Source of the DNA: Agromyces marinus
GTDB lineage: Bacteria > Actinomycetota > Actinomycetes > Actinomycetales > Microbacteriaceae
Direction of reading: 5' to 3'
Assembly (NCBI RefSeq): GCF_021442325.1
Contig: NZ_CP087879.1
Span: 1,984,001 to 2,048,000, forward strand
DNA length: 64,000 nucleotides
Shown here: positions 1 through 64,000 of the stretch, in pieces
Position numbering within the stretch: the stretch's first letter is position 1
How the letters are laid out: each line of letters begins with the position of its first letter
Program-made: the position numbers and the translations under genes
The notes under the pieces: generated by a model
What the model was told of the DNA's origin: nothing
Seen by the model: only the letters and a program-made list of their open reading frames with translations
Databases searched by the model: none

Positions 1-22
1 CGGCTGCGGCATCCGCTTCGGC

Positions 23-1537
23 TCACCCGATGAGCGCTGCGAGCCGGTCGATGCGCTCGATGGACTCGACGCGACCGAGGATCTGCATGGACTCGAAGAG
101 CGGCGGCGAGACGCGGCGACCGGAGACCGCGACGCGGATCGGGCCGAACGCCACGCGGGGCTTGAGGCCGAGGCCGTCGATGATCGCCGAGCGGAGGGCC
201 TCCTCGATCTCGGTGTGCGTCCATGCCTCGCCGGGGATGCGTTCGAGCGCCTCGCGGGCGGCGGCGAGCACCGCGGGTGCGTCCGCGGACAGCGACCCGA
301 CGGCGGCCTCGTCGAACTCGAGGCCGGCGGCATCCGTGAAGAGGAAGCCCAGCAGCGCCGGGACCTCGCCGAGCACCGTGATGCGCTCCTGCACGAGCGG
401 GGCGGCCTCGACGAGGAGTGCCTCCTCGCCAGGCGTGATCGGCGTCGAGACGACGCCGGCGGTCTGCAGGTAGGGAACGGTGCGCGAGGTGAAGTCGGCG
501 AGGTCGAGCAGGCGGATGTGGTCGCCGTTGATCGCGTCGGCCTTCTTCTGGTCGAAGCGGGCGGGGTTCGGGTTGACCTGCTCGACGTCGAACGCGCCGA
601 TGAGCTCGTCGCGGCTGAACACGTCGCGGTCGGCCGAGAAGCCCCAGCCGAGCAGGGCCAGGTAGTTGACGAGGCCCTCTGGGATGAATCCGCGGTCGCG
701 GTGGTGGAACAGGTTCGACTCGGGGTCGCGCTTGGAGAGCTTCTTGTTGCCCTCGCCCATGACGTAGGGCAGGTGGCCGAAGCGCGGCACGAAGCTCGTC
801 ACGCCGATCTCGATGAGCGCGTGGTAGAGCGCGATCTGGCGCGGGGTCGAGCTCAGCAGGTCCTCCCCGCGGAGCACGTGGGTGATCCCCATGAGCGCGT
901 CGTCGACGGGGTTCACGAGCGTGTAGAGCGGCGCGCCGTTGGGGCGCACGACGACGAAGTCGGTCGTCGAGCCGGCCGCGAAGTCGATGCGGCCGCGCAC
1001 GAGGTCGTCGAAGCCGAGGTCGACGTCGGGCACGCGGAGGCGCAGCGCCGGCTGGCGCCCCTCGGCGCGGAACGCGGCGCGCTGCTCGTCGGTCAGGTCG
1101 CGGTCGAAGTTGTCGTAGCCGAACTGCTTCGGGCGGCCGGCCGCCTGGTTGCGCGCGTCGATCTCGTCGGCGGTCGAGTAGCTCTCGTAGACGTGGCCTG
1201 CGGCCTTCAGCTTCGCGATGACCTCGGTGTAGATCTCGCCGCGCTGCGACTGTCGGTACGGGCCGTGCGGGCCGCCGACGTCGATGCCCTCGTCCCAGTG
1301 CAGGCCGAGCCAGTTCAGCGCGTCGAGGATCTGGCCGTAGCTCTCCTCGCTGTCGCGGGCGGCGTCGGTGTCCTCGATGCGGAACACGAACGTGCCGCCG
1401 GTGTGGCGTGCGTACGCCCAGTTGAACAGGGCCGTGCGCACGAGGCCGACGTGCGGGGTTCCGGTGGGCGAGGGGCAGAACCGCACGCGGATGTCGGATC
1501 CGATGGCGGTCGTCGTGGGGTGCGTCGTGTCAGGCAT
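23..1537 (-). CDS. gltX: Glutamyl-tRNA synthetase
   Basis: Class I aminoacyl-tRNA synthetase that charges tRNA-Glu in the cytoplasm. The 504-residue product carries the HIGH-type signature as HVGL (about residues 29-32, within [11 protein letters not shown]) and the KMSKS-type loop as KLSKR near residue 264. The length is normal for bacterial GltX. An open frame extends 12 codons further upstream into the LysR gene. I chose the inner ATG because it gives the usual short lead-in and overlaps the LysR stop by 8 bases, as in a translationally coupled pair. Whether the enzyme is discriminating or non-discriminating cannot be told from what I see. Confidence 0.96.
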
Positions 1538-2561
1538 CGCCCTCAATGCTACGTCCAGAGGCCGGCTCGGCACCGGGTCCGCCGCGGCGGACGAGCAGCC
1601 GGGCGAGCGCCTCGGCGGCCACCGCGACGGCGGGAACGCCCCGGCCGCCGCGTGCGGTGACCAGGTGCAGGGTCCGCCGGTCGCCGTGCGTGGTCGCGCG
1701 GACGGCGACGCCCTCGCGCTCGCCCGCGGATTCGATCGCGAGCGCCGGGAGCACGGCGACGCCGAGCCCGCCGGCGACGAGTTCCTCGACGGCGACGAAG
1801 TTGTCGGTCTCGACGGCGATGCGCGGGGCGAAGCCGGCGGCGTCGCAGAGTTCGAGCAGGTGGCCGCGGCAGCGCGGGCATCCGGCGATCCAGCGTTCGC
1901 CCGCCAGGCCGGCGAGGTCGACGCGCTCCCCCGCGGCGAGCGGATGTCGCGCGGGCAGCACCACGTGCATCGGGTCGATGCCGATCGTGCTCACCTCGAG
2001 TCCTCGTGCGCTCTCGCGGTGGGGGTCGTTGCGGTCGCCCGGGTAGCTGAACGTGAGCGCGAGGTCGGCGCGGTCCTCGCGGACGGCGGCGACGGCCTCG
2101 GGCGGTTCGGCCTCGACGAAGCTGACCTGCACGCCCGGGTGGCGCCGGGCGAGCTCGACCATGAGTTCGGGCACGATCTTGGGCGACGCCGACGGGAACG
2201 CCATGAGCCGGACCCGGCCGGCGCGGAGCCCGCGGAGTTCGGCGAGTTCGCCGCGGGCCGCTTCGAGCGCGGTCGCGACGGCGCCGCCGTGCCGTGCGAG
2301 CACCCCCCCTGCGGGGGTGAGGCGGATGCCGCGGCCGGTGCGTTCCACGAGTGCGACGCCCGCGCGGGCCTCGGCACGACGCAGCTGCTGGCTGAGTGCG
2401 GGCTGGCTGTACCCGAGCGCTTTCGCGGCGGCGGTGATCGCCCCGTGTTCGGCGATCTCGCGGAGCACGAGCAGGCTGGTCGCGTCGAGGTCGGCGAGGC
2501 CGAGGGTGTCGGCGACCGGCGACACGTCCGGCGACACGTCCGGCGGTGTCGTGGCATCCAT
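1530..2561 (-). CDS. LysR-family transcriptional regulator
   Basis: A DNA-binding regulator of 343 residues. The N-terminal winged helix-turn-helix is recognisable ([20 protein letters not shown], about residues 37-56). A substrate-binding-protein-like effector domain follows, in which a CPRC pair near the middle might bind metal or a thiol. The ATG at 2559-2561 was chosen because an alternative Met 11 codons upstream would place the palindromic operator inside the gene. It is divergent from the class V aminotransferase at 2643, the classic LysR layout, so that gene is the likely target. It overlaps gltX by 8 bases on the same strand, so gltX may share its transcript. The effector is unknown. 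Confidence 0.92.
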
Positions 2562-2568
2562 GCCCTGA

Positions 2569-2587
2569 GCATAAGGGATGCTTATGC
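2569..2587. promoter_or_regulatory. LysR-type operator (T-N11-A palindrome)
   Basis: A perfect 7-bp inverted repeat with a 5-base spacer: GCATAAG GGATG CTTATGC. It contains the T-N11-A core (T2572, A2584) typical of LysR recognition boxes. It sits between the divergent LysR and aminotransferase genes, 8 bases from the LysR start, so autoregulation and control of the aminotransferase are both likely. It is also AT-rich for this genome. Confidence 0.8.
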
Positions 2588-2642
2588 ATTTCATCGCAGA
2601 GCGGCACTTCCGTGATCGAATGCCGCGCCGCAGGCTGGATGC

Positions 2643-3719
2643 ATGCCCCTCACGACCTCGCGTCCGACCGTCGCACCCGACACCGCACCCCGCTTCGAAG
2701 CGGGCCGCGGCTACCTCGCCGCGTGCACCATGGGCCTTCCCGCGACCGCGACCGTCGACGCCCTCCGCTCCGACCTCGACCGCTGGAGCGCGGGCCGCGC
2801 CTCGGCGGCCGAGTACTCGGGCATCGTCGAGCGCTCGCGCGCCCACGCCGCGACCCTGCTCGGCACGACCACCGAGCGCATCGCGCTCGGCTCGCAGGTC
2901 TCGGTGTTCACCGGACTCGCCGCGGCATCCGCCCCGGCGGGCGCCGAGGTGCTGTGCGTCGACGGCGACTTCAGCTCGGTCGTGGCCCCGTTCCTCGCGC
3001 GCGGCGACCTGCGCGTGCGCCACGTGCCGCTCGCGAGCCTCGCCGACGAGATCCGGCCGACCACGTGGCTGGTCGCGTTCTCACTGGTGCAGTCCGCGAC
3101 GGGCGAGGTCGCCGACGCGGCATCCGTTCTCACCGCCGCCCGCGATGCGGGCGCGCTCACGCTCGTCGACACGACCCAGGCGACCGGATGGATGCCCACC
3201 GACGACCTCGACGCCGACCTCGTCGTATGCCACGCCTACAAGTGGCTCTCGGCGCCGCGCGGCGCGGCGTTCATGGGCGCGAGCGACCGCGCGCTCGCCG
3301 AGATCGCGCCGCTGACCGCGGGCTGGTACTCGGGCGAGGACCCGTGGGCGTCGTGCTACGGCCCCGACCTGTACCTGGCCGCGGGCGCCAGGCGGTTCGA
3401 CGTCTCCCCCGCCTGGCAGGCGTGGGCGGGCGCCGAGGTCGCGCTCGGCCTCGCAGCGGGCATGGACCTGGCCTCGGTACGCGACCGCGACGTCGCGCTC
3501 GCGAACGCCTTCCGCGAGCGCATCGGGCTCGGCCCGTCCGACAGCGCGATCGTCAGCTGGCCCGACCCCGACGGATGCCACCTCGCCGCCCTCACCAAGG
3601 ACGGCCTCGTGGCGTCGGGGCGCGCGGGCCGGGCGCGCGTCGCGTTCCACCTGTGGAACGACGAGGAGGATGTGGAGCGCGCGGCGCGAGCGGTCACCGC
3701 GCGACGCGGCGCCCGCTGA
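2643..3719 (+). CDS. Class V aminotransferase / cysteine desulfurase-like PLP enzyme
   Basis: A PLP-dependent fold type I enzyme of 358 residues in the class V (NifS-like) group. The PLP-binding Asp lies in TLVDTTQATG, and the Schiff-base lysine is in CHAYKWLSAPRG near residue 203. There is no conserved cysteine loop of a true cysteine desulfurase at the C-terminus, so an aminotransferase or lyase role fits better. The substrate is not predictable. The gene is divergent from the LysR regulator, with the LysR box 56 bases upstream of its start, and probably forms a one-gene regulon. No signal peptide or membrane segment is seen, so it is cytosolic. Confidence 0.88.
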   Translation: MPLTTSRPTVAPDTAPRFEAGRGYLAACTMGLPATATVDALRSDLDRWSAGRASAAEYSGIVERSRAHAATLLGTTTERIALGSQVSVFTGLAAASAPAGAEVLCVDGDFSSVVAPFLARGDLRVRHVPLASLADEIRPTTWLVAFSLVQSATGEVADAASVLTAARDAGALTLVDTTQATGWMPTDDLDADLVVCHAYKWLSAPRGAAFMGASDRALAEIAPLTAGWYSGEDPWASCYGPDLYLAAGARRFDVSPAWQAWAGAEVALGLAAGMDLASVRDRDVALANAFRERIGLGPSDSAIVSWPDPDGCHLAALTKDGLVASGRAGRARVAFHLWNDEEDVERAARAVTARRGAR

Positions 3720-3747
3720 GATCGGATGCCTCGGCTCGCGACTCCGG

Positions 3748-4434
3748 TCAGCGGTCCGTCGGCTCGGGCAGGCGCACGAGGCAACGTTCCGGCGCCACGA
3801 ACGGCAGGAGTGTCGGCGGTTCGCCTGCCCCGGCCGCATCCGCCCAGACGCCCTCGATGAGCCCGCGATGCACCGAGCACACGACCGACGGGTCGCGTCG
3901 GGCGGCGTCGCGGAACGGGCACGCGGTGAGCGCGAATCCGTCGGCGTCGCGCTCGGGTGCGAACCCGATCTCGGTGAGCACGGAGTCGAGCCGGGCGACG
4001 GCGGCTGCCGCGTCGGTCTGGTCGGCAGCGAGGGCGGCACGCCCGGTGAGCTCCTGCGCCCATCGAAGCCCCGCGAGCCGCGCGAGTTCCGCAGGCCCGC
4101 CCGAAGTATCCCCGCCCGCGACTCCGGCATCCGCCGCGAGCGCTCCAGCGAGCGCCCCGATCAGCCGATCGCGGGCGCGATCATCGCGCGCGCGATCGTC
4201 GACGAGCCGGTAGCGCAGGCGCGGCCGCCCACGCCGACCGTCGGCGACGGGCTCCGCGCGCACGAACCCCGCCTCGACCAGCCGGTCGAGGTGGAACCTC
4301 GCGGTCGTCAGGTGCACGCCGAGCGCCTCGGCGACCCGGTCCGCGCCCAGCGGTTCGCCCGCCGTGGCGAGCACGTCGAGCACCCGGCGCCGGGGCGCGG
4401 AGACCCGGCCCGGGTCAGCCTGCGGGGAGGTCAT
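3748..4434 (-). CDS. Winged-helix regulator with C-terminal cysteine cluster
   Basis: A 228-residue regulator with an ArsR/MarR-like winged helix at the N-terminus (LGVHLTTARFHLDRLVEAGF, about residues 30-50, then GRPRLRY). Its C-terminal half carries ACPF, VCSVH and RCLV, a Cys/His set that resembles the metal or Fe-S ligand region of SufR-like regulators. That binding is an inference. The gene begins inside the 3' end of the globin gene (20-base overlap), so the two are co-translated. The pairing suggests a sensor of NO, O2 or iron-sulfur status that controls the globin. The start is the ATG at 4432-4434, which gives the family's short basic lead-in. Confidence 0.82.
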   Translation of the reverse strand: MTSPQADPGRVSAPRRRVLDVLATAGEPLGADRVAEALGVHLTTARFHLDRLVEAGFVRAEPVADGRRGRPRLRYRLVDDRARDDRARDRLIGALAGALAADAGVAGGDTSGGPAELARLAGLRWAQELTGRAALAADQTDAAAAVARLDSVLTEIGFAPERDADGFALTACPFRDAARRDPSVVCSVHRGLIEGVWADAAGAGEPPTLLPFVAPERCLVRLPEPTDR

Positions 4435-4876
4435 CGATCCCGCCACTGGCTGTGAGTCGTTCGCGGGTGTCGAGGCGCTCATACGCGCTGCCCGAGCCGC
4501 CCGCGAGTCGGCGCTGCATCGATCCGGCGATGCGACCGGCCTGGAGCTTCGCCCGCTCGGCGGCCGGCCCCGTATAGAGGGCATCGGTGGTCGCCGTCCA
4601 CAGCTCGAGCCAACGCCGGAACTCCGGTTCGCCGAGGGGCGCGCGGTCGTTGAGTGCGACATGCACCGCGAGCGCGTTGCGCCGATAGCCGCCGGTGCGG
4701 AAGATCACGGTCTCCCAGAAGTCGCACATGATGGGCAGGTGGCGATCGAGGTCGAGCTTCGCGATGTCGGTGAAGATCGGGCCGATGAGGGGGTCGGCGA
4801 ACGCGCGTGCATAGAACGCGGTGACGAGCGTGGCGACGTCGTCGCGGCCGCGGAGATCTTCGAGCCCGGTGTCCAC
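4415..4876 (-). CDS. Group III truncated hemoglobin
   Basis: A small cytosolic globin of 153 residues. The sequence FYARAFADPLIGPIFTDIAK followed by HLPIMCDFWETVIF and YRRNAL.VH is characteristic of the group III (trHb3) family, with the proximal-histidine region at VHVALNDR. Such proteins bind heme and are linked to handling of NO or oxygen. The gene is the first of a two-gene unit with the winged-helix regulator downstream. It is divergent from the cupin at 4938, and an 18-bp inverted repeat lies in the 61-base gap between them. The C-terminal tail is longer than the globin core needs and looks disordered. Confidence 0.85.
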   Translation of the reverse strand: MDTGLEDLRGRDDVATLVTAFYARAFADPLIGPIFTDIAKLDLDRHLPIMCDFWETVIFRTGGYRRNALAVHVALNDRAPLGEPEFRRWLELWTATTDALYTGPAAERAKLQAGRIAGSMQRRLAGGSGSAYERLDTRERLTASGGIDDLPAG

Positions 4877-4897
4877 CCCACCACCCTACCCGATTAA

Positions 4898-4915
4898 AAC
4901 GCATTCTGATACGTT
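4898..4915. promoter_or_regulatory. Inverted repeat in divergent globin/cupin promoter
   Basis: AACGCAT TCTG ATACGTT: 7-bp arms with one mismatch and a 4-base spacer, in an AT-rich island between divergent genes. It is 21 bases from the globin start and 22 from the cupin start, so one bound dimer could control both. The winged-helix regulator at 3748-4434 is the obvious candidate. That is inference. Confidence 0.5.
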
Positions 4916-4937
4916 CAATACCTGCGGAAGGAGCAGA

Positions 4938-5276
4938 ATGCCAGAGTCTCACCGAATCATCGCCGCGAACGACGACCGCCTGCGCGAGCACAGCACCCCC
5001 GAAGCGGGTGTGGTCCGCACCGCGCGGGTCTTCGCGCACGACGGCATCTCGATGATGCTCATCACCCTCGGCGAGGGCGCCGTGATGCGCGAACACACCG
5101 CGACCGCACCGATCCTCCTGCGCGGGCTCACCGGCCGCACGAGCATCGCGGTCGCAGGCGAAGAGGTGCAACTCGACGTCGGCACGCTCCTCCACATCGA
5201 GACCGGCGTCCCGCACGCGCTCAGCGCCGACGGCGGCGCGAGCCAGGTCGTGCTCACGGTCTTCCGCGGCGCCTGA
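4938..5276 (+). CDS. Small single-domain cupin protein
   Basis: 112 residues forming one RmlC-like cupin. The two metal-binding motifs are visible in relaxed form: EGAVMREHTATAPILLRGLTG and LLHIETGVPHALSA. The first motif keeps one His and the second keeps an E/H pair, so a metal site is plausible but not certain. The ATG at 4938 has a good ribosome site (GGAAGGAG) 4 bases upstream. It is divergent from the globin operon. Proteins of this kind often act as small detoxifying or sensing proteins, but no substrate can be named here. Confidence 0.75.
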   Translation: MPESHRIIAANDDRLREHSTPEAGVVRTARVFAHDGISMMLITLGEGAVMREHTATAPILLRGLTGRTSIAVAGEEVQLDVGTLLHIETGVPHALSADGGASQVVLTVFRGA

Positions 5277-5291
5277 CTCGGCGAGTCGGCA

Positions 5292-5365
5292 CGCCGAGTG
5301 CGCGGATTCGCGACCGGTGCGCGGGCGCGCTCCCGCGCACCTGGCGCGAATCCGCGCACCCGGCG
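5292..5365. terminator. 74-bp imperfect palindrome between convergent genes
   Basis: The two halves pair around 5328/5329 with only four mismatches over 37 positions per arm. The inner arms include GGTGCGCGGG/CCCGCGCACC and the outer arms TGCGCGGATTCGCG/CGCGAATCCGCGCA. It lies between the convergent cupin and FAH genes, so it can act as a two-way terminator. There is no T-run on either side. Its size is unusual for a plain terminator, so it may also be a REP-like element. Confidence 0.6.
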
Positions 5366-5392
5366 CTCGCGGCGGCGCCTGGGCCGCCGGTC

Positions 5393-6172
5393 TCAGCGCG
5401 CCGGCGCCGAGCGCACCGGATTCACGAGCGACCCGAGCCCCGAGACCGTCACGTCGACCGAGTCGCCGTCGACGATCCGGCCGACGCCCGCCGGCGTGCC
5501 CGTGAGGATCACGTCGCCCGGCAGCAGCGTGAACACGTTCGACGCGTACGCGATGACCTTCGAAACCGGGTGCACCATGTCGGCGAGCCGGCCGTGCTGA
5601 CGCCTCGTGCCGTTGACGCTCGTCGTGAGCTCGCCGCCCTCGAGGTCGACGTCGGTCTCGATGACCGGCCCGAGCGGGCAGAACGTGTCGAATCCCTTCG
5701 CCCGCGTCCACTGCCCGTCGCTGCGCTGGAGGTCGCGCGCCGTCACGTCGTTCGCGATGGTGTAGCCGAAGACGACGGATGCCGCCTCCGCTTCGCTCAC
5801 CCGGCGGGCGACCCGCCCGATGACGATCGCGAGCTCGCCCTCGAACTCGACCTGGTCGCTCTCGGGCGGCAGCACGATGGGATCCCCCGGACCGATGACC
5901 GACGTGTTCGGCTTCAGGAACAGCAGCGGCTCGGGCGGCGCATGGCCGCCCATCTCCTCCGCGTGCTCGTGGTAGTTCCTGCCCACCGCGACGACCTTCG
6001 AGCGCGGGATGACCGGCGCGAGCAGCTTCGCCTCGGCGAGCGGTACACGCTCCCCCGTCGGCTCGTAGCCGGCGAACATCGGGTCGGCCTTCAGGACGAC
6101 GAGCTCGTGCTCCTCTTCGTCGACGATGCCGAACGAGATGGTCTCGTCGTGGGAGAACCGTGCGATCTTCAT
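5393..6172 (-). CDS. Fumarylacetoacetate hydrolase (FAH) family protein
   Basis: 259 residues with the FAH-family core: KVVAVGRNYHEHAEEMG near residue 58, the metal-binding EFEGELAIVIGR motif (E.E about residues 110-112), and FGYTIANDVTARDLQ. Family members are Mg-dependent hydrolases, decarboxylases or isomerases acting on 2-keto acids (acylpyruvate hydrolase, oxaloacetate decarboxylase). The substrate here is unknown. The start codon overlaps the ilvE stop by four bases, so it is co-translated with the branched-chain aminotransferase. A role in clearing keto-acid side products would fit, but this is a guess. Confidence 0.88.
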   Translation of the reverse strand: MKIARFSHDETISFGIVDEEEHELVVLKADPMFAGYEPTGERVPLAEAKLLAPVIPRSKVVAVGRNYHEHAEEMGGHAPPEPLLFLKPNTSVIGPGDPIVLPPESDQVEFEGELAIVIGRVARRVSEAEAASVVFGYTIANDVTARDLQRSDGQWTRAKGFDTFCPLGPVIETDVDLEGGELTTSVNGTRRQHGRLADMVHPVSKVIAYASNVFTLLPGDVILTGTPAGVGRIVDGDSVDVTVSGLGSLVNPVRSAPAR

Positions 6173-7287
6173 GCGTCGAGCCGAACCATCCAGCCGTGGC
6201 GGTCCTCGACGCGCCCGTACTGGATGCCGGTGAGCTCCTCGCGCAGCGACAGGGCGAGTTCGGACGCGGCGGGGCCGTTGTGCACGATCTCGAAGTCCTC
6301 GGCGAGCAAGCGGCCGATGGGCACGACGACGGCTGCGGTGCCGCAGGCGAACGCGCCGACGATCTCTCCGGATGCCGCGCCCTCGCGCCACTCCTCGAGG
6401 GTCACGGGCCGCTGCTCGACCTGGTGGCCGCGGTCGGCGGCGAGCTGCAGGATCGAGTCGCGCGTGATGCCCTCGAGGATCGAGTCGGACTGCGGCGTGA
6501 GGAGCGTGCCGTCCTTCTTCACGAGCACCACGTTCATGCCGCCGAGCTCCTCGAGGTACTCGCCCTCGTCGAGGAACAGCACCTGCTGGCATCCGTGCTC
6601 GGCCGCCTCGGCCTGCGGCAGCAGGCTCGAAGCGTAGTTCCCGCCGGTCTTCGCGGCGCCGGTCCCGCCCTTGCCGGCCCGCGCGTAGCGGGTCGACAGC
6701 CAGATGTTCACGGGCTGCACGCCGCCGGGGAAGTAGGCGGCGGCCGGGCTCGCGATCAGGTAGTACGAGACCTTCTTCGCCGGTCGCACGCCGAGGAACG
6801 CCTCCTTGGCGAACATGAACGGCCGCAGGTACAGGCTCGTCTCGGGCTCGCTCGGAACCCAGTCGGCGTCGACCGCGACGAGCTGCTTCAGCGTGTCGAT
6901 GAAGAGGTCCACGGGCAGTTCGGGCAGCGCCATGCGCCGGGCCGAACGCTGCATGCGCGCCGCGTTCTCGAAGGGCCGGAAGGTGCGGATCGAGCCGTCC
7001 GCGTGACGGTAGGCCTTGAGGCCCTCGAAGATCTCCTGTGCGTAGTGGAGCACGGCCGCAGCCGGGTCGAGCTGGATCGGGCCGTACGGCGAGACGCGCG
7101 GACGGTGCCACCCGCCCTTCTCCGACCAGCACAGGTCGACCATGTGGTCGGTGAAGTGGTTGCCGAACCCGGGGTCGGCGAGGACGGCCGCGCGTTCCTC
7201 GGCCGACTTCGCGGCCTCGTTGCGCGTGATCCGCCAGATGAGCCCCGCGGGCGACGGTGCCTGCAGCGTGAGGTTCGATGTGGACAT
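6169..7287 (-). CDS. ilvE: Branched-chain amino acid aminotransferase
   Basis: Fold type IV PLP enzyme that interconverts leucine, isoleucine and valine with their 2-keto acids, the last step of branched-chain amino acid synthesis. The 372 residues are normal length. The Schiff-base lysine sits in GAAKTGGNYASSLLPQ, and the family hallmark EELGGMNV follows. The ATG at 7287 has AGGAG in the preceding bases. It is 25 bases downstream of leuB on the same strand and overlaps the FAH gene, giving a leuB-ilvE-FAH operon. Confidence 0.96.
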   Translation of the reverse strand: MSTSNLTLQAPSPAGLIWRITRNEAAKSAEERAAVLADPGFGNHFTDHMVDLCWSEKGGWHRPRVSPYGPIQLDPAAAVLHYAQEIFEGLKAYRHADGSIRTFRPFENAARMQRSARRMALPELPVDLFIDTLKQLVAVDADWVPSEPETSLYLRPFMFAKEAFLGVRPAKKVSYYLIASPAAAYFPGGVQPVNIWLSTRYARAGKGGTGAAKTGGNYASSLLPQAEAAEHGCQQVLFLDEGEYLEELGGMNVVLVKKDGTLLTPQSDSILEGITRDSILQLAADRGHQVEQRPVTLEEWREGAASGEIVGAFACGTAAVVVPIGRLLAEDFEIVHNGPAASELALSLREELTGIQYGRVEDRHGWMVRLDA

Positions 7288-7312
7288 GTGCTCCTCCTTC
7301 GGAAGGTGCGGT

Positions 7313-8383
7313 TCAGTGGGCGCCGACGACGGCGCCGATGCGTGCGGCGATGGCGTCGCCGATCTCGGAGGTCGACCGCACGGCGTCGCCGCGTTCGGCG
7401 ACGTCTGCGGCGACCGCTTCGCGCACCCTGGCTGCGGCGGCCGGGTGACCGAGGTGGTCCAGCAGCAGCGCGACCGAGAGGATCGCGGCGGTCGGGTCGG
7501 CGATGCCCTTCCCTGCGATGTCCGGAGCCGAACCGTGCACGGGCTCGAACATGCTCGGGAACCGGCCGTCGGGGTTGATGTTGCCCGAGGCCGCGAGTCC
7601 GATTCCGCCGCTGATCGCGCCGGCCAGGTCGGTGAGGATGTCGCCGAAGAGGTTGTCCGTGACGATGACGTCGAATCTAGCAGGATCCGTGACGAGGAAG
7701 ATGGTCGCCGCGTCGACGTGCAGGTAGTCGACGGCGACCTCGGGGTAGTCGGTCGCGACGGCGTCGACCGTGCGCTTCCAGAGGGAGCCGGCGAAGACGA
7801 GCACGTTCGTCTTGTGGACGAGCGTGAGCCTCTTCCTCGGTCGAGCGGATGCCGCGGCGAACGCGTAGCTCACGACGCGCTCGACGCCGTAGGCGGTGTT
7901 CACCGAGACCTCGTTGGCGACCTCGGCGGGCGTGCCGACGCGGATCGCGCCGCCGTTGCCGACGTACGGCCCCTCCGTGCCCTCGCGCACGACGACGAAG
8001 TCGACGTCGCCCGGGTCTGCGAGCGGGCTCGCGACGCCCGGGTACAGCACGCTCGGGCGGAGGTTGACGTAGTGGTCGAGTTCGAAGCGCAGCTTCAGCA
8101 GCAGGCCGCGCTCGATGTTCGCCCCCGCGAGACGCGGGTCGCCGGGAACGCCCCCGACCGCGCCGAGGAGGATCGCGTCGTGGCCCTTGACGGCCTCGAG
8201 GTCGTCATCGGTCAGGGTGTCGCCGGTCGCGAGGTAGCGCGCGGCACCGAGCGAGAAGTGCGTCTGCTCGAACACCACGTCGGCGCCGGCGGTCGCGGCC
8301 TCGAGCGCCTTGAGCGCCTCGCCCACCACCTCGGGACCGATGCCGTCGCCCGGGATGACCGCGAGCCTGACCGTCGTTACCAT
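7313..8383 (-). CDS. leuB: 3-isopropylmalate dehydrogenase
   Basis: NAD-dependent oxidative decarboxylation of 3-isopropylmalate in leucine synthesis. The 356 residues show the N-terminal [12 protein letters not shown], the substrate arginines in the VREGTEGPY region, the metal-binding [19 protein letters not shown]-like block ([14 protein letters not shown]), and [14 protein letters not shown]. The start is the ATG at 8381-8383, preceded by AGGAG five bases away. A GTG six bases further upstream would leave too little room for that site. It is the first gene of the leuB-ilvE-FAH operon. Confidence 0.96.
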
Positions 8384-8519
8384 GAACACTCCTTCGTACG
8401 CCAGCCCTCCCAGCGTACTGTCCGCCGCGGGCGCTGATCACTACACTCGGGCGCATCGGGGCGGCATCCCGCCCCGGCCCCGCGGCTGCGTGCCGCCCGA
8501 GTGAAAGCAGGCAACCCAC

Positions 8520-8783
8520 ATGAGTCTCGGCCTCGGAATCGTCCTCTTCGTCATCGGCGCGATCCTCGCGTTCGCGCTGAACCTCTCGGTGGAGTGGATC
8601 AACCTGGAACTGGTCGGATACATCCTTATGGCGGCCGGAGCGGTCGTCATCATCCTCGGCATCATCCTGCTCGCGCGTCGCCGGAACTCGGTCGCGACCT
8701 CGCGCACCACCGTCGACCCGGCGACGGGCGACCGCGTCACGCGCAACGAGACGTCGCGCCCGGACGACACCACGGCGATCTGA
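8520..8783 (+). CDS. Small two-helix membrane protein (DUF6458-like)
   Basis: 87 residues with two closely spaced membrane helices (about residues 4-22 and 30-50), followed by a polar tail with VDPATGDRVTRNE. This matches the actinobacterial family usually named DUF6458, of unknown function. It is divergent from leuB. The 136-base gap contains TACACT at 8442-8447 as a possible -10 box. No operon partner. Confidence 0.8.
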   Translation: MSLGLGIVLFVIGAILAFALNLSVEWINLELVGYILMAAGAVVIILGIILLARRRNSVATSRTTVDPATGDRVTRNETSRPDDTTAI

Positions 8784-8828
8784 CCCGGATCAGCCGGATC
8801 AACCGGATCGCCCGCGAGGGGCGTCGCC

Positions 8829-10436
8829 TCACTCCGAGGCGTCGCCCCTCGCGTCGTTGAGCGTGAGCGCCGCGACGACGCCGGCCGCGACCATGAGCAC
8901 CACGCCGAGGATCGAGGTCACGACCACGCCCCCGTCGAACGCGTGCGCGGCGGACGAGAGCAGCGCGGCCGACGCCTCGGCGGGCACCGTCTCCGCGACG
9001 TTCACGGCGCCCGCGAGCGTCTCGCGTGCGGCATCCGCCTGGGCGACCGACAACGCCTCGGGAACCTCGAGGTTGGTGCGGTACCAGGCCGCGAGGATGC
9101 TGCCGAGCAGCGCGGTGCCGAGCACCGCGCCGAGTTCGTACGCGGTCTCGGACACCGCCGAGGCCGCGCCGGCCTTGGCCGGCGGGGCGGTCGAGAGGAT
9201 CATCTCGTTGGAGACGGTCTCGGCCATGCCGATGCCGAGGCCGAGCAGGACGAACGCGATCGCCACGCCGGCGATGCCGCCGCCCGCGGTGAGCGCCACC
9301 ACGACGTAGCCCGCGGCGGAGACCGCGAGCGCCGCCGGGACGAGGATGCGCGCGCGGATGCGCCGCGAGAGCGGCACCACGGCGAGCCCCGCCGCGATCA
9401 TCGTGACCAGCCCGGGGACGAGCGCGAGCCCGGCCATCACCGGGGAGAGCCCGACGACCAGCTGCAGGTGCTGCGACACGAAGTACAGGAAGCCCACGAG
9501 TGCCACGACGCTGAGCAGGTTGACGATCACGCCGCCGCCGAACGCGCCGATGCGGAAGAGTCGCATGTCGAGCATCGGCACGCGCGCACGCAGCTGCCGG
9601 CGCACGAACCAGACGCCCGCCGCGGCGCCGACGAGGATGCAGGCCACGCCGAGCAGGTCGAGCCCCTCGGTCGCGAGGTGCTTGATGCCGAAGACGACGG
9701 CGCCCATGGCGGCGAACGAGAGGAGGATGCTCACGAGATCGATCGGGCCGGGGGCCGGGTCGCGGCTCTCGGGGATGAGCAGCGGCAGCAGCACGACGAG
9801 CGGGATGAGCACGGGCACGGCGAGCAGGAACACCGAGCCCCACGCGAAGTGCTCGAGCAGCACGCCGCCGACGATCGGGCCGAGCGCGGCCCCGGCGGCG
9901 AAGCCGGAGGCCCAGATCGCGATCGCGAGGCGCCGCTCCTCGCGGTCGGTGAAGACCGAGCGCAGGAGCGAGAGCGTGGACGGCATGAGCATCGCACCGA
10001 AGAACCCGAGTCCCGCGCGGGCGGCGATGAGCAGTTCGGCGGTGGGCGCGAACGCCGCGGCGATCGAGACGAGCGCGAAGCCGACCGATCCGATCAGCAG
10101 CATGCGTCGGCGCCCCCAGCGGTCGCCTGCGCTGCCCATCGAGACGAGCAGTGCGGCGAGCACGAGCGGGTAGGCGTCGATGATCCAGAGCTGCTGCGCG
10201 GCGGTGGGCGCGAGGTCGCGCGCGATCGCGGGAAGGGCGAAGCTGAGCACGGTGTTGTCGACGGCGACGAGGAGCACGGGCAGCATGAGCACCGCGAGCG
10301 CGAGCCAGCGTCGCGCTCGCCCGGCGCCCTGCGGGGCACCCCGGCCGGGGTCGGGGCGCAGGCGAGCGGATGCCGCGGGCGCGCCCGATTCGGGCGTGGT
10401 GACGGGGAGCGTCGTGGTGTTGGTGTGGTCGTGCAT
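8829..10436 (-). CDS. MFS drug exporter, DHA2 (14-helix) family
   Basis: A 535-residue transporter with about 14 hydrophobic helices. The DHA2 signatures are clear: LDNT-like AVDNTVLSFALPAI in helix 1, WIIDAYPLVLAALLVSMGSAGDRWGRRR at helices 2-3, and the motif C region GFAAGAALGPIVGG in helix 5. Such proteins export cationic dyes, antiseptics or antibiotics with proton antiport (QacA, LfrA, SmvA types). The start is the ATG at 10434-10436. It is divergent from a TetR gene with a palindromic operator between them, so it is very likely repressed by that TetR. Confidence 0.92.
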   Translation of the reverse strand: MHDHTNTTTLPVTTPESGAPAASARLRPDPGRGAPQGAGRARRWLALAVLMLPVLLVAVDNTVLSFALPAIARDLAPTAAQQLWIIDAYPLVLAALLVSMGSAGDRWGRRRMLLIGSVGFALVSIAAAFAPTAELLIAARAGLGFFGAMLMPSTLSLLRSVFTDREERRLAIAIWASGFAAGAALGPIVGGVLLEHFAWGSVFLLAVPVLIPLVVLLPLLIPESRDPAPGPIDLVSILLSFAAMGAVVFGIKHLATEGLDLLGVACILVGAAAGVWFVRRQLRARVPMLDMRLFRIGAFGGGVIVNLLSVVALVGFLYFVSQHLQLVVGLSPVMAGLALVPGLVTMIAAGLAVVPLSRRIRARILVPAALAVSAAGYVVVALTAGGGIAGVAIAFVLLGLGIGMAETVSNEMILSTAPPAKAGAASAVSETAYELGAVLGTALLGSILAAWYRTNLEVPEALSVAQADAARETLAGAVNVAETVPAEASAALLSSAAHAFDGGVVVTSILGVVLMVAAGVVAALTLNDARGDASE

Positions 10437-10449
10437 GTCGATTCCTATA

Positions 10450-10473
10450 ACTGTACCGGCTAGACGGTAGAGT
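10450..10473. promoter_or_regulatory. Palindromic TetR operator
   Basis: ACT-G-TACCG / CGGTA-G-AGT around a 6-base centre (GCTAGA); each 9-base arm has one central mismatch. It is 13 bases from the exporter start and 42 from the tetR start, so one site can repress both genes. It lies in the only AT-rich stretch of the gap. Confidence 0.7.
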
Positions 10474-10515
10474 ATCAGATGTCGCCGACCACCCGCCATC
10501 GATACCATCGGAGCC

Positions 10516-11079
10516 ATGAGCAGACCCCCCGCCGCACGCGACGCCGTGCTCGACGCCTTCGAGCGGCTCATCATCGCCGACGGCGAACGTGCCGCGACCC
10601 TCGACGCCACCGCGAAGGCGGCCGGCGTCTCGAAGGGCGGCCTGCTCTACCACTTCGGCTCGCGCCAGGCCCTCATCGCCGGCCTGATCGAACGCCTGCA
10701 CCGCCTCGTCGACGACGACGTCGCACGCATCCACGACGCGCCCGACGGCCCGATCTCGTACTTCGTGCGCTCCTCACTCGTCATCGAGACGCCGCTCGAC
10801 CGCAGCTTCATCGCGACCGTGCGCCTCGCACAGGGCGGCGACCGGCAGGCCGGGCAGGCCATCGAAGAGGTCCGCGAACGCTGGCTCGCCGAACTCGGCC
10901 GCCACGTCGACGATCCCGCGCTCGCGATCGCCATAACCCTCATCGGCGACGGGCTGTACTACCACTCCGCGCTCCGCGCGGAAGCCGTCGACGACGTCGG
11001 CACCGGAGGCGACATGAGCCCCGATCAGATGGACGCGCTCGTCGCACTGCTCGAACGACTCGCCGCCGACGGGCACTGA
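10516..11079 (+). CDS. TetR-family repressor of the adjacent exporter
   Basis: 187 residues. The N-terminal helix-turn-helix reads ATLDATAKAAGVSKGGLLYHF, the TetR signature, at about residues 26-46. The C-terminal ligand domain is all-helical and variable, as usual. It is divergent from the DHA2 exporter, with a strong inverted repeat in the gap, so the ligand is probably an exporter substrate. The 3' end carries a 17-base tandem duplication (GACGGGCACTGACG twice, 11068-11097) whose second copy falls just after the stop codon. Confidence 0.9.
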   Translation: MSRPPAARDAVLDAFERLIIADGERAATLDATAKAAGVSKGGLLYHFGSRQALIAGLIERLHRLVDDDVARIHDAPDGPISYFVRSSLVIETPLDRSFIATVRLAQGGDRQAGQAIEEVRERWLAELGRHVDDPALAIAITLIGDGLYYHSALRAEAVDDVGTGGDMSPDQMDALVALLERLAADGH

Positions 11080-11101
11080 CGGAGACGGGCACTGACGCGA
11101 A

Positions 11102-11133
11102 CGGCGGCGGTTCGCACGCGCGAACCGCCGCCG
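11102..11133. terminator. Two-way terminator hairpin
   Basis: A perfect 13-bp stem (CGGCGGCGGTTCG / CGAACCGCCGCCG) with a six-base loop lies between the convergent tetR and serA genes. There is no T-run, as is common for high-GC actinobacteria. Confidence 0.75.
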
Positions 11134-11149
11134 CGCGGCATCCGCTCGA

Positions 11150-12739
11150 CTACTCGGTGATCTCGACCTCGACGAGCACGTCCGCTTCGATCGCCACCCG
11201 CACGCGCTCGAGCACCTCGGCGGGCACCGGCGAGTCGACCGTCAGCACCGACAGGGCCTGGCCGCCCGCCTCGCGGCGCGCGATCTGCATGCCCGCGATG
11301 TTGATGCCGGCGTCGCCGAACTCGCTGCCGTAGACCGCGACGATGCCCGGGCGGTCGGTGTAGAGCATGACGATGTGGTGGTCGGCGATCGGCACCTCGA
11401 CGTCGTAGCCGTTGACGCCCACGAGCTTCTCGATCTGCTTCGTGCCGGTCAGCGTGCCCGAGACCGAGACCTGCGTGCCGTCGGCCAGCGCTCCGCGCAG
11501 CGTGATGACATTGCGGTACTCGGGGCTGTCTGCGTCGGCGATGAGTCGCACGGCCACACCGCGCTGCTCGGCGAGCAGCGGCGCGTTCACGTACGACACG
11601 GTCTCGCTGACCACGTTGGTGAAGACGCCCTTGAGCGCGGCGAGCTTGAGCACGCTCACGTCGTAGTCGACGAGCTCGCCGTGCACCTCGACGTCGAGGC
11701 TCTCGAGCGGGCCCTGCGCAAGCCCGGCGAACAGCTGGCCGAGCTTCTCGACGAGCGGGATGCCCGGGCGCACGTACGGGTCGATGACGCCGCCGGCGAC
11801 GTTGACCGCGTCGGGCACGAGTTCGCCGGCGAGCGCGAGGCGAACCGACTTCGCGACCGAGATGCCCGCCTTCTCCTGGGCCTCGTCGGTCGAGGCGCCG
11901 AGGTGCGGCGTGACGACGACGTTCGGGAGGGCGAGCAGCGGCGACTCCTTCGGCGGCTCCTGCACGAACACGTCGAGGCCGGCCCCCGCGATGGTCTTCG
12001 CGACCAGCGCGTCGTGCAGCGCGTCCTCGTCGATCAGCCCGCCGCGCGCGACGTTGACGACGTAGGCGGTCGGCTTCATCTTCGCGAGCTGCTCGGCGCC
12101 GATCATGCCGGTGGTCTCGGGCGTCTTCGGCATGTGGATGGTGATGAAGTCGCTGCGCTCGAGCAGGTCGTCGAGGCTCACCGTCTGCACGCCGAGCTGC
12201 TGCGCGCGTGCGGCCGTGATGTATGGGTCGTATGCGATGACCTCGACGCCGAACGCCTGCAGGCGCGCGGCGATGAGCGCGCCGATGCGGCCCAGGCCGA
12301 TGATGCCGACGGTCTTCTCGTAGAGCTCGGTGCCCGTGTAGGCCGAGCGCTTCCACTCCCCCTGCGCGAGCGCTGCGTGCGCGGCCGGGATGTGGCGGGC
12401 GAGGCTCAGGATGTGCCCGACCGTGAGCTCGGCGGCCGAGATGATGTTCGACGTCGGAGCGTTCACGACCATGACGCCGGCGGTCGTGGCCGACTTGATG
12501 TCGACGTTGTCGAGGCCGACGCCCGCCCGCGCGACGACCTTCAGCTTCGGCGCGGCGGCGATCGCCTCGGCGTCGACCTTCGTGGCCGACCGCACGAGGA
12601 TGGCGTTCGCATCGGCGAGCGCTGCCAGCAGCGCCGGACGGTCGGTGCCGTCGACGTTGCGGACGTCGAAGTCGGGCCCCAGGGCGTCGACGGTGGCGGG
12701 CGAGAGTTCTTCGGCGATCAGCACGACGGGCTTCGTCAC
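11150..12739 (-). CDS. serA: D-3-phosphoglycerate dehydrogenase
   Basis: First committed step of serine synthesis: NAD-dependent oxidation of 3-phosphoglycerate. At 529 residues it is the long type I form: substrate domain, Rossmann domain (GIIGLGRIGALIA near residue 148), catalytic Arg/Glu/His in NVARGG, GAGLDVF and TPHLGAST, then the intervening domain and a C-terminal ACT domain (VMLYTDRPGIVAVYG) for feedback control by serine. The start is the GTG at 12737-12739 (VTKPVVLI), preceded by GAGG eight bases away. The 155-base upstream gap holds no gene and presumably the promoter. Confidence 0.96.
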   Translation of the reverse strand: MTKPVVLIAEELSPATVDALGPDFDVRNVDGTDRPALLAALADANAILVRSATKVDAEAIAAAPKLKVVARAGVGLDNVDIKSATTAGVMVVNAPTSNIISAAELTVGHILSLARHIPAAHAALAQGEWKRSAYTGTELYEKTVGIIGLGRIGALIAARLQAFGVEVIAYDPYITAARAQQLGVQTVSLDDLLERSDFITIHMPKTPETTGMIGAEQLAKMKPTAYVVNVARGGLIDEDALHDALVAKTIAGAGLDVFVQEPPKESPLLALPNVVVTPHLGASTDEAQEKAGISVAKSVRLALAGELVPDAVNVAGGVIDPYVRPGIPLVEKLGQLFAGLAQGPLESLDVEVHGELVDYDVSVLKLAALKGVFTNVVSETVSYVNAPLLAEQRGVAVRLIADADSPEYRNVITLRGALADGTQVSVSGTLTGTKQIEKLVGVNGYDVEVPIADHHIVMLYTDRPGIVAVYGSEFGDAGINIAGMQIARREAGGQALSVLTVDSPVPAEVLERVRVAIEADVLVEVEITE

Positions 12740-12894
12740 GGGCGGATCCTCACTGCATCGAGACGTGGTGCGAGCGCACCGGGGAGTCGCGCCGGCGTCG
12801 TCGGGGCGCGGATGACGCGGACAGCCTACTTCACGCCGTCGGCGGCGCCCGAATCGTGTGACGCGCGCGGACCGGCCCCGATCGCGCGGGCAGC

Positions 12895-13257
12895 TCAGAC
12901 GAGCAGCGCGCCGAGCCCGAAGAGCTGGACGACGTCGAGGTACAGCACGGCCGAGACCGCGAGCCCCGCGAGGTACAGCGCCGACTGCAGGAACGCGGAG
13001 CGACGGCGCCCGAGCAGGAACGCGACGCCGAAGATCGCGACCGGCAGCAGCACGGCGATGATCAGGACGACCCACCCCGTGGCGCTCAGGGTCGTCCCGA
13101 GATCCGCCGCGATGCCGCCGACGCCGACCAGGTTGCCGACCGCCTCCCACGCGTCGTACGCGTAGAACAACCCGAACCCGATCGCGAGCACGAGTTCGAG
13201 CCAGAACGGGGTGCGACGCGCGGGCGCGGCATCCGTCGACGACACGTCGGCACTCAC
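12895..13257 (-). CDS. Small four-helix-type membrane protein, unknown
   Basis: 120 residues with about three hydrophobic segments (VLAIGFGLFYAYDAW, TGWVVLIIAVLLPVAIFGVAFL, LYLAGLAVSAVLYLDVVQLFG). The GTG start at 13255-13257 overlaps the stop of the upstream gene by four bases, so the two membrane proteins are co-translated. I do not recognise the family. Both gene products are hydrophobic and of similar size, so they may form one complex. Confidence 0.7.
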   Translation of the reverse strand: MSADVSSTDAAPARRTPFWLELVLAIGFGLFYAYDAWEAVGNLVGVGGIAADLGTTLSATGWVVLIIAVLLPVAIFGVAFLLGRRRSAFLQSALYLAGLAVSAVLYLDVVQLFGLGALLV

Positions 13258-13724
13258 GATCCCACCCCCGCCACGAACGCGACCGGCAGCAGGACGACCG
13301 CGCCGACCGCCAACCAGACGAACCTGCGCACCGTGCGACCCTGCGTGAGCGCGAAGGTCACCCCGAACCACAGCGCGGGCGCGAGCACCGCGAGCCAGAG
13401 GCCGAGCGCGAACATGAACTGTGCGAGCGCATCGGCGCCGGGATTCGTCACCCGGAACACGGTCAGGATCCAGCCCAGCGTGTACAGCAGGTAGGCGCCG
13501 GCGAAGATGCCGAGCAGCACGAGCTCGGTCGAGCCGACCTGGGTCGGGGCTTCGTCGCGGGCCTCCGGGCCAGGTGCAGCGGATGCCGCGGCATCCGTAC
13601 CGTCGACGGTGCCGCCGACCGGGGCGGCCGGCGATGCCCCGCCGCGCTTCCAGCCCTCCGCGAGCGCGGCCTCGTCATCGCCCTCCCACTGGAGGGCTTC
13701 CTCGTCGTCGCCGTCGCGCGCCAT
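13254..13724 (-). CDS. Membrane protein with acidic N-terminal tail, unknown
   Basis: 156 residues. The first 65 are charged and Ala/Pro/Gly rich, probably a disordered cytoplasmic tail. Three membrane helices follow (LVLLGIFAGAYLLYTLGWIL, ALGLWLAVLAPALWFGVTFA, LAVGAVVLLPVAFVAG). The ATG at 13722-13724 is the first in the frame. It is coupled to the next membrane gene by a GTGA overlap. The function is not recognised. Confidence 0.7.
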   Translation of the reverse strand: MARDGDDEEALQWEGDDEAALAEGWKRGGASPAAPVGGTVDGTDAAASAAPGPEARDEAPTQVGSTELVLLGIFAGAYLLYTLGWILTVFRVTNPGADALAQFMFALGLWLAVLAPALWFGVTFALTQGRTVRRFVWLAVGAVVLLPVAFVAGVGS

Positions 13725-13761
13725 GCGGTCCAGCCTATCCGCGCGCCGGGGATCGGATCGG

Positions 13762-14082
13762 TCAGCGCCCGCCGAGCGGGCTCAGGTCGTCGTCGATCGC
13801 GGGGACCTCGGCCGGCGAAGGGGTCGGAGACGGCGAAGTCCCCGACTTCGGAGCGGCCGGGCTCAGATCGTCGTCGACGGTCGATTCCGGCAGCTGGAAG
13901 GTCTCGGCCGTCAGACCGGAGTGCAGCGGGCTGAGGTCGTCACGGAGGACGGAGGATGCCGACGTCTGCGCCGACTCGGACGAGTCGTCGGAACGGGTGC
14001 CCTGGCACCCGGCGAGCGCCACGCCGAACGCGACGGCGGACGCGGCAGCGGTGATGCGAATGAGTGCGGTTGCGGTGTTCAT
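13762..14082 (-). CDS. Small lipoprotein with DDLSPL repeats (copy A)
   Basis: 106 residues. A short signal peptide ends in a lipobox VALAGC, with the lipidated Cys at 26. The mature part is low-complexity and contains the motif DDLSP(L) three times: residues 48-53, 71-75 and 98-103, the last at the very C-terminus. The first two are linked by a F-x-LPE stretch. A paralogue (copy B) lies at 17476-17712 with an almost identical leader. The two bracket the SARP-STAND regulator. There is no ribosome site in front of the ATG, and the promoter repeats begin only 22 bases upstream, so the mRNA may be leaderless. I do not recognise the family. A secreted or surface ligand for the regulator's propeller is one possibility. 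Confidence 0.8.
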   Translation of the reverse strand: MNTATALIRITAAASAVAFGVALAGCQGTRSDDSSESAQTSASSVLRDDLSPLHSGLTAETFQLPESTVDDDLSPAAPKSGTSPSPTPSPAEVPAIDDDLSPLGGR

Positions 14083-14083
14083 G
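13985..14083 (-). repeat. 99-bp direct repeat, copy A (lipoprotein leader)
   Basis: The start codon, signal peptide and first mature residues of lipoprotein A match 17615-17713 over 99 bases with about six mismatches and no gaps. Both copies point the same way and are 3.6 kb apart, so recombination between them would delete the regulator. Confidence 0.85.
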
Positions 14084-14103
14084 CTTCGACGGTGCGCCCG
14101 CAA

Positions 14104-14144
14104 GGTATGCGGTCGCGGCGCGACCGGTATGCGGATGGTATGCG
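14104..14144. promoter_or_regulatory. SARP-type operator A: three GGTATGCG repeats, 22 + 11 bp apart
   Basis: Exact copies of GGTATGCG start at 14104, 14126 and 14137. Spacings of 22 and 11 bp are whole DNA helical turns. Regulators with an OmpR-type domain plus BTAD (SARPs) bind such direct heptamer repeats. The array lies between lipoprotein A (start 22 bases away) and the regulator (start 52 bases away). On the lipoprotein strand CACCGT follows nine bases after the last repeat and could be a -10 element. Confidence 0.8.
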
Positions 14145-14195
14145 TCGCCCTCCGCACACGTTGACGCCCCCTCCGGCCGGGAGCACACTTCGGGT

Positions 14196-17100
14196 ATGGG
14201 CATCGGGGTCTTCGGCCCGCTTCGCCTCGACGGCGTCGCACTCAGCCCGCGCGAACGGGTCGTCCTCGCGGCGCTGATCCTCCACGCCGACCGGCCGGTG
14301 TCGACGGATGAACTCGCCGACGCCCTCTGGCACGACGAACCTCCGGGCACGTGGCCGAAGCAGCTCCAGGCATCGATCGGCAGGGTCCGCGCGGCGATCG
14401 GGCGGGACCCCATCGAGACCAGCCCCGGCGGATACGGCATCCGGCTCGACCTCGACACGGTCGACGCCGTGCGATTCGAGCGCTTGGCGTCATCCGCCCG
14501 GGACCACCTCGCGGACGGCGACCCCGCACGCGCGATCGATGCCGCCGACCGGGCGCTCGTGCTGTGGCGCGGCACGCCGTACGCCGACCTGGCCGACTGG
14601 CCCGCGGCCGTCGTCGAGGCCGAGCGGCTCGCTGAGGTGAGGATGGGCCTCGAGGAGGTGCGGCTGGAGGCCCGGCTCGGGCTCGGGGAGCACGCCGCAG
14701 CCGTCGGCGACGCGGAGCGACTCGTCGGCGATGCGCCGCTGCGCGAACGCCGCTGGACCCTGCTCGCGACCGCGCTGTATCGCAGCGGACGGCAGGCGGA
14801 CGCCCTGTCGGCGATCCGTGCGGCCAAGCAGCGGCTCGACGCCGAGCTCGGCGCCGAGCCGGGTGATGAGCTGAGGGCGATCGAGGTCGCCATCCTCCGG
14901 CACGACCCGTCGCTCGCCCCCGGAGCGGTGCCGTCGGCTCCGAGCGACACGTGCCCGTACCGCGGGCTCTCGCCGTTCGGCGTCGACGACGAGGACGACT
15001 TCTTCGGTCGCACCGCCGAGATCGGCGCGACGCTCGCTCGTCTCGCGCGCTCGCGAACCCTCGCGGTGACGGGAGCCTCGGGCAGCGGCAAGTCGTCGCT
15101 CGTGCGCGCGGGGGTCGTCCCGACGCTGCGACGGCGCGGCGACCGGGTCGCCCTCTTGATCCCGGGGCGCGACCTGGCTGTGCGCGTGCGCGACTCCGTC
15201 CGCGGTCGAGGCCGCGCCGATGTCGTCGTGATCGATCAGTTCGAGGAGGTCTTCCACGCCGGTGAGGCCGACATCGACGACGCCGCGTCGGCGATCGCCG
15301 AGGCGGCCGAGACCCGGACCGTCGTGGTCGTCATCCGCTCGGACTTCCTGGATGCGTGCGCCGCGCACCCGGACCTCGCGCCGCTCGTGACCGATGAGGT
15401 CCAGGTCGTGGGCCCGATGTCGCCGGGTGCGCTTCGCGAGGCGATCGAGCAACCGGCCGCTCGTGCGGGGCTGCGCCTCGAGCCCGGGCTGGTCGAACTG
15501 CTGCTGCGGGATGCGGCAGACGAGCCGGGCGCCCTCCCCCATCTGTCGCACGCCCTGGTGGAGACCTGGCTGCGTCGCGAGGGGGCGACGCTCACGGTCG
15601 CCGGCTACGAGGCCTCCGGGGGCATCTCGGGTGCCATCGCCCAGTCGGCGGACCGGCTCTACCAGTCGCTCGACGACGACCAGCGTGCGATGTGCCGCTC
15701 GGTCCTCCTGCGTCTGGTCGCCCTGGGACCGGACGGCAGCCCCGTGCGGCGCCGGATCCCGTCCAAACCCCTCCGGACGGATGCCGCCCGCGACGACGTG
15801 CTCGCCCGGCTGGCCGGCGCACGGCTGGTCAGCGCGGAGGCCGACTCGATCGAGGTCGCCCACGAGTCGCTGGCGCGCGCATGGCCGCGACTGCACGCGT
15901 GGCTCGAGGAGTACGAGGAGAGCACGCGATCGCTCACGGCCGTCGCGGCCGCGGCCGACTCGTGGGATGCGGCCGGGCGGCCCGACGACGACCTGTACCG
16001 CGGGGCACGCCTGCAGTCGGCGATCGAGTGGCGGGATGCCGCGCCGCGCGACCTGACCGAGATGGAGGCCTCGTTCCTCGACCGCTCGGCCGCCCTCGCC
16101 ACGGCGGAACGGGACGAGCTCGCCGCGCGAGCGCATCGGGAGCGAAGGCAGAATCGTCGGCTTCGGGGGCTGCTCGGGGCCGCAGCCGGTCTCATCGTGC
16201 TGCTCGTCGGGGCGGGCTCGATCGCCGTCGTCGCCACCGGGGAGGCCGACCGGCAGCGCGACAGCGCGATGATCGAGGCCCTCGTCGGGACCGCACTGTC
16301 CGTGCGGTCCTCGGAGCGGGACGTGTCCGCGCTCCTGGCGGCGGAGGCGTACCGGCGCTGGCCCGAGGACCCGCGGACGCGCTCCGCGCTCATGGGCGTC
16401 CTCCAGGGTGCGGAAGGCTTCCTCGGGAACGCGTTCATCGACGGTCCGCAGCACTCGTGGGGCGCTGCCGTCCCCGGCACCGGGAACGGCCATCGCCGGA
16501 TACTCCTACGAGGGCTCCTCGATCGTGACCGCCACGAGACGGAGCGCCTCGATCTTCGCGGACGGCTGGGCCGACGCGGCCGTCACCGACACCGCGTCGG
16601 GCGCGAAGTCCGTCTCGTTCCCCGAGCCGATCGGCGACGCGGCGTGGATCGCGGGCGGACGCGTGCTCGCGCGCCACGACTCCGACGGACTGTTCCACGC
16701 CCTCGAAGCCGAGACGGGGATGGTCGGGACCGAGGGCCTGGAACTGTCTCGCCTCTGGGTGACGGATGCCGGGACCCGCGTCCAGGCGATGGACCCGCAC
16801 GGCGTGATCACGCCGCTCGATGCTGCCGACCTCCGGCCGGCAGGAATGCCGCTCGAACGCGACGGATGGCCCATCTGGTTCGCCAAGTCCCCGGACGGCG
16901 AACGCGTCAGCGTCTCGTACTTCGTCGAGCCCGTGCGAACCGCCGACGGAACCCTGACCCGGATCCGCGTCGACGTGCTGGACCCCGACGACCACCGTGT
17001 GATCTCGAGCGAGCCTCTCCCGGCCGGCGGAACGGTGATCCTCGACACCGGCGATCTCATCGGCCTCGAGGACAACCGGATCGGTCGATACGAGTCGGAC

Positions 17101-17469
17101 GGCTTGAGCCGGGTGGGGAGCCTCACCGGAACCGCGGGCGGCCTCGGCATCCCGAAGCTCAGCGTCGACGGTCGAACCCTGCTCATCACGGCCGCCGACG
17201 GCAGCGGCATGCTGTTCGACCTCCCGAGCGGCATCCGGATCGGTGAACCCTTCCGCATGGACCCGGGCACGCTCGGCGCCGGACACCTTCGCCCGGACGG
17301 GCTCGAGATGGCCCTCAGCATGCCCGAGGGCGTCGTCGTCTGGGACCTCGACCCGACCCACCAGTTCGACGCGGTCTGCCGCATCGCCGGGCGCGAACTC
17401 AGCGCCGACGAGTGGCGCACGTACCTGTCCGACCTCGGCGAGCAGGTGAGCACGTGCGGGTTCGACTGA
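14196..17469 (+). CDS. Membrane-anchored SARP/BTAD-STAND regulator with C-terminal propeller, frame broken once
   Basis: Domain order: OmpR-type DNA-binding domain (about residues 1-90), BTAD helical repeats (about 92-240), a STAND-type NTPase with Walker [10 protein letters not shown] (293-301) and Walker B VVVIDQFEEVF (near 346), one membrane helix (about 658-682), then a propeller-like region ending in the family's CRIAGRELSADEWRTYL motif. The cytoplasmic half should bind DNA and ATP, and the propeller should lie outside the membrane. The frame from 14196 runs well to about 16484 and then turns into Arg-rich shadow. Removing one A of GGGAACGG (16485 or 16486) restores a frame of about 1,090 residues to 17469. 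This is a real mutation or a sequencing error. It is flanked by two DDLSPL lipoproteins whose promoters carry SARP-type repeats, so they are the probable targets. Confidence 0.82.
16478..16490 (+). other. Apparent +1 frameshift point in the STAND regulator
   Basis: Protein similarity to propeller repeats leaves one frame and continues in another here. Upstream the frame reads PQHSWGAAVPGTG, and downstream the other frame reads TAIAGYSYEGSSIVTA. Deleting one A of GGGAACGG joins them smoothly. I see no slippery heptamer or stem that would suggest programmed shifting. Confidence 0.7.
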
Positions 17470-17475
17470 CCGTGC

Positions 17476-17712
17476 TCAGCATCCCGCGAGCGGGCTCAGG
17501 TCGTCGGCCTCCGGCTCCGGGAGCCGGAACGGCTCGACCAGCGGCCGTGACCGCAGCGGGCTGAGGTCGTCTGGGACGACGGCGGATGCCGGCGGCTTCG
17601 CCGACCCGCCGGAATCGTCGGAACGGGTGCCCTGGCACCCGGCGAGCGCCGCGCCGAGAACGACGGCGGACGCGGCAGCGGTGATGCGAGCGAGTGCGGT
17701 TGCGGTGTTCAT
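17476..17712 (-). CDS. Small lipoprotein with DDLSPL repeats (copy B)
   Basis: 78 residues, paralogous to copy A. The signal peptide MNTATALARITAAASAV runs to AALAGC, with the lipidated Cys at 26. The mature part of 53 residues has DDLSPL at residues 48-53 and 70-75, separated by PFRLPEPE, and ends three residues later in AGC. A C-terminal cysteine replaces the Arg of copy A. It is convergent with the regulator, only six bases from its stop codon. No ribosome site precedes the ATG. The operator repeats start 23 bases upstream with the same layout as in copy A. Confidence 0.78.
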   Translation of the reverse strand: MNTATALARITAAASAVVLGAALAGCQGTRSDDSGGSAKPPASAVVPDDLSPLRSRPLVEPFRLPEPEADDLSPLAGC

Positions 17713-17713
17713 G
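17615..17713 (-). repeat. 99-bp direct repeat, copy B (lipoprotein leader)
   Basis: Partner of 13985-14083, with about six mismatches in 99 bases and the same orientation. It shows that the two lipoproteins come from one duplication. Confidence 0.85.
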
Positions 17714-17734
17714 TCTCCGACGTTGCCCCTGCCG

Positions 17735-17775
17735 GGTATGCGACGCCGCCCCGCCGGGTATGCGGACGGTATGCG
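17735..17775. promoter_or_regulatory. SARP-type operator B: three GGTATGCG repeats, 22 + 11 bp apart
   Basis: Exact GGTATGCG copies start at 17735, 17757 and 17768, with the same 22 then 11 bp spacing as operator A. The surrounding bases differ between the two arrays, so the repeats look selected rather than merely copied. On the lipoprotein strand CAACGT stands nine bases after the last repeat, matching CACCGT at operator A. Confidence 0.8.
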
Positions 17776-17850
17776 GCGGCGCACCGAAGGTCGGCGCTGC
17801 ACGGCACGCACCGCGTCGTCCAGCTCGAGGCACGATCGCCCCTGGGGGGT

Positions 17851-18609
17851 TCAGCCCTGCGCCGCCGCCGCGATCGCGTCGACCACCGTCGCGGCATCCG
17901 TCGCATCGAACGCGTCGATGCCGCCGCCGGGGCCGCCCGCACCGCGGGTGACGCTGCGCCGCGCCGACAGGTGGACCGCATCGACCCCGGCGCTCGCGAG
18001 TTCGGGGATGTCGGCGACGCGCACGCCGCCGCCCGCCATGACCTCGACCGTGTCCCCGACCGCGGCGTGCATCGCGGCGAGCCCCGGCAGGCCCGCACGG
18101 CAGTCGGGCGCGCCGCCCGAGGTGAGCACACGGCGCACGCCGAGCGCGGGCAGCGACGCGACCGCGGCGACCGGGTCGGCCGCGGCATCCACGACCCGGT
18201 GCACGGTCACATCGGCCGCCCCTGCGGCCTCGATCCAGCGCGCGATCGCGTCGGCGTCGAGCGTGCCGTCCTCGCGCATCGCGCCGACGACGACGCCGTC
18301 GGCGCCCGCGCGCACGGCCGCGCGGATGTCGCGCTCGACGCCCGCGACCTCGTCGGCGTCGTAGACGAACCCGCCGCCGCGCGGGCGCACGAGCACGTGC
18401 ACGAACCCCGTGACGGATGCCGCGGCCGCGGCCTCCACGGCCGCCTCGACGAGCCCGGCCGACGGCGTCAGCCCGCCGAGCGCGAGCGCCTGGCAGAGCT
18501 CGACCCGGGCGGCGCCCGCTTCGAGGGCGATGCGCACGCCCGCGGCATCCTGGACGGCGATCTCGACGGGGAGGTTCTGCTTCGGCACGACGGACACGCT
18601 ACCGCTCAC
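17851..18609 (-). CDS. cutC: CutC-family copper homeostasis protein
   Basis: 252-residue TIM-barrel protein. It shows the family marks VEIAVQDAAG, ARVELCQAL.LGGLTPS near the N-terminus, HVLVRPR, VTVHRVVDA and VLTSGG. CutC was linked to copper tolerance in E. coli and the enzymatic role is unsettled. The GTG at 18607-18609 starts the frame, and a second GTG four codons on is possible. No partner gene. It lies downstream of the ilvC terminator on the same strand. Confidence 0.88.
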   Translation of the reverse strand: MSGSVSVVPKQNLPVEIAVQDAAGVRIALEAGAARVELCQALALGGLTPSAGLVEAAVEAAAAASVTGFVHVLVRPRGGGFVYDADEVAGVERDIRAAVRAGADGVVVGAMREDGTLDADAIARWIEAAGAADVTVHRVVDAAADPVAAVASLPALGVRRVLTSGGAPDCRAGLPGLAAMHAAVGDTVEVMAGGGVRVADIPELASAGVDAVHLSARRSVTRGAGGPGGGIDAFDATDAATVVDAIAAAAQG

Positions 18610-18626
18610 GCGGCCGGATGACGCCG

Positions 18627-18658
18627 ATGGCGGGGCCGGCCGGAGCCGGCCCCGCCAT
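18627..18658. terminator. Hairpin terminator after ilvC
   Basis: A perfect 14-bp stem ATGGCGGGGCCGGC / GCCGGCCCCGCCAT with loop CGGA, 24 bases past the ilvC stop and before cutC. No T-run. Confidence 0.75.
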
Positions 18659-18681
18659 GCGGAGCGTGCAGGACGCGAGCG

Positions 18682-19779
<1,098 letters not shown>

Positions 19780-20289
19780 TCAGTTCTTGAAGACGCGTTC
19801 GGTGATGGACTTGCCGCCGCGCCCGATGGCGAGCAGGCCCGACTGGGCGATCTCCTTGATGCCGTACGGTTCGAGGACCTTCAGCAGCGCGTTGGTCTTG
19901 CCGGAGTCGCCGGTGACCTCGATCACGAGCGCGTCGGTCGACACGTCGACGACGCGCGCACGGAAGAGGTTGACCGCTTCGAGCACCTGGGAGCGCGTGG
20001 TGTTGTCGACGCGCACCTTGATGAGCAGGTGCTCGCGCTGCACCGACTGCGCCGGGTCGAGCTCGACGATCTTGATCACGTTGACGAGCTTGTTCAACTG
20101 CTTGGTGACCTGCTCGAGCGGCAGGTCCTCGACGTCGACCACCACGGTGATGCGGCTGAGGCCGTCGATCTCGGAGTGGCCGACCGCGAGCGACTCGATG
20201 TTGAAGCCGCGACGCGCGAAGAGCCCGGCGACGCGGGTCAGCAGGCCCGGCTTGTCCTCGACGAGGAGGGAGAGCACGTGGGTCGACAT
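19780..20289 (-). CDS. ilvN: Acetolactate synthase small (regulatory) subunit
   Basis: 169 residues, normal length. The N-terminal ACT domain reads HVLSLLVEDKPGLLTRVAGLFARRGFNIES, and the C-terminal domain ends in GRGGKSITERVF. It binds IlvB and gives valine feedback inhibition. The start is one base away from the ilvB stop, so the two subunits are translated together. Confidence 0.95.
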   Translation of the reverse strand: MSTHVLSLLVEDKPGLLTRVAGLFARRGFNIESLAVGHSEIDGLSRITVVVDVEDLPLEQVTKQLNKLVNVIKIVELDPAQSVQREHLLIKVRVDNTTRSQVLEAVNLFRARVVDVSTDALVIEVTGDSGKTNALLKVLEPYGIKEIAQSGLLAIGRGGKSITERVFKN

Positions 20290-20290
20290 G

Positions 20291-22099
20291 TCAGTCCCCT
20301 TCTTCGAATGCCGGCGCGTGGTCTCGCGCGTACTGGATGTAGGAGTTCGACACGCCCTGCGGCACCATCGGCCACACCATGGCGTCGGCCGAGACGACGA
20401 AGTCGATCACGACGGGGCGGTCGTTCGTCTCGAGCGCGAGCTTGATCGCGGCGTCGACCTCCTCCTCCTTCGTCACGCGGATGCCGAGCGCGCCGTACGC
20501 CTCCGCCATCTTCACGAAGTCGGGGACGCGGACCGTGTCGTGCCCCGTGTTGAGGTCGGTGTTGGAGTACCGGCCGTCGTAGAACAGGGTCTGCCACTGG
20601 CGCACCATGCCGAGCGAGGAGTTGTTGATGACCGCGACCTTGATCGGGATCTCGTTCAGGGTGCAGGTCGCGAGTTCCTGGTTGGTCATCTGGAAGCAGC
20701 CGTCGCCGTCGATCGCCCACACGTGGCGGTGCGGTTCGGCGACCTTCGCGCCCATGGCCGCGGGAACCGAGTAGCCCATGGTGCCCGCGCCGCCCGAGTT
20801 CAGCCACGAGTTCGGCCGCTCGTACTTGATGAACTGCGCCGCCCACATCTGGTGCTGGCCGACGCCCGCGGCGTAGACGCCCTCGGGGCCCGTGAGCTCG
20901 CCGATGCGCTGGATCACGTACTGCGGTGCGAGCAGGCCGTCGGAGGTCGGTGAGAACCCGAGCGGGTACTCGGCGCGGAGGCCGTCGAGCGTGGCCCACC
21001 ACTCCGTCAGGTCGGGGGTGGTGGTCGCGGCGACCTCGCGGTACGAGGCGAGCAGGTCGACGAGCACCTCCTTCGCGTCGCCGACGATCGGCACGTCGGC
21101 CGACCGGATCTTGCCGATCTCCGCCGGGTCGATGTCGACGTGCACGACCTTGGCGTCCGGCGCGAAGAGCGCGGCCTTGCCGGTCACGCGGTCGTCGAAC
21201 CGGGCGCCGAGCACGACGAGGAGGTCGGATTCCTGGAGCGCGAGCACCGCGGGAACGGTGCCGTGCATGCCCGGCATGCCGAGGTGCTGCCGGTGCGAGT
21301 CCGGGAAGGCGCCGCGCGCCATGAGCGTGGTCACGACCGGTGCATCGGTCGCCTCCGCGAACGCGACGAGTTCGTCGCTGGCTCCGGCGCGGATGACGCC
21401 GCCGCCGACGTAGAGCACGGGGCGCTGGGCCTCGGCGATGAGCTGCGCCGCGGCGAGCACCTGCTTGCCGTGTGCCTTCGTGGTGGGGCGGTACCCGGGC
21501 AGGTCGAGCTTGGGCGGCCACGAGAACGCGAACTTCGCCTGCTGGGCGTCCTTGGTGATGTCGACGAGCACCGGGCCGGGGCGACCGGTGGTCGCGATAT
21601 GCACGGCCGCCGCGATCGTCGCCGGGATCTCCTCGGCGGTCTTCACGAGGAAGGAGTGCTTCGTGATCGGCATCGTGATGCCGACGATGTCGGCCTCCTG
21701 GAAGGCGTCGGTGCCCATCAGGTTCGAGAACACCTGGCCGGTGATCGCGAGCAGCGGCACCGAATCCATGTGCGCGTCGGCGATCGCGGTGACGAGGTTC
21801 GTCGCTCCCGGCCCCGAGGTCGCGATCGCGACGCCGAGCTTTCCGCTCGAGGAGGCGTACCCCTCGGCGGCGTGCCCGGCGCCCTGCTCGTGGCGCACGA
21901 GGATGTGGCGCAGCTTGCGGCTGTCGAGCAGCGGGTCGTACACCGGGAGGATGGCGCCGCCGGGGAGCCCGAACACGTCGGTGATGCCGATGAGTTCGAG
22001 CGAGCGGACGACCGCCTCGGCTCCGGTGAGCATCTCGGGCGCACCCTGGGACTGGGACAGGGTGGCGGGCGATGGCACGGGACTGGATTCCGTGGGCAT
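20291..22099 (-). CDS. ilvB: Acetolactate synthase large (catalytic) subunit
   Basis: TPP- and FAD-dependent enzyme joining two pyruvates, or pyruvate and 2-ketobutyrate. About 602 residues. Visible features: [13 protein letters not shown] near the N-terminus, the catalytic Glu in [14 protein letters not shown], the FAD region, and the TPP-Mg motif [15 protein letters not shown]...[11 protein letters not shown] prefer the ATG at 22097-22099 because AGGA lies five bases upstream. The ATG at 22114 has no such site. Confidence 0.94.
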
Positions 22100-22146
22100 T
22101 CGATTCCTGTTCATGGAGATGGTGGGTTCGGGACGGCGAAGCCGGC

Positions 22147-23841
22147 TCAGCCCGTGGTCGCGCCTTCGGCTGCGGAACGGGCGAGCTTGGAGTACTTCGC
22201 GAGGACGCCTCGGGTGTAGCGCGGGGGAAGCGGCGCCCAGCCTTCGCGGCGGGCAGCCAGCTCGGTCTCGTCGACCAGTAGGTCGATGGAACGAGCCGCG
22301 ATATCGACCCGAATGAGATCACCATCGCGCACGAGGGCGATCGGACCTGCGTCCACCGCCTCGGGTGCCAGATGGCCGATGCACAGGCCGGTTGTGCCGC
22401 CTGAGAATCGACCGTCCGTCAAGAGTAGTACATCTTTTCCGAGCCCGGCGCCCTTGATGGCGGCGGTGATCGCCAGCATCTCGCGCATGCCCGGGCCGCC
22501 CTTGGGACCCTCGTAGCGGATGACGACGACGTCGCCGTGCGTGATCTCGCCGTTCGTGAGCGCGTCCATCGCGCTGCGCTCGCGTTCGAACACGCGCGCG
22601 GGGCCCTCGAAGACGGCCGCGTCGAACCCGGCGGTCTTCACGACCGCGCCCTCGGGCGCGAGCGACCCGTGCAGGATCGTCAGCCCGCCCGTCTCGTGGA
22701 TGGGGTCGTCGAGCGTGTGCAGGACCTCGCCGTCGAGACCCGGAAGGTCCATCTCCTCGAGGTTCTCGCGCATGGTGCGGCCCGTCACGGTGAGCACGTC
22801 GCCGTGCAGGAGGCCCGCGTCGAGGAGGGCCTTCATGAGCACGGGCACTCCGCCGCGGCGGTCGACGTCGTTCATGACGTACTTGCCGAAGGGCTTGAGG
22901 TCGCCGATGTGCGGCACCTTCGAGCCGATGCGGTTGAAGTCGTCGAGCGTGAGGTCGACCTCGGCCTCGCGTGCGATCGCGAGCAGGTGCAGCACGATGT
23001 TCGTCGAGCCGCCGAGGGCCATGCCGACCGCGATGGCGTTCTCGAACGCCTCCTTGGTGAGGATCTGCCGTGCCGTGATGCCCTGCTTCAGGAGGTTCAC
23101 GACCGCCTCGCCCGAGCGGTGGGCGTAGTAGTCGCGACGACGGTCGGCCGAGGCCGGCGAGGCCGAACCCGGCAGCGAGAGGCCGAGCGCCTCGGCGACC
23201 GAGGCCATGGTGTTCGCGGTGTACATGCCGCCGCAGGCACCCTCGCCGGGCGCGAACGCGCACTCGATGCGCTTGGCGTCCTCTTCGCTCATCTTGCCGG
23301 CCTTGACCGCGCCGACGGCCTCGAACGAGTCGATGATCGTGATGTCCTTCTCGGTGCCGTCCGAGAGCCGCACCCAGCCGGGTGCGATCGAGCCCGCGTA
23401 GAGGAACACCGACGCCAGGTCGAGTCGCGCGGCGGCCATGAGCATGCCGGGGATCGACTTGTCGCAGCCCGCGAGCAGCACCGACCCGTCGAGCCGCTCG
23501 GCCTGCATGACGACCTCGACCGAGTCGGCGATGACCTCGCGCGAGACGAGCGAGAAGTGCATGCCCTCGTGGCCCATCGAGATGCCGTCGGAGACGGACA
23601 CCGTGCCGAACTGCAGCGGGTACCCGCCGCCGCTGTGCACGCCCTCCTTCGCGGCCTGCGCGAGGCGGCCGAGCGAGAGGTTGCAGGGCGTGATCTCGTT
23701 CCACGACGACGCGATGCCGACCTGGGGCTTGTCCCAGTCCGCGTCACCCATGCCGACCGCGCGGAGCATGCCCCGGCTGGTGGTGGCCTCGATGCCATCC
23801 GTGACGACGCGACTGCGGGGCTTGGGATCGATCTCCGACAT
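22147..23841 (-). CDS. ilvD: Dihydroxy-acid dehydratase
   Basis: Third step of valine and isoleucine synthesis, an Fe-S enzyme of 564 residues. The cluster cysteines are seen in [22 protein letters not shown] and [12 protein letters not shown]. The C-terminal [19 protein letters not shown] is the family signature. The ATG at 23839-23841 (MSEIDPKP) is preferred over an in-frame Met 21 codons earlier because it matches the usual family length. It is the first gene of ilvD-ilvB-ilvN-ilvC. I see no leader peptide or T-box in front of it. Confidence 0.95.
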
Positions 23842-23946
23842 GGGGTCGAGTCTACGGGCCGCGCGGAGCCGGTTTCGTCGCGGCGACGGCGACGCCGGAG
23901 GCATCCGCTCGCCGCCGCGTCAGGTCGACCGTACCGGTCGCGACGC

Positions 23947-26172
23947 TCAACGGGAGGCGTCGCGGGCGTCGGCGAGCAGTTCGAGGAGCTCGGCCACGTC
24001 GTCGGGCCCGTTCAGCCGGTACGCGGCGAGGGACTTGCCCTGCCCGACCTTCACCCCGACGTCCGGGCCCTCGAGGATCGCGAAGGCATCCTCGTCGGTG
24101 ACGTCGTCGCCGATGTAGAGGACGACGTCGGCGCCCGCGTGCTGGCGGAGGCGGATGAGCGCCTCGCCCTTGTCGCTGGCCCGCACGGCGAACTCGAGCA
24201 CGTTCTTGCCCGTCCGCGTCGCGAGACCCGGCAGCGCCTGCTCGACCTGATCGCGCGCGCTGCGCTGCAGCGCGGCGCCGGCGCTCGCACCGAGCTTGCG
24301 CGTGTGCAGGGCGATCCCGGCCGGCTTGCGCTCGACCCAGGCGCCGTCCGAAGCGGATGCCGCGGACTCGACGATCTCGATGAGCTCACCCAGCCGGGCC
24401 AGCTCGCCCTCGCGCAGGTCGATGGTCACTCCCCCGGCGTCCAGCTGCAGCTCGACCCCGTGGGATCCGCTCAGCAGCGCGGCGACGGGGGGCGACGCGA
24501 CCTCCTTCAGGCTGTCGAGGGCCCGGCCGGACACGAGCGCGACGCGCGTGTCCTCGTGTTCGGACATGCGCTCGATCGCGGCGCGCGCCCGGTCGGTGGC
24601 CCGCGCGTCCTCTGGGCGGTCCACGAGCGGTGCGAGGGTCCCGTCGAAGTCGAGCGCGACCAGCAGGCGCGGGGTCTGCGCGAGTCGCGACACCGCGCCC
24701 CGCAGCGCGTCGGAGACGCCGCCGGGGATCTTCCCCACGCCCGTGAGGGTCTCGAGGAACGTCGCGGACCAGTTCGCGACGTCGTTCTCGATCACGCGCC
24801 GGCGCAGCGCGCGCATGCGGCGCGCCCGCTCGCGCGGGGGCATGTTCACGGCCTCGACCATCGCGTCCTTCAGGCCCTCGATGTCGTGGGGGTTGACGAG
24901 CACCGCCTGCCGGAGTTCGTCGGACGCCCCCGTGAACTCGCTGAGCAGGAGCACCCCGTCGTCGTCGTACCGGCTCGCGACGTACTCCTTCGCGACGAGG
25001 TTCATGCCGTCGCGCAGTGCCGTCACGAGCATGACGTCGGCCGCGAGGTAGAGCGCCGCCATCTCCTGGCGCGGGTACCCGTGGTGCAGGTAGGTGATCG
25101 CCGGGTGCCCGAGCGCGGCATGGTCGCCGTTCAGCCGCCCGACCATGAGCTCGATCTCGTCGCGGAGCTGCCGGTAGGTCTCGACGCGTTCGCGCGAAGG
25201 GCTGGCGACCTGCACGAGCGTGGCCTGCTGGACCGACAGCCGCTCGTCGCGGAGCAGCTCGCCGAACGCCTTCATGCGGTGCCGGATGCCCTTGGTGTAG
25301 TCGAGCCGATCGACGCCGAGCATCACGACCTCGGGGTCGCCGAGGCTGCGTCGGATCTCGCGGGCGCGCTGCTGGACCTCGGGCGTGCGGGCGAGCTCCT
25401 CGAACGCGGCCGCGTCGATCGAGATCGGGAAGTGGCGGGCGACGACGTGTCGCATCTCGCCGTCGGCCCCGGGCACCTCGAGCACGGTGCCCCGGGTCTT
25501 GTACCCGAACAGCCGCCGGACCGCGCGCGAGAAGTTGCCGGCGTCGGCCGCGCGCTGGAACCCGATGACGTCGGCGCCGAGCAGCCCGTCGATCACCTGC
25601 CTGCGCCACGGCAGCTGCGAGTAGATCCCGTAGGCGGGGAACGGGATGTGGTTGAAGAAGCCGATGACCAGGTCGGGCCGGCTCTCGCGCAGCATGCGCG
25701 GGACGAGCTGCAACTGGTAGTCCTGCACCCACACGACCGCGCCGGGCGCTGCGACGCGCGCGGCCGTCTCGGCGAACCGTCGGTTGACGCGCACGTAGGC
25801 GTCCCACCACTCGCGGTGGAAGCTCGGCGGCGCGATCACGTCGTGGTAGAGCGGCCAGAGCGTGTCGTTGGAGAACCCCTCGTAGTACTCCTCGAGTTCG
25901 TCCTCCGACAGCGGGACCGGCACGATCGAGATGCCGTCGTGCTCGAACGGGTCGAACTCGCGGTCGGCGACGCCGGCCCAGCCGACCCACGCGCCCTCGT
26001 TCGCGCGCATCACGGGTTCGAGTGCGGTGACGAGGCCACCGGGCGAGACCTTCCAGCGGGTGTCGGCGCCGTCGCCGCCGACGTAGTCGACGGGGAGCCG
26101 GTTCGAGACGACGACCATGTCGTACGTCGTGTCGAAGATCGGGTCCGCCTCGGAGTCGGTTTCGGGCTTCAC
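23947..26172 (-). CDS. Fused trehalose-6-phosphate synthase / phosphatase
   Basis: One 741-residue chain holds both steps of trehalose synthesis. Residues about 15-480 are OtsA-like (glycosyltransferase 20): VVVSNRLPVDY, WKVSPGGLVTAL, WVQDYQLQLVP, and the nucleotide-sugar site GVDRLDYTKGI and ALRDGMNLVAKEY. Residues about 505-741 are OtsB-like (HAD fold): LLVALDFDGTLAPL with the nucleophile Asp, VSGR, and YIGDDVTDEDAF. In most bacteria these are separate genes. The fusion should channel trehalose-6-phosphate. The GTG at 26170-26172 has GGAGG ten bases upstream. It is divergent from the gene at 26264. Confidence 0.93.
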   Translation of the reverse strand: MKPETDSEADPIFDTTYDMVVVSNRLPVDYVGGDGADTRWKVSPGGLVTALEPVMRANEGAWVGWAGVADREFDPFEHDGISIVPVPLSEDELEEYYEGFSNDTLWPLYHDVIAPPSFHREWWDAYVRVNRRFAETAARVAAPGAVVWVQDYQLQLVPRMLRESRPDLVIGFFNHIPFPAYGIYSQLPWRRQVIDGLLGADVIGFQRAADAGNFSRAVRRLFGYKTRGTVLEVPGADGEMRHVVARHFPISIDAAAFEELARTPEVQQRAREIRRSLGDPEVVMLGVDRLDYTKGIRHRMKAFGELLRDERLSVQQATLVQVASPSRERVETYRQLRDEIELMVGRLNGDHAALGHPAITYLHHGYPRQEMAALYLAADVMLVTALRDGMNLVAKEYVASRYDDDGVLLLSEFTGASDELRQAVLVNPHDIEGLKDAMVEAVNMPPRERARRMRALRRRVIENDVANWSATFLETLTGVGKIPGGVSDALRGAVSRLAQTPRLLVALDFDGTLAPLVDRPEDARATDRARAAIERMSEHEDTRVALVSGRALDSLKEVASPPVAALLSGSHGVELQLDAGGVTIDLREGELARLGELIEIVESAASASDGAWVERKPAGIALHTRKLGASAGAALQRSARDQVEQALPGLATRTGKNVLEFAVRASDKGEALIRLRQHAGADVVLYIGDDVTDEDAFAILEGPDVGVKVGQGKSLAAYRLNGPDDVAELLELLADARDASR

Positions 26173-26263
26173 GGCGTCGGATCCTCCTCGCGGGGTGGAT
26201 TTCAGGCTAACAGTCACGTGGTCCCATCCGTTCCCCAGCCGTCGGGGATAGACTTCGAGCCTC

Positions 26264-27118
26264 ATGATCCGCATCGGTATGAGCACCACCTGCGTCTACC
26301 CGCTCGAGCCCGAGCACGCGTTCCGCATCGCCCGGGAGGCCGGCTTCGACGGGGTCGAGGTCATGGTCACCCAGGAGGCCTCGACGCAGTCCCCCGACGT
26401 GCTCCTCGAACTCTCCGAACGCTTCGAGCTGCCGATCCTGTCGATCCATGCGCCGGTGCTGCTGCTCACCCACTTCGTCTGGGGTCGCGATCCGCGCGTG
26501 AAGCTCGCGCGGACCGCGGAGTTGGCGAAGGCGGTGGGTGCCGGCAGCGTCGTCGTGCACCCGCCGTTCCGCTGGCAGGCGAGCTACGCGCTGGAGTTCC
26601 TGCCGATCGTGCGGGAGCTCTCCGAGGAGCACGGCGTCGAGATCGCGGTCGAGAACATGTTCCCGTGGCGCGCCGCCGGGCGGAACGTGAAGGCGTACGC
26701 GCCCGGGTGGGATCCGCGGCAGATGGACTGCGACGCGGTGACCCTCGACTTCTCGCACGCGGCGCTGTCGGGCACCGACAGCATGCAGCTCGCGACCGAC
26801 CTCGGCGACCGGCTGCGCCACGTGCACCTGTGCGACGGGTCCGGGGCGATCGGCGAGGGCCAGATCTTCGACGAGCACCTGCTGCCCGGGCGCGGCCGCG
26901 AGCCGGTCGCCGAGGTGCTTCGCATGCTCGCCGATCAGGGCTGGGGCGGCTCGATCGTCGCCGAGGTCAACACGCGCAAGGCGAAGACCGAGTCCGAACG
27001 CCTCGACCTGCTGCGCGAGACGGCGCTGTTCGCGCGCGAGCACACCGCGATCGCGCCTGCGCACGCCTCGCCGTTCCGCCGCGTGATCGACGCGATCGTG
27101 CCGGGCCGGCACGCCTGA
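26264..27118 (+). CDS. Xylose isomerase-like TIM-barrel protein (sugar phosphate isomerase/epimerase family)
   Basis: 284 residues. The AP endonuclease 2/xylose isomerase-like barrel is visible in RIGMSTTCVYPL, AREAGFDGVEVM, VVVHPPF, VEIAVENMFPWR (metal Glu), TLDFSHAALSG (metal Asp and His), LRHVHLCDGSG and IVAEVNTRKA (metal Glu). The reaction cannot be named, since family members include isomerases, epimerases and dehydratases. It stands alone, divergent from the trehalose gene. Confidence 0.82.
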   Translation: MIRIGMSTTCVYPLEPEHAFRIAREAGFDGVEVMVTQEASTQSPDVLLELSERFELPILSIHAPVLLLTHFVWGRDPRVKLARTAELAKAVGAGSVVVHPPFRWQASYALEFLPIVRELSEEHGVEIAVENMFPWRAAGRNVKAYAPGWDPRQMDCDAVTLDFSHAALSGTDSMQLATDLGDRLRHVHLCDGSGAIGEGQIFDEHLLPGRGREPVAEVLRMLADQGWGGSIVAEVNTRKAKTESERLDLLRETALFAREHTAIAPAHASPFRRVIDAIVPGRHA

Positions 27119-27138
27119 CGCGACGTCGCGACCGTGTC

Positions 27139-27171
27139 CGGCGACGCCGGGCTCGCGGCCCGGCGTCGCCG
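27139..27171. terminator. Two-way terminator hairpin
   Basis: A perfect 14-bp stem CGGCGACGCCGGGC / GCCCGGCGTCGCCG with a five-base loop lies between the convergent barrel protein and YhgE/Pip genes. Confidence 0.78.
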
Positions 27172-27176
27172 TGCGG

Positions 27177-29417
27177 TCAGGCCGTCGCCGGTGCGGCGGC
27201 GGCCACCGAGCGGATGCCGCGGCGGCGCGCGATCACGATCGCGGTGCCCGCGACGCCGACGACCCCGAAGACCACGAGTGCGCCGGCCGCGGCCCAGACG
27301 CCCGACCCGCCGACCCCGGCGACGATGAGCTGCATCCCCTGCACCGCCCAGGTGAGGGGCAGGAACGGGCTGATCGCCTGGTACGGACCACTGACGACCT
27401 CGAGCGGGTAGACACCGCCGGATGCCGCGAGCTGGAGCACGACGAGCACGAGCGAGACGACCGTCCCGATCCGCCCGAGCCAGGCGGACAGGAACGCGTG
27501 CAGCGCGGTGAACGCGACCGCGAGGAGCGCCGAGAACGCGAGGGTCTGCGGGAGCATCGCCCACGAGACCCCGAGCACGGTGTGCATGAGGGCGACGACG
27601 GCGAGCGCCTGCGCGAGGCCGATGAGGGCGCCCCGGAACAGGGTGCGCGCGACGAGCGTGCCCGTGGACGCGGTGCTGGCGAGCGCTTCGCGCGTGAAGG
27701 GCCGGAACACGAGGAAGAGGGTCATCGCCCCGAGCCAGAGGCCGATGGGGCCGATGAGCATCGCGACGACCTGGCCGAACGAGGTGATCTCGTTGTCGCG
27801 GGTCGCCTCGGCGACGACGGGGTCGGCCACGACGCTCGCGGTGGCCGAGGGGTCGAGGTCGTCGAGCGACGCGGTGCCCTCGGCGCCCAGGGCGAGCCCC
27901 TCGGCGAGTTCGTCGGTGCCCGCGGCGAGCTCGGTGGCGCCGTCGGCGGACTTCGCTGCGCCGTCGCCGAGCTGCCCGAGGCCGGTCGCGATCCCGCTCA
28001 CACCCGAGGCGAGCCCGTTCGCGCCGTAACGGAGCGCGGGCGAGCCCGCTGCCGCCTGCGAGGCACCGCCGGAGAGCTGCGAGATGCCCGACTGGAGGTC
28101 GTTCACGCCCGAACCGGTTCCGGCCACGAGCGCTGCGCCGCCGGCGGCGAGTTCGTCGAACCCGGCCGCCGTTCCGGCGCGAAGCGCGTCGCCGCCCGAT
28201 CCGAGCTGCGCGAATCCGCCCGCGGTCTCGGTGCGGAGCTTCGCGCCGCCGGTTGCGAGCACCCCGAACGCGTCGTCGATGCCCGTGACGAGGGCGTCGG
28301 CGCCATCCGCTGCACCGCGCACCTGGGTGACGTAGTCGGCGAGCGCCGCCTGCGCTGCCGCACCGCTCGGGTCCGCCGCGATCAGGCTCGGGAGAGCCGC
28401 GACGAGGTCGTCGCCGCCGCCCGCGAGCTGGTCGAGTCCGTCGGCGAACTGCCCGGTCGACCCCGAGAGTCCGGCGCCGGTCGCCGCGACGCCGTCGAGG
28501 TAGGCGCCGATGCCGGTGTCGATGCCGGTTCCCGCGGCGCGCACGCCGCCGACGTACTGACCGATTCCCGTGTCGACGCCGTCGCCGGCCTGCGCGACGC
28601 CGTCGACGTACTGCGCGATCCCGGAGGTGATGCCGTCGAGCCCGCCGGCCTGCGCGTCGAGGGTCGCGACGCCGCCCGCGAGCTGCTCGACACCCGCGGT
28701 GTACTGCCCGACGCCCGAGGCGTACGCGGCGGCCCCGTCCGCGGCCTCGGCGCTGCCGTCGGCTGCCGATCCGAGTCCCGTGGCGAGCTGCCCGAGCCCG
28801 GTCGCGAGCGAGTCCGCGCCGTCGGCGAGCTGCCCGGCGCCGTCGGCGGCGTCGCCGAACGACCCGCCGACCTGCACGAGCTGGCCGTAGAGCCCCTCGA
28901 GGTACTGCGTGGTCAGCTGGTGCCCGAACGTGGTCGCGACCGCGTCGCCGACCGCGGCGCCGACACTCCCCGCGAGGTAGCTGTGCGCGTCGTCGGTGCG
29001 GATGTCGAGGGCCGCGGTCGTGGGTGCGTCGCCCGCGAGCGAGGTGACCGAGGCCGAGAAGTCGGCCGGGATCGTCAGCACCGCGTAGGCCTCGCCGTCG
29101 GCGAGCCGCGCTGCGGCGTCCTCGTCGTTCGAGATGCTCCAGTCGAACCCGGTGTCGCCGTCGCCGGTGAGCTCGGTGACGAGCAGCCGCCCGGCGAGCA
29201 CGGGCTGCTCCTGGCCGTCGGGCGTCGTGGTCGTGACCATCTCGTCGTTGTTGACCACGATCGCGGGGATCGTGTCGAGGCGTTCGTCGGCGCCGCCGAT
29301 CGCGCCGGCGACGAGGCCCGCGACGGCGAGCGGGACGGCGATCACGGCCGCGACGAGCGCTGCACGCCGGAACCGGCGGCGACCTGGCGATGCCGTGAGC
29401 GTTTCGGTGCGGGTCAT
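27177..29417 (-). CDS. YhgE/Pip-family membrane protein with long Gly/Ala repeat domain
   Basis: 746 residues. One N-terminal helix (ALVAAVIAVPLAVAGLVAGAI) is followed by an extracytoplasmic domain with VVNNDEMV. A long Gly/Ala/Asp-rich repeat region of about 330 residues (units such as GLGQLATGLGSAADG) resembles the coiled repeats of phage-infection-protein homologues. At the C-terminus are about five to six membrane helices of the ABC-2 permease type. The start overlaps the MMPL stop by four bases. The pairing with an MMPL protein under one TetR repressor suggests a combined export or envelope-lipid system. Substrate unknown. Confidence 0.85.
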   Translation of the reverse strand: MTRTETLTASPGRRRFRRAALVAAVIAVPLAVAGLVAGAIGGADERLDTIPAIVVNNDEMVTTTTPDGQEQPVLAGRLLVTELTGDGDTGFDWSISNDEDAAARLADGEAYAVLTIPADFSASVTSLAGDAPTTAALDIRTDDAHSYLAGSVGAAVGDAVATTFGHQLTTQYLEGLYGQLVQVGGSFGDAADGAGQLADGADSLATGLGQLATGLGSAADGSAEAADGAAAYASGVGQYTAGVEQLAGGVATLDAQAGGLDGITSGIAQYVDGVAQAGDGVDTGIGQYVGGVRAAGTGIDTGIGAYLDGVAATGAGLSGSTGQFADGLDQLAGGGDDLVAALPSLIAADPSGAAAQAALADYVTQVRGAADGADALVTGIDDAFGVLATGGAKLRTETAGGFAQLGSGGDALRAGTAAGFDELAAGGAALVAGTGSGVNDLQSGISQLSGGASQAAAGSPALRYGANGLASGVSGIATGLGQLGDGAAKSADGATELAAGTDELAEGLALGAEGTASLDDLDPSATASVVADPVVAEATRDNEITSFGQVVAMLIGPIGLWLGAMTLFLVFRPFTREALASTASTGTLVARTLFRGALIGLAQALAVVALMHTVLGVSWAMLPQTLAFSALLAVAFTALHAFLSAWLGRIGTVVSLVLVVLQLAASGGVYPLEVVSGPYQAISPFLPLTWAVQGMQLIVAGVGGSGVWAAAGALVVFGVVGVAGTAIVIARRRGIRSVAAAAPATA

Positions 29418-32302
29418 CGGAGTGCCTCCTGGGGGCGGGCGACGAGGTCGAGCGAGCGGATGCCGCGGCCCTCGAACGCCGTCGCGGCGTGCTCGAGGTC
29501 CGCATCGGGCGCGGTGGTGGCGATGAGCAGGACGTCGGACGGCACGAGGCGCGCGAGCGCCGGCCACAACCGGTCCGGGATGCGGGATGCGCCATCGAGG
29601 TCGACGACCACCGCGCGCGGCTTCTCGGCGAGGGCTGCGGCGACGCACACGAGCACCCGGTCGAGCGTGTCGAGCGCGTCGAAGGGCGTGTCGGGATCGA
29701 TGGGGCGCACGAGCGGGTCGCCCACGGCGGTCCGCGCCTCTCCGGCGCGGCGCACGGCGGTCCGGACGGCCGGTCGGCCGGAGTCGAGGCGGTACCACGC
29801 CCGGGTCGCGTCGACGCGTGCGGCGACGAGTTCGCCCGCGGTGGCGCCGGCTGCGGCATCCGTCACGGTGTCGGCCAGGGCGACGCGGCGCATGACCGCA
29901 CCCGCGTCGGTGGGCAGCGGCGACCCGAGCACCGCCAGCCGGCCGCCGGCGGGTGCGACGCGACCGGCGAGCACGGCGCCGAGGAGGCGACGTTCGGCGG
30001 GCGCGCGGCGCACGACGAGGACGGCGCCGTTCGGGACGGCGATCGAGAGCGGCCCGACCGGATCGTCGGGGTCGCCGATGCGGAGGTCCTCGGCGAGCAC
30101 GTCGGCGCCGCGTGCCGCGGCCCACTCCGACTCGGCGAGGTGGGCGCGCAGCCCCTCCCCCTCGATGTCCACGTCGGGCAGCACGCGGCCGAGCCACTTC
30201 GGCAGCCACCACGCGCCGCGTCCGGCGAGCGCCATCGCCGCGGGCACGAGCGTCATGCGCACGAGGAACGCGTCGAACACCACGCCGATCGCGAGGGCGA
30301 ACGCGATGCCCTTGATCACCCCGGTGCCCTCGGGCACGAAGGCGAAGAAGACGAAGAACATGATCAGGGCCGCCGCGGTGACCACGCGCGCGGCGTGCTG
30401 GTAGCCGTGCACGATCGAGGTGCGCGGGTTCCGGGTCTTCACGAACTCCTCGCGCATGCCCGAGACGAGGAACACCTCGTAGTCCATCGCGAGGCCGAAC
30501 AGGATCGCCATGAGCAGGATCGGCAGGAAGCTCAGGATCGGTCCCGGCTCGATGTGCATGAGGTCGGCGAACCACCCCCACTGGAACACGGCGACCGTGA
30601 CCCCGATCGCGCCGAACGCCGACAGCAGGAATCCGAGCGCCGCCTTCACGGGGACGAACACCGACCTGAACACGATGAGCAGCAGGATCACCGAGAGCCC
30701 GACCACGATGAGCGCGAACGGGAGCAGCGCGTCGTCGAGGCGCTGCGAGATGTCGATGCCGACGGCCGTGTAGCCGGTGACCGCGATGGGCGTTCCGTAG
30801 TCGTCGGCGATGCCGTCGGCGAGGTCGCGGATGTCCTGCACGACCTGCTTGGTGGCCGCGTCGGTCGGGGCCGATTCGGGCACGACCTGGATGATCGCGG
30901 TGTCGACGGTCTCGTTGGGCAGGCCCTCGCCGACGTAGGCGACGCCCTCGACCTCGGCGAGCCGGTCGCCGATGGCGTCGAGGTCGCCGAAGATGTCGGT
31001 GGTCTGCGTGATGTCGACCGTGACGATGAGCGGTCCGTTGTAGCCGGGGCCGAAGCCCTCGGCGACCATGTCGTACGCCTCGCGCTGGCTGGAGCCCGGG
31101 TCGCCCTCGCCGCCGGGCAGGTTGAGGTCGAGGCTCGCGGCGGGCACGGCTGCGGCGCCGAGCAGGCCCACGACGAGCAGCACGAACACGACCGGAGCCT
31201 TGAGCACCGTGTCGACCCAGCGTCGGCCGAGCGTGCGGCGCGTGGCGTCGTCGGATGCCACGGCGCGACGGTGCGCGCGACCACCCGGCTTCGGGACGAG
31301 CCGTCGCTTCGCGAGGCCGAACAGCGCGGGCAGGAGCGTGGTGGCCCCGAGCACCGCGAGGAGGACGGCGAACGCGGCGGCGACGCCCATGACGCTGAGG
31401 AAGGGGATGCCGACCACGAGCAGGCCGAGCAGCGCGATGATGACCGTGAGCCCCGCGAACACGACGGCGCTGCCCGCGGTCGCGACGGCTTCGGCCGCGC
31501 TCTCCTCCGGGTCCGCACCTCGCGCGAGCTGGGTCCGGTGCCTCGACAGGATGAACAGGGCGTAGTCGATGCCGACCGCGAGGCCGATCATCACCGCGAG
31601 CATGGGCGCGGTGCTCGAGACGGGTGCGAACGCGGCCACGAGCGCGATCCCGCCGAAGGTCGCGCCGACCCCGACGATCGCGGTGAGCAGCGGCATCCCC
31701 GCGGCCAGCAGCGACCCGAACGTGATGACGAGCACGACGCCCGCGAACACGACGCCGAACACCTCGGTGATCGTGAGCCCGAACGTGGTCTCGGTGAACA
31801 CGTCGCCGCCGAACGCGACCTCGAGCCCGGCGTCCTCGCCGATCGCGCCCGTCGCGATGACGGCGTCGAGCTGCTCGTCGGTGACCTCGGTGACCTGGCC
31901 CTCGAACTGGATCTGGATGTAGGCGGTGCGGTCGTCGCCGGAGACCTGGTCGCCGGCGAACTCGTCGAACGGACCGAGCACGTTGTCGACGCCGTCGACG
32001 TCTTCGAGCGCGGTCTCGAGGTCGGTGATCGCGCTACGGTACGGCTCGTTCTCGACCGAGTCGCCGTCCGGGGCCTCGAGGACCGCCTTCGCCGATGCGC
32101 CCGCGGTCTGCGGGAACACCGCCGCGAGGTGGTCGATGGCGTCCTGCGACTCGGTGCCGGGGATGGAGTAGGACTCCTCGAGCTGGCCACCGAGGCCGAG
32201 TCCGGCGCCGAGGAGGCCGCCGAGGGCGAGGGCCCAGGCGAGGATCACGATCCAGGCGCGACGGAATGCGAATCGTCCGATTCGGTGGAGCAGCAGGGCC
32301 AA
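29414..32302 (-). CDS. MMPL/RND-type transporter with C-terminal decayed ABC-ATPase-like domain
   Basis: 962 residues. The first roughly 710 are a normal MMPL protein: two sets of membrane helices with the proton-relay motifs GLAVGIDYALFILSRHR and GLAMDYEVFLVSGMREE, plus two large outside loops. Residues about 715-962 are extra and look like an ABC-transporter ATPase without its catalytic motifs. GPLSIAVPNGAVLVVRRAP... stands where Walker A should be, followed by GGRLAVLGSPLP and, near residue 897, KPRAVVVDLDGASRIPD in the Walker B place. The start is a TTG at 32300-32302 with AAAGG seven bases upstream. It lies between tetR (11 bases upstream) and the YhgE/Pip gene (4-base overlap). Confidence 0.88.
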   Translation of the reverse strand: MALLLHRIGRFAFRRAWIVILAWALALGGLLGAGLGLGGQLEESYSIPGTESQDAIDHLAAVFPQTAGASAKAVLEAPDGDSVENEPYRSAITDLETALEDVDGVDNVLGPFDEFAGDQVSGDDRTAYIQIQFEGQVTEVTDEQLDAVIATGAIGEDAGLEVAFGGDVFTETTFGLTITEVFGVVFAGVVLVITFGSLLAAGMPLLTAIVGVGATFGGIALVAAFAPVSSTAPMLAVMIGLAVGIDYALFILSRHRTQLARGADPEESAAEAVATAGSAVVFAGLTVIIALLGLLVVGIPFLSVMGVAAAFAVLLAVLGATTLLPALFGLAKRRLVPKPGGRAHRRAVASDDATRRTLGRRWVDTVLKAPVVFVLLVVGLLGAAAVPAASLDLNLPGGEGDPGSSQREAYDMVAEGFGPGYNGPLIVTVDITQTTDIFGDLDAIGDRLAEVEGVAYVGEGLPNETVDTAIIQVVPESAPTDAATKQVVQDIRDLADGIADDYGTPIAVTGYTAVGIDISQRLDDALLPFALIVVGLSVILLLIVFRSVFVPVKAALGFLLSAFGAIGVTVAVFQWGWFADLMHIEPGPILSFLPILLMAILFGLAMDYEVFLVSGMREEFVKTRNPRTSIVHGYQHAARVVTAAALIMFFVFFAFVPEGTGVIKGIAFALAIGVVFDAFLVRMTLVPAAMALAGRGAWWLPKWLGRVLPDVDIEGEGLRAHLAESEWAAARGADVLAEDLRIGDPDDPVGPLSIAVPNGAVLVVRRAPAERRLLGAVLAGRVAPAGGRLAVLGSPLPTDAGAVMRRVALADTVTDAAAGATAGELVAARVDATRAWYRLDSGRPAVRTAVRRAGEARTAVGDPLVRPIDPDTPFDALDTLDRVLVCVAAALAEKPRAVVVDLDGASRIPDRLWPALARLVPSDVLLIATTAPDADLEHAATAFEGRGIRSLDLVARPQEALR

Positions 32303-32313
32303 TGGTTCGCCTT

Positions 32314-32907
32314 TCAGCTTTCGGCGTGACGGACGGGGGCGAGGATGTCGGGGATGATCCGGTGCAGCGCGGCGCGCAGGTCGTCGTCGCCCGGGAGCGC
32401 GGCCTCGTCGGTGAACCCGCGTCCCGCGGTGAGCAGGAAGGCCGCGCCGCCGAGCGCGATGCCGAACCGGACCTGGTCCTCGACGCTCTCGCCCTGCCCG
32501 CACAGGGCGGCGTCGAGCCGCCGGATGGCGAGGTCGGCGCGGGCGATGATGGGCAGTTCGGACAGGCTCGGGCCCTGGATCAGGAACACGTGGACGGCCT
32601 GCCGGTGCGCGATCAGGAGGTCGACGATGTCTCGGACGAGCTCGGCCCTCGGGTCGGTGCCGCTCCCGGCGAGGAAGCGTTCGAGCGCGGCCTCGACGGC
32701 CTCGACGGCCGGCTCGATGGCGGCCTCGAGCAGGGCCTCCTTCGACCCGTAGTGGTACAGCACGCTCGACTTCGCGTAGCCGGCCGCGTCGGCGATCTGC
32801 TGGAGCGAGGTCGCGGCGAATCCGCTCGCGGCGAACTGCTCGAGGGCGGCGTGCTTGAGTTCGTCGGCCGCGCGCACGCGCGACGCCGGCGTGACATCCG
32901 TGGGCAT
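32314..32907 (-). CDS. TetR-family regulator of the MMPL-YhgE operon
   Basis: 197 residues. The helix-turn-helix TSLQQIADAAGYAKSSVLYHY is at about residues 34-54. It is the first gene of the operon tetR-MMPL-YhgE/Pip, and two palindromes lie 16 to 48 bases upstream of its start, so it most likely represses its own operon. The C-terminal ligand pocket is not diagnostic. Confidence 0.9.
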   Translation of the reverse strand: MPTDVTPASRVRAADELKHAALEQFAASGFAATSLQQIADAAGYAKSSVLYHYGSKEALLEAAIEPAVEAVEAALERFLAGSGTDPRAELVRDIVDLLIAHRQAVHVFLIQGPSLSELPIIARADLAIRRLDAALCGQGESVEDQVRFGIALGGAAFLLTAGRGFTDEAALPGDDDLRAALHRIIPDILAPVRHAES

Positions 32908-32922
32908 GGCGTCGACGCTAGT

Positions 32923-32955
32923 TGACCGATCGGTCAGATCCTGCCCGATCGGTCA
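32923..32955. promoter_or_regulatory. Tandem TetR operators
   Basis: TGACCGATCGGTCA (32923-32936) is a perfect 14-bp palindrome. A second copy with one mismatch, TGCCCGATCGGTCA, lies at 32942-32955. The starts are 19 bp apart, so two dimers could sit on offset faces of the DNA. Confidence 0.8.
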
Positions 32956-33049
32956 GACTCGGGGTGTTCTCCCAGTCTCGCCCCGACCATCGCGCCACGC
33001 CCGCGGGCGATCACTCGCGCGCACCCCGCCGACGCGCTAGCGTGGCGGG

Positions 33050-33238
33050 ATGCGCAAGTACCTCTTCAGTGGAGCGGTCCTCAGTTCGCTGTTCGGTGCG
33101 ATCAGCGTGATCCGCACCACCAAGGACGGTCCGCGCGACTGGCGGCTCGTGCTCATGTGGGTCTCCTGGGCCGCGAGCCTCGCCATCGCGATCGGCACGG
33201 TCGCCGACGACGAGAAGCGCCGCGAACTGACGCAGTAG
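33050..33238 (+). CDS. Small membrane protein, unknown
   Basis: 62 residues with a hydrophobic start (YLFSGAVLSSLFGAISVI) and a second helix (LVLMWVSWAASLAIAIGTV), then a charged tail. The reading frame has a strong high-GC third-position bias and an ATG start. It is divergent from tetR across a 142-base gap that holds the operators. The family is not recognised. Confidence 0.65.
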   Translation: MRKYLFSGAVLSSLFGAISVIRTTKDGPRDWRLVLMWVSWAASLAIAIGTVADDEKRRELTQ

Positions 33239-33356
33239 CACGACCCGACCCCACCTCCCCGTCCGCGCTGACGGCTCGGCGCCCCTGCGGCGTGTCCGAG
33301 CCCCGGGGGTCCTCGCGTGACGGACACTTGAACCACCGACGACCGAGAGGACCCCG

Positions 33357-33800
33357 ATGTTCCGCCGCTGGCGTCGCGCACGGCTCGCCGCACAGACCGC
33401 CGCCCACACCGCACCCGCCCCGTCGCCCCGCGCGACCGCGGCCGATCTCCGCGGCGAGCACATCTTCGAGCTCGTCAACGCGCGCCTTTCGAAGTTCATC
33501 GGCCCCGACGGCCAGTGGTCCCTCGTCCGCCGCGAGTCCGGCGACTCGGACCGCATCTTCCAGGCCATGCTGACCCACCAGATCGCCGCCGAGGTCACCC
33601 GGGTCATCCTCGAGGAGCGCGAGCAGGTCGCCGTCATCGTCCCCGCCGACGAGGCCTCCCTCGCCCTGTCGTGGACGCCCGCCCCGCTCGTCGTCTGGGC
33701 CGACCCGGTCGAGGTCGACGAAGCGGATGCCGCGCACCCCGCCGCGTCCGACGCCGACGCGCCGCACGACGAACCGGTCGAGGCCGCGCGCGCCGCCTGA
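33357..33800 (+). CDS. Hypothetical cytosolic protein
   Basis: 147 residues. A basic N-terminus (FRRWRRARLAAQT) leads to a compact middle region (IFELVNARLSKFIGPDGQWSLVRRE...MLTHQIAAEVTRVIL) and an acidic Ala/Asp-rich tail. GAGAGG lies 6 bases before the ATG. No family is recognised. The stretch that follows (33825-33860) can pair CCGCCGAT with ATCGGCGG ahead of GGCTTTCTT, a weak terminator candidate. Confidence 0.6.
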   Translation: MFRRWRRARLAAQTAAHTAPAPSPRATAADLRGEHIFELVNARLSKFIGPDGQWSLVRRESGDSDRIFQAMLTHQIAAEVTRVILEEREQVAVIVPADEASLALSWTPAPLVVWADPVEVDEADAAHPAASDADAPHDEPVEAARAA

Positions 33801-33960
33801 CCGACGAACCCGGGCCCGCGGCATCCGCCGATGACGGAGATGACGTTCCAAAATCGGCGGGGCTTTCTTGTACGGCCGCCTCGCGCGGCCCCCGCGCGGC
33901 CGTTCGTAGCGTGATCACACGGGTCCACCCGGCCCGAACCGCTCGAACGACAGGAGCAGC

Positions 33961-34638
33961 ATGACCTCCGCGCCGCCCTCCCCGACCGCGTCCTCCGCCG
34001 GCTCGACGGCACCCGCCGCCGAGCGGCGCCGCGGCCGAACCCCCGCACGCGACCTCGCCCAGATCGCCGTCTTCGCCGCGCTCATCGCCGCTCTCGGCCT
34101 GCCCGGTGCACTCTACATCGGCGGCGGCGCGGTGCCGATCACGTTCCAGACGCTCGGCGTCATGCTCGCCGGCGCCATCCTCGGCGCACGCAAGGGGGCG
34201 CTCTCCGTGCTCCTGCTCCTCGCGCTCGTGGCGGCAGGGCTCCCCCTGCTCTCCGGCGGTCGCGGCGGCCTCGGGGTCTTCGTCGGCCCGTCCGTCGGCT
34301 ACCTCATCGGCTGGGTCCTGGGAGCGCTCGTGATCGGATGGTGCACCGCCCGCCTCCTGCCCCGCTACCGCGTGCTCCCCGCCCTCGGCGCTACCGCGCT
34401 CGGCGGGATCGTCGCGGTCTACCTCGTCGGCGTGCCCGTGTTCGCCGCGATCACCGCCACCCCGATCGGCGCCGCCCTGGCCGGTTCGGCGCTCTTCCTG
34501 CCGGGCGACATCCTCAAGGTGGTCGTCACCGTCCTCGTCGCCAAGGGCGTCCACCGCGCATGGCCCGGCCTCATCGAGCCGCAGCCGTGGCCCTGGGCCC
34601 GCGCCGCGGCCCGCCCCGCTGGGGCGTCCGCGGAATGA
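33961..34638 (+). CDS. bioY: Biotin ECF transporter substrate-binding (S) component
   Basis: 225 residues with a disordered 30-residue start and six membrane helices. The BioY hallmarks are VPITFQTLGVMLAGAILGARKGALSVLLLL and GRGGLGVFVGPSVGYLIGW. It binds biotin and works with the BioM ATPase and BioN coupling protein encoded downstream. GGAGC lies just before the ATG. The operon is bioY-ligase-thiolase-bioM-bioN, with each of the first four genes overlapping the next by four bases. I found no clear BioQ or BirA site in the 160-base upstream gap. Confidence 0.93.
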   Translation: MTSAPPSPTASSAGSTAPAAERRRGRTPARDLAQIAVFAALIAALGLPGALYIGGGAVPITFQTLGVMLAGAILGARKGALSVLLLLALVAAGLPLLSGGRGGLGVFVGPSVGYLIGWVLGALVIGWCTARLLPRYRVLPALGATALGGIVAVYLVGVPVFAAITATPIGAALAGSALFLPGDILKVVVTVLVAKGVHRAWPGLIEPQPWPWARAAARPAGASAE

Positions 34639-35876
34639 CCGACGGGCTCGGCGGAACCGGCGACCGCGTCGCGCTCGAGTTCGGCGAGCGGCGCGTCCGC
34701 TACGACGAACTCGCGCGCGCGGTCGCCGCCGCCGGGTCCGCGCCCGCCGACGGCCCCATCGGATGCCGCGGCGACGGCGACCCGATCGACACCGCCATCG
34801 CGGTGCTCGCCGCACTCGCGGCGCATCGACCGGTCCTCATCGGCGGCGGGACGGACGACGCCGCACGACTGGCACCGAGCCTGCCCCCGGGAACCGGGCT
34901 CGCCGTCATGACCTCGGGCTCGAGTTCGCGCGACGGTCGGCCCCGCGTCATCGCCCGCACGGCCGCCTCCTGGACCGACTCGTTCGTCCCGTTCGCGAGG
35001 GTCGCCGGACTCGACGCGGGCGACCGGGTCGCGATCACCGGACCCCTCGTCGCGTCGATGCACCTCTTCGCCGTGCTCCAGTCGCTCGCGATCGGTGCGA
35101 CCGCGACCGACCGCGTGCACGACGCCACCGCGGTGCACGCCACCCCGACCCGGCTCGCCCGCCTGCTCCACGCCGACGCCCTCGCGCCCGGCACGCGTGC
35201 GATCGTCGCGGGAGCCTCACTGCCGGACGCCGTCCGCGCGTCGGCGCTGCACCGCGGCATCCGGCTGGTCGAGTACTACGGCGCGGCCGAGCTCTCCCTC
35301 GTCCTCGCCGCGCGCGACGACGGCGTCACGGGCGGACTGCATCCCTTCCCCGGCGTCGAGGTCGACCTCCGGCCGACCGCCGACGGACTCCTGCTCTGGG
35401 CGCGCTCGCCGTTCCTCGCACTCGACGTCGTCGGGGGCGGCCTGCGCCGCGACGCCGACGGCTTCGCCACCGTGGGCGACCTCGCCGAACGCACCCTCGA
35501 CGGCGGGATCCGCGTGCTCGGACGCGGGGATTCGGCGATCACCACGGCCGGTGCGACCGTGCTCGCCGAGGACGTCGAGGCGCGCCTCGCGACGCTCGCC
35601 GGCGTGCACGACGCCGCCGTCGTCGGCACCCCGCACCGCGTACTCGGGCAGCGCATCGCCGCGCTCGTCGAACTGGCCCCCGGCACCGACCTCGCCGAGG
35701 TCGCCGCGGCCGCCCGCACGCGGCTCGGACCGGCCGAGCTGCCCCGCCGGTGGTACGCGGGGACCCTGCCGCGCACCGCCACGGGCAAGCCCGCCCGCGG
35801 GCTCCTGCGCGAGCAGATCGCCTCGGGGGCGTTCGGCCCCGGACATCCGCCCGCCGCCGAGGGAGCACGCCCATGA
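34635..35876 (+). CDS. Small AMP-forming acyl-CoA ligase in the biotin operon
   Basis: 413 residues, short for the adenylate-forming family (closer to MenE than to long acyl-CoA synthetases). Core motifs are present: the phosphate loop MTSGSSSRDGRPR (about residues 95-107), YYGAAE, GDLAE, GRGDSAI, and the catalytic Lys in PRTATGKPARG near the C-terminus. It activates a carboxylic acid as acyl-AMP and then acyl-CoA. Its place between bioY and bioMN suggests a biotin-precursor acid such as pimelate, but that is only context. The ATG overlaps the bioY stop. Confidence 0.82.
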   Translation: MTDGLGGTGDRVALEFGERRVRYDELARAVAAAGSAPADGPIGCRGDGDPIDTAIAVLAALAAHRPVLIGGGTDDAARLAPSLPPGTGLAVMTSGSSSRDGRPRVIARTAASWTDSFVPFARVAGLDAGDRVAITGPLVASMHLFAVLQSLAIGATATDRVHDATAVHATPTRLARLLHADALAPGTRAIVAGASLPDAVRASALHRGIRLVEYYGAAELSLVLAARDDGVTGGLHPFPGVEVDLRPTADGLLLWARSPFLALDVVGGGLRRDADGFATVGDLAERTLDGGIRVLGRGDSAITTAGATVLAEDVEARLATLAGVHDAAVVGTPHRVLGQRIAALVELAPGTDLAEVAAAARTRLGPAELPRRWYAGTLPRTATGKPARGLLREQIASGAFGPGHPPAAEGARP

Positions 35877-37045
35877 CCCGCACCGACCCCCGTCCGATCC
35901 TCGTCGCGACGCGGCGCACCGCGATCGCGACCGCCGCGCGCGGATTCGCACGCCACACGGTCGACGCGCTCGCCGCACCCGTGCTCGCCGACGTCGCCCG
36001 CACCGTGGCCCCGGCCGGAGCCCCGATCGACGACGTGATCCTCGGCAACTGCATGGGGCCGGGCGGCGACCTCGCCCGGGTCGCGGCGCTGCGCGCCGGG
36101 CTCGGCACGCACGTGCCCGGCGTGACCGTCGACCGGCAGTGCGGTTCGGGACTCGACGCGGTCGTCCAGGCCGCTTCGCGCGTTCGCGCGGGCGACGCGT
36201 CGCTCGTGCTCGCGGGCGGCGCCGAGTCGGCGTCCACCGCACCCCACCGGCACTGGCCCGACGGCGGCGCACGCTACACGCGCGCGCCGTTCGCCCCGAC
36301 CGGCTTCCCCGACCCCGACATGGGCCCGGCCGCCGAACACCTCGCACGGGCTCGGGGCATCGGCCGCGATCGACAGGACGCCTGGGCCGCGCGTTCCCAT
36401 GCACTCGCCGCCGCCGCCCGCGACGCGGGCCGCTTCGCCGCCGAGATCGTGCCCGTCGACGGCGTCGACCGCGACGACCGGCCGCGCGCCTCGATCGATG
36501 CGGCGGTGCTGGCCAGGTTCGAGCCGGCGTTCCCGACCGCCGGCCGAGCGGATGCCGCGTCCGGACGGCACGACCGCGGAACCGTGACCGGGGGCAACTC
36601 GTGCGGCTTCTCCGACGGGGCCGCGGCCATGGCCGTGACCACGGCCGCCGTCGCACGCGCGACCGGGCTCCCCGCCCTCCGGGTGCGTTCGGTCGCGATC
36701 GCCGCGGGCGACCCGGCGCTGCCCGGGCTCGGGGCGGCATGGGCCGGCCGGCGTGCCCTCGAGCGCGCCGGGATGACCCCGCACGACCTCGGATTCGTCG
36801 AGATCACCGAGGCGTTCGCCGCCCAGGTGCTGGCCGTGAGCGACGAACTCGGCCTCGACGAGGCCACCATCTCGGGCGACGGCGGCGCGATCGCGCTGGG
36901 CCACCCGTGGGGCGCCTCCGGCGCCGTGCTGCTCGTCCGCCTCGCCGCCCGCATGGCGGCCGCAGACGACGCGCGCGCGGGCCTGGCCGCCTGCTCGATC
37001 GGCGGAGGGCAGGGCGTCGCCATGATCGTGGAGCGCGTGGCATGA
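35873..37045 (+). CDS. Thiolase-family enzyme in the biotin operon
   Basis: 390 residues with all thiolase catalytic sites: nucleophile Cys in VDRQCGSGLDAV, His in ALGHPWGASGA, and the second Cys in AACSIGGGQGVA. ITEAFAAQV near the C-terminus is also typical. It condenses or cleaves 3-ketoacyl-CoA. Together with the preceding ligase it could lengthen or shorten an acyl chain feeding biotin synthesis, or serve unrelated fatty-acid use. The start overlaps the ligase stop by four bases, and the bioM start overlaps its own stop. Confidence 0.86.
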   Translation: MTRTDPRPILVATRRTAIATAARGFARHTVDALAAPVLADVARTVAPAGAPIDDVILGNCMGPGGDLARVAALRAGLGTHVPGVTVDRQCGSGLDAVVQAASRVRAGDASLVLAGGAESASTAPHRHWPDGGARYTRAPFAPTGFPDPDMGPAAEHLARARGIGRDRQDAWAARSHALAAAARDAGRFAAEIVPVDGVDRDDRPRASIDAAVLARFEPAFPTAGRADAASGRHDRGTVTGGNSCGFSDGAAAMAVTTAAVARATGLPALRVRSVAIAAGDPALPGLGAAWAGRRALERAGMTPHDLGFVEITEAFAAQVLAVSDELGLDEATISGDGGAIALGHPWGASGAVLLVRLAARMAAADDARAGLAACSIGGGQGVAMIVERVA

Positions 37046-37722
37046 GCGTCATCCGCTTCGACGGGGTCGGTCACCGCTACGGCGACGAGACCGTCCTCGA
37101 TGGCGTCGACCTCGAACTCGCCGAGCGCCGCGTCGGCATCGTCGGCGCGAACGGCTCAGGCAAGTCGACGCTCGCCCGCATGATCAACGGCCTCGTGACG
37201 CCGACCAGCGGCACCGTGACCGTCGACGGCCTCGACGTCGCCCGCCACGGCCGCGAGGTGCGGCGCCGGGTCGGTTTCGTCTTCACCGACGCCGACACGC
37301 AGATCGTCATGCCGACCGTGCGTGAAGACGTCGCGTTCACCCTGCGACGGCACCGGCTCGACCCCGGCACCGCCGCCGCCCGCGTCGACGCCGTGCTCGA
37401 GCGCTTCGGGCTCGCGGACCTCGCGGATCGGCCGGCGCACCGCCTGTCGGGCGGGCAGAAGCAGCTGCTCGCGCTGGCATCCGTCCTCGTCGGGGAGCCC
37501 GCGATCGTCGTCGCCGACGAACCCACGACCCTCCTCGACGCGCGCAACGCACGCCGGATCGCCGAGCACTTCGCAACGCTCGACCAGCAGCTCGTCGTCG
37601 TCAGCCACCACCTCGAACTGCTCGAGTCGTTCGATCGGGTGGTCGTCGTCGAGGGCGGTCGCATCGTGGCCGACGACGTTCCCGACCGCGCGCTCGACGC
37701 GTACCGCGCCCTGATCGGGTGA
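37042..37722 (+). CDS. bioM: Biotin ECF transporter ATPase
   Basis: 226 residues of an ABC ATPase of the ECF type. Walker A is VGANGSGKSTLAR (about residues 34-46), with Q-loop FTDADTQIVMPT, signature RLSGGQKQLLAL, Walker B IVVADEPTTLLD and switch His VVSHH. It powers biotin uptake with BioY and BioN. The TLLD in place of the usual TGLD after Walker B is a small oddity. Confidence 0.92.
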   Translation: MSVIRFDGVGHRYGDETVLDGVDLELAERRVGIVGANGSGKSTLARMINGLVTPTSGTVTVDGLDVARHGREVRRRVGFVFTDADTQIVMPTVREDVAFTLRRHRLDPGTAAARVDAVLERFGLADLADRPAHRLSGGQKQLLALASVLVGEPAIVVADEPTTLLDARNARRIAEHFATLDQQLVVVSHHLELLESFDRVVVVEGGRIVADDVPDRALDAYRALIG

Positions 37723-37729
37723 GCCGCGC

Positions 37730-38323
37730 ATGATCGGCGTCCACCACCCCGGCGACTCGGTGCTCCACCGACTGCCCGCACCGGCCAAGCTCGGCCTGCT
37801 CGCGCTCGCGCTGACCGTCACGGCGGTCGCCGGGACCCCCGCGGTGCTCGGCGTCGCCGGCGCCGTCACCGTCGGCCTGTTCGCGCTCGCGGGCATCCCC
37901 GTGCGCGTCGCCTGGCGGCAGGTCTCCCCCATCCTCTGGGTACTCGCGTTCGCGGTTCCCGTCCAGTGGTTCTTCGCCGGATGGGAGGCCGCCGCGACGA
38001 TGGCCGGGCGGCTCGTGATCGCCGTCGCGCTCGCGGCCGTGTACACGCTGACGACCACGGTCACCGCGACCCTCGACGCCGTGCAGCTGCTCCTGCGGCC
38101 CTTCGCACGCTGGGTCGACCCAGACCGGATCGGGCTCGCCCTCGCCCTCGCCATCCGCTGCGTCCCGCTGCTCGCCGACCTCGTCCGCGAGGTCCTCGAC
38201 GCGCGCCGCGCGCGCGGCGCCGAGGGCTCGCCGACCGCGTTCGCCGTGCCCGTGATGGTGCGCACCCTCCGGACCGCGGACCGCCTCGGCGAGGCGCTCA
38301 TGGCGCGCGGCGTGGACGACTGA
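37730..38323 (+). CDS. bioN: Biotin ECF transporter coupling (T) component
   Basis: 197 residues with about five membrane helices. The ECF T-component marks are visible: HRLPAPAKLGLLA at the start and the coupling-helix Ala-Arg-Gly motifs late in the protein (DARRARGAEG and EALMARGVDD). It starts 7 bases after bioM and is the last gene of the operon. Confidence 0.9.
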   Translation: MIGVHHPGDSVLHRLPAPAKLGLLALALTVTAVAGTPAVLGVAGAVTVGLFALAGIPVRVAWRQVSPILWVLAFAVPVQWFFAGWEAAATMAGRLVIAVALAAVYTLTTTVTATLDAVQLLLRPFARWVDPDRIGLALALAIRCVPLLADLVREVLDARRARGAEGSPTAFAVPVMVRTLRTADRLGEALMARGVDD

Positions 38324-38328
38324 GGTCG

Positions 38329-38463
38329 TCCCCGCCCCCGCCCCCGCCACCCGTCGCCCGCCACCCGTCGCCCGTCGCCCGCCCCCCGCCGCCCGTCGCC
38401 CCCGCCGCCCGTCGCCCGTCGCCCGTCGCCCCCGCCGCCGCCGCCGCCCCCCCGCCGCCCCCT
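38329..38463 (+). repeat. C-rich low-complexity tract (CCCGTCGCC-like units)
   Basis: About 130 bases of nearly pure C with G and T, built from imperfect CCCGTCGCC, CCCGCCGCC and CCACCCGTCGCC units just after the bioN stop. The minus strand is a run of G clusters that could form a quadruplex. No gene is supported here. It may act in transcription termination or be a slippage hotspot. Confidence 0.75.
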
Positions 38464-38540
38464 CCGTTCAGGATGAACGGATGCAGCGACGGCGTGTCGC
38501 GCCGCGACACGCCGCCTGCGGCCGAGTTCGTCCTGAACGG
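38464..38540 (+). repeat. 77-bp palindromic element, copy A
   Basis: Ends are perfect inverted repeats (CCGTTCAGGA / TCCTGAACGG). The centre is a perfect 10-bp stem GGCGTGTCGC-gcc-GCGACACGCC. Copy B at 39043-39119 has exactly the same length and orientation, with 14 differences. It looks like a REP or miniature transposable element. Confidence 0.75.
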
Positions 38541-38555
38541 CACGATCGCGACTGC

Positions 38556-38592
38556 CGCACTGATCAGGACGTACCTGGCGCACTGATCAGGA
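38556..38592 (+). repeat. Short direct repeat CGCACTGATCAGGA-like
   Basis: CGCACTGATCAGGA at 38556-38569 recurs at 38579-38592 with 23 bp between starts. The second copy contains the stop codon of the reverse-strand gene. Confidence 0.5.
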
Positions 38593-38934
38593 AGCACCTC
38601 CCGGCGCGGGCGATGCGAGCCGGAAGCGGTCGACCCCACCGACCACGAACAGGCCGTCGAGCACCTCGGGGGCGAGCGTCGCCGCGATCGGGTCGTCGAA
38701 TCGCACCGTCGCCTCGTCGACGAGCTGCCCGTACACGGCGGCGACGCTTGCCGAATGGAACCGGGTGTCCACCCCGGCTGGAGCCTCGGAGCCGGCCGCC
38801 GCGGTTCCCGCGCTGTACTCGCGGAGCGTCCCGTCGCGATCGGAGTACGTCGCGAACAGCACCACCGACACGCCGGTCAGCGGCGCTCCCGGCGCCGCAC
38901 CCACCCCGATCGCGATCTTCCCACCGGTTCGCAT
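38587..38934 (-). CDS. Orphan hypothetical protein between palindromic elements
   Basis: 115 residues with no recognised domain. It begins MRTGGKIAIGVGAAPGAPLTGVSV and ends in a Pro/Gly-rich tail. GGAG lies seven bases before the ATG, which supports real translation. It stands alone, convergent with bioN, and is bracketed by the two 77-bp palindromic elements. A small cargo gene or an isolated remnant are both possible. Confidence 0.5.
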   Translation of the reverse strand: MRTGGKIAIGVGAAPGAPLTGVSVVLFATYSDRDGTLREYSAGTAAAGSEAPAGVDTRFHSASVAAVYGQLVDEATVRFDDPIAATLAPEVLDGLFVVGGVDRFRLASPAPGGAS

Positions 38935-39042
38935 GGCATGTCTCCGTCTCGTCGTTCGGCGTCCTTCGACCGTGGGAATCGAGGAGGGCTCGCGGAAACC
39001 GCGCGAGGCCGAGCGGTCGGCATCCGTCGCCAGCCGCGATCG

Positions 39043-39119
39043 CCGTTCAGGACAAAGAGATGTCGCTGCGGCGTGTCGCGCTGCGACACACCGCCGCCGG
39101 CCGAATCCGTCCTGAACGG
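39043..39119 (+). repeat. 77-bp palindromic element, copy B
   Basis: Same terminal inverted repeats as copy A. The central stem GGCGTGTCGC-gct-GCGACACACC has one mismatch. It lies between the orphan gene's promoter and tRNA-Lys. Confidence 0.75.
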
Positions 39120-39160
39120 CGAGTCCGGGCGGTCACGGTCGGATGTGCGACGGTGAAGTG

Positions 39161-39196
39161 CCCGGGAACGACGAAGACCCCGGGAACGACGAAGAC
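39161..39196. repeat. 18-bp tandem repeat, two copies
   Basis: The unit GGGAACGACGAAGACCCC is repeated with period 18, immediately past the hairpin that follows tRNA-Lys on the reverse strand. The T/C-rich reverse-strand tail may help termination. Confidence 0.6.
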
Positions 39197-39217
39197 CCCG
39201 GCGATCGCTCGCCGGGG
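39196..39217 (-). terminator. tRNA-Lys terminator hairpin
   Basis: A perfect 9-bp stem CCCCGGCGA / TCGCCGGGG with loop TCGC, six bases beyond the CCA end of tRNA-Lys on the reverse strand, followed by TCTTCGTCGTT. Confidence 0.75.
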
Positions 39218-39222
39218 CCTGC

Positions 39223-39298
39223 TGGTGCACCCCCAGGGACTTGAACCCTGAACCCACTGATTAAGAGTCAGTTGCTCTGCCGATTGAGCTAGAGGTGC
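39223..39298 (-). tRNA. tRNA-Lys (anticodon CTT)
   Basis: The reverse strand folds as a 73-nt cloverleaf beginning GCACCTCTAGCTCAATCGGC. The anticodon arm is CTGAC TCTTAAT CAG-like with CTT, the T arm has GGTTCAAGTCC, and the discriminator is A. The CCA end is encoded (39223-39225). Confidence 0.96.
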
Positions 39299-39451
39299 GT
39301 CTCGGTCGGACTTCGTGAACCCCGAACCGAGAGACCACGGTATCAGTTCGCGTGACGATCATGAAATCGGCGCGTGTCGGGTGCCGGTCGAGCGCGGATC
39401 GGGTGCGGCCGCACCCGCGGCCGCCCCGCCGTGCGTCGATAGTCTGTCCCG

Positions 39452-40240
39452 GTGACGGATGCCACCTACGCCGACGATCTCGCCCTGGCCCTCGAACTGG
39501 CCGACCTCGCCGATGCGGCCGCGATGGCCCGCTTCCGCGCGGTCGACCTCAGGATCGACACGAAACCCGACCGCACGTTCGTGACCGAGGCCGACCTGGC
39601 CGTCGAGCGCGCGGTCCGCGAGGTGCTCTCCGAACGGCGCCCCGGCGACGGCATCCTGGGCGAGGAGTACGGCACCGAGGGCAGCGGTTCGCGGCGGTGG
39701 ATCATCGACCCGATCGACGGCACCTCGAACTTCCTCCGCGGCGTGCCCGTCTGGGGTGCGCTCATCGCGCTCACCGTCGACGGCGTGCCGGTCGTCGGCG
39801 TCGCCTCGATGCCCGCGCTCGGGCGGCGCTGGTGGGGCGCGACCGGTCTCGGCGCGCAGACGACGGATGCCCCGGGCGCGACGCCCCGCGACATCCGCGT
39901 GTCGAGCGTCGCCGACCTCGGCGACGCATCGCTCAGCTTCCAGAGCATCGCGCAGTGGCGCGACGCGGGCTACCTCGAGCGCCTGCTGGCGCTCGGCGAA
40001 CGGGTGTGGCGCGACCGGGCGTACGGAGACCTGTGGTCGTACTGCCTGCTCGCCGAGGGCCTGGTCGACATCGTCGGCGAGTTCGACGTGAAGGCGTGGG
40101 ACCTGACCGCGCTGATCCCGATCGTCGAGGGCGCCGGCGGGCGATTCACGTCCGTCACGGGCGAGGCGGGCGCCGGCAACGGCAGTGCGCTCGCGACGAA
40201 CGGGCTGCTGCACGACGCCGTGCTCGAGGCCCTGACGTGA
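39452..40240 (+). CDS. hisN: Inositol-monophosphatase-fold phosphatase, probable histidinol-phosphatase
   Basis: 262 residues. The metal-site motifs are DTKPDRTFVTEADLAVE, GEEYG, WIIDPIDGTSNFLRG and, late, EFDVKAWDLTALIPI. The set resembles HisN, the histidinol-phosphatase of actinobacteria, more than true inositol phosphatases, but related families overlap, so the symbol is provisional. The GTG at 39452 is the first start in frame. Its stop overlaps the start of the LLM gene by four bases. Confidence 0.8.
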   Translation: MTDATYADDLALALELADLADAAAMARFRAVDLRIDTKPDRTFVTEADLAVERAVREVLSERRPGDGILGEEYGTEGSGSRRWIIDPIDGTSNFLRGVPVWGALIALTVDGVPVVGVASMPALGRRWWGATGLGAQTTDAPGATPRDIRVSSVADLGDASLSFQSIAQWRDAGYLERLLALGERVWRDRAYGDLWSYCLLAEGLVDIVGEFDVKAWDLTALIPIVEGAGGRFTSVTGEAGAGNGSALATNGLLHDAVLEALT

Positions 40241-41172
40241 GCCGGGCGCTCGAGGTCTGCATCTTCACCGAGCCCCAGCAGGGCGCGAGCTACGACGAGC
40301 AGCTCGCACAGGCGCAGGCGACCGAGCGGCTCGGGTTCGACGGCTGGTTCCGCAGCGACCACATCCTGCGCATGGGCGCGGGCGACCCGATGCCCGGACC
40401 ATCGGACGCCTGGACGACCCTCGCCGGCATCGCGCGAGAGACCGATCGGATCCGGCTCGGAACGCTCGTCTCCCCCGTGACGTTCCGGCACCCGGGCCTG
40501 CTCGCGATCCAGGTCGCCCAGGTCGACGACATGTCGGGCGGCCGGGTCGAGCTCGGGCTCGGCGCGGGATGGTTCGGCTCCGAGCACGCGGCCTACGGCA
40601 TCCCGTTCCCCCGCCGGCGGTTCGACCTCCTCGAGGAGCAGCTGCAGGTCGTCACCGGGCTCTGGCAGACCGCCGTCGGCGGGCGGTTCTCGTTCGCGGG
40701 CGAGCACTACGACCTCGCCGACGCGCCCGCGCTGCCGAAGCCCGTGCAGTCGCCGGTTCCGCTGATCATGGGCGGCGGCGGTCGCACGCGACTGCCCGCG
40801 CTCGCGGCGCGATTCGCGACGGAATTCAACCGCGGCTTCTCCGACGAGGACGAGATCGCCGCATCCTTCGCGCGCGTGCGCGCCGCGTGCGAGGCGATCG
40901 GCCGCGATCCCGGCACCATGCGGCTGAGCGTCGCGCTGCCGACGGTCGTGGCGTCGGATGACTCGACCTACCTCGCACGACTGGCCGCGATCCGCGCCGA
41001 TCCCGACACGTTCGCGGCGGTCAACCTGGCCGGCACCCCCGAGGTCGCGGTCGAGAAGATCCGGCGGCTCGCCGATCTCGGCGCCGATCGGGTGTACCTC
41101 CAGCTCGTCGACCAGCGCGACCTCGACCACGTCGAGCTCATCGCGACCGAGGTCCTCCCCCACGTCCGCTGA
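40237..41172 (+). CDS. LLM-class flavin-dependent oxidoreductase
   Basis: 311 residues of the luciferase-like TIM barrel. Visible family blocks are AQATERLGFDGWFRSDH, RIRLGTLVSPVTFRHPGLLA, GGRVELGLGAGW and PLIMGGGG. Actinobacterial members mostly use F420, and I cannot tell F420 from FMN here. The GTG start overlaps the hisN-like stop, so the two are translated together. The substrate is unknown. Confidence 0.86.
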   Translation: MSRALEVCIFTEPQQGASYDEQLAQAQATERLGFDGWFRSDHILRMGAGDPMPGPSDAWTTLAGIARETDRIRLGTLVSPVTFRHPGLLAIQVAQVDDMSGGRVELGLGAGWFGSEHAAYGIPFPRRRFDLLEEQLQVVTGLWQTAVGGRFSFAGEHYDLADAPALPKPVQSPVPLIMGGGGRTRLPALAARFATEFNRGFSDEDEIAASFARVRAACEAIGRDPGTMRLSVALPTVVASDDSTYLARLAAIRADPDTFAAVNLAGTPEVAVEKIRRLADLGADRVYLQLVDQRDLDHVELIATEVLPHVR

Positions 41173-41276
41173 CCCGCCGTCGTCCTGCGCGGCCCGCACC
41201 GGCGTCATCGTGTCGGGAACGTCTGCGCAGTCGCGTACCCTTGGAACCGAGGGCCGGGGGGCCTCGGGGGGAAGAC

Positions 41277-41543
41277 ATGCGGGCGATGACACGCCGACGA
41301 CACGAGGTCGTCGAACAGGAACCGCGCGTTCCGGGGGATGACCCGTACGCCGACTACCTGGCCTGGAAGGCCGAGCGCGACGCCGAAGCGGCCGCACTCG
41401 CGGCAACCGAGGGCGGTGCGGATGCCGGTGACGGCACCGTGTCCGCCGATGCGAGCGGCGACTCCGACGACGCCGCGGTCCGGGGCGGGTGGCTCCGAAG
41501 GATCACCGCGCTCGGACACGTCAACGCGGCCCGGGGCCGCTGA
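41277..41543 (+). CDS. Small charged hypothetical protein
   Basis: 88 residues, strongly charged. It contains DPYADYLAWKAERDAEAAAL and an acidic Gly/Ala/Asp linker, then a basic GGWLRRITALGHVNAARGR end. GGGGGGAAG lies just before the ATG, which supports translation. No family is recognised. Confidence 0.6.
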   Translation: MRAMTRRRHEVVEQEPRVPGDDPYADYLAWKAERDAEAAALAATEGGADAGDGTVSADASGDSDDAAVRGGWLRRITALGHVNAARGR

Positions 41544-41613
41544 GCCGACATGCACGAACGCGGCGCGCTCGATGCACGCCGCGTTCGGTGGCACAGCGTG
41601 CGATGACGGCCGG

Positions 41614-41982
41614 TGGTGGAGATGGGGGGAATCGAACCCCCGTCCATCGCTGGGATTCCACGGTTTCTCCGGGCGCATCCTGTGAAGCGTTCTGCTCGGC
41701 CCCGACCCTTGCCACAGGCAGCCAGGTCGACGGGCCCAGCCTGAAGAAAGTCCCGTACGACGCTCAGGCGACGTCGTACAGCGAGTTCCCTTGATGACGC
41801 CAGCGACCGGGGCGGGAACGAACCCGGGCTGACGGACTAACGGACTCGCTTAGGCAGCGAGGGCGTAGTCGTTCTGCGACTTATTGGCAGTTATTGGTTC
41901 GCAGGGAGCGTTCACGAGATAACCCTGCATCCTCGGCCCGCTTCTCGTGGTCTCGCAGGCGATGTCGAAACCGATCATCCCC
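41614..41982 (-). ncRNA. ssrA: tmRNA (transfer-messenger RNA)
   Basis: A 369-nt RNA that rescues stalled ribosomes with SmpB. The reverse strand starts GGGGATGATCGGTTTCGACA, pairs GGGGATG with CATCTCC at the 3' end, and finishes with a T arm GGGTTCGATTCCCCC and encoded CCA. The tag reading frame (41850-41888) encodes ANKSQNDYALAA and stop, ending in the usual ALAA degron. smpB lies about 1.6 kb upstream on the same strand. A possible -10 (TATCCT, 42075-42080, reverse strand) lies about 93 bases upstream of the mature 5' end. Confidence 0.95.
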
Positions 41983-42031
41983 ATGAGACGCGCTCCGACA
42001 TGGTCGGAGGCGGGTCGTCATCGCACGCTGT

Positions 42032-42046
42032 GGAGTTGCCAACTCC
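42032..42046. promoter_or_regulatory. Short perfect palindrome upstream of tmRNA
   Basis: GGAGTT-gcc-AACTCC lies 50 bases upstream of the mature tmRNA 5' end, between ssrA and the SIMPL gene. It is inside the predicted precursor if the TATCCT promoter is right, so it may be a processing stem rather than an operator. Confidence 0.3.
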
Positions 42047-42180
42047 GCGGACCCCGAGGGGAACGCGGCCTTTCAGGATACACCAGTCGTGCACACGGGA
42101 TCCAGTGCGGCATAGGCTGGGCACGGCCGCAGGGCGGCCGACGGATGCCGCGCCCGCGGCCGTCTCCGGGGAGGAAGCGC

Positions 42181-42840
42181 ATGTCGACCACCATCTCGGT
42201 CACCGGTCGCGCCGATGAGCACGTCGAGCCCGAACTCGGCGTGCTCCGCCTGACCGTCGCCGCGAGCGGCCAGGACCGCGAGCACGTGCTCGCGCAGGTC
42301 GGGTCGGCCCATGAGCAGGTCCTGTCCGACCTCCGCGGGCTCGACGCCGCGGGCTCGCTGGAGTCGTGGTCTGCGGGGTCGCTGCGCGTCTGGTCGCATC
42401 GACCGTGGAACGCCGAGGGGCGGCGACTCCCGCTCGTGCACGAGGCCGCAGCCGAGGTCGAGGCCTCGTTCCGGGACCTCGATGCGCTCGGGGCGTGGGC
42501 GGGGCCGGCGGCATGGGCCGAGTCCGTCACGCTCGAGGGCATCGAATGGCGCCTGACCGAGGCGACGCGTTCGCGCGTGCACGAGTCCGCGCAGCGTCGG
42601 GCCGTGGCCGACGCGGTGCGGAAGGCGGGCGTCTACGCCGAGGCGCTGGGGCTCGCCGCGCCCGTCCCGGTCGAGATCGCCGACCACGGCATGCCAGGCG
42701 AGCGGCCGGTCCAGCGGAACCACCGGCAGGCGCCGGTGCGAGCGATGGCGATGGCGGATGCCGCGGCGCCCGCCGCGGAGTTCGCGCCGGCGAAGCTCGT
42801 CGTCGAGGCCGCCGTCGACGCGCGGTTCAGCACGCAGTGA
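42181..42840 (+). CDS. SIMPL (DUF541) domain protein
   Basis: 219 residues. The SIMPL/DUF541 family is suggested by TISVTGRADEHVEPELGVLRLTV at the start, the middle block with EVEASFRDLDALG, and the helix AVADAVRKAGVYAEALGL. The family's roles are vague (periplasmic or signalling-linked in some species). No signal peptide is seen, so this copy is probably cytosolic. GGGGAGG lies six bases before the ATG. Confidence 0.75.
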   Translation: MSTTISVTGRADEHVEPELGVLRLTVAASGQDREHVLAQVGSAHEQVLSDLRGLDAAGSLESWSAGSLRVWSHRPWNAEGRRLPLVHEAAAEVEASFRDLDALGAWAGPAAWAESVTLEGIEWRLTEATRSRVHESAQRRAVADAVRKAGVYAEALGLAAPVPVEIADHGMPGERPVQRNHRQAPVRAMAMADAAAPAAEFAPAKLVVEAAVDARFSTQ

Positions 42841-42851
42841 GCCGGGCGCGC

Positions 42852-43589
42852 TCAGTCGCGCTCGACGAGCCAGGACTCCAACGCCCGCAGCTCGGCGTCG
42901 TCGAGGCCCGATGCGACGAGGAACTCGCGCACCGAGCCGTGCCGCCGCTCGACCTCGTCGAGCGCGGACTCGATCGCCGCACGCGGGCTTCCGCCCATGA
43001 GGGTGCGCAGCTCGGGAGTGTCGGGGATGCCGTACCGGCCGATGAGCGTGACCATCTCCTCGAGCCACTCCCCCGCGAGCAGCGACTCGGTCACCACGTA
43101 GTCGGCGATGACCGACTCCCGATCGACGCCGGCCGCGAGCAGTGCGAGCGCGACCACGATGCCCGTGCGGTCCTTGCCCGCCGTGCAGTGCACGACCACG
43201 GCCCGGTCCCCGGCGGACGAGATCTCTCGGAGCACCTGGACGACGACACCCGCGTGCCGCGTGAGGATGCGATGGTACAGCTCGTCGAGCGAGATGCCGC
43301 GCTCGCCCTGCGAGGCGCCTGAGCCCTCGAACACGGGCAGCTGGAGCACCTCGATCTCGAGCCCCGAGATGTCGTCGGGCATCAGGCGCGACTCGTTCTC
43401 GTCGCGCAGGTCGACGACCACGCCGACCTCGAGCCTGCGGAGGGCGTCGCGCCCCTCCTCGCCGAGCCGGTGCAGTCCGTCGGAACGGAACAGGCGGCCG
43501 TAGCGGACGCTGCCGCCACGTGCCGGAAGCCCGCCGACGTCGCGGAAGTTGTAGGTGCCCGGCACCGGGATGCGCGTCGAGATCTCCAC
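42852..43589 (-). CDS. Tyrosine/serine phosphatase (DSP-like)
   Basis: 245 residues. The catalytic P-loop CX5R is VVHCTAGKDRTGIVVALAL, with the general acid region upstream. TYNFRDVGGLPARGG at the start and VVDLRDENE are the marks of the actinobacterial PtpB-like lipid/tyrosine phosphatase family. The GTG at 43587-43589 begins the frame, since no ATG fits. It is 41 bases downstream of smpB. No signal peptide. Confidence 0.85.
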   Translation of the reverse strand: MEISTRIPVPGTYNFRDVGGLPARGGSVRYGRLFRSDGLHRLGEEGRDALRRLEVGVVVDLRDENESRLMPDDISGLEIEVLQLPVFEGSGASQGERGISLDELYHRILTRHAGVVVQVLREISSAGDRAVVVHCTAGKDRTGIVVALALLAAGVDRESVIADYVVTESLLAGEWLEEMVTLIGRYGIPDTPELRTLMGGSPRAAIESALDEVERRHGSVREFLVASGLDDAELRALESWLVERD

Positions 43590-43630
43590 GACGCGGAGTC
43601 TAACCCGACCCGCCGACCGGAGCCGGGGAA

Positions 43631-44107
43631 CTACTCGCCGAGATGACGCCGGGAGGCCATCGCGCGATCGGCCTCGCGCTTGTCCTGTCGCTCGCGCAGC
43701 GCCTGGCGCTTGTCGTACTCCTTCTTGCCCTTGGCGACCGCGAGTTCGACCTTCGCGCGCCCGTCCTTGAAGTACAGCGACAACGGGATGAGCGTGTAGC
43801 CGCCGTCCTTGGTCTTGTGGCTGATCTTCACGATCTCCTGCTTGTGCATCAGGAGCTTGCGCTTGCGTCGCGGGGCGTGGTTGTTCCACGTGCCCTGCGT
43901 GTACTCGGGGATGTGCACCGCGTCGAGCCAGATCTCGCCGCCGTCGATGAAGGCGTACCCGTCGACGAGCGACGCCCGGCCCTGGCGGAGCGACTTCACC
44001 TCGGTGCCCGAGAGCACGATGCCGGCCTCGTAGGTGTCCTCGATCAGGTAGTCGTGGCGCGCCTTGCGGTTGGTCGCCACGACCTTCTCACCGCGTTCCT
44101 TGGGCAC
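43631..44107 (-). CDS. smpB: SsrA-binding protein
   Basis: 158 residues, normal length. It binds tmRNA and delivers it to stalled ribosomes. The family core [29 protein letters not shown]-type start, the GSYAF-like [19 protein letters not shown] and the basic C-terminal tail ([23 protein letters not shown]) are all present. The GTG at 44105-44107 has GGAG six bases upstream. It sits downstream of ftsX. Confidence 0.96.
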
Positions 44108-44221
44108 GGTCCACTCCTCGCTTCGATGACGGATGCCGGCGGCGGTCGCCGGCGAGCCATTCAGTCTAGCGGCGGCCGCGGCATCCGCTGCCCGCCCGGC
44201 GGGGCTCGGCCGCGCCACGCG

Positions 44222-45133
44222 TCAGACCCGCAGGTACCTCCGGATCGCGATCGCGGCGGACGCCGCCGCGAGCAGCACGCCGACGACGATCAGCAACGGC
44301 ACGACGAGCAACGCGTCGCCGAGGTCCACGAAGGTGAACGACAGCGAGTCGACCAGGTAGCCCTGGACGAAGAAGTGCACGATCGCGACCACCGCGCCGC
44401 CCGCGAGCAGCGACCCGATGAGGCCGGCGAAGATCCCCTCGAGCACGAACGGGGTCTGGATGAACCGGTTCGACGCGCCGACGAGCCGCATGATGCCGAG
44501 CTCCTTGCGGCGCGAGAACGCCGACAGGCGGATCGTCGTGGCGATCAGCAGCGCCGCGGCCACGAGCATGATCGCGGCGACCGTGATCGCCGAGTAGCTC
44601 GCGGCGTTCAGCACGTCGAAGATCTGGTCGAGGTAGCGGCGCTGGTCGACCACCTGCTCGACCCCGGCCGTGCCCGACAGGCTCTCGACGAGCACGTCGG
44701 CCTGCGACGGGTCGACGAGGTTCACCCAGAACGTCTCGTTGAGCACGTCGGGCGTGACGTACTCGGCGGCCGGGGTCCCCTCGAACTGGGCCTGGAAGTT
44801 CTCGTACGCCTGGTCGCGGTTCTCGAAGTAGAACTCGCCGATGAAGGGCGCGAGCGTGTCGCCGCGCAGTTGCGCCTCGACGGCGTCCTTCTGCTCGAGC
44901 GTCGCCTCGCCGTCGATGCATCCCTCCGCGGTCGAAACCGCGGTGCACAGGTACACCGCGACCTGGGCGCGGTCGTACCAGTAGCCGCGCATCTGCGCGA
45001 TCTGCAGCTGCATGAGCGCGGCCGCCCCGACGAACGTCAGCGACACGAACGTGACGAGCACGACCGAGATGACCATGGTGGCGTTGCGCCTGAGGCCGTT
45101 CGCCGCCTCGGCGAGCACGAGTCCGAACCTCAC
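44222..45133 (-). CDS. ftsX: Cell-division permease-like protein FtsX
   Basis: 303 residues. A helix near residue 20 is followed by a large outside domain of about 130 residues with a Cys pair ([17 protein letters not shown]), then three more helices at the C-terminus ([59 protein letters not shown]). FtsEX activates peptidoglycan hydrolases at the septum, RipC-type in actinobacteria. The start overlaps the ftsE stop by four bases. Confidence 0.93.
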
Positions 45134-46401
45134 TTGACCGGCCCCACTTCCTGCTCGTCATCGCCCGCGCGCGGGCCGGCGGGGCTGCGCAGCCCGAGCC
45201 GCTCCGCGAGGGTCAGGTGCGCCGACTTCGCCCCGGCGGGCGATGCGGGCCGACCGGGCGGCCCTGCGTCGGGTTCCGCGTCGGGTTCGCCGGCTTCGGC
45301 GCCCGGCAGCGGCTCGATCGGCATGGTCGCGGCCGCCGTGATCTCGGCGGCCTCGTCGGTCACGTCGTCGCGCTCCTCGGGCTCGGTGTACAGCGGCGGC
45401 GCGTCGCGCATGACGTCGGCCGAGACCTTCGGCGCCGCCGACTGCACCGTCGCCTCCGGTGCCGACTCGGCGGCCGCCACGGCGGAAGCCTCCTCGGCGC
45501 GCGAATCTCCGTCGGCGCGCGCATCTCCGTCGGCGCGCACATCTCCGTCGGCGCGCACATCGCCGTCGGCACCGGTTTCGCCGTCGGCGTCGGGCTCCGC
45601 ATCCGGTTGCTCGTCGGCCGCGGCATCCGTCCCGATCGCCGCGAGCGCCGCGGCCGCACGATCCGCGGGCACCGCGCCCTCGTCGACCGACTCGGCATCG
45701 CCGCCGAGTCCGTCACCGGCGACCGCGTACCCGGCGCTGCGCTCGTCGCGCACCACCTCGCCCGCGCTGAGTTCGATCACCCGGCGCTGCATCTGGTCGA
45801 CGATGCCCGCCTCGTGCGTGGCCATGACGACGGTCGTCCCGGAGGCGTTGATGCGTTCGAGCAGCGTCATGATGCCCGCGCTCGTCACCGGGTCGAGGTT
45901 GCCCGTCGGCTCGTCGGCCAGGAGGATCTGCGGCTTGTTCACGATCGCGCGCGCGATGGCGACGCGCTGCTGCTCGCCGCCCGAGAGCTCGTGCGGCATC
46001 CGCTTGCCCTTGCCGTCGAGACCGACCAGCTTCAGGGTCTCGGGAACCGCCGACTGGATGTAGCCGCGCGACTTGCCGATCACGCGCAGCGCGAACGCCA
46101 CGTTGTCGAACACGGTCTTGTTCGGCAGCAGCCGGAAGTCCTGGAAGACGACGCCGAGACTGCGCCGGAAGTAGGGGATCTTGCGCGTCGAGATCGTGCG
46201 CAGCTCCTGGCCGAGGACGTGGATGCGACCCGCGCTGGGCTTCTCCTCCTTGAGGATCAAGCGCAGGAAGCTCGACTTGCCCGAGCCCGAGGCGCCGACG
46301 AGGAAGACGAACTCACCGCGCAGGATCTCGACCGTGACGCCGTCGAGGGCGGGTCGGGTCTGCCCGGGGTAGGACTTGGTGACGGAGTCGAAGCGGATCA
46401 T
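45130..46401 (-). CDS. ftsE: Cell-division ATPase FtsE with long acidic C-terminal tail
   Basis: 423 residues. The first roughly 224 are a normal FtsE: Walker [14 protein letters not shown], signature [14 protein letters not shown], Walker [10 protein letters not shown]. The remaining 199 residues are an extra, mostly acidic, Ala/Pro-rich tail. It contains a tandem repeat [12 protein letters not shown] (about residues 277-302) and ends in a short conserved-looking block [14 protein letters not shown]. Standard FtsE stops before the tail, so it is probably a disordered interaction arm on the cytoplasmic side. Confidence 0.93.
45495..45570 (-). repeat. 18-bp tandem repeat in the ftsE tail
   Basis: Four to five imperfect copies of an 18-bp unit (TCCGTCGGCGCGCACATC on the plus strand) encode the six-residue RADGD(V/A/S) repeat. 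Being in frame, copy number can change without breaking ftsE. Confidence 0.8.
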
Positions 46402-46465
46402 CGGGTTCGAGCGTAGGCGGTGGTTCGACGATTCGGGCCAGCGACACCGGGAATCGGGGCGGCGC

Positions 46466-47575
46466 TCAGTCGTCGTGCTTCTGCTTGCGCCACTTGATGC
46501 CGGCCGCGATCAACCCGTCGAGGTCGCCGTCGAACACGGTCGCCGGGTTGCCGACCTCGTAGCCCGTGCGGAGGTCCTTGACGAGCTGCTGGCCGTAGAG
46601 GAAGTAGGAGCGCATCTGGTCGCCCCAGCTCGCCGTGATGACGCCCGCGAGCTCCTTCTTCTTCGCCGCCTCCTCCTCCTTCTTGAGCAGGAGCAGACGG
46701 GTCTGGAGGACCCGCATGGCCGCGGCGCGGTTCTGGATCTGCGACTTCTCGTTCTGCATCGACACGACGATGCCGGTCGGGATGTGCGTGAGGCGCACGG
46801 CCGAGTCGGTCGTGTTGACCGACTGCCCGCCGGGGCCCGAGGAGCGGAACACGTCGACGCGGATGTCGTTCTCGGGGATGTCGACCTCGACGGCCTCCTC
46901 CATCACCGGGATGACCTCGACCGCGGCGAAGCTCGTCTGCCGCTTGTCGGCGGAGCCGAACGGGCTGATGCGCGCGAGGCGGTGCGTGCCCGCCTCGACC
47001 GAGAGCGTGCCGTAGGCGTACGGCACGTCGATCTCGAACGTGGCCGACTTGATGCCCGCGCCCTCGGCGTAGGAGGTGTCCATGACCTTGACCGGGTACT
47101 TGTGGCGCTCCGCCCAGCGCAGGTACATGCGCATGAGCATCTCGGCGAAGTCGGTCGCGTCGTCGCCGCCGGCGCCCGAGCGGATGGTGACGACCGCGCC
47201 GCGGCCGTCGTACTCGCCGTCGAGCAGGGTCTGCACCTCGAGCTGGCCGACGACCTCGGTGAGCGCCGCGAGCTCCTGCCGGGCCTCCTCTGCCGAGTCG
47301 GCGTCGTCCATCTCGAGGGCGAGCTCGACGAGCACATCGAGGTCGTCGAGGCGTTGCTCGAGGTCGGTGACGCGCTTGAGCTCGGTCTGCCGGTGGCTGA
47401 GCGCCGACGTGACCTTCTGCGCGTGGTCCACGTCGTCCCAGAGGTCGGGTGCTCCGGCCTCCTCGGAGAGGCGGGCGATGTCGGCCCGGAGGGCATCGAC
47501 GTCGACGACGGCACGGATGTCGCTGAAGGTGGATCGCAGCGCGGCGATCTCCTGCGAGAGGTCAAGATCCAACAT
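46466..47575 (-). CDS. prfB: Peptide chain release factor 2
   Basis: 369 residues. It recognises UGA and UAA stops. The RF2-type anticodon mimic is SPF in [13 protein letters not shown], and the hydrolysis motif is SGPGGQSVN. The frame is continuous from the ATG, so the autoregulatory +1 frameshift found in many other bacteria is absent. That fits actinobacteria. It is upstream of ftsE on the same strand with a 64-base gap. Confidence 0.96.
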
Positions 47576-47623
47576 GGCCCACTCAGCCTAGTGGCCTCGG
47601 CCGGGAGCGTAACATCGTGCCCG

Positions 47624-48967
47624 ATGCCTTCCGTCGCCGCGCACCACCCGTTCTCGTGGCGCTCGATCATCCTCCCCGCGTACCTGCCGACGCTGCTGTT
47701 CTCGCTCGGCGAGGGCGCCCTCGTGCCCGTCATCCCGGTCGTCGCGACCGACCGCGGCGCATCGCTCGCACTCGCCGGGCTCATCGCGGCGATGCTCATG
47801 GTCGGCAACCTCGTCGGCGACCTCCCCGCCGGATGGCTCGTGGCGCGCATCGGCGAACGCGCGGCGATGATCGCGGCGTCGGCACTCGCCTCGGCGGGAA
47901 CGCTGCTCGCCCTGGTCGTCCCGACGACGACCGCGCTCGCGATCGGGGTGTTCCTGCTCGGCCTGGCCACCGCCGTGTTCGGCCTGGCGCGGCACGCGTT
48001 CCTCACGAGCTACGTGCCGCCGCGGGTGCGCGCCCGCGCACTGTCGACCCTCGCCGGGGTGTTCCGCGGCGGGTGGGCGATCGGGCCCTTCGCCGCGGCC
48101 GCCATCATCGCCTGGACCGGCTCCGCGACCGCGGTGTTCTGGGTCCTGGTCGCCGCGTGCGCCGCCGTCGTGGCGGTCCTGCTCGTCCTGCCCGACCCCG
48201 AGCGCGTGTTCGGTGCTGCCGCGCGGGCGCGCGCCGAGGTCGCGGCCGGACCGGCCGCCGGCACCGACGGATCGGTCGCCGACCGGGCCCGAGCGGATGC
48301 CGCCGGCGGCATCCGCCACACCATCGTCGCGTACCGCGCGGTGCTCGCCCGCGTCGGCACCGGAGTGGGCCTGCTGGCCGCGCTCCGCGCGAGCCGGACC
48401 GTGATCATCCCGCTGTGGGCGGTCTCGCTCGGCATGCGGCCGGATGCCGCGGCGCTCGTGATCGGCATCGCCGCCGCGGTCGACTTCACCCTGTTCTACG
48501 TCAGCGGGCACGTCATGGACCGCCACGGCCGGCTCTGGAGCGCCATCCCCGGACTCGTGGGGCTCTCGGTCGGCCACCTCGTGCTCGCGGTCACGCACGA
48601 CGTCCCCGGTGCGATCGCGTGGTTCACGGGCATCACCATGCTCCTCGGGGTGGCGAACGGCCTCTCCTCGGGCGTCATCCTCACGCTCGGCGCCGACCTC
48701 GCGCCCTCCGCGCATCCCGCCCCGTTCCTCGGGGCGTTCCGCACCATCGCCGACGCCGGCGGCGCGGCCGCGCCGCTCGCGATCGCGGGCCTCACCTCGG
48801 CCCTCTCGCTCATGGCGGCTGCCGCCGCGATGGGCGTCGTCGGCCTCATCGGCGCGGGCATGCTGTGGCGCTGGATCCCGCGGTACGTGCCGCGCTCGCC
48901 GCGGCATCCGTCGCCCGAACCGCCGCCCGAACCCGACGCCGCCTGGACCCCCACCGCCGACACCTGA
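47624..48967 (+). CDS. MFS transporter
   Basis: 447 residues with about 12 helices. The early loop holds GNLVGDLPAGWLVARIGERAAM, a relaxed MFS motif A, and a long charged loop divides the two halves after helix 6. The C-terminal tail is Pro-rich (PEPPPEPD). The substrate class is not clear; sugar or drug efflux is possible. It is divergent from prfB across 48 bases. The ATG at 47624 was taken because the preceding GTG gives no extra helix. Confidence 0.85.
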   Translation: MPSVAAHHPFSWRSIILPAYLPTLLFSLGEGALVPVIPVVATDRGASLALAGLIAAMLMVGNLVGDLPAGWLVARIGERAAMIAASALASAGTLLALVVPTTTALAIGVFLLGLATAVFGLARHAFLTSYVPPRVRARALSTLAGVFRGGWAIGPFAAAAIIAWTGSATAVFWVLVAACAAVVAVLLVLPDPERVFGAAARARAEVAAGPAAGTDGSVADRARADAAGGIRHTIVAYRAVLARVGTGVGLLAALRASRTVIIPLWAVSLGMRPDAAALVIGIAAAVDFTLFYVSGHVMDRHGRLWSAIPGLVGLSVGHLVLAVTHDVPGAIAWFTGITMLLGVANGLSSGVILTLGADLAPSAHPAPFLGAFRTIADAGGAAAPLAIAGLTSALSLMAAAAAMGVVGLIGAGMLWRWIPRYVPRSPRHPSPEPPPEPDAAWTPTADT

Positions 48968-49053
48968 CCCACCGCCGTCGTGCCGCCGACGTGGCGCCCG
49001 GTGGCCCTGCGCGAGCGTCCGCGTGCGGAATCGATGAATCCTCGACTCGGCTC

Positions 49054-49083
49054 TTGACAGCAGGCGACGCGCACGGCCAAGGT
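49054..49083 (+). promoter_or_regulatory. Possible sigma-70-type promoter for the M14 peptidase
   Basis: A perfect TTGACA (49054-49059) is followed, 18 bases later, by CAAGGT (49078-49083). The match of the -10 is weak. It would give a 5' leader of about 95 bases before the ATG at 49186. Confidence 0.4.
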
Positions 49084-49185
49084 GGCCCGTAGGGTCCGCA
49101 GGCGCCAGAAGCGTGGCGAGCTTGGTACGCACAACGTCGTCGTCACCAATCCCCTCTGGCCGGAAGACGGACCGGAGGGGTCGTC

Positions 49186-52100
49186 ATGACTGGAAACCGT
49201 TCCACCCGAACCCGGATCGCCCTCGGAACCGCTGCGGCCGCGGTCGTCGCAGCGATGCTGAGTCCCATCGGCGCCAATGCCGCCGAGGACGACGTCGGAG
49301 CGCTCGACATGTACACGGCGGAGGTCAGCGCCGACCAGGCCGCCGACCTGGCGAACTCCGGACTCGACATCGCCGCCACGCGGGCCTCGGGCAAGGGTGT
49401 GGCGCTGGATCTCATCCTCACCGAGAGCGAGGCCGAGGGACTCGCCGAGCGCGGTGTCGCCGTGAAGGTCAAGAAGAACAAGGACGGCAAGTCCGCCAAG
49501 CAGATGGCGCAGGAGCAGTCGGCCCACGGGTTCGACGTCTGGCGCTCGTTCGACGAGCCGGGCGGCATCCGCGACGAACTCTACCGACTCGCGAAGCAGA
49601 ACCCGCAACTCGTCAAGCTCGTCGTGCTCGGCCACACCTACGAAGGCCGCGAGATCATCGCGCTCAAGCTCACGCAGGGCGCGAGGGGCCAGCAGGACGG
49701 GTCGCGGCCGGCGGTGCTCTACAGCTCGACCCAGCACGCGCGCGAATGGATCTCGACCGAGACCAACCGGCGGCTGCTGAACTGGTACATCGACGCGTGG
49801 CGCGCGAACGACAAGGAGGTCAAGAACCTCCTGAAGTCGACCGAGCTCTGGTTCCTCGTGGTGGCCAACCCCGACGGCTACCAGTACACGTTCGATGAGG
49901 AACGGCTCTGGCGGAAGAACCTCAGGGACAACGACGGCGACGGCGTCATCACCGGCGCCGACGGCGTCGACCCGAACCGCAACTATCCCGAGCACTTCGC
50001 CTACGACGAGGAGGGGTCGTCGTCGCAGATCTCGAGCGCCACCTACCGCGGCCCGTCCGGGGGGTCGGAGCCCGAGACGCAGGCGATGATGGCGCTCCTC
50101 GAACGGGCGAATCCGGAGTTCCAGGTCAACTGGCACTCGTTCGGCGAGTACCTCCTCTACCCCGAGGGGTGGCAGGTCGGAACACCCAGCGCGGACGACC
50201 CGATCTACTACGCCCTGTCGGGCAACCTCGACACCCCCGCGATCGACGGCTACGAGCCGGGCCTGTCCTCCGACGTGCTGTACGTGACGAACGGTGAGAC
50301 GACCGACTACGCGCACGTGGAGCACGGAACGCTCGCGTGGACGCCCGAGCTGAGCGACGGCGACAGCGGAGGCGGATTCGTCTTCCCCGACGACGAGGCG
50401 CTCGTGCAGGCCGAGTTCGAGCGCGTCCTGCCGTTCTCGACGGATGTCGCGAAGTCGGCGGTCGACCCGGACGACCCGGTGTCGCACCTCGGCATCGAGA
50501 CCGAGCCGTTCTACCTGCAGAGCGACGACGACTACAAGACCGGGCTGCCGCAGGCGAACTTCACGTTCGAGCACTCCTACGGCGACCCGCAGGAGGTGCG
50601 CGTGCTCGCCAAGCGCAGTCTCGGCGACGTCACCGTGAAGTACTCGATCAACAGCGGTCCGGCGCAGAGCGCGCCCACGGCGGAGTGGGACGGCGGCGAC
50701 CGCTACGGCGGCTCGACCGACGTCTACTACCGGGTCATGAGCGGCACGGTGACGGGCACCGACCCCGGCGACAGCGTCGAGGTCTGGTTCGAGGGCGGCG
50801 GCGAGACGAGCGATTCGTTCACCTACGAAGCCGTCTCGGAGTCGGGCGCCGACGTGCTCGTGCTCGCGGCCGAGGACTACACGGGCGCGTCACCGGTGCA
50901 GGCCGCCGGGCCGCACCACCTCTCGTACTACACCGACGCGCTCGACGCGGACGGAACGAGCTACGACGTCTACGACGTCGACGCCCGGGGCCGGATCGCG
51001 GCGGATGCGCTCGGCGTGCTCTCGCACTTCGACGCCGTCGTCTGGTACACCGGCGACGACATCGTGACCCGCGAGCCCGGCTGGGGCGGCGGCAACGCCT
51101 CGCGCCTGGCGATGGACGAGATCCTGAACGTCCGCGACTTCATGAACGAGGGCGGGAGGGTGCTCTACACGGGCGACTGGGCGGGCAGCCAGTACACGCC
51201 GAACGTCGGCACGCAGTACTTCGACCCGACGTCGGCCAACGAGCAGTGCCGCATCGCCGGCGGACCGCCGCCGGCCAAGTGCAAGCCGCTCGGTGGAGCC
51301 GGTGACCTCACGAACGACGTGCTGCAGTACTGGCTCGGCGCCTACCTCGCCGTCGACTCGGCCGGACTTGACGACCAGGGCGACGTGTTCGACGCGCTCG
51401 GCGTGGACGTTCCGCTCGACGGTCTCGGCTGGGGATTCAACGGCGCCGACAGCGCCCAGAACCAGTTCCACACGAACTCGTTCATCACGACGAGCGGCAT
51501 CCTGGACCCGGCCGACTACCCGCAGTTCGACAGTTGGGTCGCGGCCCGCTGGGATCGCGCGGGTGGACCGTACGAGCCGCGCACCGGCGACTACTACGTC
51601 TACTCGCAACTCGGCGATGTGTCGTACAAGCAGGTCATGCGCACCATCGACGTTCCGGCCGGCGGCGCCACGCTGTCGTTCTGGACGTCCTACGACACCG
51701 AGGCCCACTGGGACTTCCTCGCGGTCGAAGCGCACACGCCGGGCCAGGACGACTGGACGACCCTGCCCGACCTGAACGGCCACACCTCCCAGGACACCGG
51801 CGACAGCTGCCTGTCCGGGTGGAACGTGCTGCACCCGCAGGTCGACCACTACCAGACGCCCGGCTCCTGCGAGCCGACCGGGTCGACCGGCGCGTGGAAC
51901 GCCGCGTCCGGCAACTCCGGCGGCTGGCAGCAGTGGGAGGTCGACCTCGGCGCCTATGCGGGCGGCCAGGTCGAGATCTCGCTGTCGTACATCAGCGACT
52001 GGGCGACCCAGGGTCTCGGCGTCTTCTTCGACGACATCGAGGTCTCGACCGGTGAGGGCACGACCTCGTTCGAGGCCGGGCTCGACGGCTGGGAGCTGAC

Positions 52101-52287
52101 CGGTCCGCCCGAGGGCAGCGCGCCCAACCCGAACACCTTCATCCGCGCGGATGCGGGCGGGTTCCCGGAGGCTGCGGTCGTGGCCACCCCCGGCTCGCTG
52201 TTCGCCGGATTCGGGTTCGAGGGCATCACCGATGCCGCGGTTCGCGCCGAGTGGATGGGGCGTGCCCTGGACCACCTGCTCGACTGA
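49186..52287 (+). CDS. Secreted M14 zinc carboxypeptidase with large C-terminal domains
   Basis: 1,033 residues. A signal peptide covers about residues 1-32 (cleavage after GANA). The M14 domain runs to about residue 430. Zinc ligands are H184 and E187 in STQHAREW and H317 in VNWHSFGEY, and the catalytic Glu is E388 in WTPELS. The rest, about 600 residues, contains beta-rich regions, a middle block with YYTDALDADG, and two stretches resembling the MAM/immune-inhibitor-A type C-terminal fold (WTSYDTEAHWDFLAVEAH and the FFDDIEVSTG end). No sortase motif, so it is probably released. GGAGGGG lies just before the ATG. Confidence 0.9.
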   Translation: MTGNRSTRTRIALGTAAAAVVAAMLSPIGANAAEDDVGALDMYTAEVSADQAADLANSGLDIAATRASGKGVALDLILTESEAEGLAERGVAVKVKKNKDGKSAKQMAQEQSAHGFDVWRSFDEPGGIRDELYRLAKQNPQLVKLVVLGHTYEGREIIALKLTQGARGQQDGSRPAVLYSSTQHAREWISTETNRRLLNWYIDAWRANDKEVKNLLKSTELWFLVVANPDGYQYTFDEERLWRKNLRDNDGDGVITGADGVDPNRNYPEHFAYDEEGSSSQISSATYRGPSGGSEPETQAMMALLERANPEFQVNWHSFGEYLLYPEGWQVGTPSADDPIYYALSGNLDTPAIDGYEPGLSSDVLYVTNGETTDYAHVEHGTLAWTPELSDGDSGGGFVFPDDEALVQAEFERVLPFSTDVAKSAVDPDDPVSHLGIETEPFYLQSDDDYKTGLPQANFTFEHSYGDPQEVRVLAKRSLGDVTVKYSINSGPAQSAPTAEWDGGDRYGGSTDVYYRVMSGTVTGTDPGDSVEVWFEGGGETSDSFTYEAVSESGADVLVLAAEDYTGASPVQAAGPHHLSYYTDALDADGTSYDVYDVDARGRIAADALGVLSHFDAVVWYTGDDIVTREPGWGGGNASRLAMDEILNVRDFMNEGGRVLYTGDWAGSQYTPNVGTQYFDPTSANEQCRIAGGPPPAKCKPLGGAGDLTNDVLQYWLGAYLAVDSAGLDDQGDVFDALGVDVPLDGLGWGFNGADSAQNQFHTNSFITTSGILDPADYPQFDSWVAARWDRAGGPYEPRTGDYYVYSQLGDVSYKQVMRTIDVPAGGATLSFWTSYDTEAHWDFLAVEAHTPGQDDWTTLPDLNGHTSQDTGDSCLSGWNVLHPQVDHYQTPGSCEPTGSTGAWNAASGNSGGWQQWEVDLGAYAGGQVEISLSYISDWATQGLGVFFDDIEVSTGEGTTSFEAGLDGWELTGPPEGSAPNPNTFIRADAGGFPEAAVVATPGSLFAGFGFEGITDAAVRAEWMGRALDHLLD

Positions 52288-52298
52288 CCTCTCCGACT

Positions 52299-52318
52299 GA
52301 TCGGGGTGGGTCCCGATC
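52299..52318. terminator. Short hairpin after the peptidase gene
   Basis: GATCGGG-gtgggt-CCCGATC, a 7-bp stem 12 bases past the stop codon, between the convergent peptidase and tad genes. It is weak and has no T-run. Confidence 0.5.
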
Positions 52319-52407
52319 GCGAACGGCCGGCGACCTCCGGGTCACCGGTCGTTCGTGTGCGCGGGCGCTCGCCGTCGCATCCGCGGCAGCGCCGCGAGCG
52401 GTCCTCG

Positions 52408-52887
52408 TCAGTGGAACACCGAACGCGCGTCGGCGGTGACCTCGATGGGAACGGCGACCGGGATGAACTCGGTCGAGAGCGGGGCCCGCCAGATCGCGCG
52501 CAAGGTCACGGTCGCGCCGCGACGGTCGTCGGTACGGGCGTGCACGAGTTCGAGCCCGTGCAGGTCGGAACCGGCGTCGGCGAGGTATGCGGATGCCGCG
52601 GCACCGACGGACGCGTCGTCGAGCCCGAGCAGGAGCCGGTCGCCGTCGACCCGGACGTCGTCGATGCGCCACGCCTCGGCCGCCGCCAGCGCGGCGCCGT
52701 CGGCGAGCGTGTACAGGCGCTTGCGCTCGAGGTAGAGCGAGGTCGCGGATGCCGCGACGAGGACGAGCGCGAGCGCGATGACCCCGAACACGATCGTCAA
52801 CAGCAGGGTCGAGCCCGCCTCATCGGGTGCGCGGCCGGCCCGCCGGTTCGCCGAGGTGGGCCCGGGTCGCCGCCGGGTCGGGGTCAC
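52408..52887 (-). CDS. Tad-locus pseudopilin-like protein (TadG/TadE type)
   Basis: 159 residues. One membrane helix near residue 30 (STLLLTIVFGVIALALVLVAAS) is preceded by the DEAGS cleavage-like start. The remainder is an outside domain with paired basic and acidic strands. It is the last gene of the tad operon. The GTG at 52885-52887 overlaps the previous stop by four bases. This fits the Flp pilus-assembly TadE/G-like proteins of actinobacteria, whose exact role is not settled. Confidence 0.75.
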   Translation of the reverse strand: MTPTRRRPGPTSANRRAGRAPDEAGSTLLLTIVFGVIALALVLVAASATSLYLERKRLYTLADGAALAAAEAWRIDDVRVDGDRLLLGLDDASVGAAASAYLADAGSDLHGLELVHARTDDRRGATVTLRAIWRAPLSTEFIPVAVPIEVTADARSVFH

Positions 52888-53369
52888 GGTGCGCTCCGGG
52901 CCACGCGCGAGACCGTCTGCGTCGCCTCGGCCCCGACCCGGACCGACCCGATGCCGTTCGAGACGAGCACGGCGGGAACGACCGGGAGGGCGACCGCCGC
53001 GTCGACCCGGACCCGGATCCTGCTGCCGGGCGCATCGCAGGCGCCGTCGCACTCGAAGCCGACGGATGTCGCGCCCGCGTCGATCCCGTAGTCGGCGAGG
53101 CTCACGCGGACCGCGCGGTCCACGACTCCGGCCGGGTTCGCACCTCCGCCTGCGGCGTGCAGGGCTGCCACGCGCGCCGCGTGGCGCGCCGCGCCCTCGA
53201 CGCCGAGCGCGGCCGACTGGACGGCGCCGATCGCGAGCACGAGGTAGACCAGCGGCACGAGCAGGATCATGCCGACCGTCAGGAACTCCAGCGATGCCGA
53301 CCCGCGCTCCTCGTGCAGGGCGCGCCGCGGCATCCGCTGCGATTCACCCGAACGTCTCGATCGCGGCAT
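52884..53369 (-). CDS. TadE-like pilus assembly protein
   Basis: 161 residues. HEERGSASLEFLTVGMILLVPLVYLVLAI is a TadE-type prepilin start: a short basic leader, GSASLEF, then one helix. The outside part is small and includes a Cys pair (FECDGACDAP). I chose the ATG at 53367-53369 because GGAGG lies nine bases upstream. This makes it overlap the preceding gene by 26 bases. Confidence 0.8.
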   Translation of the reverse strand: MPRSRRSGESQRMPRRALHEERGSASLEFLTVGMILLVPLVYLVLAIGAVQSAALGVEGAARHAARVAALHAAGGGANPAGVVDRAVRVSLADYGIDAGATSVGFECDGACDAPGSRIRVRVDAAVALPVVPAVLVSNGIGSVRVGAEATQTVSRVARSAP

Positions 53370-53730
53370 GCCCGGTCACCTCCAGCCCGCGCTCGGGGCC
53401 GACGAGTCCCACCACGGGAAGCCGCGTTCGCACCGTGACGGCGATCGCCGGCGCCCCCGCGATCGTCGTCGTGGTCGCACTGACCTCGTCGGCGAACCCC
53501 TCGGCGAGGGCCGCATCGATGAGCGCTCGTGTGCGCGAGACGCCGGCGTCGGCCGAGGACCCCATGAGGGCGGCGTAGCGTGCGCCCTCGGCCGCCGCGT
53601 CGAGCACGGTGTTGCGCACGTGCAGCGCGAGCGCGAGCTGGATGACCGCGACGAGCAGCGCCGTGATGAGCACGCTGACGAGCGAGAACTCCGCGACGGC
53701 GGAGCCCCGCTCGTCGCCGATCGGGGTCAG
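53344..53730 (-). CDS. TadE-like pilus protein with apparent CTG start
   Basis: 128 residues. The leader LTPIGDERGSAVAEFSLVSVLI is again a TadE/prepilin start, followed by one helix (ITALLVAVIQLALALHV) and a soluble domain. No ATG, GTG or TTG is available near the leader. The codon at the expected place is CTG at 53728-53730, overlapping the stop of the pilin gene as CTGA. The nearest alternative, an in-frame GTG 22 codons upstream, gives a basic shadow sequence of the pilin gene and is less likely. Confidence 0.7.
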   Translation of the reverse strand: MTPIGDERGSAVAEFSLVSVLITALLVAVIQLALALHVRNTVLDAAAEGARYAALMGSSADAGVSRTRALIDAALAEGFADEVSATTTTIAGAPAIAVTVRTRLPVVGLVGPERGLEVTGHAAIETFG

Positions 53731-53894
53731 AAGCCGACGACGCGATCCATGGCCTGGTCGAACACCCCCGAGAGCGCCGGGCCCGCGAGCCCCCACAGCA
53801 CGGCCACGAGTCCGGCGGTCATGAGCGTGATGAGCACCCAGCCGGGCACATCCCCGCGTTCCTCGGCGAGTCGTCGGGTGATCCAGCGGGCCAT
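53727..53894 (-). CDS. Flp-like pilin / DUF4244 protein
   Basis: 55 residues. RLAEERGDVPGWVLITLMTAGLVAVLWGLAGPALSGVF has the short basic leader and one helix of actinobacterial DUF4244, the presumed Flp pilin of this type of tad locus. The ATG at 53892-53894 has AAGGAAC upstream; the ATG five codons earlier has none. The 84-base gap to tadC upstream holds no other feature I can support. Confidence 0.75.
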   Translation of the reverse strand: MARWITRRLAEERGDVPGWVLITLMTAGLVAVLWGLAGPALSGVFDQAMDRVVGF

Positions 53895-53978
53895 GCGGGT
53901 TCCTTCCATCGGTCCGGTCGTGTGCCGGGTGGGTCTGGTCGTCGGCGTGCATGTCGTCGGGCCGCGCCGCGGTGGGCA

Positions 53979-54926
53979 TCAGAACCCCGCCTGGAGGACG
54001 AGGTAGCCCGGGAACAGGGCGAACGCGATCGTCACGGGAAGGATCAGGAACACGAGGGGGACGAGCATCGCGATCTCCTTCCGGCCCGCGAGTTCGATGA
54101 GGTGCCGTTTCGCGTCGGCACGGGCGTCGCCCGCCTGCGCGCGGAGGACCCCGGCGAGCGGCGCACCGCGCTCGAGCGCCGCGAGGGCCTGGTCGAGCGC
54201 GCGCGTCAGCGCGGCATGGTCGAGCCCGTCGCGGACCTCGGCCAGCGCGACGCCGAGCGGTACGCCCGTGCCCACCGCGGCAACGACCCCGCCGAACTCG
54301 CGGGCGAGCTCCCCCGAGCCGGTGCGGGCGACGCGGCGGATCGCGTCGAGCAGCCCCTCCCCTGCGGTGAGGCTCAACGTCAGGAACTCCAGCACCGTCG
54401 GCAGCTCGCTCGTGATGCGTGCCATCCGTCGTCGCGCCGCGCGCTGCAGCATCCAATCGCAGAGCACGGCACCGCACGCCGCACCCAGGAACGGGATGGC
54501 CGCGCGCACGGGGACCGGAGCGGACTGGACGGTGGGCGCGGCGATCGCGAACGCCGCGCCGAGCGCGAACCCGATCGCCGACCACACGAGCTGCCGGCCG
54601 CGGAAGCGCTCGACCGTGGCATCCGCCCCTGCCTGCCGCAGGCGCCGCGCGACCGTGTCGTTGCCGCCGAGCACCGAGGCCATCAGGTCGCGGGCGCGTC
54701 GCGCGGCGGGCAGGACCAGCATCGCGAGCACCGACCCGGGATCGGCCGGCACCGGTGCGCGCATCGCGCGCGCCTCGGCGGAGAAGTCGGTGATGTACGG
54801 CGCCACGCGGTCGACGAGCCTCGCGCGGCCGATGCGCGGAACGGATGCCGCGACGAGCCACAGTCCGAGCCCGAGCAGCGCACCGAGCGCGATCGCCGCG
54901 AGCGGGGTCGCGCTCAGGTGAACCAT
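53979..54926 (-). CDS. tadC: Tad type II secretion membrane protein TadC
   Basis: 315 residues. The GspF-type domain is seen in MARITSELPTVLEFLTLSLTAGEGLLDAIRRVA, RDGLDHAALTRALDQALAALERGAPLAGVLRAQAGDAR and the final long helix. It is a membrane platform protein for pilus assembly. GGAG lies five bases before the ATG, and the gene overlaps the tadB stop by 13 bases. Confidence 0.88.
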   Translation of the reverse strand: MVHLSATPLAAIALGALLGLGLWLVAASVPRIGRARLVDRVAPYITDFSAEARAMRAPVPADPGSVLAMLVLPAARRARDLMASVLGGNDTVARRLRQAGADATVERFRGRQLVWSAIGFALGAAFAIAAPTVQSAPVPVRAAIPFLGAACGAVLCDWMLQRAARRRMARITSELPTVLEFLTLSLTAGEGLLDAIRRVARTGSGELAREFGGVVAAVGTGVPLGVALAEVRDGLDHAALTRALDQALAALERGAPLAGVLRAQAGDARADAKRHLIELAGRKEIAMLVPLVFLILPVTIAFALFPGYLVLQAGF

Positions 54927-55777
54927 CGACGCTCCTCGGGCAGTCGGCCGAGGCCGAGCATCAGTCGGTAGGCGACGAACGTCACCGCGGCACCGGCGAG
55001 GATCAGGGCGGTGCCCGCGGGCGAGTCGTAGGCCGCGAGCGTCTCGGGACGGGTCGCGAGCACGCACAGGACGAGCCACGGCGCGGCCACGCCGAGCATC
55101 GCGGCACTGCGGATCCACGACTGGCGGGCGACGACCTCCGCGCGCAGCGCGGCGTCCTCCCTGAGGTACGCGGCGAGCCCGCGCAGCACGGACGTGAGGT
55201 CGGTCCCGCCGACCTCACGCGCCATCCGGAGCGTCTCGAGGATCCGGTCGGCCACCGGGTCGGCCAGGCGCGCCTTCAGCGCGTCGATCGCCGACCCGAA
55301 GTCGCCGGTGCGGCGGAACTCGTCGTCGAACCCGGCGAACGAGCCCCGTGTCGCGGATGGGCCGAGTTCGCCGAGCGCGGCGATCGCGTCGGGCAGGTTC
55401 ATGCCCGCACGCACGCTCGAGACGAGGTGGTCGACCACGTCCGGCCAGATCGCGCGGTTGGCCGCGCGCCGGCGGTTCGCCCTGGCCCTGACGAGCATCG
55501 GCACGATCGCAGCGCCGAGCACCGCTGCGACGAGCGCGATCACGGGGACGCCGAACACGGCCTGCGCGGCCGCGGCGGCGACCACCGCGAGCACGATGCC
55601 CACGGCGACGGCGGCCGCGATCGGGGAGCCCGGGAGGCCGGCCAGCGCGAACTCGTCGCGGACGGCATCGGCGAGCCCGCGCCCGCGCGGCGCGACCTCG
55701 ACGCCCCGCGGCCAGAGGAACGGGGAGGCCACGAGCAGCAGGCCGACGCCGAGCATCGCGCCGAGGACGAGGCTCAC
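54914..55777 (-). CDS. tadB: Tad type II secretion membrane protein TadB
   Basis: 287 residues. The GspF-like core is WPDVVDHLVSSVRAGMNLPDAIAALGELGP and LETLRMAREVGGTDLTSVLRGLAAYLREDAALRAEV, with helices before and after. The GTG at 55775-55777 overlaps the tadA stop by four bases. It works with TadC as the inner-membrane platform. Confidence 0.88.
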   Translation of the reverse strand: MSLVLGAMLGVGLLLVASPFLWPRGVEVAPRGRGLADAVRDEFALAGLPGSPIAAAVAVGIVLAVVAAAAAQAVFGVPVIALVAAVLGAAIVPMLVRARANRRRAANRAIWPDVVDHLVSSVRAGMNLPDAIAALGELGPSATRGSFAGFDDEFRRTGDFGSAIDALKARLADPVADRILETLRMAREVGGTDLTSVLRGLAAYLREDAALRAEVVARQSWIRSAAMLGVAAPWLVLCVLATRPETLAAYDSPAGTALILAGAAVTFVAYRLMLGLGRLPEERRWFT

Positions 55778-57021
55778 GCGGCATCCCCCAGCACGATCTC
55801 GGGATCGAGCCCGGCGGCCTCGAACTTGGTCGCGCGCGCGGGTCGGAGCCCGGTCGGCGCGAGCCGCCCGGTGGCCCGATCGACCCGGAACAGCGTGTCG
55901 GCCCCGACCCTGGATCCGCTCGTCACGCCCGTGGTCGCCGCGATCTCGACGGCTCGGCGGTGCCCGTCGCGGTCGATGGCCAGGTGCACGACGAGATCGA
56001 TGCAGGTCGCGACGGTCGGCACGACGAACGCGGAGTCGATGTTGCGCCCGGCGAGCAACGGCAGCGTGCACAGCTTCGCGAGCGCGTCGGCGGCCGAGTT
56101 GGCGTGCAGCGTGCACATGCCCGGCACGCCCGAGTTCATCGCGAGCAGCAGGTCGAGGCTCTCGGCCTCGCGCACCTCGCCGACGACGAGCCGGTCGGGG
56201 CGCATCCGCAGCGCCTCCTTCACGAGCCGCCGCAGCGTGATCTCGCCCGTGCCCTCGAGGTTCGGCTGACGGCACTGCATCGCGACGACGTCGCGCGCGT
56301 CGACGTCGAGTTCGAAGGTCTCCTCGACCGTGATGATGCGCTCGCCCGTGCGGGTCGCGGCGAGCAGGGCGTTCAGCATCGTGGTCTTGCCGGTGTGCGT
56401 CGCCCCGGAGACGAGGATGTTCGCGCCGGCGAGCACGCCCATCCGCAGGAACTCCGCCGCCGGGCGGGTGAGCGATCCGAGCTCCACGAGCCTCGGCAGC
56501 GACCGGATCCGCTGCTGGAACTTGCGGATGTTCACGGCCCAGTGCGCCCGCGTGACGTCGGGGATCGCGACGTGCAGGCGCGATCCGTCCGGGAGCGACG
56601 CGTCGACGAACGGTGAGGACAGGTCGACCCGTCGACCGGAGTGCTGCAGCATCCGCTCGACCAGGTCGCGCACCTCGCGATCCGAGAGCACGAGCGTGGT
56701 CAGTTCGGCGACGCCGGCCCGCGCGACGAAGACGCGCGTCGGCGCGTTGATCCAGATCTCCTCGACGCCCGGATCGTCGAGGAAGGGCTGCAACGGCCCA
56801 TAGCCGGTGAGGGATGCCACGACCTCGCGCGCCGCACCCGCCTCGTCGGCGAGCGTGGCATGCGTGCCCGCGAGGGCCCGCTCGGCGTACCGGCGCACCT
56901 CTTCGGCCGCGAGCCGGGCGGCGAGCGCCTCGTCACGGCCGAGGTCGATGCCGTCGCGCAGGACACGACTGCGGACGCGGTCGGCGATCGTGCGGACGGC
57001 TTCGGACATGGCCACCATCAT
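55774..57021 (-). CDS. tadA: Tad pilus ATPase TadA (CpaF-like)
   Basis: 415 residues of a secretion ATPase. Walker A is VSGATHTGKTTMLNALL near residue 215, Asp box VEETFEL, Walker B LRMRPDRLVVGEVREAE, and His box CTLHANSAADAL. It drives pilus polymerisation through TadB and TadC. The start is uncertain because three ATGs lie within 13 bases (57021, 57018, 57009); I took the first. It heads tadA-tadB-tadC-flp-tadE-tadE-tadG. No secretin or prepilin peptidase gene is in the window, as expected for a Gram-positive. Confidence 0.92.
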   Translation of the reverse strand: MMVAMSEAVRTIADRVRSRVLRDGIDLGRDEALAARLAAEEVRRYAERALAGTHATLADEAGAAREVVASLTGYGPLQPFLDDPGVEEIWINAPTRVFVARAGVAELTTLVLSDREVRDLVERMLQHSGRRVDLSSPFVDASLPDGSRLHVAIPDVTRAHWAVNIRKFQQRIRSLPRLVELGSLTRPAAEFLRMGVLAGANILVSGATHTGKTTMLNALLAATRTGERIITVEETFELDVDARDVVAMQCRQPNLEGTGEITLRRLVKEALRMRPDRLVVGEVREAESLDLLLAMNSGVPGMCTLHANSAADALAKLCTLPLLAGRNIDSAFVVPTVATCIDLVVHLAIDRDGHRRAVEIAATTGVTSGSRVGADTLFRVDRATGRLAPTGLRPARATKFEAAGLDPEIVLGDAA

Positions 57022-57114
57022 GGACAGGCTCGCGCCGACGCCCCGGAACTTATCCACACCCGCGGCCCGGGCGCCGGGGCCGCCGGTCGAGCGCATGCCT
57101 CGCCCGCCCGCCCG

Positions 57115-58029
57115 CTACGGGCCCGCGCGGTCCGGGGGCTCGGCGGCCGACGCTGCGGCGAGCGCCGCCGCCGATCGCCCGGCTTCGAGCGCCGCCGCCT
57201 CCAGGGCGCGTCTGGCGATGCGAACCTCGCGTTCGGCGGGGCGGAGTCGGGTGCGGACCTCCGAGATACGACGCTCGAGCGCGTCGCGCTCGGCCTCGAG
57301 GTCGTCGACGAGGGCGGCTGCGGCGTCGACGCGGGCGGATGCCTCGGCGAGGCCCCGTTCGTCGGTCGCGGCGCGTTCGCGCAGGCGCTGCAGCTCCTGC
57401 TCGGCGCGGTCGCTCGCGCGGCGTGCAGCGGCGTCCGGAGTCGCGGCGGCTCCGTCATCCGCTCGCTCACGGGTCGATCGGCCGCGGATCCTGCCCGGCC
57501 GCCCCGACCGCCCGGGCTCGCCGCCGCCGACCGCACCGCCGAGGTCGACCTCGGTGCCGACCGCCCGAAGCGAGCGCACGAGTCGCCCGCTCGCGACGGC
57601 GGCCGCGGCATCCGCCGACACGCTCGCGGCGACGAGGGTCTGCTCGACCTCGTCGAGCACGGCGCGCGAAGCAGCACGGCCCGCGGCATCCGCGACGCTC
57701 GACCCGAGGGCCACGAGGTCGGCCACGATCTCGCGTCGCTCGGCGGCGAGCGCCGTCAGGGCGCGACCGTCGCCAGCGGCCTGGGCCTCGGCGAGCTCAC
57801 CGCCGAGGCCGATGAGGTCGCCGAGGCGGTCGGGCTCGTCGCGTGCGATGCGGTTGACGATCCAGGCGGCCGGTGACGGGCGTCGCAGCGCTCCGATCCC
57901 CTTCGCGAGCGCGGGATCGCCCGCGGCCTTCGCCGCGGCCGTGCGCGCGTTGCGCGCCGCCGTGAACTCCTCCGGGACGAGCGCGTACAGCGCGTCCGCC
58001 GCCTCGCCGAGCGCGTCTCCAGCCGCCAC
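57115..58029 (-). CDS. Conserved coiled-coil protein, unknown
   Basis: 304 residues. The N-terminal part (ALYALVPEEFTAARNARTAAA ... IGALRRPSPAAWIVNRIAR) is a recurring actinobacterial pattern that I recognise only as a conserved protein. The C-terminal half is a long Ala/Arg/Glu coiled coil (about residues 205-300). A GTG at 58027-58029 gives the expected start. It lies alone between the tad operon and the reductase fusion. Confidence 0.65.
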   Translation of the reverse strand: MAAGDALGEAADALYALVPEEFTAARNARTAAAKAAGDPALAKGIGALRRPSPAAWIVNRIARDEPDRLGDLIGLGGELAEAQAAGDGRALTALAAERREIVADLVALGSSVADAAGRAASRAVLDEVEQTLVAASVSADAAAAVASGRLVRSLRAVGTEVDLGGAVGGGEPGRSGRPGRIRGRSTRERADDGAAATPDAAARRASDRAEQELQRLRERAATDERGLAEASARVDAAAALVDDLEAERDALERRISEVRTRLRPAEREVRIARRALEAAALEAGRSAAALAAASAAEPPDRAGP

Positions 58030-58092
58030 GCCCCCATCATGCCGCGCGCGGGCGCGCGCCGCATGCGCTCGAGCCCGCTCGAACGCGTGCGC

Positions 58093-59754
58093 TCAGACGG
58101 TCTCGAGGTACTTGTGGACGACGTTGACGGCGACGGCGCCCTGGCCGACGGCGGATGCCACGCGCCGCATGACGTCGTGACGCACGTCGCCCGCGGCGAA
58201 CACGCCGGGGATGCTCGCCTCGAGCGGGAACGGGTCGCGATTGGGCGTCCAGCCGTGCGGCCGCCGCCCCTCGTGGACGAGGTCGGTCCCGGTGAGCACG
58301 AATCCGTGTTCGTCCAGTTCGACGAGCCCGCGCACGAGGTCGGTGCCCGGCACCGCCCCGATGAACACGAACATCGCGTCGGCGGCGAGCTCGAACTCGG
58401 TTCCCTCGCGCGTGTCGGCGACGGTCATCGACTCGAGGCGATCGTCGCCTGCGAGTGCGACGACGCGGCTGTGCGCGCGGACCGTGACGTTGGGCGCGGC
58501 CTCGATCTGGTCGATCAGGTAGCGCGACATCGACGACTCGAGGCCGTCCTTCCTCACCAGGATCACCACCTCGGCCGCGTAGCGCGACAGGAACATCGCG
58601 CCCTGGCCGGCCGAGTTCGCGCCGCCGACGACGACCACCCGCCGCCCCGAATAGGCCATCGCCTCGGAGGCGGCCGCGCCGTAGTAGACGGATGCCCCGA
58701 GCAGGCGTTCCTCGCCCGGGATGCCGAGCACGCGCGCCTCGACGCCCGTCGCGAGCACGAGCGCCCGGGAGCGCAGTTCGCTGCCGTCGTCGAGTTCGAC
58801 GATCTTGTAGGAGTCCTCGACCCGGATCGCGGTGACCGACAGGGGACTCAGGATCTCCGCTCCGAGCCGGCGCGCCTGCGTGACCGCCCGCCTGGCGAGG
58901 TCGGCACCGCTGATGCCGTGCGGGAACCCGAGGTAGTTCTCGATGCGGGAGCTCGTGCCGGCCTGCCCGCCCGGGACCTCGCGTTCGACGACCGCGGTCC
59001 GAAGACCCTCCGACGCGCCGTACACGGCGGCCGCGAGCCCGGCCGGGCCGGCGCCGATGACGATCAGGTCGTAGAACGGTTGCTGCGCCGGGGCGCGCAG
59101 GCCGATGCGTTCAGCGAGTTCGTGCAGGCTCGGGCAGAACAGCGTCGTGCCGTCGGGCAGGAACACCACCGGAAGGCGGTGCATCCCGTCGCTCGACGCC
59201 TCGACGAGCGCACGGGCGCCGTCGTTCTTCTCGATGTCGAGCCACTGGTATGGGATCTGGCTGCGCGCGAGGAAGTCCTTGACCACGTGCGTCGTCGGCG
59301 ACCACAGCGTCCCGGCGACCCGGATGCCCTCGTACAGCGGGGGCGTGTTCGCCCGCCAGTCGTCGACGAGCTCGTCGATGACCGGGTAGAGCCGTTCCTC
59401 CGGCGGGTCCCAGGGCTTGAGCAGGTAGTAGTCGAGGTCGAGCGAGTTGATGCTCGTGATCGCGGCGCTCGTGTCGGCGTACGCGGTCAGCAGGACGCGC
59501 TTGGCGTCGGGGTACAGGGTGAGCGCCTCGGCCAGGAACTCGGTGCCGGTCATGCCCGGCATCCGCTGGTCGACCAGGAACAGCGCGACCCGATCACCGC
59601 GCCGCTTGAAGCCCTGCACCGCGTCCAGCGCGTCGGCGCCGGACCCGGCGCGCACGATCCGGTAGTCGTCCCGGTAGCGAGCCGACAGGTCGCGGGCGAT
59701 CGCGCTGAGCACCTGCGGTTCGTCGTCCACGGTCATGATCACCGGCTTGGCCAT
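58093..59754 (-). CDS. Response regulator / glutaredoxin-like / thioredoxin-reductase fusion without redox cysteines
   Basis: 553 residues. Residues 1-125 are an intact receiver domain (VDDEP, phospho-acceptor Asp in LVDQRMPGM, Thr in LTAY, Lys in LLKPWD). Residues about 145-225 look like a glutaredoxin fold (VAGTLWSPTTHVVKDFL ... LPVVFLPDGT) whose active-site cysteines are gone. From about residue 230 a thioredoxin-reductase fold follows, with FAD site VIGAGPAGLAAA and NADPH site VVVGGANSAG. The CxxC expected after the second nucleotide region reads YYGAAASEA. The whole protein has one cysteine (C207). A flavin- or NADPH-sensing output is more likely than disulfide reduction. It begins three bases after the kinase stop. 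Confidence 0.87.
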   Translation of the reverse strand: MAKPVIMTVDDEPQVLSAIARDLSARYRDDYRIVRAGSGADALDAVQGFKRRGDRVALFLVDQRMPGMTGTEFLAEALTLYPDAKRVLLTAYADTSAAITSINSLDLDYYLLKPWDPPEERLYPVIDELVDDWRANTPPLYEGIRVAGTLWSPTTHVVKDFLARSQIPYQWLDIEKNDGARALVEASSDGMHRLPVVFLPDGTTLFCPSLHELAERIGLRAPAQQPFYDLIVIGAGPAGLAAAVYGASEGLRTAVVEREVPGGQAGTSSRIENYLGFPHGISGADLARRAVTQARRLGAEILSPLSVTAIRVEDSYKIVELDDGSELRSRALVLATGVEARVLGIPGEERLLGASVYYGAAASEAMAYSGRRVVVVGGANSAGQGAMFLSRYAAEVVILVRKDGLESSMSRYLIDQIEAAPNVTVRAHSRVVALAGDDRLESMTVADTREGTEFELAADAMFVFIGAVPGTDLVRGLVELDEHGFVLTGTDLVHEGRRPHGWTPNRDPFPLEASIPGVFAAGDVRHDVMRRVASAVGQGAVAVNVVHKYLETV

Positions 59755-59756
59755 GA

Positions 59757-61997
59757 TCAGTCCTCCTCGCCGTCGTCGGACGGAGCCACGCCCACGGGAA
59801 GGCGGGCCGTGAACCGCGTGAACGCGGGCCCGGAGTCGACCTCGAGGTCGCCGTGGTGCTTCTTGACGATGATGTTCCGCGAGATCGGCAGGCCGAGCCC
59901 GGTGCCCTCGCCGAGCGGCTTGGTGGTGAAGAAGGGATCGAACACCCGCGAACGCGCCTCGGGCGACATGCCCGGGCCGTCGTCCTCGACCTCGACGACG
60001 ATGCGATCGCCCTCGCCGCGAGCCCGGACCGTGAGGGTGCCCTCGCCGCCCATGGCGTCGATGGCGTTGTCGATCAGGTTGGTCCAGACCTGGTTCAGTT
60101 CGCTCGCGTGCGCCTGGATCGTGGGCAGGTCGGCGTCGTACTCCTTCACGACGCGCACCCCGCGCTTGAGCTTGTTGTGCAGCATCACGAGCGTGTTGTC
60201 GAGCCCGTGCCGGACGTCGACGTCCTGGACGGGGGCCTGGTCCATGTAGGTGTACGTCTTCAGCGCCTTCACGAGTTCGACCATGCGCGTCGTGCCGACG
60301 GCGACCTCGGCCAGCAGCGAGTACACGAGGTACTTCTGGCTCAACCAGACGACGATGACGCGCCGTTCCTCCTCGGGGAAGACCTCTTCGAGCCGTTCGA
60401 GGTCGTCGATCCCGATGCCGAGGCTGACCAGGCTCGGCGCGAGTTCGCCCGCCTCGGCGACCCCGTGCTCGTCGAGCCAGGACTCCACAGCGGCCTCACG
60501 GTCGCTGCGCTCGAGCGCACCGTACTCGGCGGGGCGGTCCGCGCGCTCGGCCGCGAGGGCGTCGAGTTCGCGCAACCGTTCGAGTCGCGACCCGTACAGG
60601 CCGAGCCTGCCGAGCTCGAGCTGGGTGACCTGCAGTTTCGCGAACGCGGCCTGCGCCTGGCTCGAGCCCCGCTGCGCCGCCGAAGCGGGATTGTTCAGCT
60701 CGTGCGCCATCCCGGCGCTCAGCCGCCCGAGCGAGGCCATCTTCTCCTGGAGGATCAGCTGGTCCTGCATCCGGCTCAACTGGTCGAGGGTGCCCTCGAG
60801 GGCCGCGTTCTTCTCCCGCAGTTCGGCCGAACGCGCCCGCAGGTCGCGTTCGCTGCGGCGGATCGCCGCCTCGGCGGCGCGGCGCTCGCCGATGTCGCGG
60901 ATGATGCCCGTGTAGAACCGTTCGCCCCGGATCATCCACGTCGACAGCGACAGCTCGATCGGGATGCGTTCGCCCGCCTTCGTCCTGGCGGACAGCTCGA
61001 CGGTGCGGCCGATGACCTTCGCCTCGCCGGTCTCGGCGTACCGCCGCATGCCGGCGTGGTGCGCGTCGTGGAACTCGGGCGGGACGATCAGGTCGAGCAG
61101 TCGCCCGACGGCCTCCTCCTCCTCGTACCCGAGCACGCGGGTCGCCGCCGAGTTCCACGCGACGATGCGCCCGTCGCGATCGGCCGAGACGATGGCGTCG
61201 ATGGACGCCTCCGGAACCGACCCGAACGCGTCGGCATCGACGGCGCGGTCCTCGAGTTCCCGGACGATCCCGGTGAAGTACCGGCGACCGCCGAACACCC
61301 AGGTGGCGTACGAGAGTCCGGCGAGGAACTCGGTGCCGTCGCGCCGTGCGACCGAGAGGTCGATCGAAGCGCCGATGATGTGCCGGTCGTCGCCGACCCG
61401 CACCCGGTCCAGGCTGGCCCGGAACCGGTGCCGCTCGCGCAACGGCACGAGCATGCCCACCGGCTGCCCGAGGGCCTGCGCCTCGGTGTGCCCGAGGAGG
61501 GCCGTCGCGGCGTCGTTCCAGCCCCGGATCACGCCGCGTTCGTCGGCCGTGACGACCGCTTCCCGCTCGGATGCCGCGGCCTCGCGGAACCCCGCCTGCG
61601 ACTCCCGCAGCGCGCGCCGGAGCCGCGAGACGACGACCAGCCGTTCGACGCGGTCGAGCACGTCCTGCGGGTCGAACGGGGTCGACATGAGGTCGTCTCC
61701 CGCGGCGAGCGCCCGGACGCGGATGCCCACGTCGTCGGCCGGGGCGACGAACGCGACGGGCACGTCGTCGGTTCCGACGTCGGCGTGGAGTGCTGCGGCG
61801 AGCGCGATCGCGTCGCCGTTGCGCAGGCCCGCGTCGATCACGACCAGGTCGGGATGCACCCGGAGCGAGCCGAGCACGCGATCCGGCAAGGGCGGGCTCG
61901 TGAGCGCGGTGTACCGCTCGGGTTCGAGGATGCCGGTGAGCTCGCGCAGCACGCCCTCGGATTCGGCCACGAGCAGGATCGTCCCGCGCTCACTCAT
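59757..61997 (-). CDS. PAS-type sensor histidine kinase with degenerate receiver domain
   Basis: 746 residues, no membrane helix. Residues about 1-125 resemble a receiver domain with Asp present (VVIDAG) but an ESE pocket and a Thr where the conserved Lys should be. Two PAS domains follow (about 140-250 and 265-385), then a coiled coil, the H-box MAHELNNPASAAQRG (His near residue 430), a long helical insert, and the ATPase domain with N-box NQVWTNLIDNAIDAM, DDGPGM and GTGLGLPI. GAGGGG lies six bases before the ATG. It is co-transcribed with the receiver-reductase fusion, its likely partner. Confidence 0.9.
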   Translation of the reverse strand: MSERGTILLVAESEGVLRELTGILEPERYTALTSPPLPDRVLGSLRVHPDLVVIDAGLRNGDAIALAAALHADVGTDDVPVAFVAPADDVGIRVRALAAGDDLMSTPFDPQDVLDRVERLVVVSRLRRALRESQAGFREAAASEREAVVTADERGVIRGWNDAATALLGHTEAQALGQPVGMLVPLRERHRFRASLDRVRVGDDRHIIGASIDLSVARRDGTEFLAGLSYATWVFGGRRYFTGIVRELEDRAVDADAFGSVPEASIDAIVSADRDGRIVAWNSAATRVLGYEEEEAVGRLLDLIVPPEFHDAHHAGMRRYAETGEAKVIGRTVELSARTKAGERIPIELSLSTWMIRGERFYTGIIRDIGERRAAEAAIRRSERDLRARSAELREKNAALEGTLDQLSRMQDQLILQEKMASLGRLSAGMAHELNNPASAAQRGSSQAQAAFAKLQVTQLELGRLGLYGSRLERLRELDALAAERADRPAEYGALERSDREAAVESWLDEHGVAEAGELAPSLVSLGIGIDDLERLEEVFPEEERRVIVVWLSQKYLVYSLLAEVAVGTTRMVELVKALKTYTYMDQAPVQDVDVRHGLDNTLVMLHNKLKRGVRVVKEYDADLPTIQAHASELNQVWTNLIDNAIDAMGGEGTLTVRARGEGDRIVVEVEDDGPGMSPEARSRVFDPFFTTKPLGEGTGLGLPISRNIIVKKHHGDLEVDSGPAFTRFTARLPVGVAPSDDGEED

Positions 61998-62195
61998 CGC
62001 TGCCCCCTCTCTCGAGGTGCCGGCGCGCCCCGTGGGCGGCCTCGGGGCAAGGCTAGCGAGCACCGCGTGCGGTTCCTCCCCCTCGTTCGGGTGCCACGCG
62101 CGCGACACGCCATGCGACCGGTCGGCGCTCCGGCGTCCCGCATCACTAGCCTCGGGCTCACGGCACGTGGCCGGCATCGACGCAGGACGGAGCGC

Positions 62196-62843
62196 ATGCG
62201 CATGACCGCACCCGAAGCAGCAGGCCGGGCCCGAGGCACGGAAGACCCCGTGGCGAGGATCGTCGCACAGGAGGTCGCGAGCCTGCGCGAAGGGTTCGGC
62301 AGGGGCGCCGAGTTCGCGGTCACCCGCTCGACCGCGCGAGAGCGGATGCTGCACCGCCTCGAGTGCGCCTCGATCGCGTCGCACCTCGACCCGTCCTCGC
62401 GGTGGACCACCCCGCACCGCCGGAGGCTGGACGCCGATCCGTCGTACCGGATCCCGATGCCGGTCCTCGTGACGCGCCAGGCGGCGCGCGAACTGACCGG
62501 CGTGCGGTCGTGCCGCGTGTGCTGGCCGAACGTGTCGGGCGAGGAGCCGCGGCCGCTCCGGCACGTCTCGGCACAGCGCCTCGGGCCGCAGCACGTCGGT
62601 CGCGTGCTCGCCCGCCCCGACGGCGAGCCGCTCGGCACGATCGTGCGCTGGCGTGCCCGCATCGGTGCGGACCTCTTCGGCGTCGAGCACGACGAGATCG
62701 AGATCACGACCTCGGCCGGGGTCGTGACCGTCGCACGCGACGGGCGGGTCACGATCTGGGACCTCCCGACCGATGAGGAGGCGATCCGGCGCAAGACCGA
62801 GCTCGTCCACCGGTTCGCGAGCGGCGACCCGCGCCCCGCCTAG
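62196..62843 (+). CDS. Hypothetical protein with CxxC
   Basis: 215 residues, divergent from the kinase. The middle has LTGVRSCRVCWPNVSG, a CxxC pair, and the last third is beta-rich (GVEHDEIEITTSAGVVTVARDGRVTIWDLP). GGAG lies shortly before two close ATGs (62196 and 62202); the first is used. No family is recognised. The kinase context hints at redox or light sensing, but nothing direct supports it. Confidence 0.6.
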   Translation: MRMTAPEAAGRARGTEDPVARIVAQEVASLREGFGRGAEFAVTRSTARERMLHRLECASIASHLDPSSRWTTPHRRRLDADPSYRIPMPVLVTRQAARELTGVRSCRVCWPNVSGEEPRPLRHVSAQRLGPQHVGRVLARPDGEPLGTIVRWRARIGADLFGVEHDEIEITTSAGVVTVARDGRVTIWDLPTDEEAIRRKTELVHRFASGDPRPA

Positions 62844-62858
62844 ACTGGTCGGGCGTTC

Positions 62859-62940
62859 GCGGGAGTGGTGAAACTGGCAGACACGCAGGATTTAGGTTCC
62901 TGTGCCTCCGGGCGTGCGGGTTCGAGTCCCGCCTTCCGCA
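62859..62940 (+). tRNA. tRNA-Leu (anticodon TAG)
   Basis: An 82-nt type II tRNA. Acceptor stem GCGGGAG/CTTCCGC has one G-U pair, the anticodon loop TTTAGGT gives TAG (reading CUA), a long variable arm is present, and the T arm is GGGTTCGAGTCCC. CCA is not encoded. TAGACT at 62841-62846 is a possible -10 box. Confidence 0.95.
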
Positions 62941-63076
62941 CGACACGACACGACGGTCATCCGCTCGTTCCCCTCGGGGGAAACCCCGATGGTGCGGAGG
63001 CGCGCGCTCGGTAGACTTCTGGGGTCCCGGCGATTCGAGCCGGTCGCCGAAACCACGACAGGGAGCACCGACGCCC

Positions 63077-63895
63077 GTGATCCACGCCGCGCTCATCCCC
63101 TGGCTCGACCCGGAGACGATCATCCAGTCGGCCGGTCCATGGGCCCTGCTCGTCGTGTGCTTCATCGTGTTCGCCGAGACGGGCCTGCTCGTCGGCTTCC
63201 TCCTGCCGGGCGACACCCTGCTCGTCATCTCGGGTCTGCTCTCGAACCCCGACGTCGTGCCACCGAACGGCGTGTTCGGCGTCTCCGTGTGGCTCGTCGC
63301 GCTGCTCATCGGCGTCTCGGCGTTCGTCGGCGGTGAAGTGGGCTACGAGATCGGCCACCGCGGCGGCCCGAAGGTGTTCGAACGCAAGGAGAGCGGCGTC
63401 TTCAGCGTCCGGAACGTGGAGCGGACCAATGCGTTCTTCGTCCGCTTCGGCGGGATCACGATCATCCTCGCCCGGTTCGTGCCGATCGTGCGCACGTTCG
63501 CGCCCGTCGCAGCCGGCGTCGGGCACATGCGGCGCAGCCGGTACACCCTGTACAACTTCATCGGCGCGGTGCTGTGGGGCATCGGGCTGACGATGCTCGG
63601 CTACGCGGTCAGCTTCATCCCGCCGGTCGCGTACCTCGTGCGCGAGTACATCGACCTGATCCTCCTGGTCGCGGTGGGCGGCACCGCCCTGGTCACCGCT
63701 TGGCACTACTTCCGCGAGCGGGCGAAGGCCAGGCGCGCGGCGGCCGCGGGCGACGACGTCGTCACCGACGAAGACGAGGCCGAGGAGCTCGTGCTCGACC
63801 CCGACGTGTTCGACCGGCCGTCGCATCACGACGGCGACCACCCTCGCCGCGGCGACCAGCACGGCGACGGACGCCCGCCGCACGAGGGCGGCTGA
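63077..63895 (+). CDS. DedA-family membrane protein
   Basis: 272 residues. The DedA/SNARE-associated core is seen in FAETGLLVGFLLPGDTLLVISGLL, VGGEVGYEIGHRGG, FFVRFGGITIILARFVPIVRTFAPVAAGVGHM and YNFIGAVLWGIGLTMLGY. DedA proteins move or flip lipids and support membrane potential. The charged Asp/His tail beyond residue 220 is longer than usual. The GTG at 63077 has GGGAG upstream. Confidence 0.9.
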   Translation: MIHAALIPWLDPETIIQSAGPWALLVVCFIVFAETGLLVGFLLPGDTLLVISGLLSNPDVVPPNGVFGVSVWLVALLIGVSAFVGGEVGYEIGHRGGPKVFERKESGVFSVRNVERTNAFFVRFGGITIILARFVPIVRTFAPVAAGVGHMRRSRYTLYNFIGAVLWGIGLTMLGYAVSFIPPVAYLVREYIDLILLVAVGGTALVTAWHYFRERAKARRAAAAGDDVVTDEDEAEELVLDPDVFDRPSHHDGDHPRRGDQHGDGRPPHEGG

Positions 63896-63931
63896 CCCGG
63901 AGCGGATGCCGCGACACGACGTCGCACGCGA

Positions 63932-64000
63932 TCAGCCCGCGAACCACCCCGTCGCGCCGACGGTCTCGCCCATTCGGGGCACGTACTGGTCGAAGTAGAC
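63932..64000 (-). CDS. C-terminal end of an unidentified gene
   Basis: The reverse strand is open from the window edge and ends VYFDQYVPRMGETVGATGWFAG followed by TGA at 63932-63934. Only 22 residues are visible, so the product cannot be named. It is convergent with the DedA gene. Confidence 0.5.
   Translation of the reverse strand, partial: VYFDQYVPRMGETVGATGWFAG

Follow-up and report, generated by a model that had tools for sequence, protein, structure and literature searches.

A SARP-STAND Regulator and Its Lipoproteins in Agromyces: A Putative Surface-Signaling Cassette with a Damaged Copy in Agromyces marinus

Introduction

For the most part, large SARPs are known as antibiotic regulators that act in the cytoplasm and whose input is unclear. 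A locus of Agromyces marinus raises the question of whether such a regulator may take its input at the outer face of the membrane, from a molecule encoded beside it. The locus belongs to a window of 64,000 nucleotides (contig NZ_CP087879.1, positions 1,984,001 to 2,048,000), which is the whole stretch of DNA analyzed and to which the coordinates given below refer. An earlier note on this DNA described one regulator and two flanking lipoproteins as a closed unit of sensor, output, and possible ligand. The module is wider than first thought: cassettes of this family are often arranged in tandem, and the twin layout is only one of their forms. With regard to function, the chances appear evenly balanced that these genes form a private surface-signaling cassette, whose SARP-STAND receptor drives the expression of its own lipoprotein and perhaps also senses it, the likely ligand being the motif of that cassette.

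The Regulator of the Window

The N part of the regulator (residues 1–764; 14196–16487, plus strand) was delimited by domain search and by alignment to relatives. It begins with an OmpR-type DNA-binding domain (residues 14–78; Trans_reg_C, 34.5 bits with a cut-off of 26.2), which is followed by a BTAD (residues 89–234; 126.9 bits with a cut-off of 22.1), the succession that defines a SARP. The nSTAND1 domain (PF20703, residues 254–597; 339.9 bits with a cut-off of 27.1) carries the P-loop GASGSGKSS and identifies the protein as a STAND NTPase. A single membrane helix is predicted at residues 662–680, with six K/R among the 15 residues on its N-terminal side and two among the 15 on its C-terminal side. 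Because of this bias, the C-terminal side is predicted to lie outside, and the earlier placement of propeller and lipoproteins on the same outer side of the membrane holds as predicted topology.

The family similarity of the frame from 14196 ends after residue 764 and resumes, in another frame, at reference residue 1072. About 944 bp that are present in four aligned relatives are absent here, corresponding approximately to reference residues 765–1071, that is, to most of the first propeller. On the relatives' alignment, the junction of this internal deletion and frame change falls within 16477–16489 (plus strand). The second beta-propeller and the C-terminal helices (16489–17469, plus strand) follow off the frame of the N part, with no internal stop. 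Thus, of the single protein of DNA-binding domain, BTAD, STAND, helix, and propeller that had been described, the N part is intact, whereas the propeller is out of frame. The idea of one propeller as the sensor has to be given up, as the intact sensor half of relatives is predicted to have two, and so has that of a working sensor in the window, which lacks the two in-frame C-terminal propellers of a tandem WD STAND receptor. The window copy of the module is damaged, and it keeps the SARP-STAND-membrane part, both lipoproteins, and both operators.

Whether this copy still functions is a separate matter. The chance that it is simply a pseudogene in decay, now without function and with both lipoproteins as mere remnants, falls only slightly short of even. 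The deletion with its change of frame speaks for this, as do a lip2 gene without a diverging regulator and the frame breaks of four other Agromyces regulators (G018, G003, G013, and G030), which lie at other positions than that of the window. However, no damage is seen in the SARP-STAND frame, in either lipoprotein, or in the promoters and operators, and the leftover propeller half keeps a coding-type GC content by codon position (0.69, 0.52, and 0.905); moreover, such decay would concern the window copy and not the family. An artifact of assembly or sequencing, with a regulator that is in fact whole, is a very improbable cause of the break. The missing length is one base off a multiple of three and the loss is confined to one propeller, but base-calling errors are unlikely to remove about 944 bp from a genome assembled as one contig, the one sequence of this strain. 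A programmed frameshift common to the family at the propeller start was rejected, since the breaks of the four other regulators sit elsewhere.

The Lipoproteins and Their Promoters

The lip1 gene (13762–14082, minus strand) encodes a lipoprotein precursor of 106 aa with the segments RDDLSPLH, DDDLSPAA, and C-terminal DDDLSPLGGR, and hence with DDLSP three times, of which twice as DDLSPL. The lip2 precursor (17476–17712, minus strand) has 78 aa and contains DDLSPL twice. The two are 70% identical over 76 residues, in agreement with the earlier description of paralogous small lipoproteins on both sides of the regulator. By inspection, both have the lipobox LAGC that characterizes bacterial lipoproteins, and no curated family matched either of them above its own cut-off. 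The internal repeats of lip1 are borderline against shuffles (P 0.065). When 59 other genomes were searched with lip2 as single sequence, five gave matches, all weak (E 2.6e-4 to 8.8e-4), two of them in cassettes. In two relatives (G031 and G055), a second secreted partner lies on the far side of the regulator, with the DDLSPL-like C termini HDDLSPLDGR and DQDLSPLNPR; the two-sided layout therefore recurs. Given these layouts, the possible origin of lip2 as a leftover of a lost second cassette was set aside.

SARP promoters are described in PMC10936776 as having direct repeats 11 or 22 bp apart, the 3′ repeat being 8 bp from the −10 element. Upstream of lip1, GGTATGCG (plus-strand reading) occurs three times as a direct repeat with distances of 22 and 11 bp (14104–14144, minus strand). 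The −10-like element CACCGT (14089–14094, minus strand) is separated by 9 bp from the TACC of the repeat closest to it and by 6 bp from the ATG, so an exact match to the published 8 bp depends on which repeat end is taken. The lip2 promoter has the same triple, again GGTATGCG with 22 and 11 bp (17735–17775, minus strand), and a −10-like element CAACGT (17720–17725, minus strand) assigned by eye on the cassette −10 pattern. Of 28 cassettes, 26 show this pattern, TACC-N9-[GC]AnnnT, ahead of the ATG of the lipoprotein. Both promoters are thus of SARP type, as the earlier note had proposed. The likely promoter of the regulator, TTGACG-N17-CACACT (14161–14189, plus strand; −10 by eye), ends 6 bp before the start codon and is probably leaderless; its TTGAC is found in 27 of 28 cassettes. 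When up to three mismatches are allowed, the lip1 and lip2 sites are the only triple repeats of that geometry in the genome (control 0), and paired repeats give four matches (control 0).

A Cassette Family in Agromyces

In relatives, the regulator is one frame, and 34 of 42 Agromyces regulators measure 1365–1443 aa. A triple repeat of the GGTAnnnn type accompanies 33 of the 42, a divergent lipoprotein likewise 33, and both together 30, which supports a conserved pairing of lipoprotein and regulator; nine have no detectable lipoprotein and nine no site of the GGTAnnnn-type pattern. Arrays of up to four consecutive regulators occur (G018 and G020). The motifs of the partners are cassette-specific and usually repeated, such as DDLSPL, ADRYVnELLVRA, DLAERR, and NDNDPRGHH. 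Internal repeats exceed those of shuffles in 20 of 33 mature partners, the other 13 being without a significant repeat. In the family search, two candidates were scored per genome, and the count is at least 10 of 398. In loci from outside Agromyces, the divergent partner is in some cases large or has no lipobox, and at several loci none was found.

Lipoproteins apart from a regulator, which would weaken the pairing, were also looked for. A profile of one lipoprotein type, with part of the first-look candidates scored, found 13 genes above 50 bits, each adjoining a regulator. Nine of these belong to the query alignment and are found by construction, so the independent support is four of four genes; row-by-row inspection extended down to 35 bits and, below this, to rows in known cassettes. 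At 35 loci without a regulator, neither the site nor such a lipoprotein was present, 10 of the 35 stretches ending short of serA. Among the best-ranked matches in the open-access literature, no precedent for the pairing was found.

The spacing is fixed, with 91–95 bp from the site to the regulator start and 21–22 bp from the site to the lipoprotein ATG (54–55 bp in the GATATC clade). The repeat itself varies among cassettes (GGTATGCG, GGTATCCG, GGTATGGA, and GGTACTCG), and its letters covary inside the triplet of a cassette (0.83 vs 1.91 mismatches; 33 sites, permutation P 0.0005). The site letters track the SARP-STAND half more than the propeller. The recognition helix is not separable from the rest of that half, since its P values are 0.045 given STAND and 0.052 given BTAD, and the reverse tests give 0.006 for STAND and 0.002 for BTAD, each given the helix. 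A loose genus-wide scan for GGTAN triples gave 48 matches, 36 of them within arrays, as compared to 69 in the backward control, and its count is therefore no evidence.

The Propeller Half and Known Systems

The propeller half of the relative L083 is predicted as two propellers (pLDDT 90.6, pTM 0.84). Its fold matches include the tandem WD proteins AIP1 (1nr0), Utp21 (4nsx), and Apaf-1 (3shf), with whole-pair TM-scores of 0.22–0.40 only. In 34 sequences, the cysteines at reference positions 1376 and 1402 are invariant and those at 991 and 1005 nearly so; this conservation fits an outside location of the propellers.

Apaf-1 (rank 44 of the fold search; a sequence-profile match) has a STAND NTPase followed by two propellers, as is predicted for the Agromyces regulators. 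It is cytosolic and has a CARD, whereas in the Agromyces proteins a DNA-binding activator serves as effector and a membrane helix is predicted to precede the propellers and set them apart. AfsR, the large SARP of Streptomyces (OmpR domain, BTA, NOD, and TPR), is alike in its N half, and the best solved relatives are 8k60 and 8jke (E ~1e-47, profile positions 4–283). Its C-terminal domain is described as a TPR; the Agromyces regulators have instead a membrane helix followed by two propellers, predicted to lie outside, and are linked to a gene for a secreted partner. An AfsR equivalog was rejected, as NF053617 of NCBIfam gave L083 161.7 bits against a cut-off of 1430. The enterococcal sex pheromone peptide of the cAD1 type derives from the signal-peptide part of a lipoprotein, whereas the Agromyces motif lies in the mature part, often C-terminally. 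A lipoprotein as a possible source of a peptide signal is common to the Agromyces cassettes and to these lipoprotein-derived pheromones (PMC7074142). STAND-type NTPases and propellers are also found in the variable conflict systems of multicellular bacteria covered by PMC7159879, in whose main text SARP, BTAD, and AfsR are absent and lipoprotein occurs once. A known anti-phage defense system was considered and rejected; PADLOC scans of L083 and L088 gave weak mad8/mad3 matches within the NTPase region only.

A Possible Signaling Loop

Computation has established the architecture of the genes and their co-occurrence, the conserved spacing, the variation of the operators, and the prediction of propellers; topology, DNA binding, activation, and the identity of the ligand are inferred. 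The regulator probably switches on the neighboring lipoprotein and may sense it. It would be a one-component membrane receptor whose two tandem propellers bind short linear motifs outside, while the STAND NTPase inside would hold or release the OmpR/BTAD activator. Once engaged, the SARP half would bind the triple repeat and bring RNA polymerase to the promoter of the divergent lipoprotein. Copies of the cassette motif would then be displayed or released by this lipoprotein, or by a secreted sister such as the product of the G031 downstream gene. As the motif is the most likely ligand of the propellers, the loop would be autoinducing and could signal the presence of own-type cells or the condition of the surface. 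In the window, such a loop would have decayed, since the deletion took most of the first propeller and left the second out of frame.

A less likely but serious alternative is that the lipoprotein is the output and not the ligand; the propellers would sense something else outside, such as a wall fragment, a phage, or a competitor molecule, and the SARP half would then cover the surface with a repeat lipoprotein that acts as decoy, adhesin, or shield. An operator at the lipoprotein promoter is expected of any output, and the differences in size and kind among divergent partners outside Agromyces agree with this. The co-divergence expected if the lipoprotein is the ligand did not emerge: a partial Mantel test between lipoprotein and propeller, controlled for the N half, was not significant (r 0.08, P 0.13; whole propeller half, P 0.16; lipoprotein against N half, P 0.08), most lipoprotein pairs being too diverged for comparison. 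Likewise, L082_16644 and L090_5993 have propellers that are 87% identical, and their lipoproteins are strongly different except for a C-terminal ERRL motif. On the other hand, the short cassette-specific motifs, often repeated, and the absence of a third operator of that geometry in the genome point to a closed loop that has no other target to be detected.

The same anatomy would also suit a feedback inhibitor, in which the STAND receptor stays closed as long as the motif is bound to it and is released when the lipoprotein is lost or cleaved at the surface. STAND proteins are presumed to be inactive at rest without a stimulus (PMC10936776). The present results do not separate the sign of the loop. 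We regard this inhibitory version as rather unlikely.

What a STAND-SARP senses becomes directly testable in this family, because the input is predicted outside, the candidate ligand is genetically linked, and the divergent promoter is a built-in reporter. Since motifs and operator letters differ between cassettes, several of them could run in parallel, and the arrays are a natural set of apparently orthogonal operator-regulator pairs. More tentatively, the family may represent a new class of cell-cell signaling, with transmembrane Apaf-1-like SARP-STAND receptors that read the repeated motifs of their own lipoproteins and arrayed sets that diversified separately; if so, neighboring cells of the same type could recognize each other. 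In the window, the remaining propeller is nearest (~60%) to the one encoded by that cassette of G018 in which the lipoprotein contains DDVLSPL, whereas the BTAD-STAND half is nearer to cassettes of the ADRYV type.

The Regulator Family and the Window Copy

The N part of the window regulator (residues 1-764, 14196-16487), in which Trans_reg_C, BTAD, and nSTAND1 are all present, has matches of E 1e-60 or lower in 24 of the 60 Agromyces genomes (43 rows, 42 of which form the regulator set analysed). Most members (34/42) are single frames of 1365-1443 aa, and they can stand in rows of up to four (G018, G020). The remaining eight comprise the window copy, four frame-broken copies (G018, G003, G013, and G030), the G011 copy, which is truncated where its contig ends, and two shorter proteins (1119 and 1121 aa). 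The domain order is similar to that of AfsR, but Apaf-1-like propellers are added and, on the relative L083, the AfsR model scores far below its cut-off.

For the propeller half, an AlphaFold2 model was made of the G031 regulator (residues 722-1405), using 33 relatives. It shows 52 strands of at least 3 residues (about 13 blades) and, at the C terminus, two helices (pLDDT 90.6, pTM 0.84). Tandem WD proteins, including AIP1, Utp21, and Apaf-1, are among the Foldseek matches listed, with whole-pair TM-scores of at most 0.40; the two propellers are thus positioned differently relative to each other than in these proteins. Among 34 sequences, the cysteines at 1376 and 1402 never vary, and those at 991 and 1005 hardly do.

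The window genome is a single contig of 3,202,016 bases. The paired small lipoproteins of the earlier note, lip1 (13762-14082) and lip2 (17476-17712), are both present on the minus strand, on either side of the plus-strand regulator gene. The single regulator including the propeller that it had described is not found: the family match stops at residue 764 and restarts in a different frame at reference residue 1072. Alignment with four full-length relatives indicates that about 944 bp are missing, at about reference residues 765-1071 (about model residues 44-350), which removes most of the first propeller. The leftover C half retains coding-type GC by codon position and, modelled alone, is predicted to form a sheet array resembling a propeller, with two helices at the C terminus (pLDDT 87.8, pTM 0.83); the break is therefore young, or this piece is still maintained. 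One membrane helix is found (residues 662-680), with six K/R before it versus two after, a charge distribution which, together with family knowledge, predicts that the C-terminal side lies outside the membrane.

Including the window, 5/42 regulators are frame-broken. The breaks sit at different places, about reference residue 737 in L075:5928 (G018), 640-681 in L090:12791 (G003), about 902 in L080:13699 (G013), and about 136 in L101:4824 (G030); decay, phase variation, or sequencing errors may account for them. Another G018 regulator, L075:6417-10658, is a mosaic. Its BTAD-STAND part is up to 73% like ADRYV-type cassettes and its propeller only about 24%, the latter being closer to the VKECA-type clade (37-38%), and its operator letters are its own; such a composition suggests domain exchange between cassettes.

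Operator and Promoter Layout

The triple repeat is present at 33/42 regulators, a divergent lipoprotein (called by a lipobox rule) at 33/42, and both at 30/42. The regulator start is 91-95 bp away from the repeat (125 bp for one duplicated L095 site), and the lipoprotein ATG 21-22 bp, a distance that is 54-55 bp in the GATATC clade. At L095:9790-9823 (G048), the triple operator is doubled in tandem, 33 bp apart. The pattern TACC-N9-[GC]AnnnT stands on the lipoprotein strand in 26 of 28 GGTA-type cassettes; it is absent from L078_7149, which is without a lipoprotein, and from the second L095 site. This layout agrees within one base with the SARP promoter rule given in PMC10936776, which bears out the SARP-type repeats noted earlier at the lipoprotein promoters. 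TTGAC occurs on the regulator side in 27/28, and a -10-like hexamer is seen by eye 6-7 bp ahead of each start codon, so that both divergent transcripts are probably leaderless. From the spacing and the promoter pattern, the operator serves the lipoprotein gene; DNA binding and activation by the regulator are inferred from family knowledge. In the window's own genome, the exact triple-repeat geometry with at most 3 mismatches occurs at lip1 and lip2 only (2 matches versus 0 in the control).

The window repeat is GGTATGCG, and other cassettes carry GGTATCCG, GGTATGGA, GGTACTCG, GGTATGAG, GGTATCGG, or GATATCCG. The letters vary between cassettes and change together inside one: mean mismatches at repeat positions 4-8 are 0.83 within versus 1.91 between cassettes (33 sites; permutation P 0.0005). 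Site differences across 28 cassettes correlate with the SARP-STAND half (r 0.48 for residues 1-49, 0.41 for BTAD, 0.40 for STAND, and 0.32 for the recognition helix) and, more weakly, with the propeller (r 0.22). The helix is significant given the propeller (P 0.001), and the propeller is not given the helix (P 0.39). Inside the SARP-STAND half the recognition helix is not separable (helix given STAND, P 0.045; STAND given helix, P 0.006).

Linkage of Lipoprotein and Regulator

Nine ADRYV-type lipoproteins served to build a profile, which was searched against 60 genomes. In 12 genomes it picks out 13 genes scoring above 50 bits, every one adjoining a regulator; nine are the query's own members, and the four independent matches (downstream genes in G031 and G055, and genes in G003 and G022) all adjoin one. 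All remaining rows score under 35 bits. Some are a second copy within one of these genes, some fall on the signal peptide at the start of the window and G018 lipoproteins, and others cover parts of other frames (184-1232 aa).

At least one of serA, cutC, ilvC, or a small membrane protein lies beside the array in 25/31 fetched loci; most arrays thus occupy one chromosomal place. At that place, none of 35 stretches (from 33 of the 36 regulator-less genomes and from G007 and G046, which have their regulators at other places) has a regulator, GGTA triple site, or MNT-type lipoprotein; 25 of these reach serA and 10 do not. Both results agree with the lipoprotein-regulator pairing proposed earlier. 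The small membrane-protein-like frame at 13254-13724, without a Pfam match, has homologues near serA or ilvC in 20/31 regulator loci (39-66% identity) and in 26/35 cassette-free loci. Judged from translations, a long hydrophobic, MFS transporter-like frame divergent from a TetR-like frame occupies 8829-11079. The diverged regulators L089 (G036) and L100 (G007) lie off the serA-ilvC place, and their partner lipoproteins (253 and 284 aa) are not repeat lipoproteins.

Lipoprotein Motifs and the Proposed Receptor

Mature lipoproteins carry cassette-specific, mostly repeated motifs (ADRYVnELLVRA, DLAERR, DLAESRAQ, NDNDPRGHH; DDLSPL in the window). The repeat score exceeds shuffles (P below 0.05) in 20/33, with P 0.020 for lip2 and 0.065 for lip1. 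DDLSPL-like C termini recur in second, downstream partners in G031 (HDDLSPLDGR) and G055 (DQDLSPLNPR), a two-sided layout like the window's. The G018 cassette with the propeller most like the window's (about 60%) has DDVLSPL in its lipoprotein. Site-linked secreted proteins without a lipobox (by eye) are seen in L076 (G020:C12:27236), L080 (G013:C3:778325), and L078:17547 (G012); LRQxxEEDRAP-like or DPRGHH-like motifs recur in them several times, and they lie within arrays, not adjoining any regulator start.

Computation shows how the cassette genes are linked, the logic of their promoters, and the architecture predicted for them, and we read the family as membrane SARP-STAND receptors, each coupled to a secreted motif protein of its own. 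This protein would be the ligand of the receptor propellers, which is the least secure step of the reading. Lipoproteins and propellers do not co-diverge significantly beyond the N half (partial r 0.08, P 0.13); strong divergence, which leaves most lipoproteins beyond comparison, may be the reason. L082_16644 and L090_5993 have propellers 87% identical beside lipoproteins very different apart from a C-terminal ERRL motif. The alternative that the lipoprotein is purely an output is therefore live. Among the matches listed from a search of open-access papers, no earlier work on the regulator-lipoprotein pairing is found. That the receptor and its motif protein make up a new kind of cell-cell signalling is a tentative proposal, against which we lean slightly.

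Cassettes beyond Agromyces

Outside the genus, 47 of 52 regulator loci were tested. An exact 6-mer occurring three times, 22/11 or 21/11 bp apart, lies upstream of the regulator in 23/47, versus 0.01 expected from shuffles and 0/160 windows elsewhere in the same loci. A divergent partner is not recognised in several of the loci examined. Elsewhere, the partners are lipoproteins of 85 and 87 aa in Nocardioides and of above 400 aa in Acidimicrobiales and Chloroflexota MAGs. That of Demequina subtropica has a repeated DDAYVPMSCVPKGAYGESE block, that of Actinotalea contains EHLNRIPLGP twice, and that of Kribbella has, by eye, a signal peptide and, at its C terminus, a hydrophobic helix.
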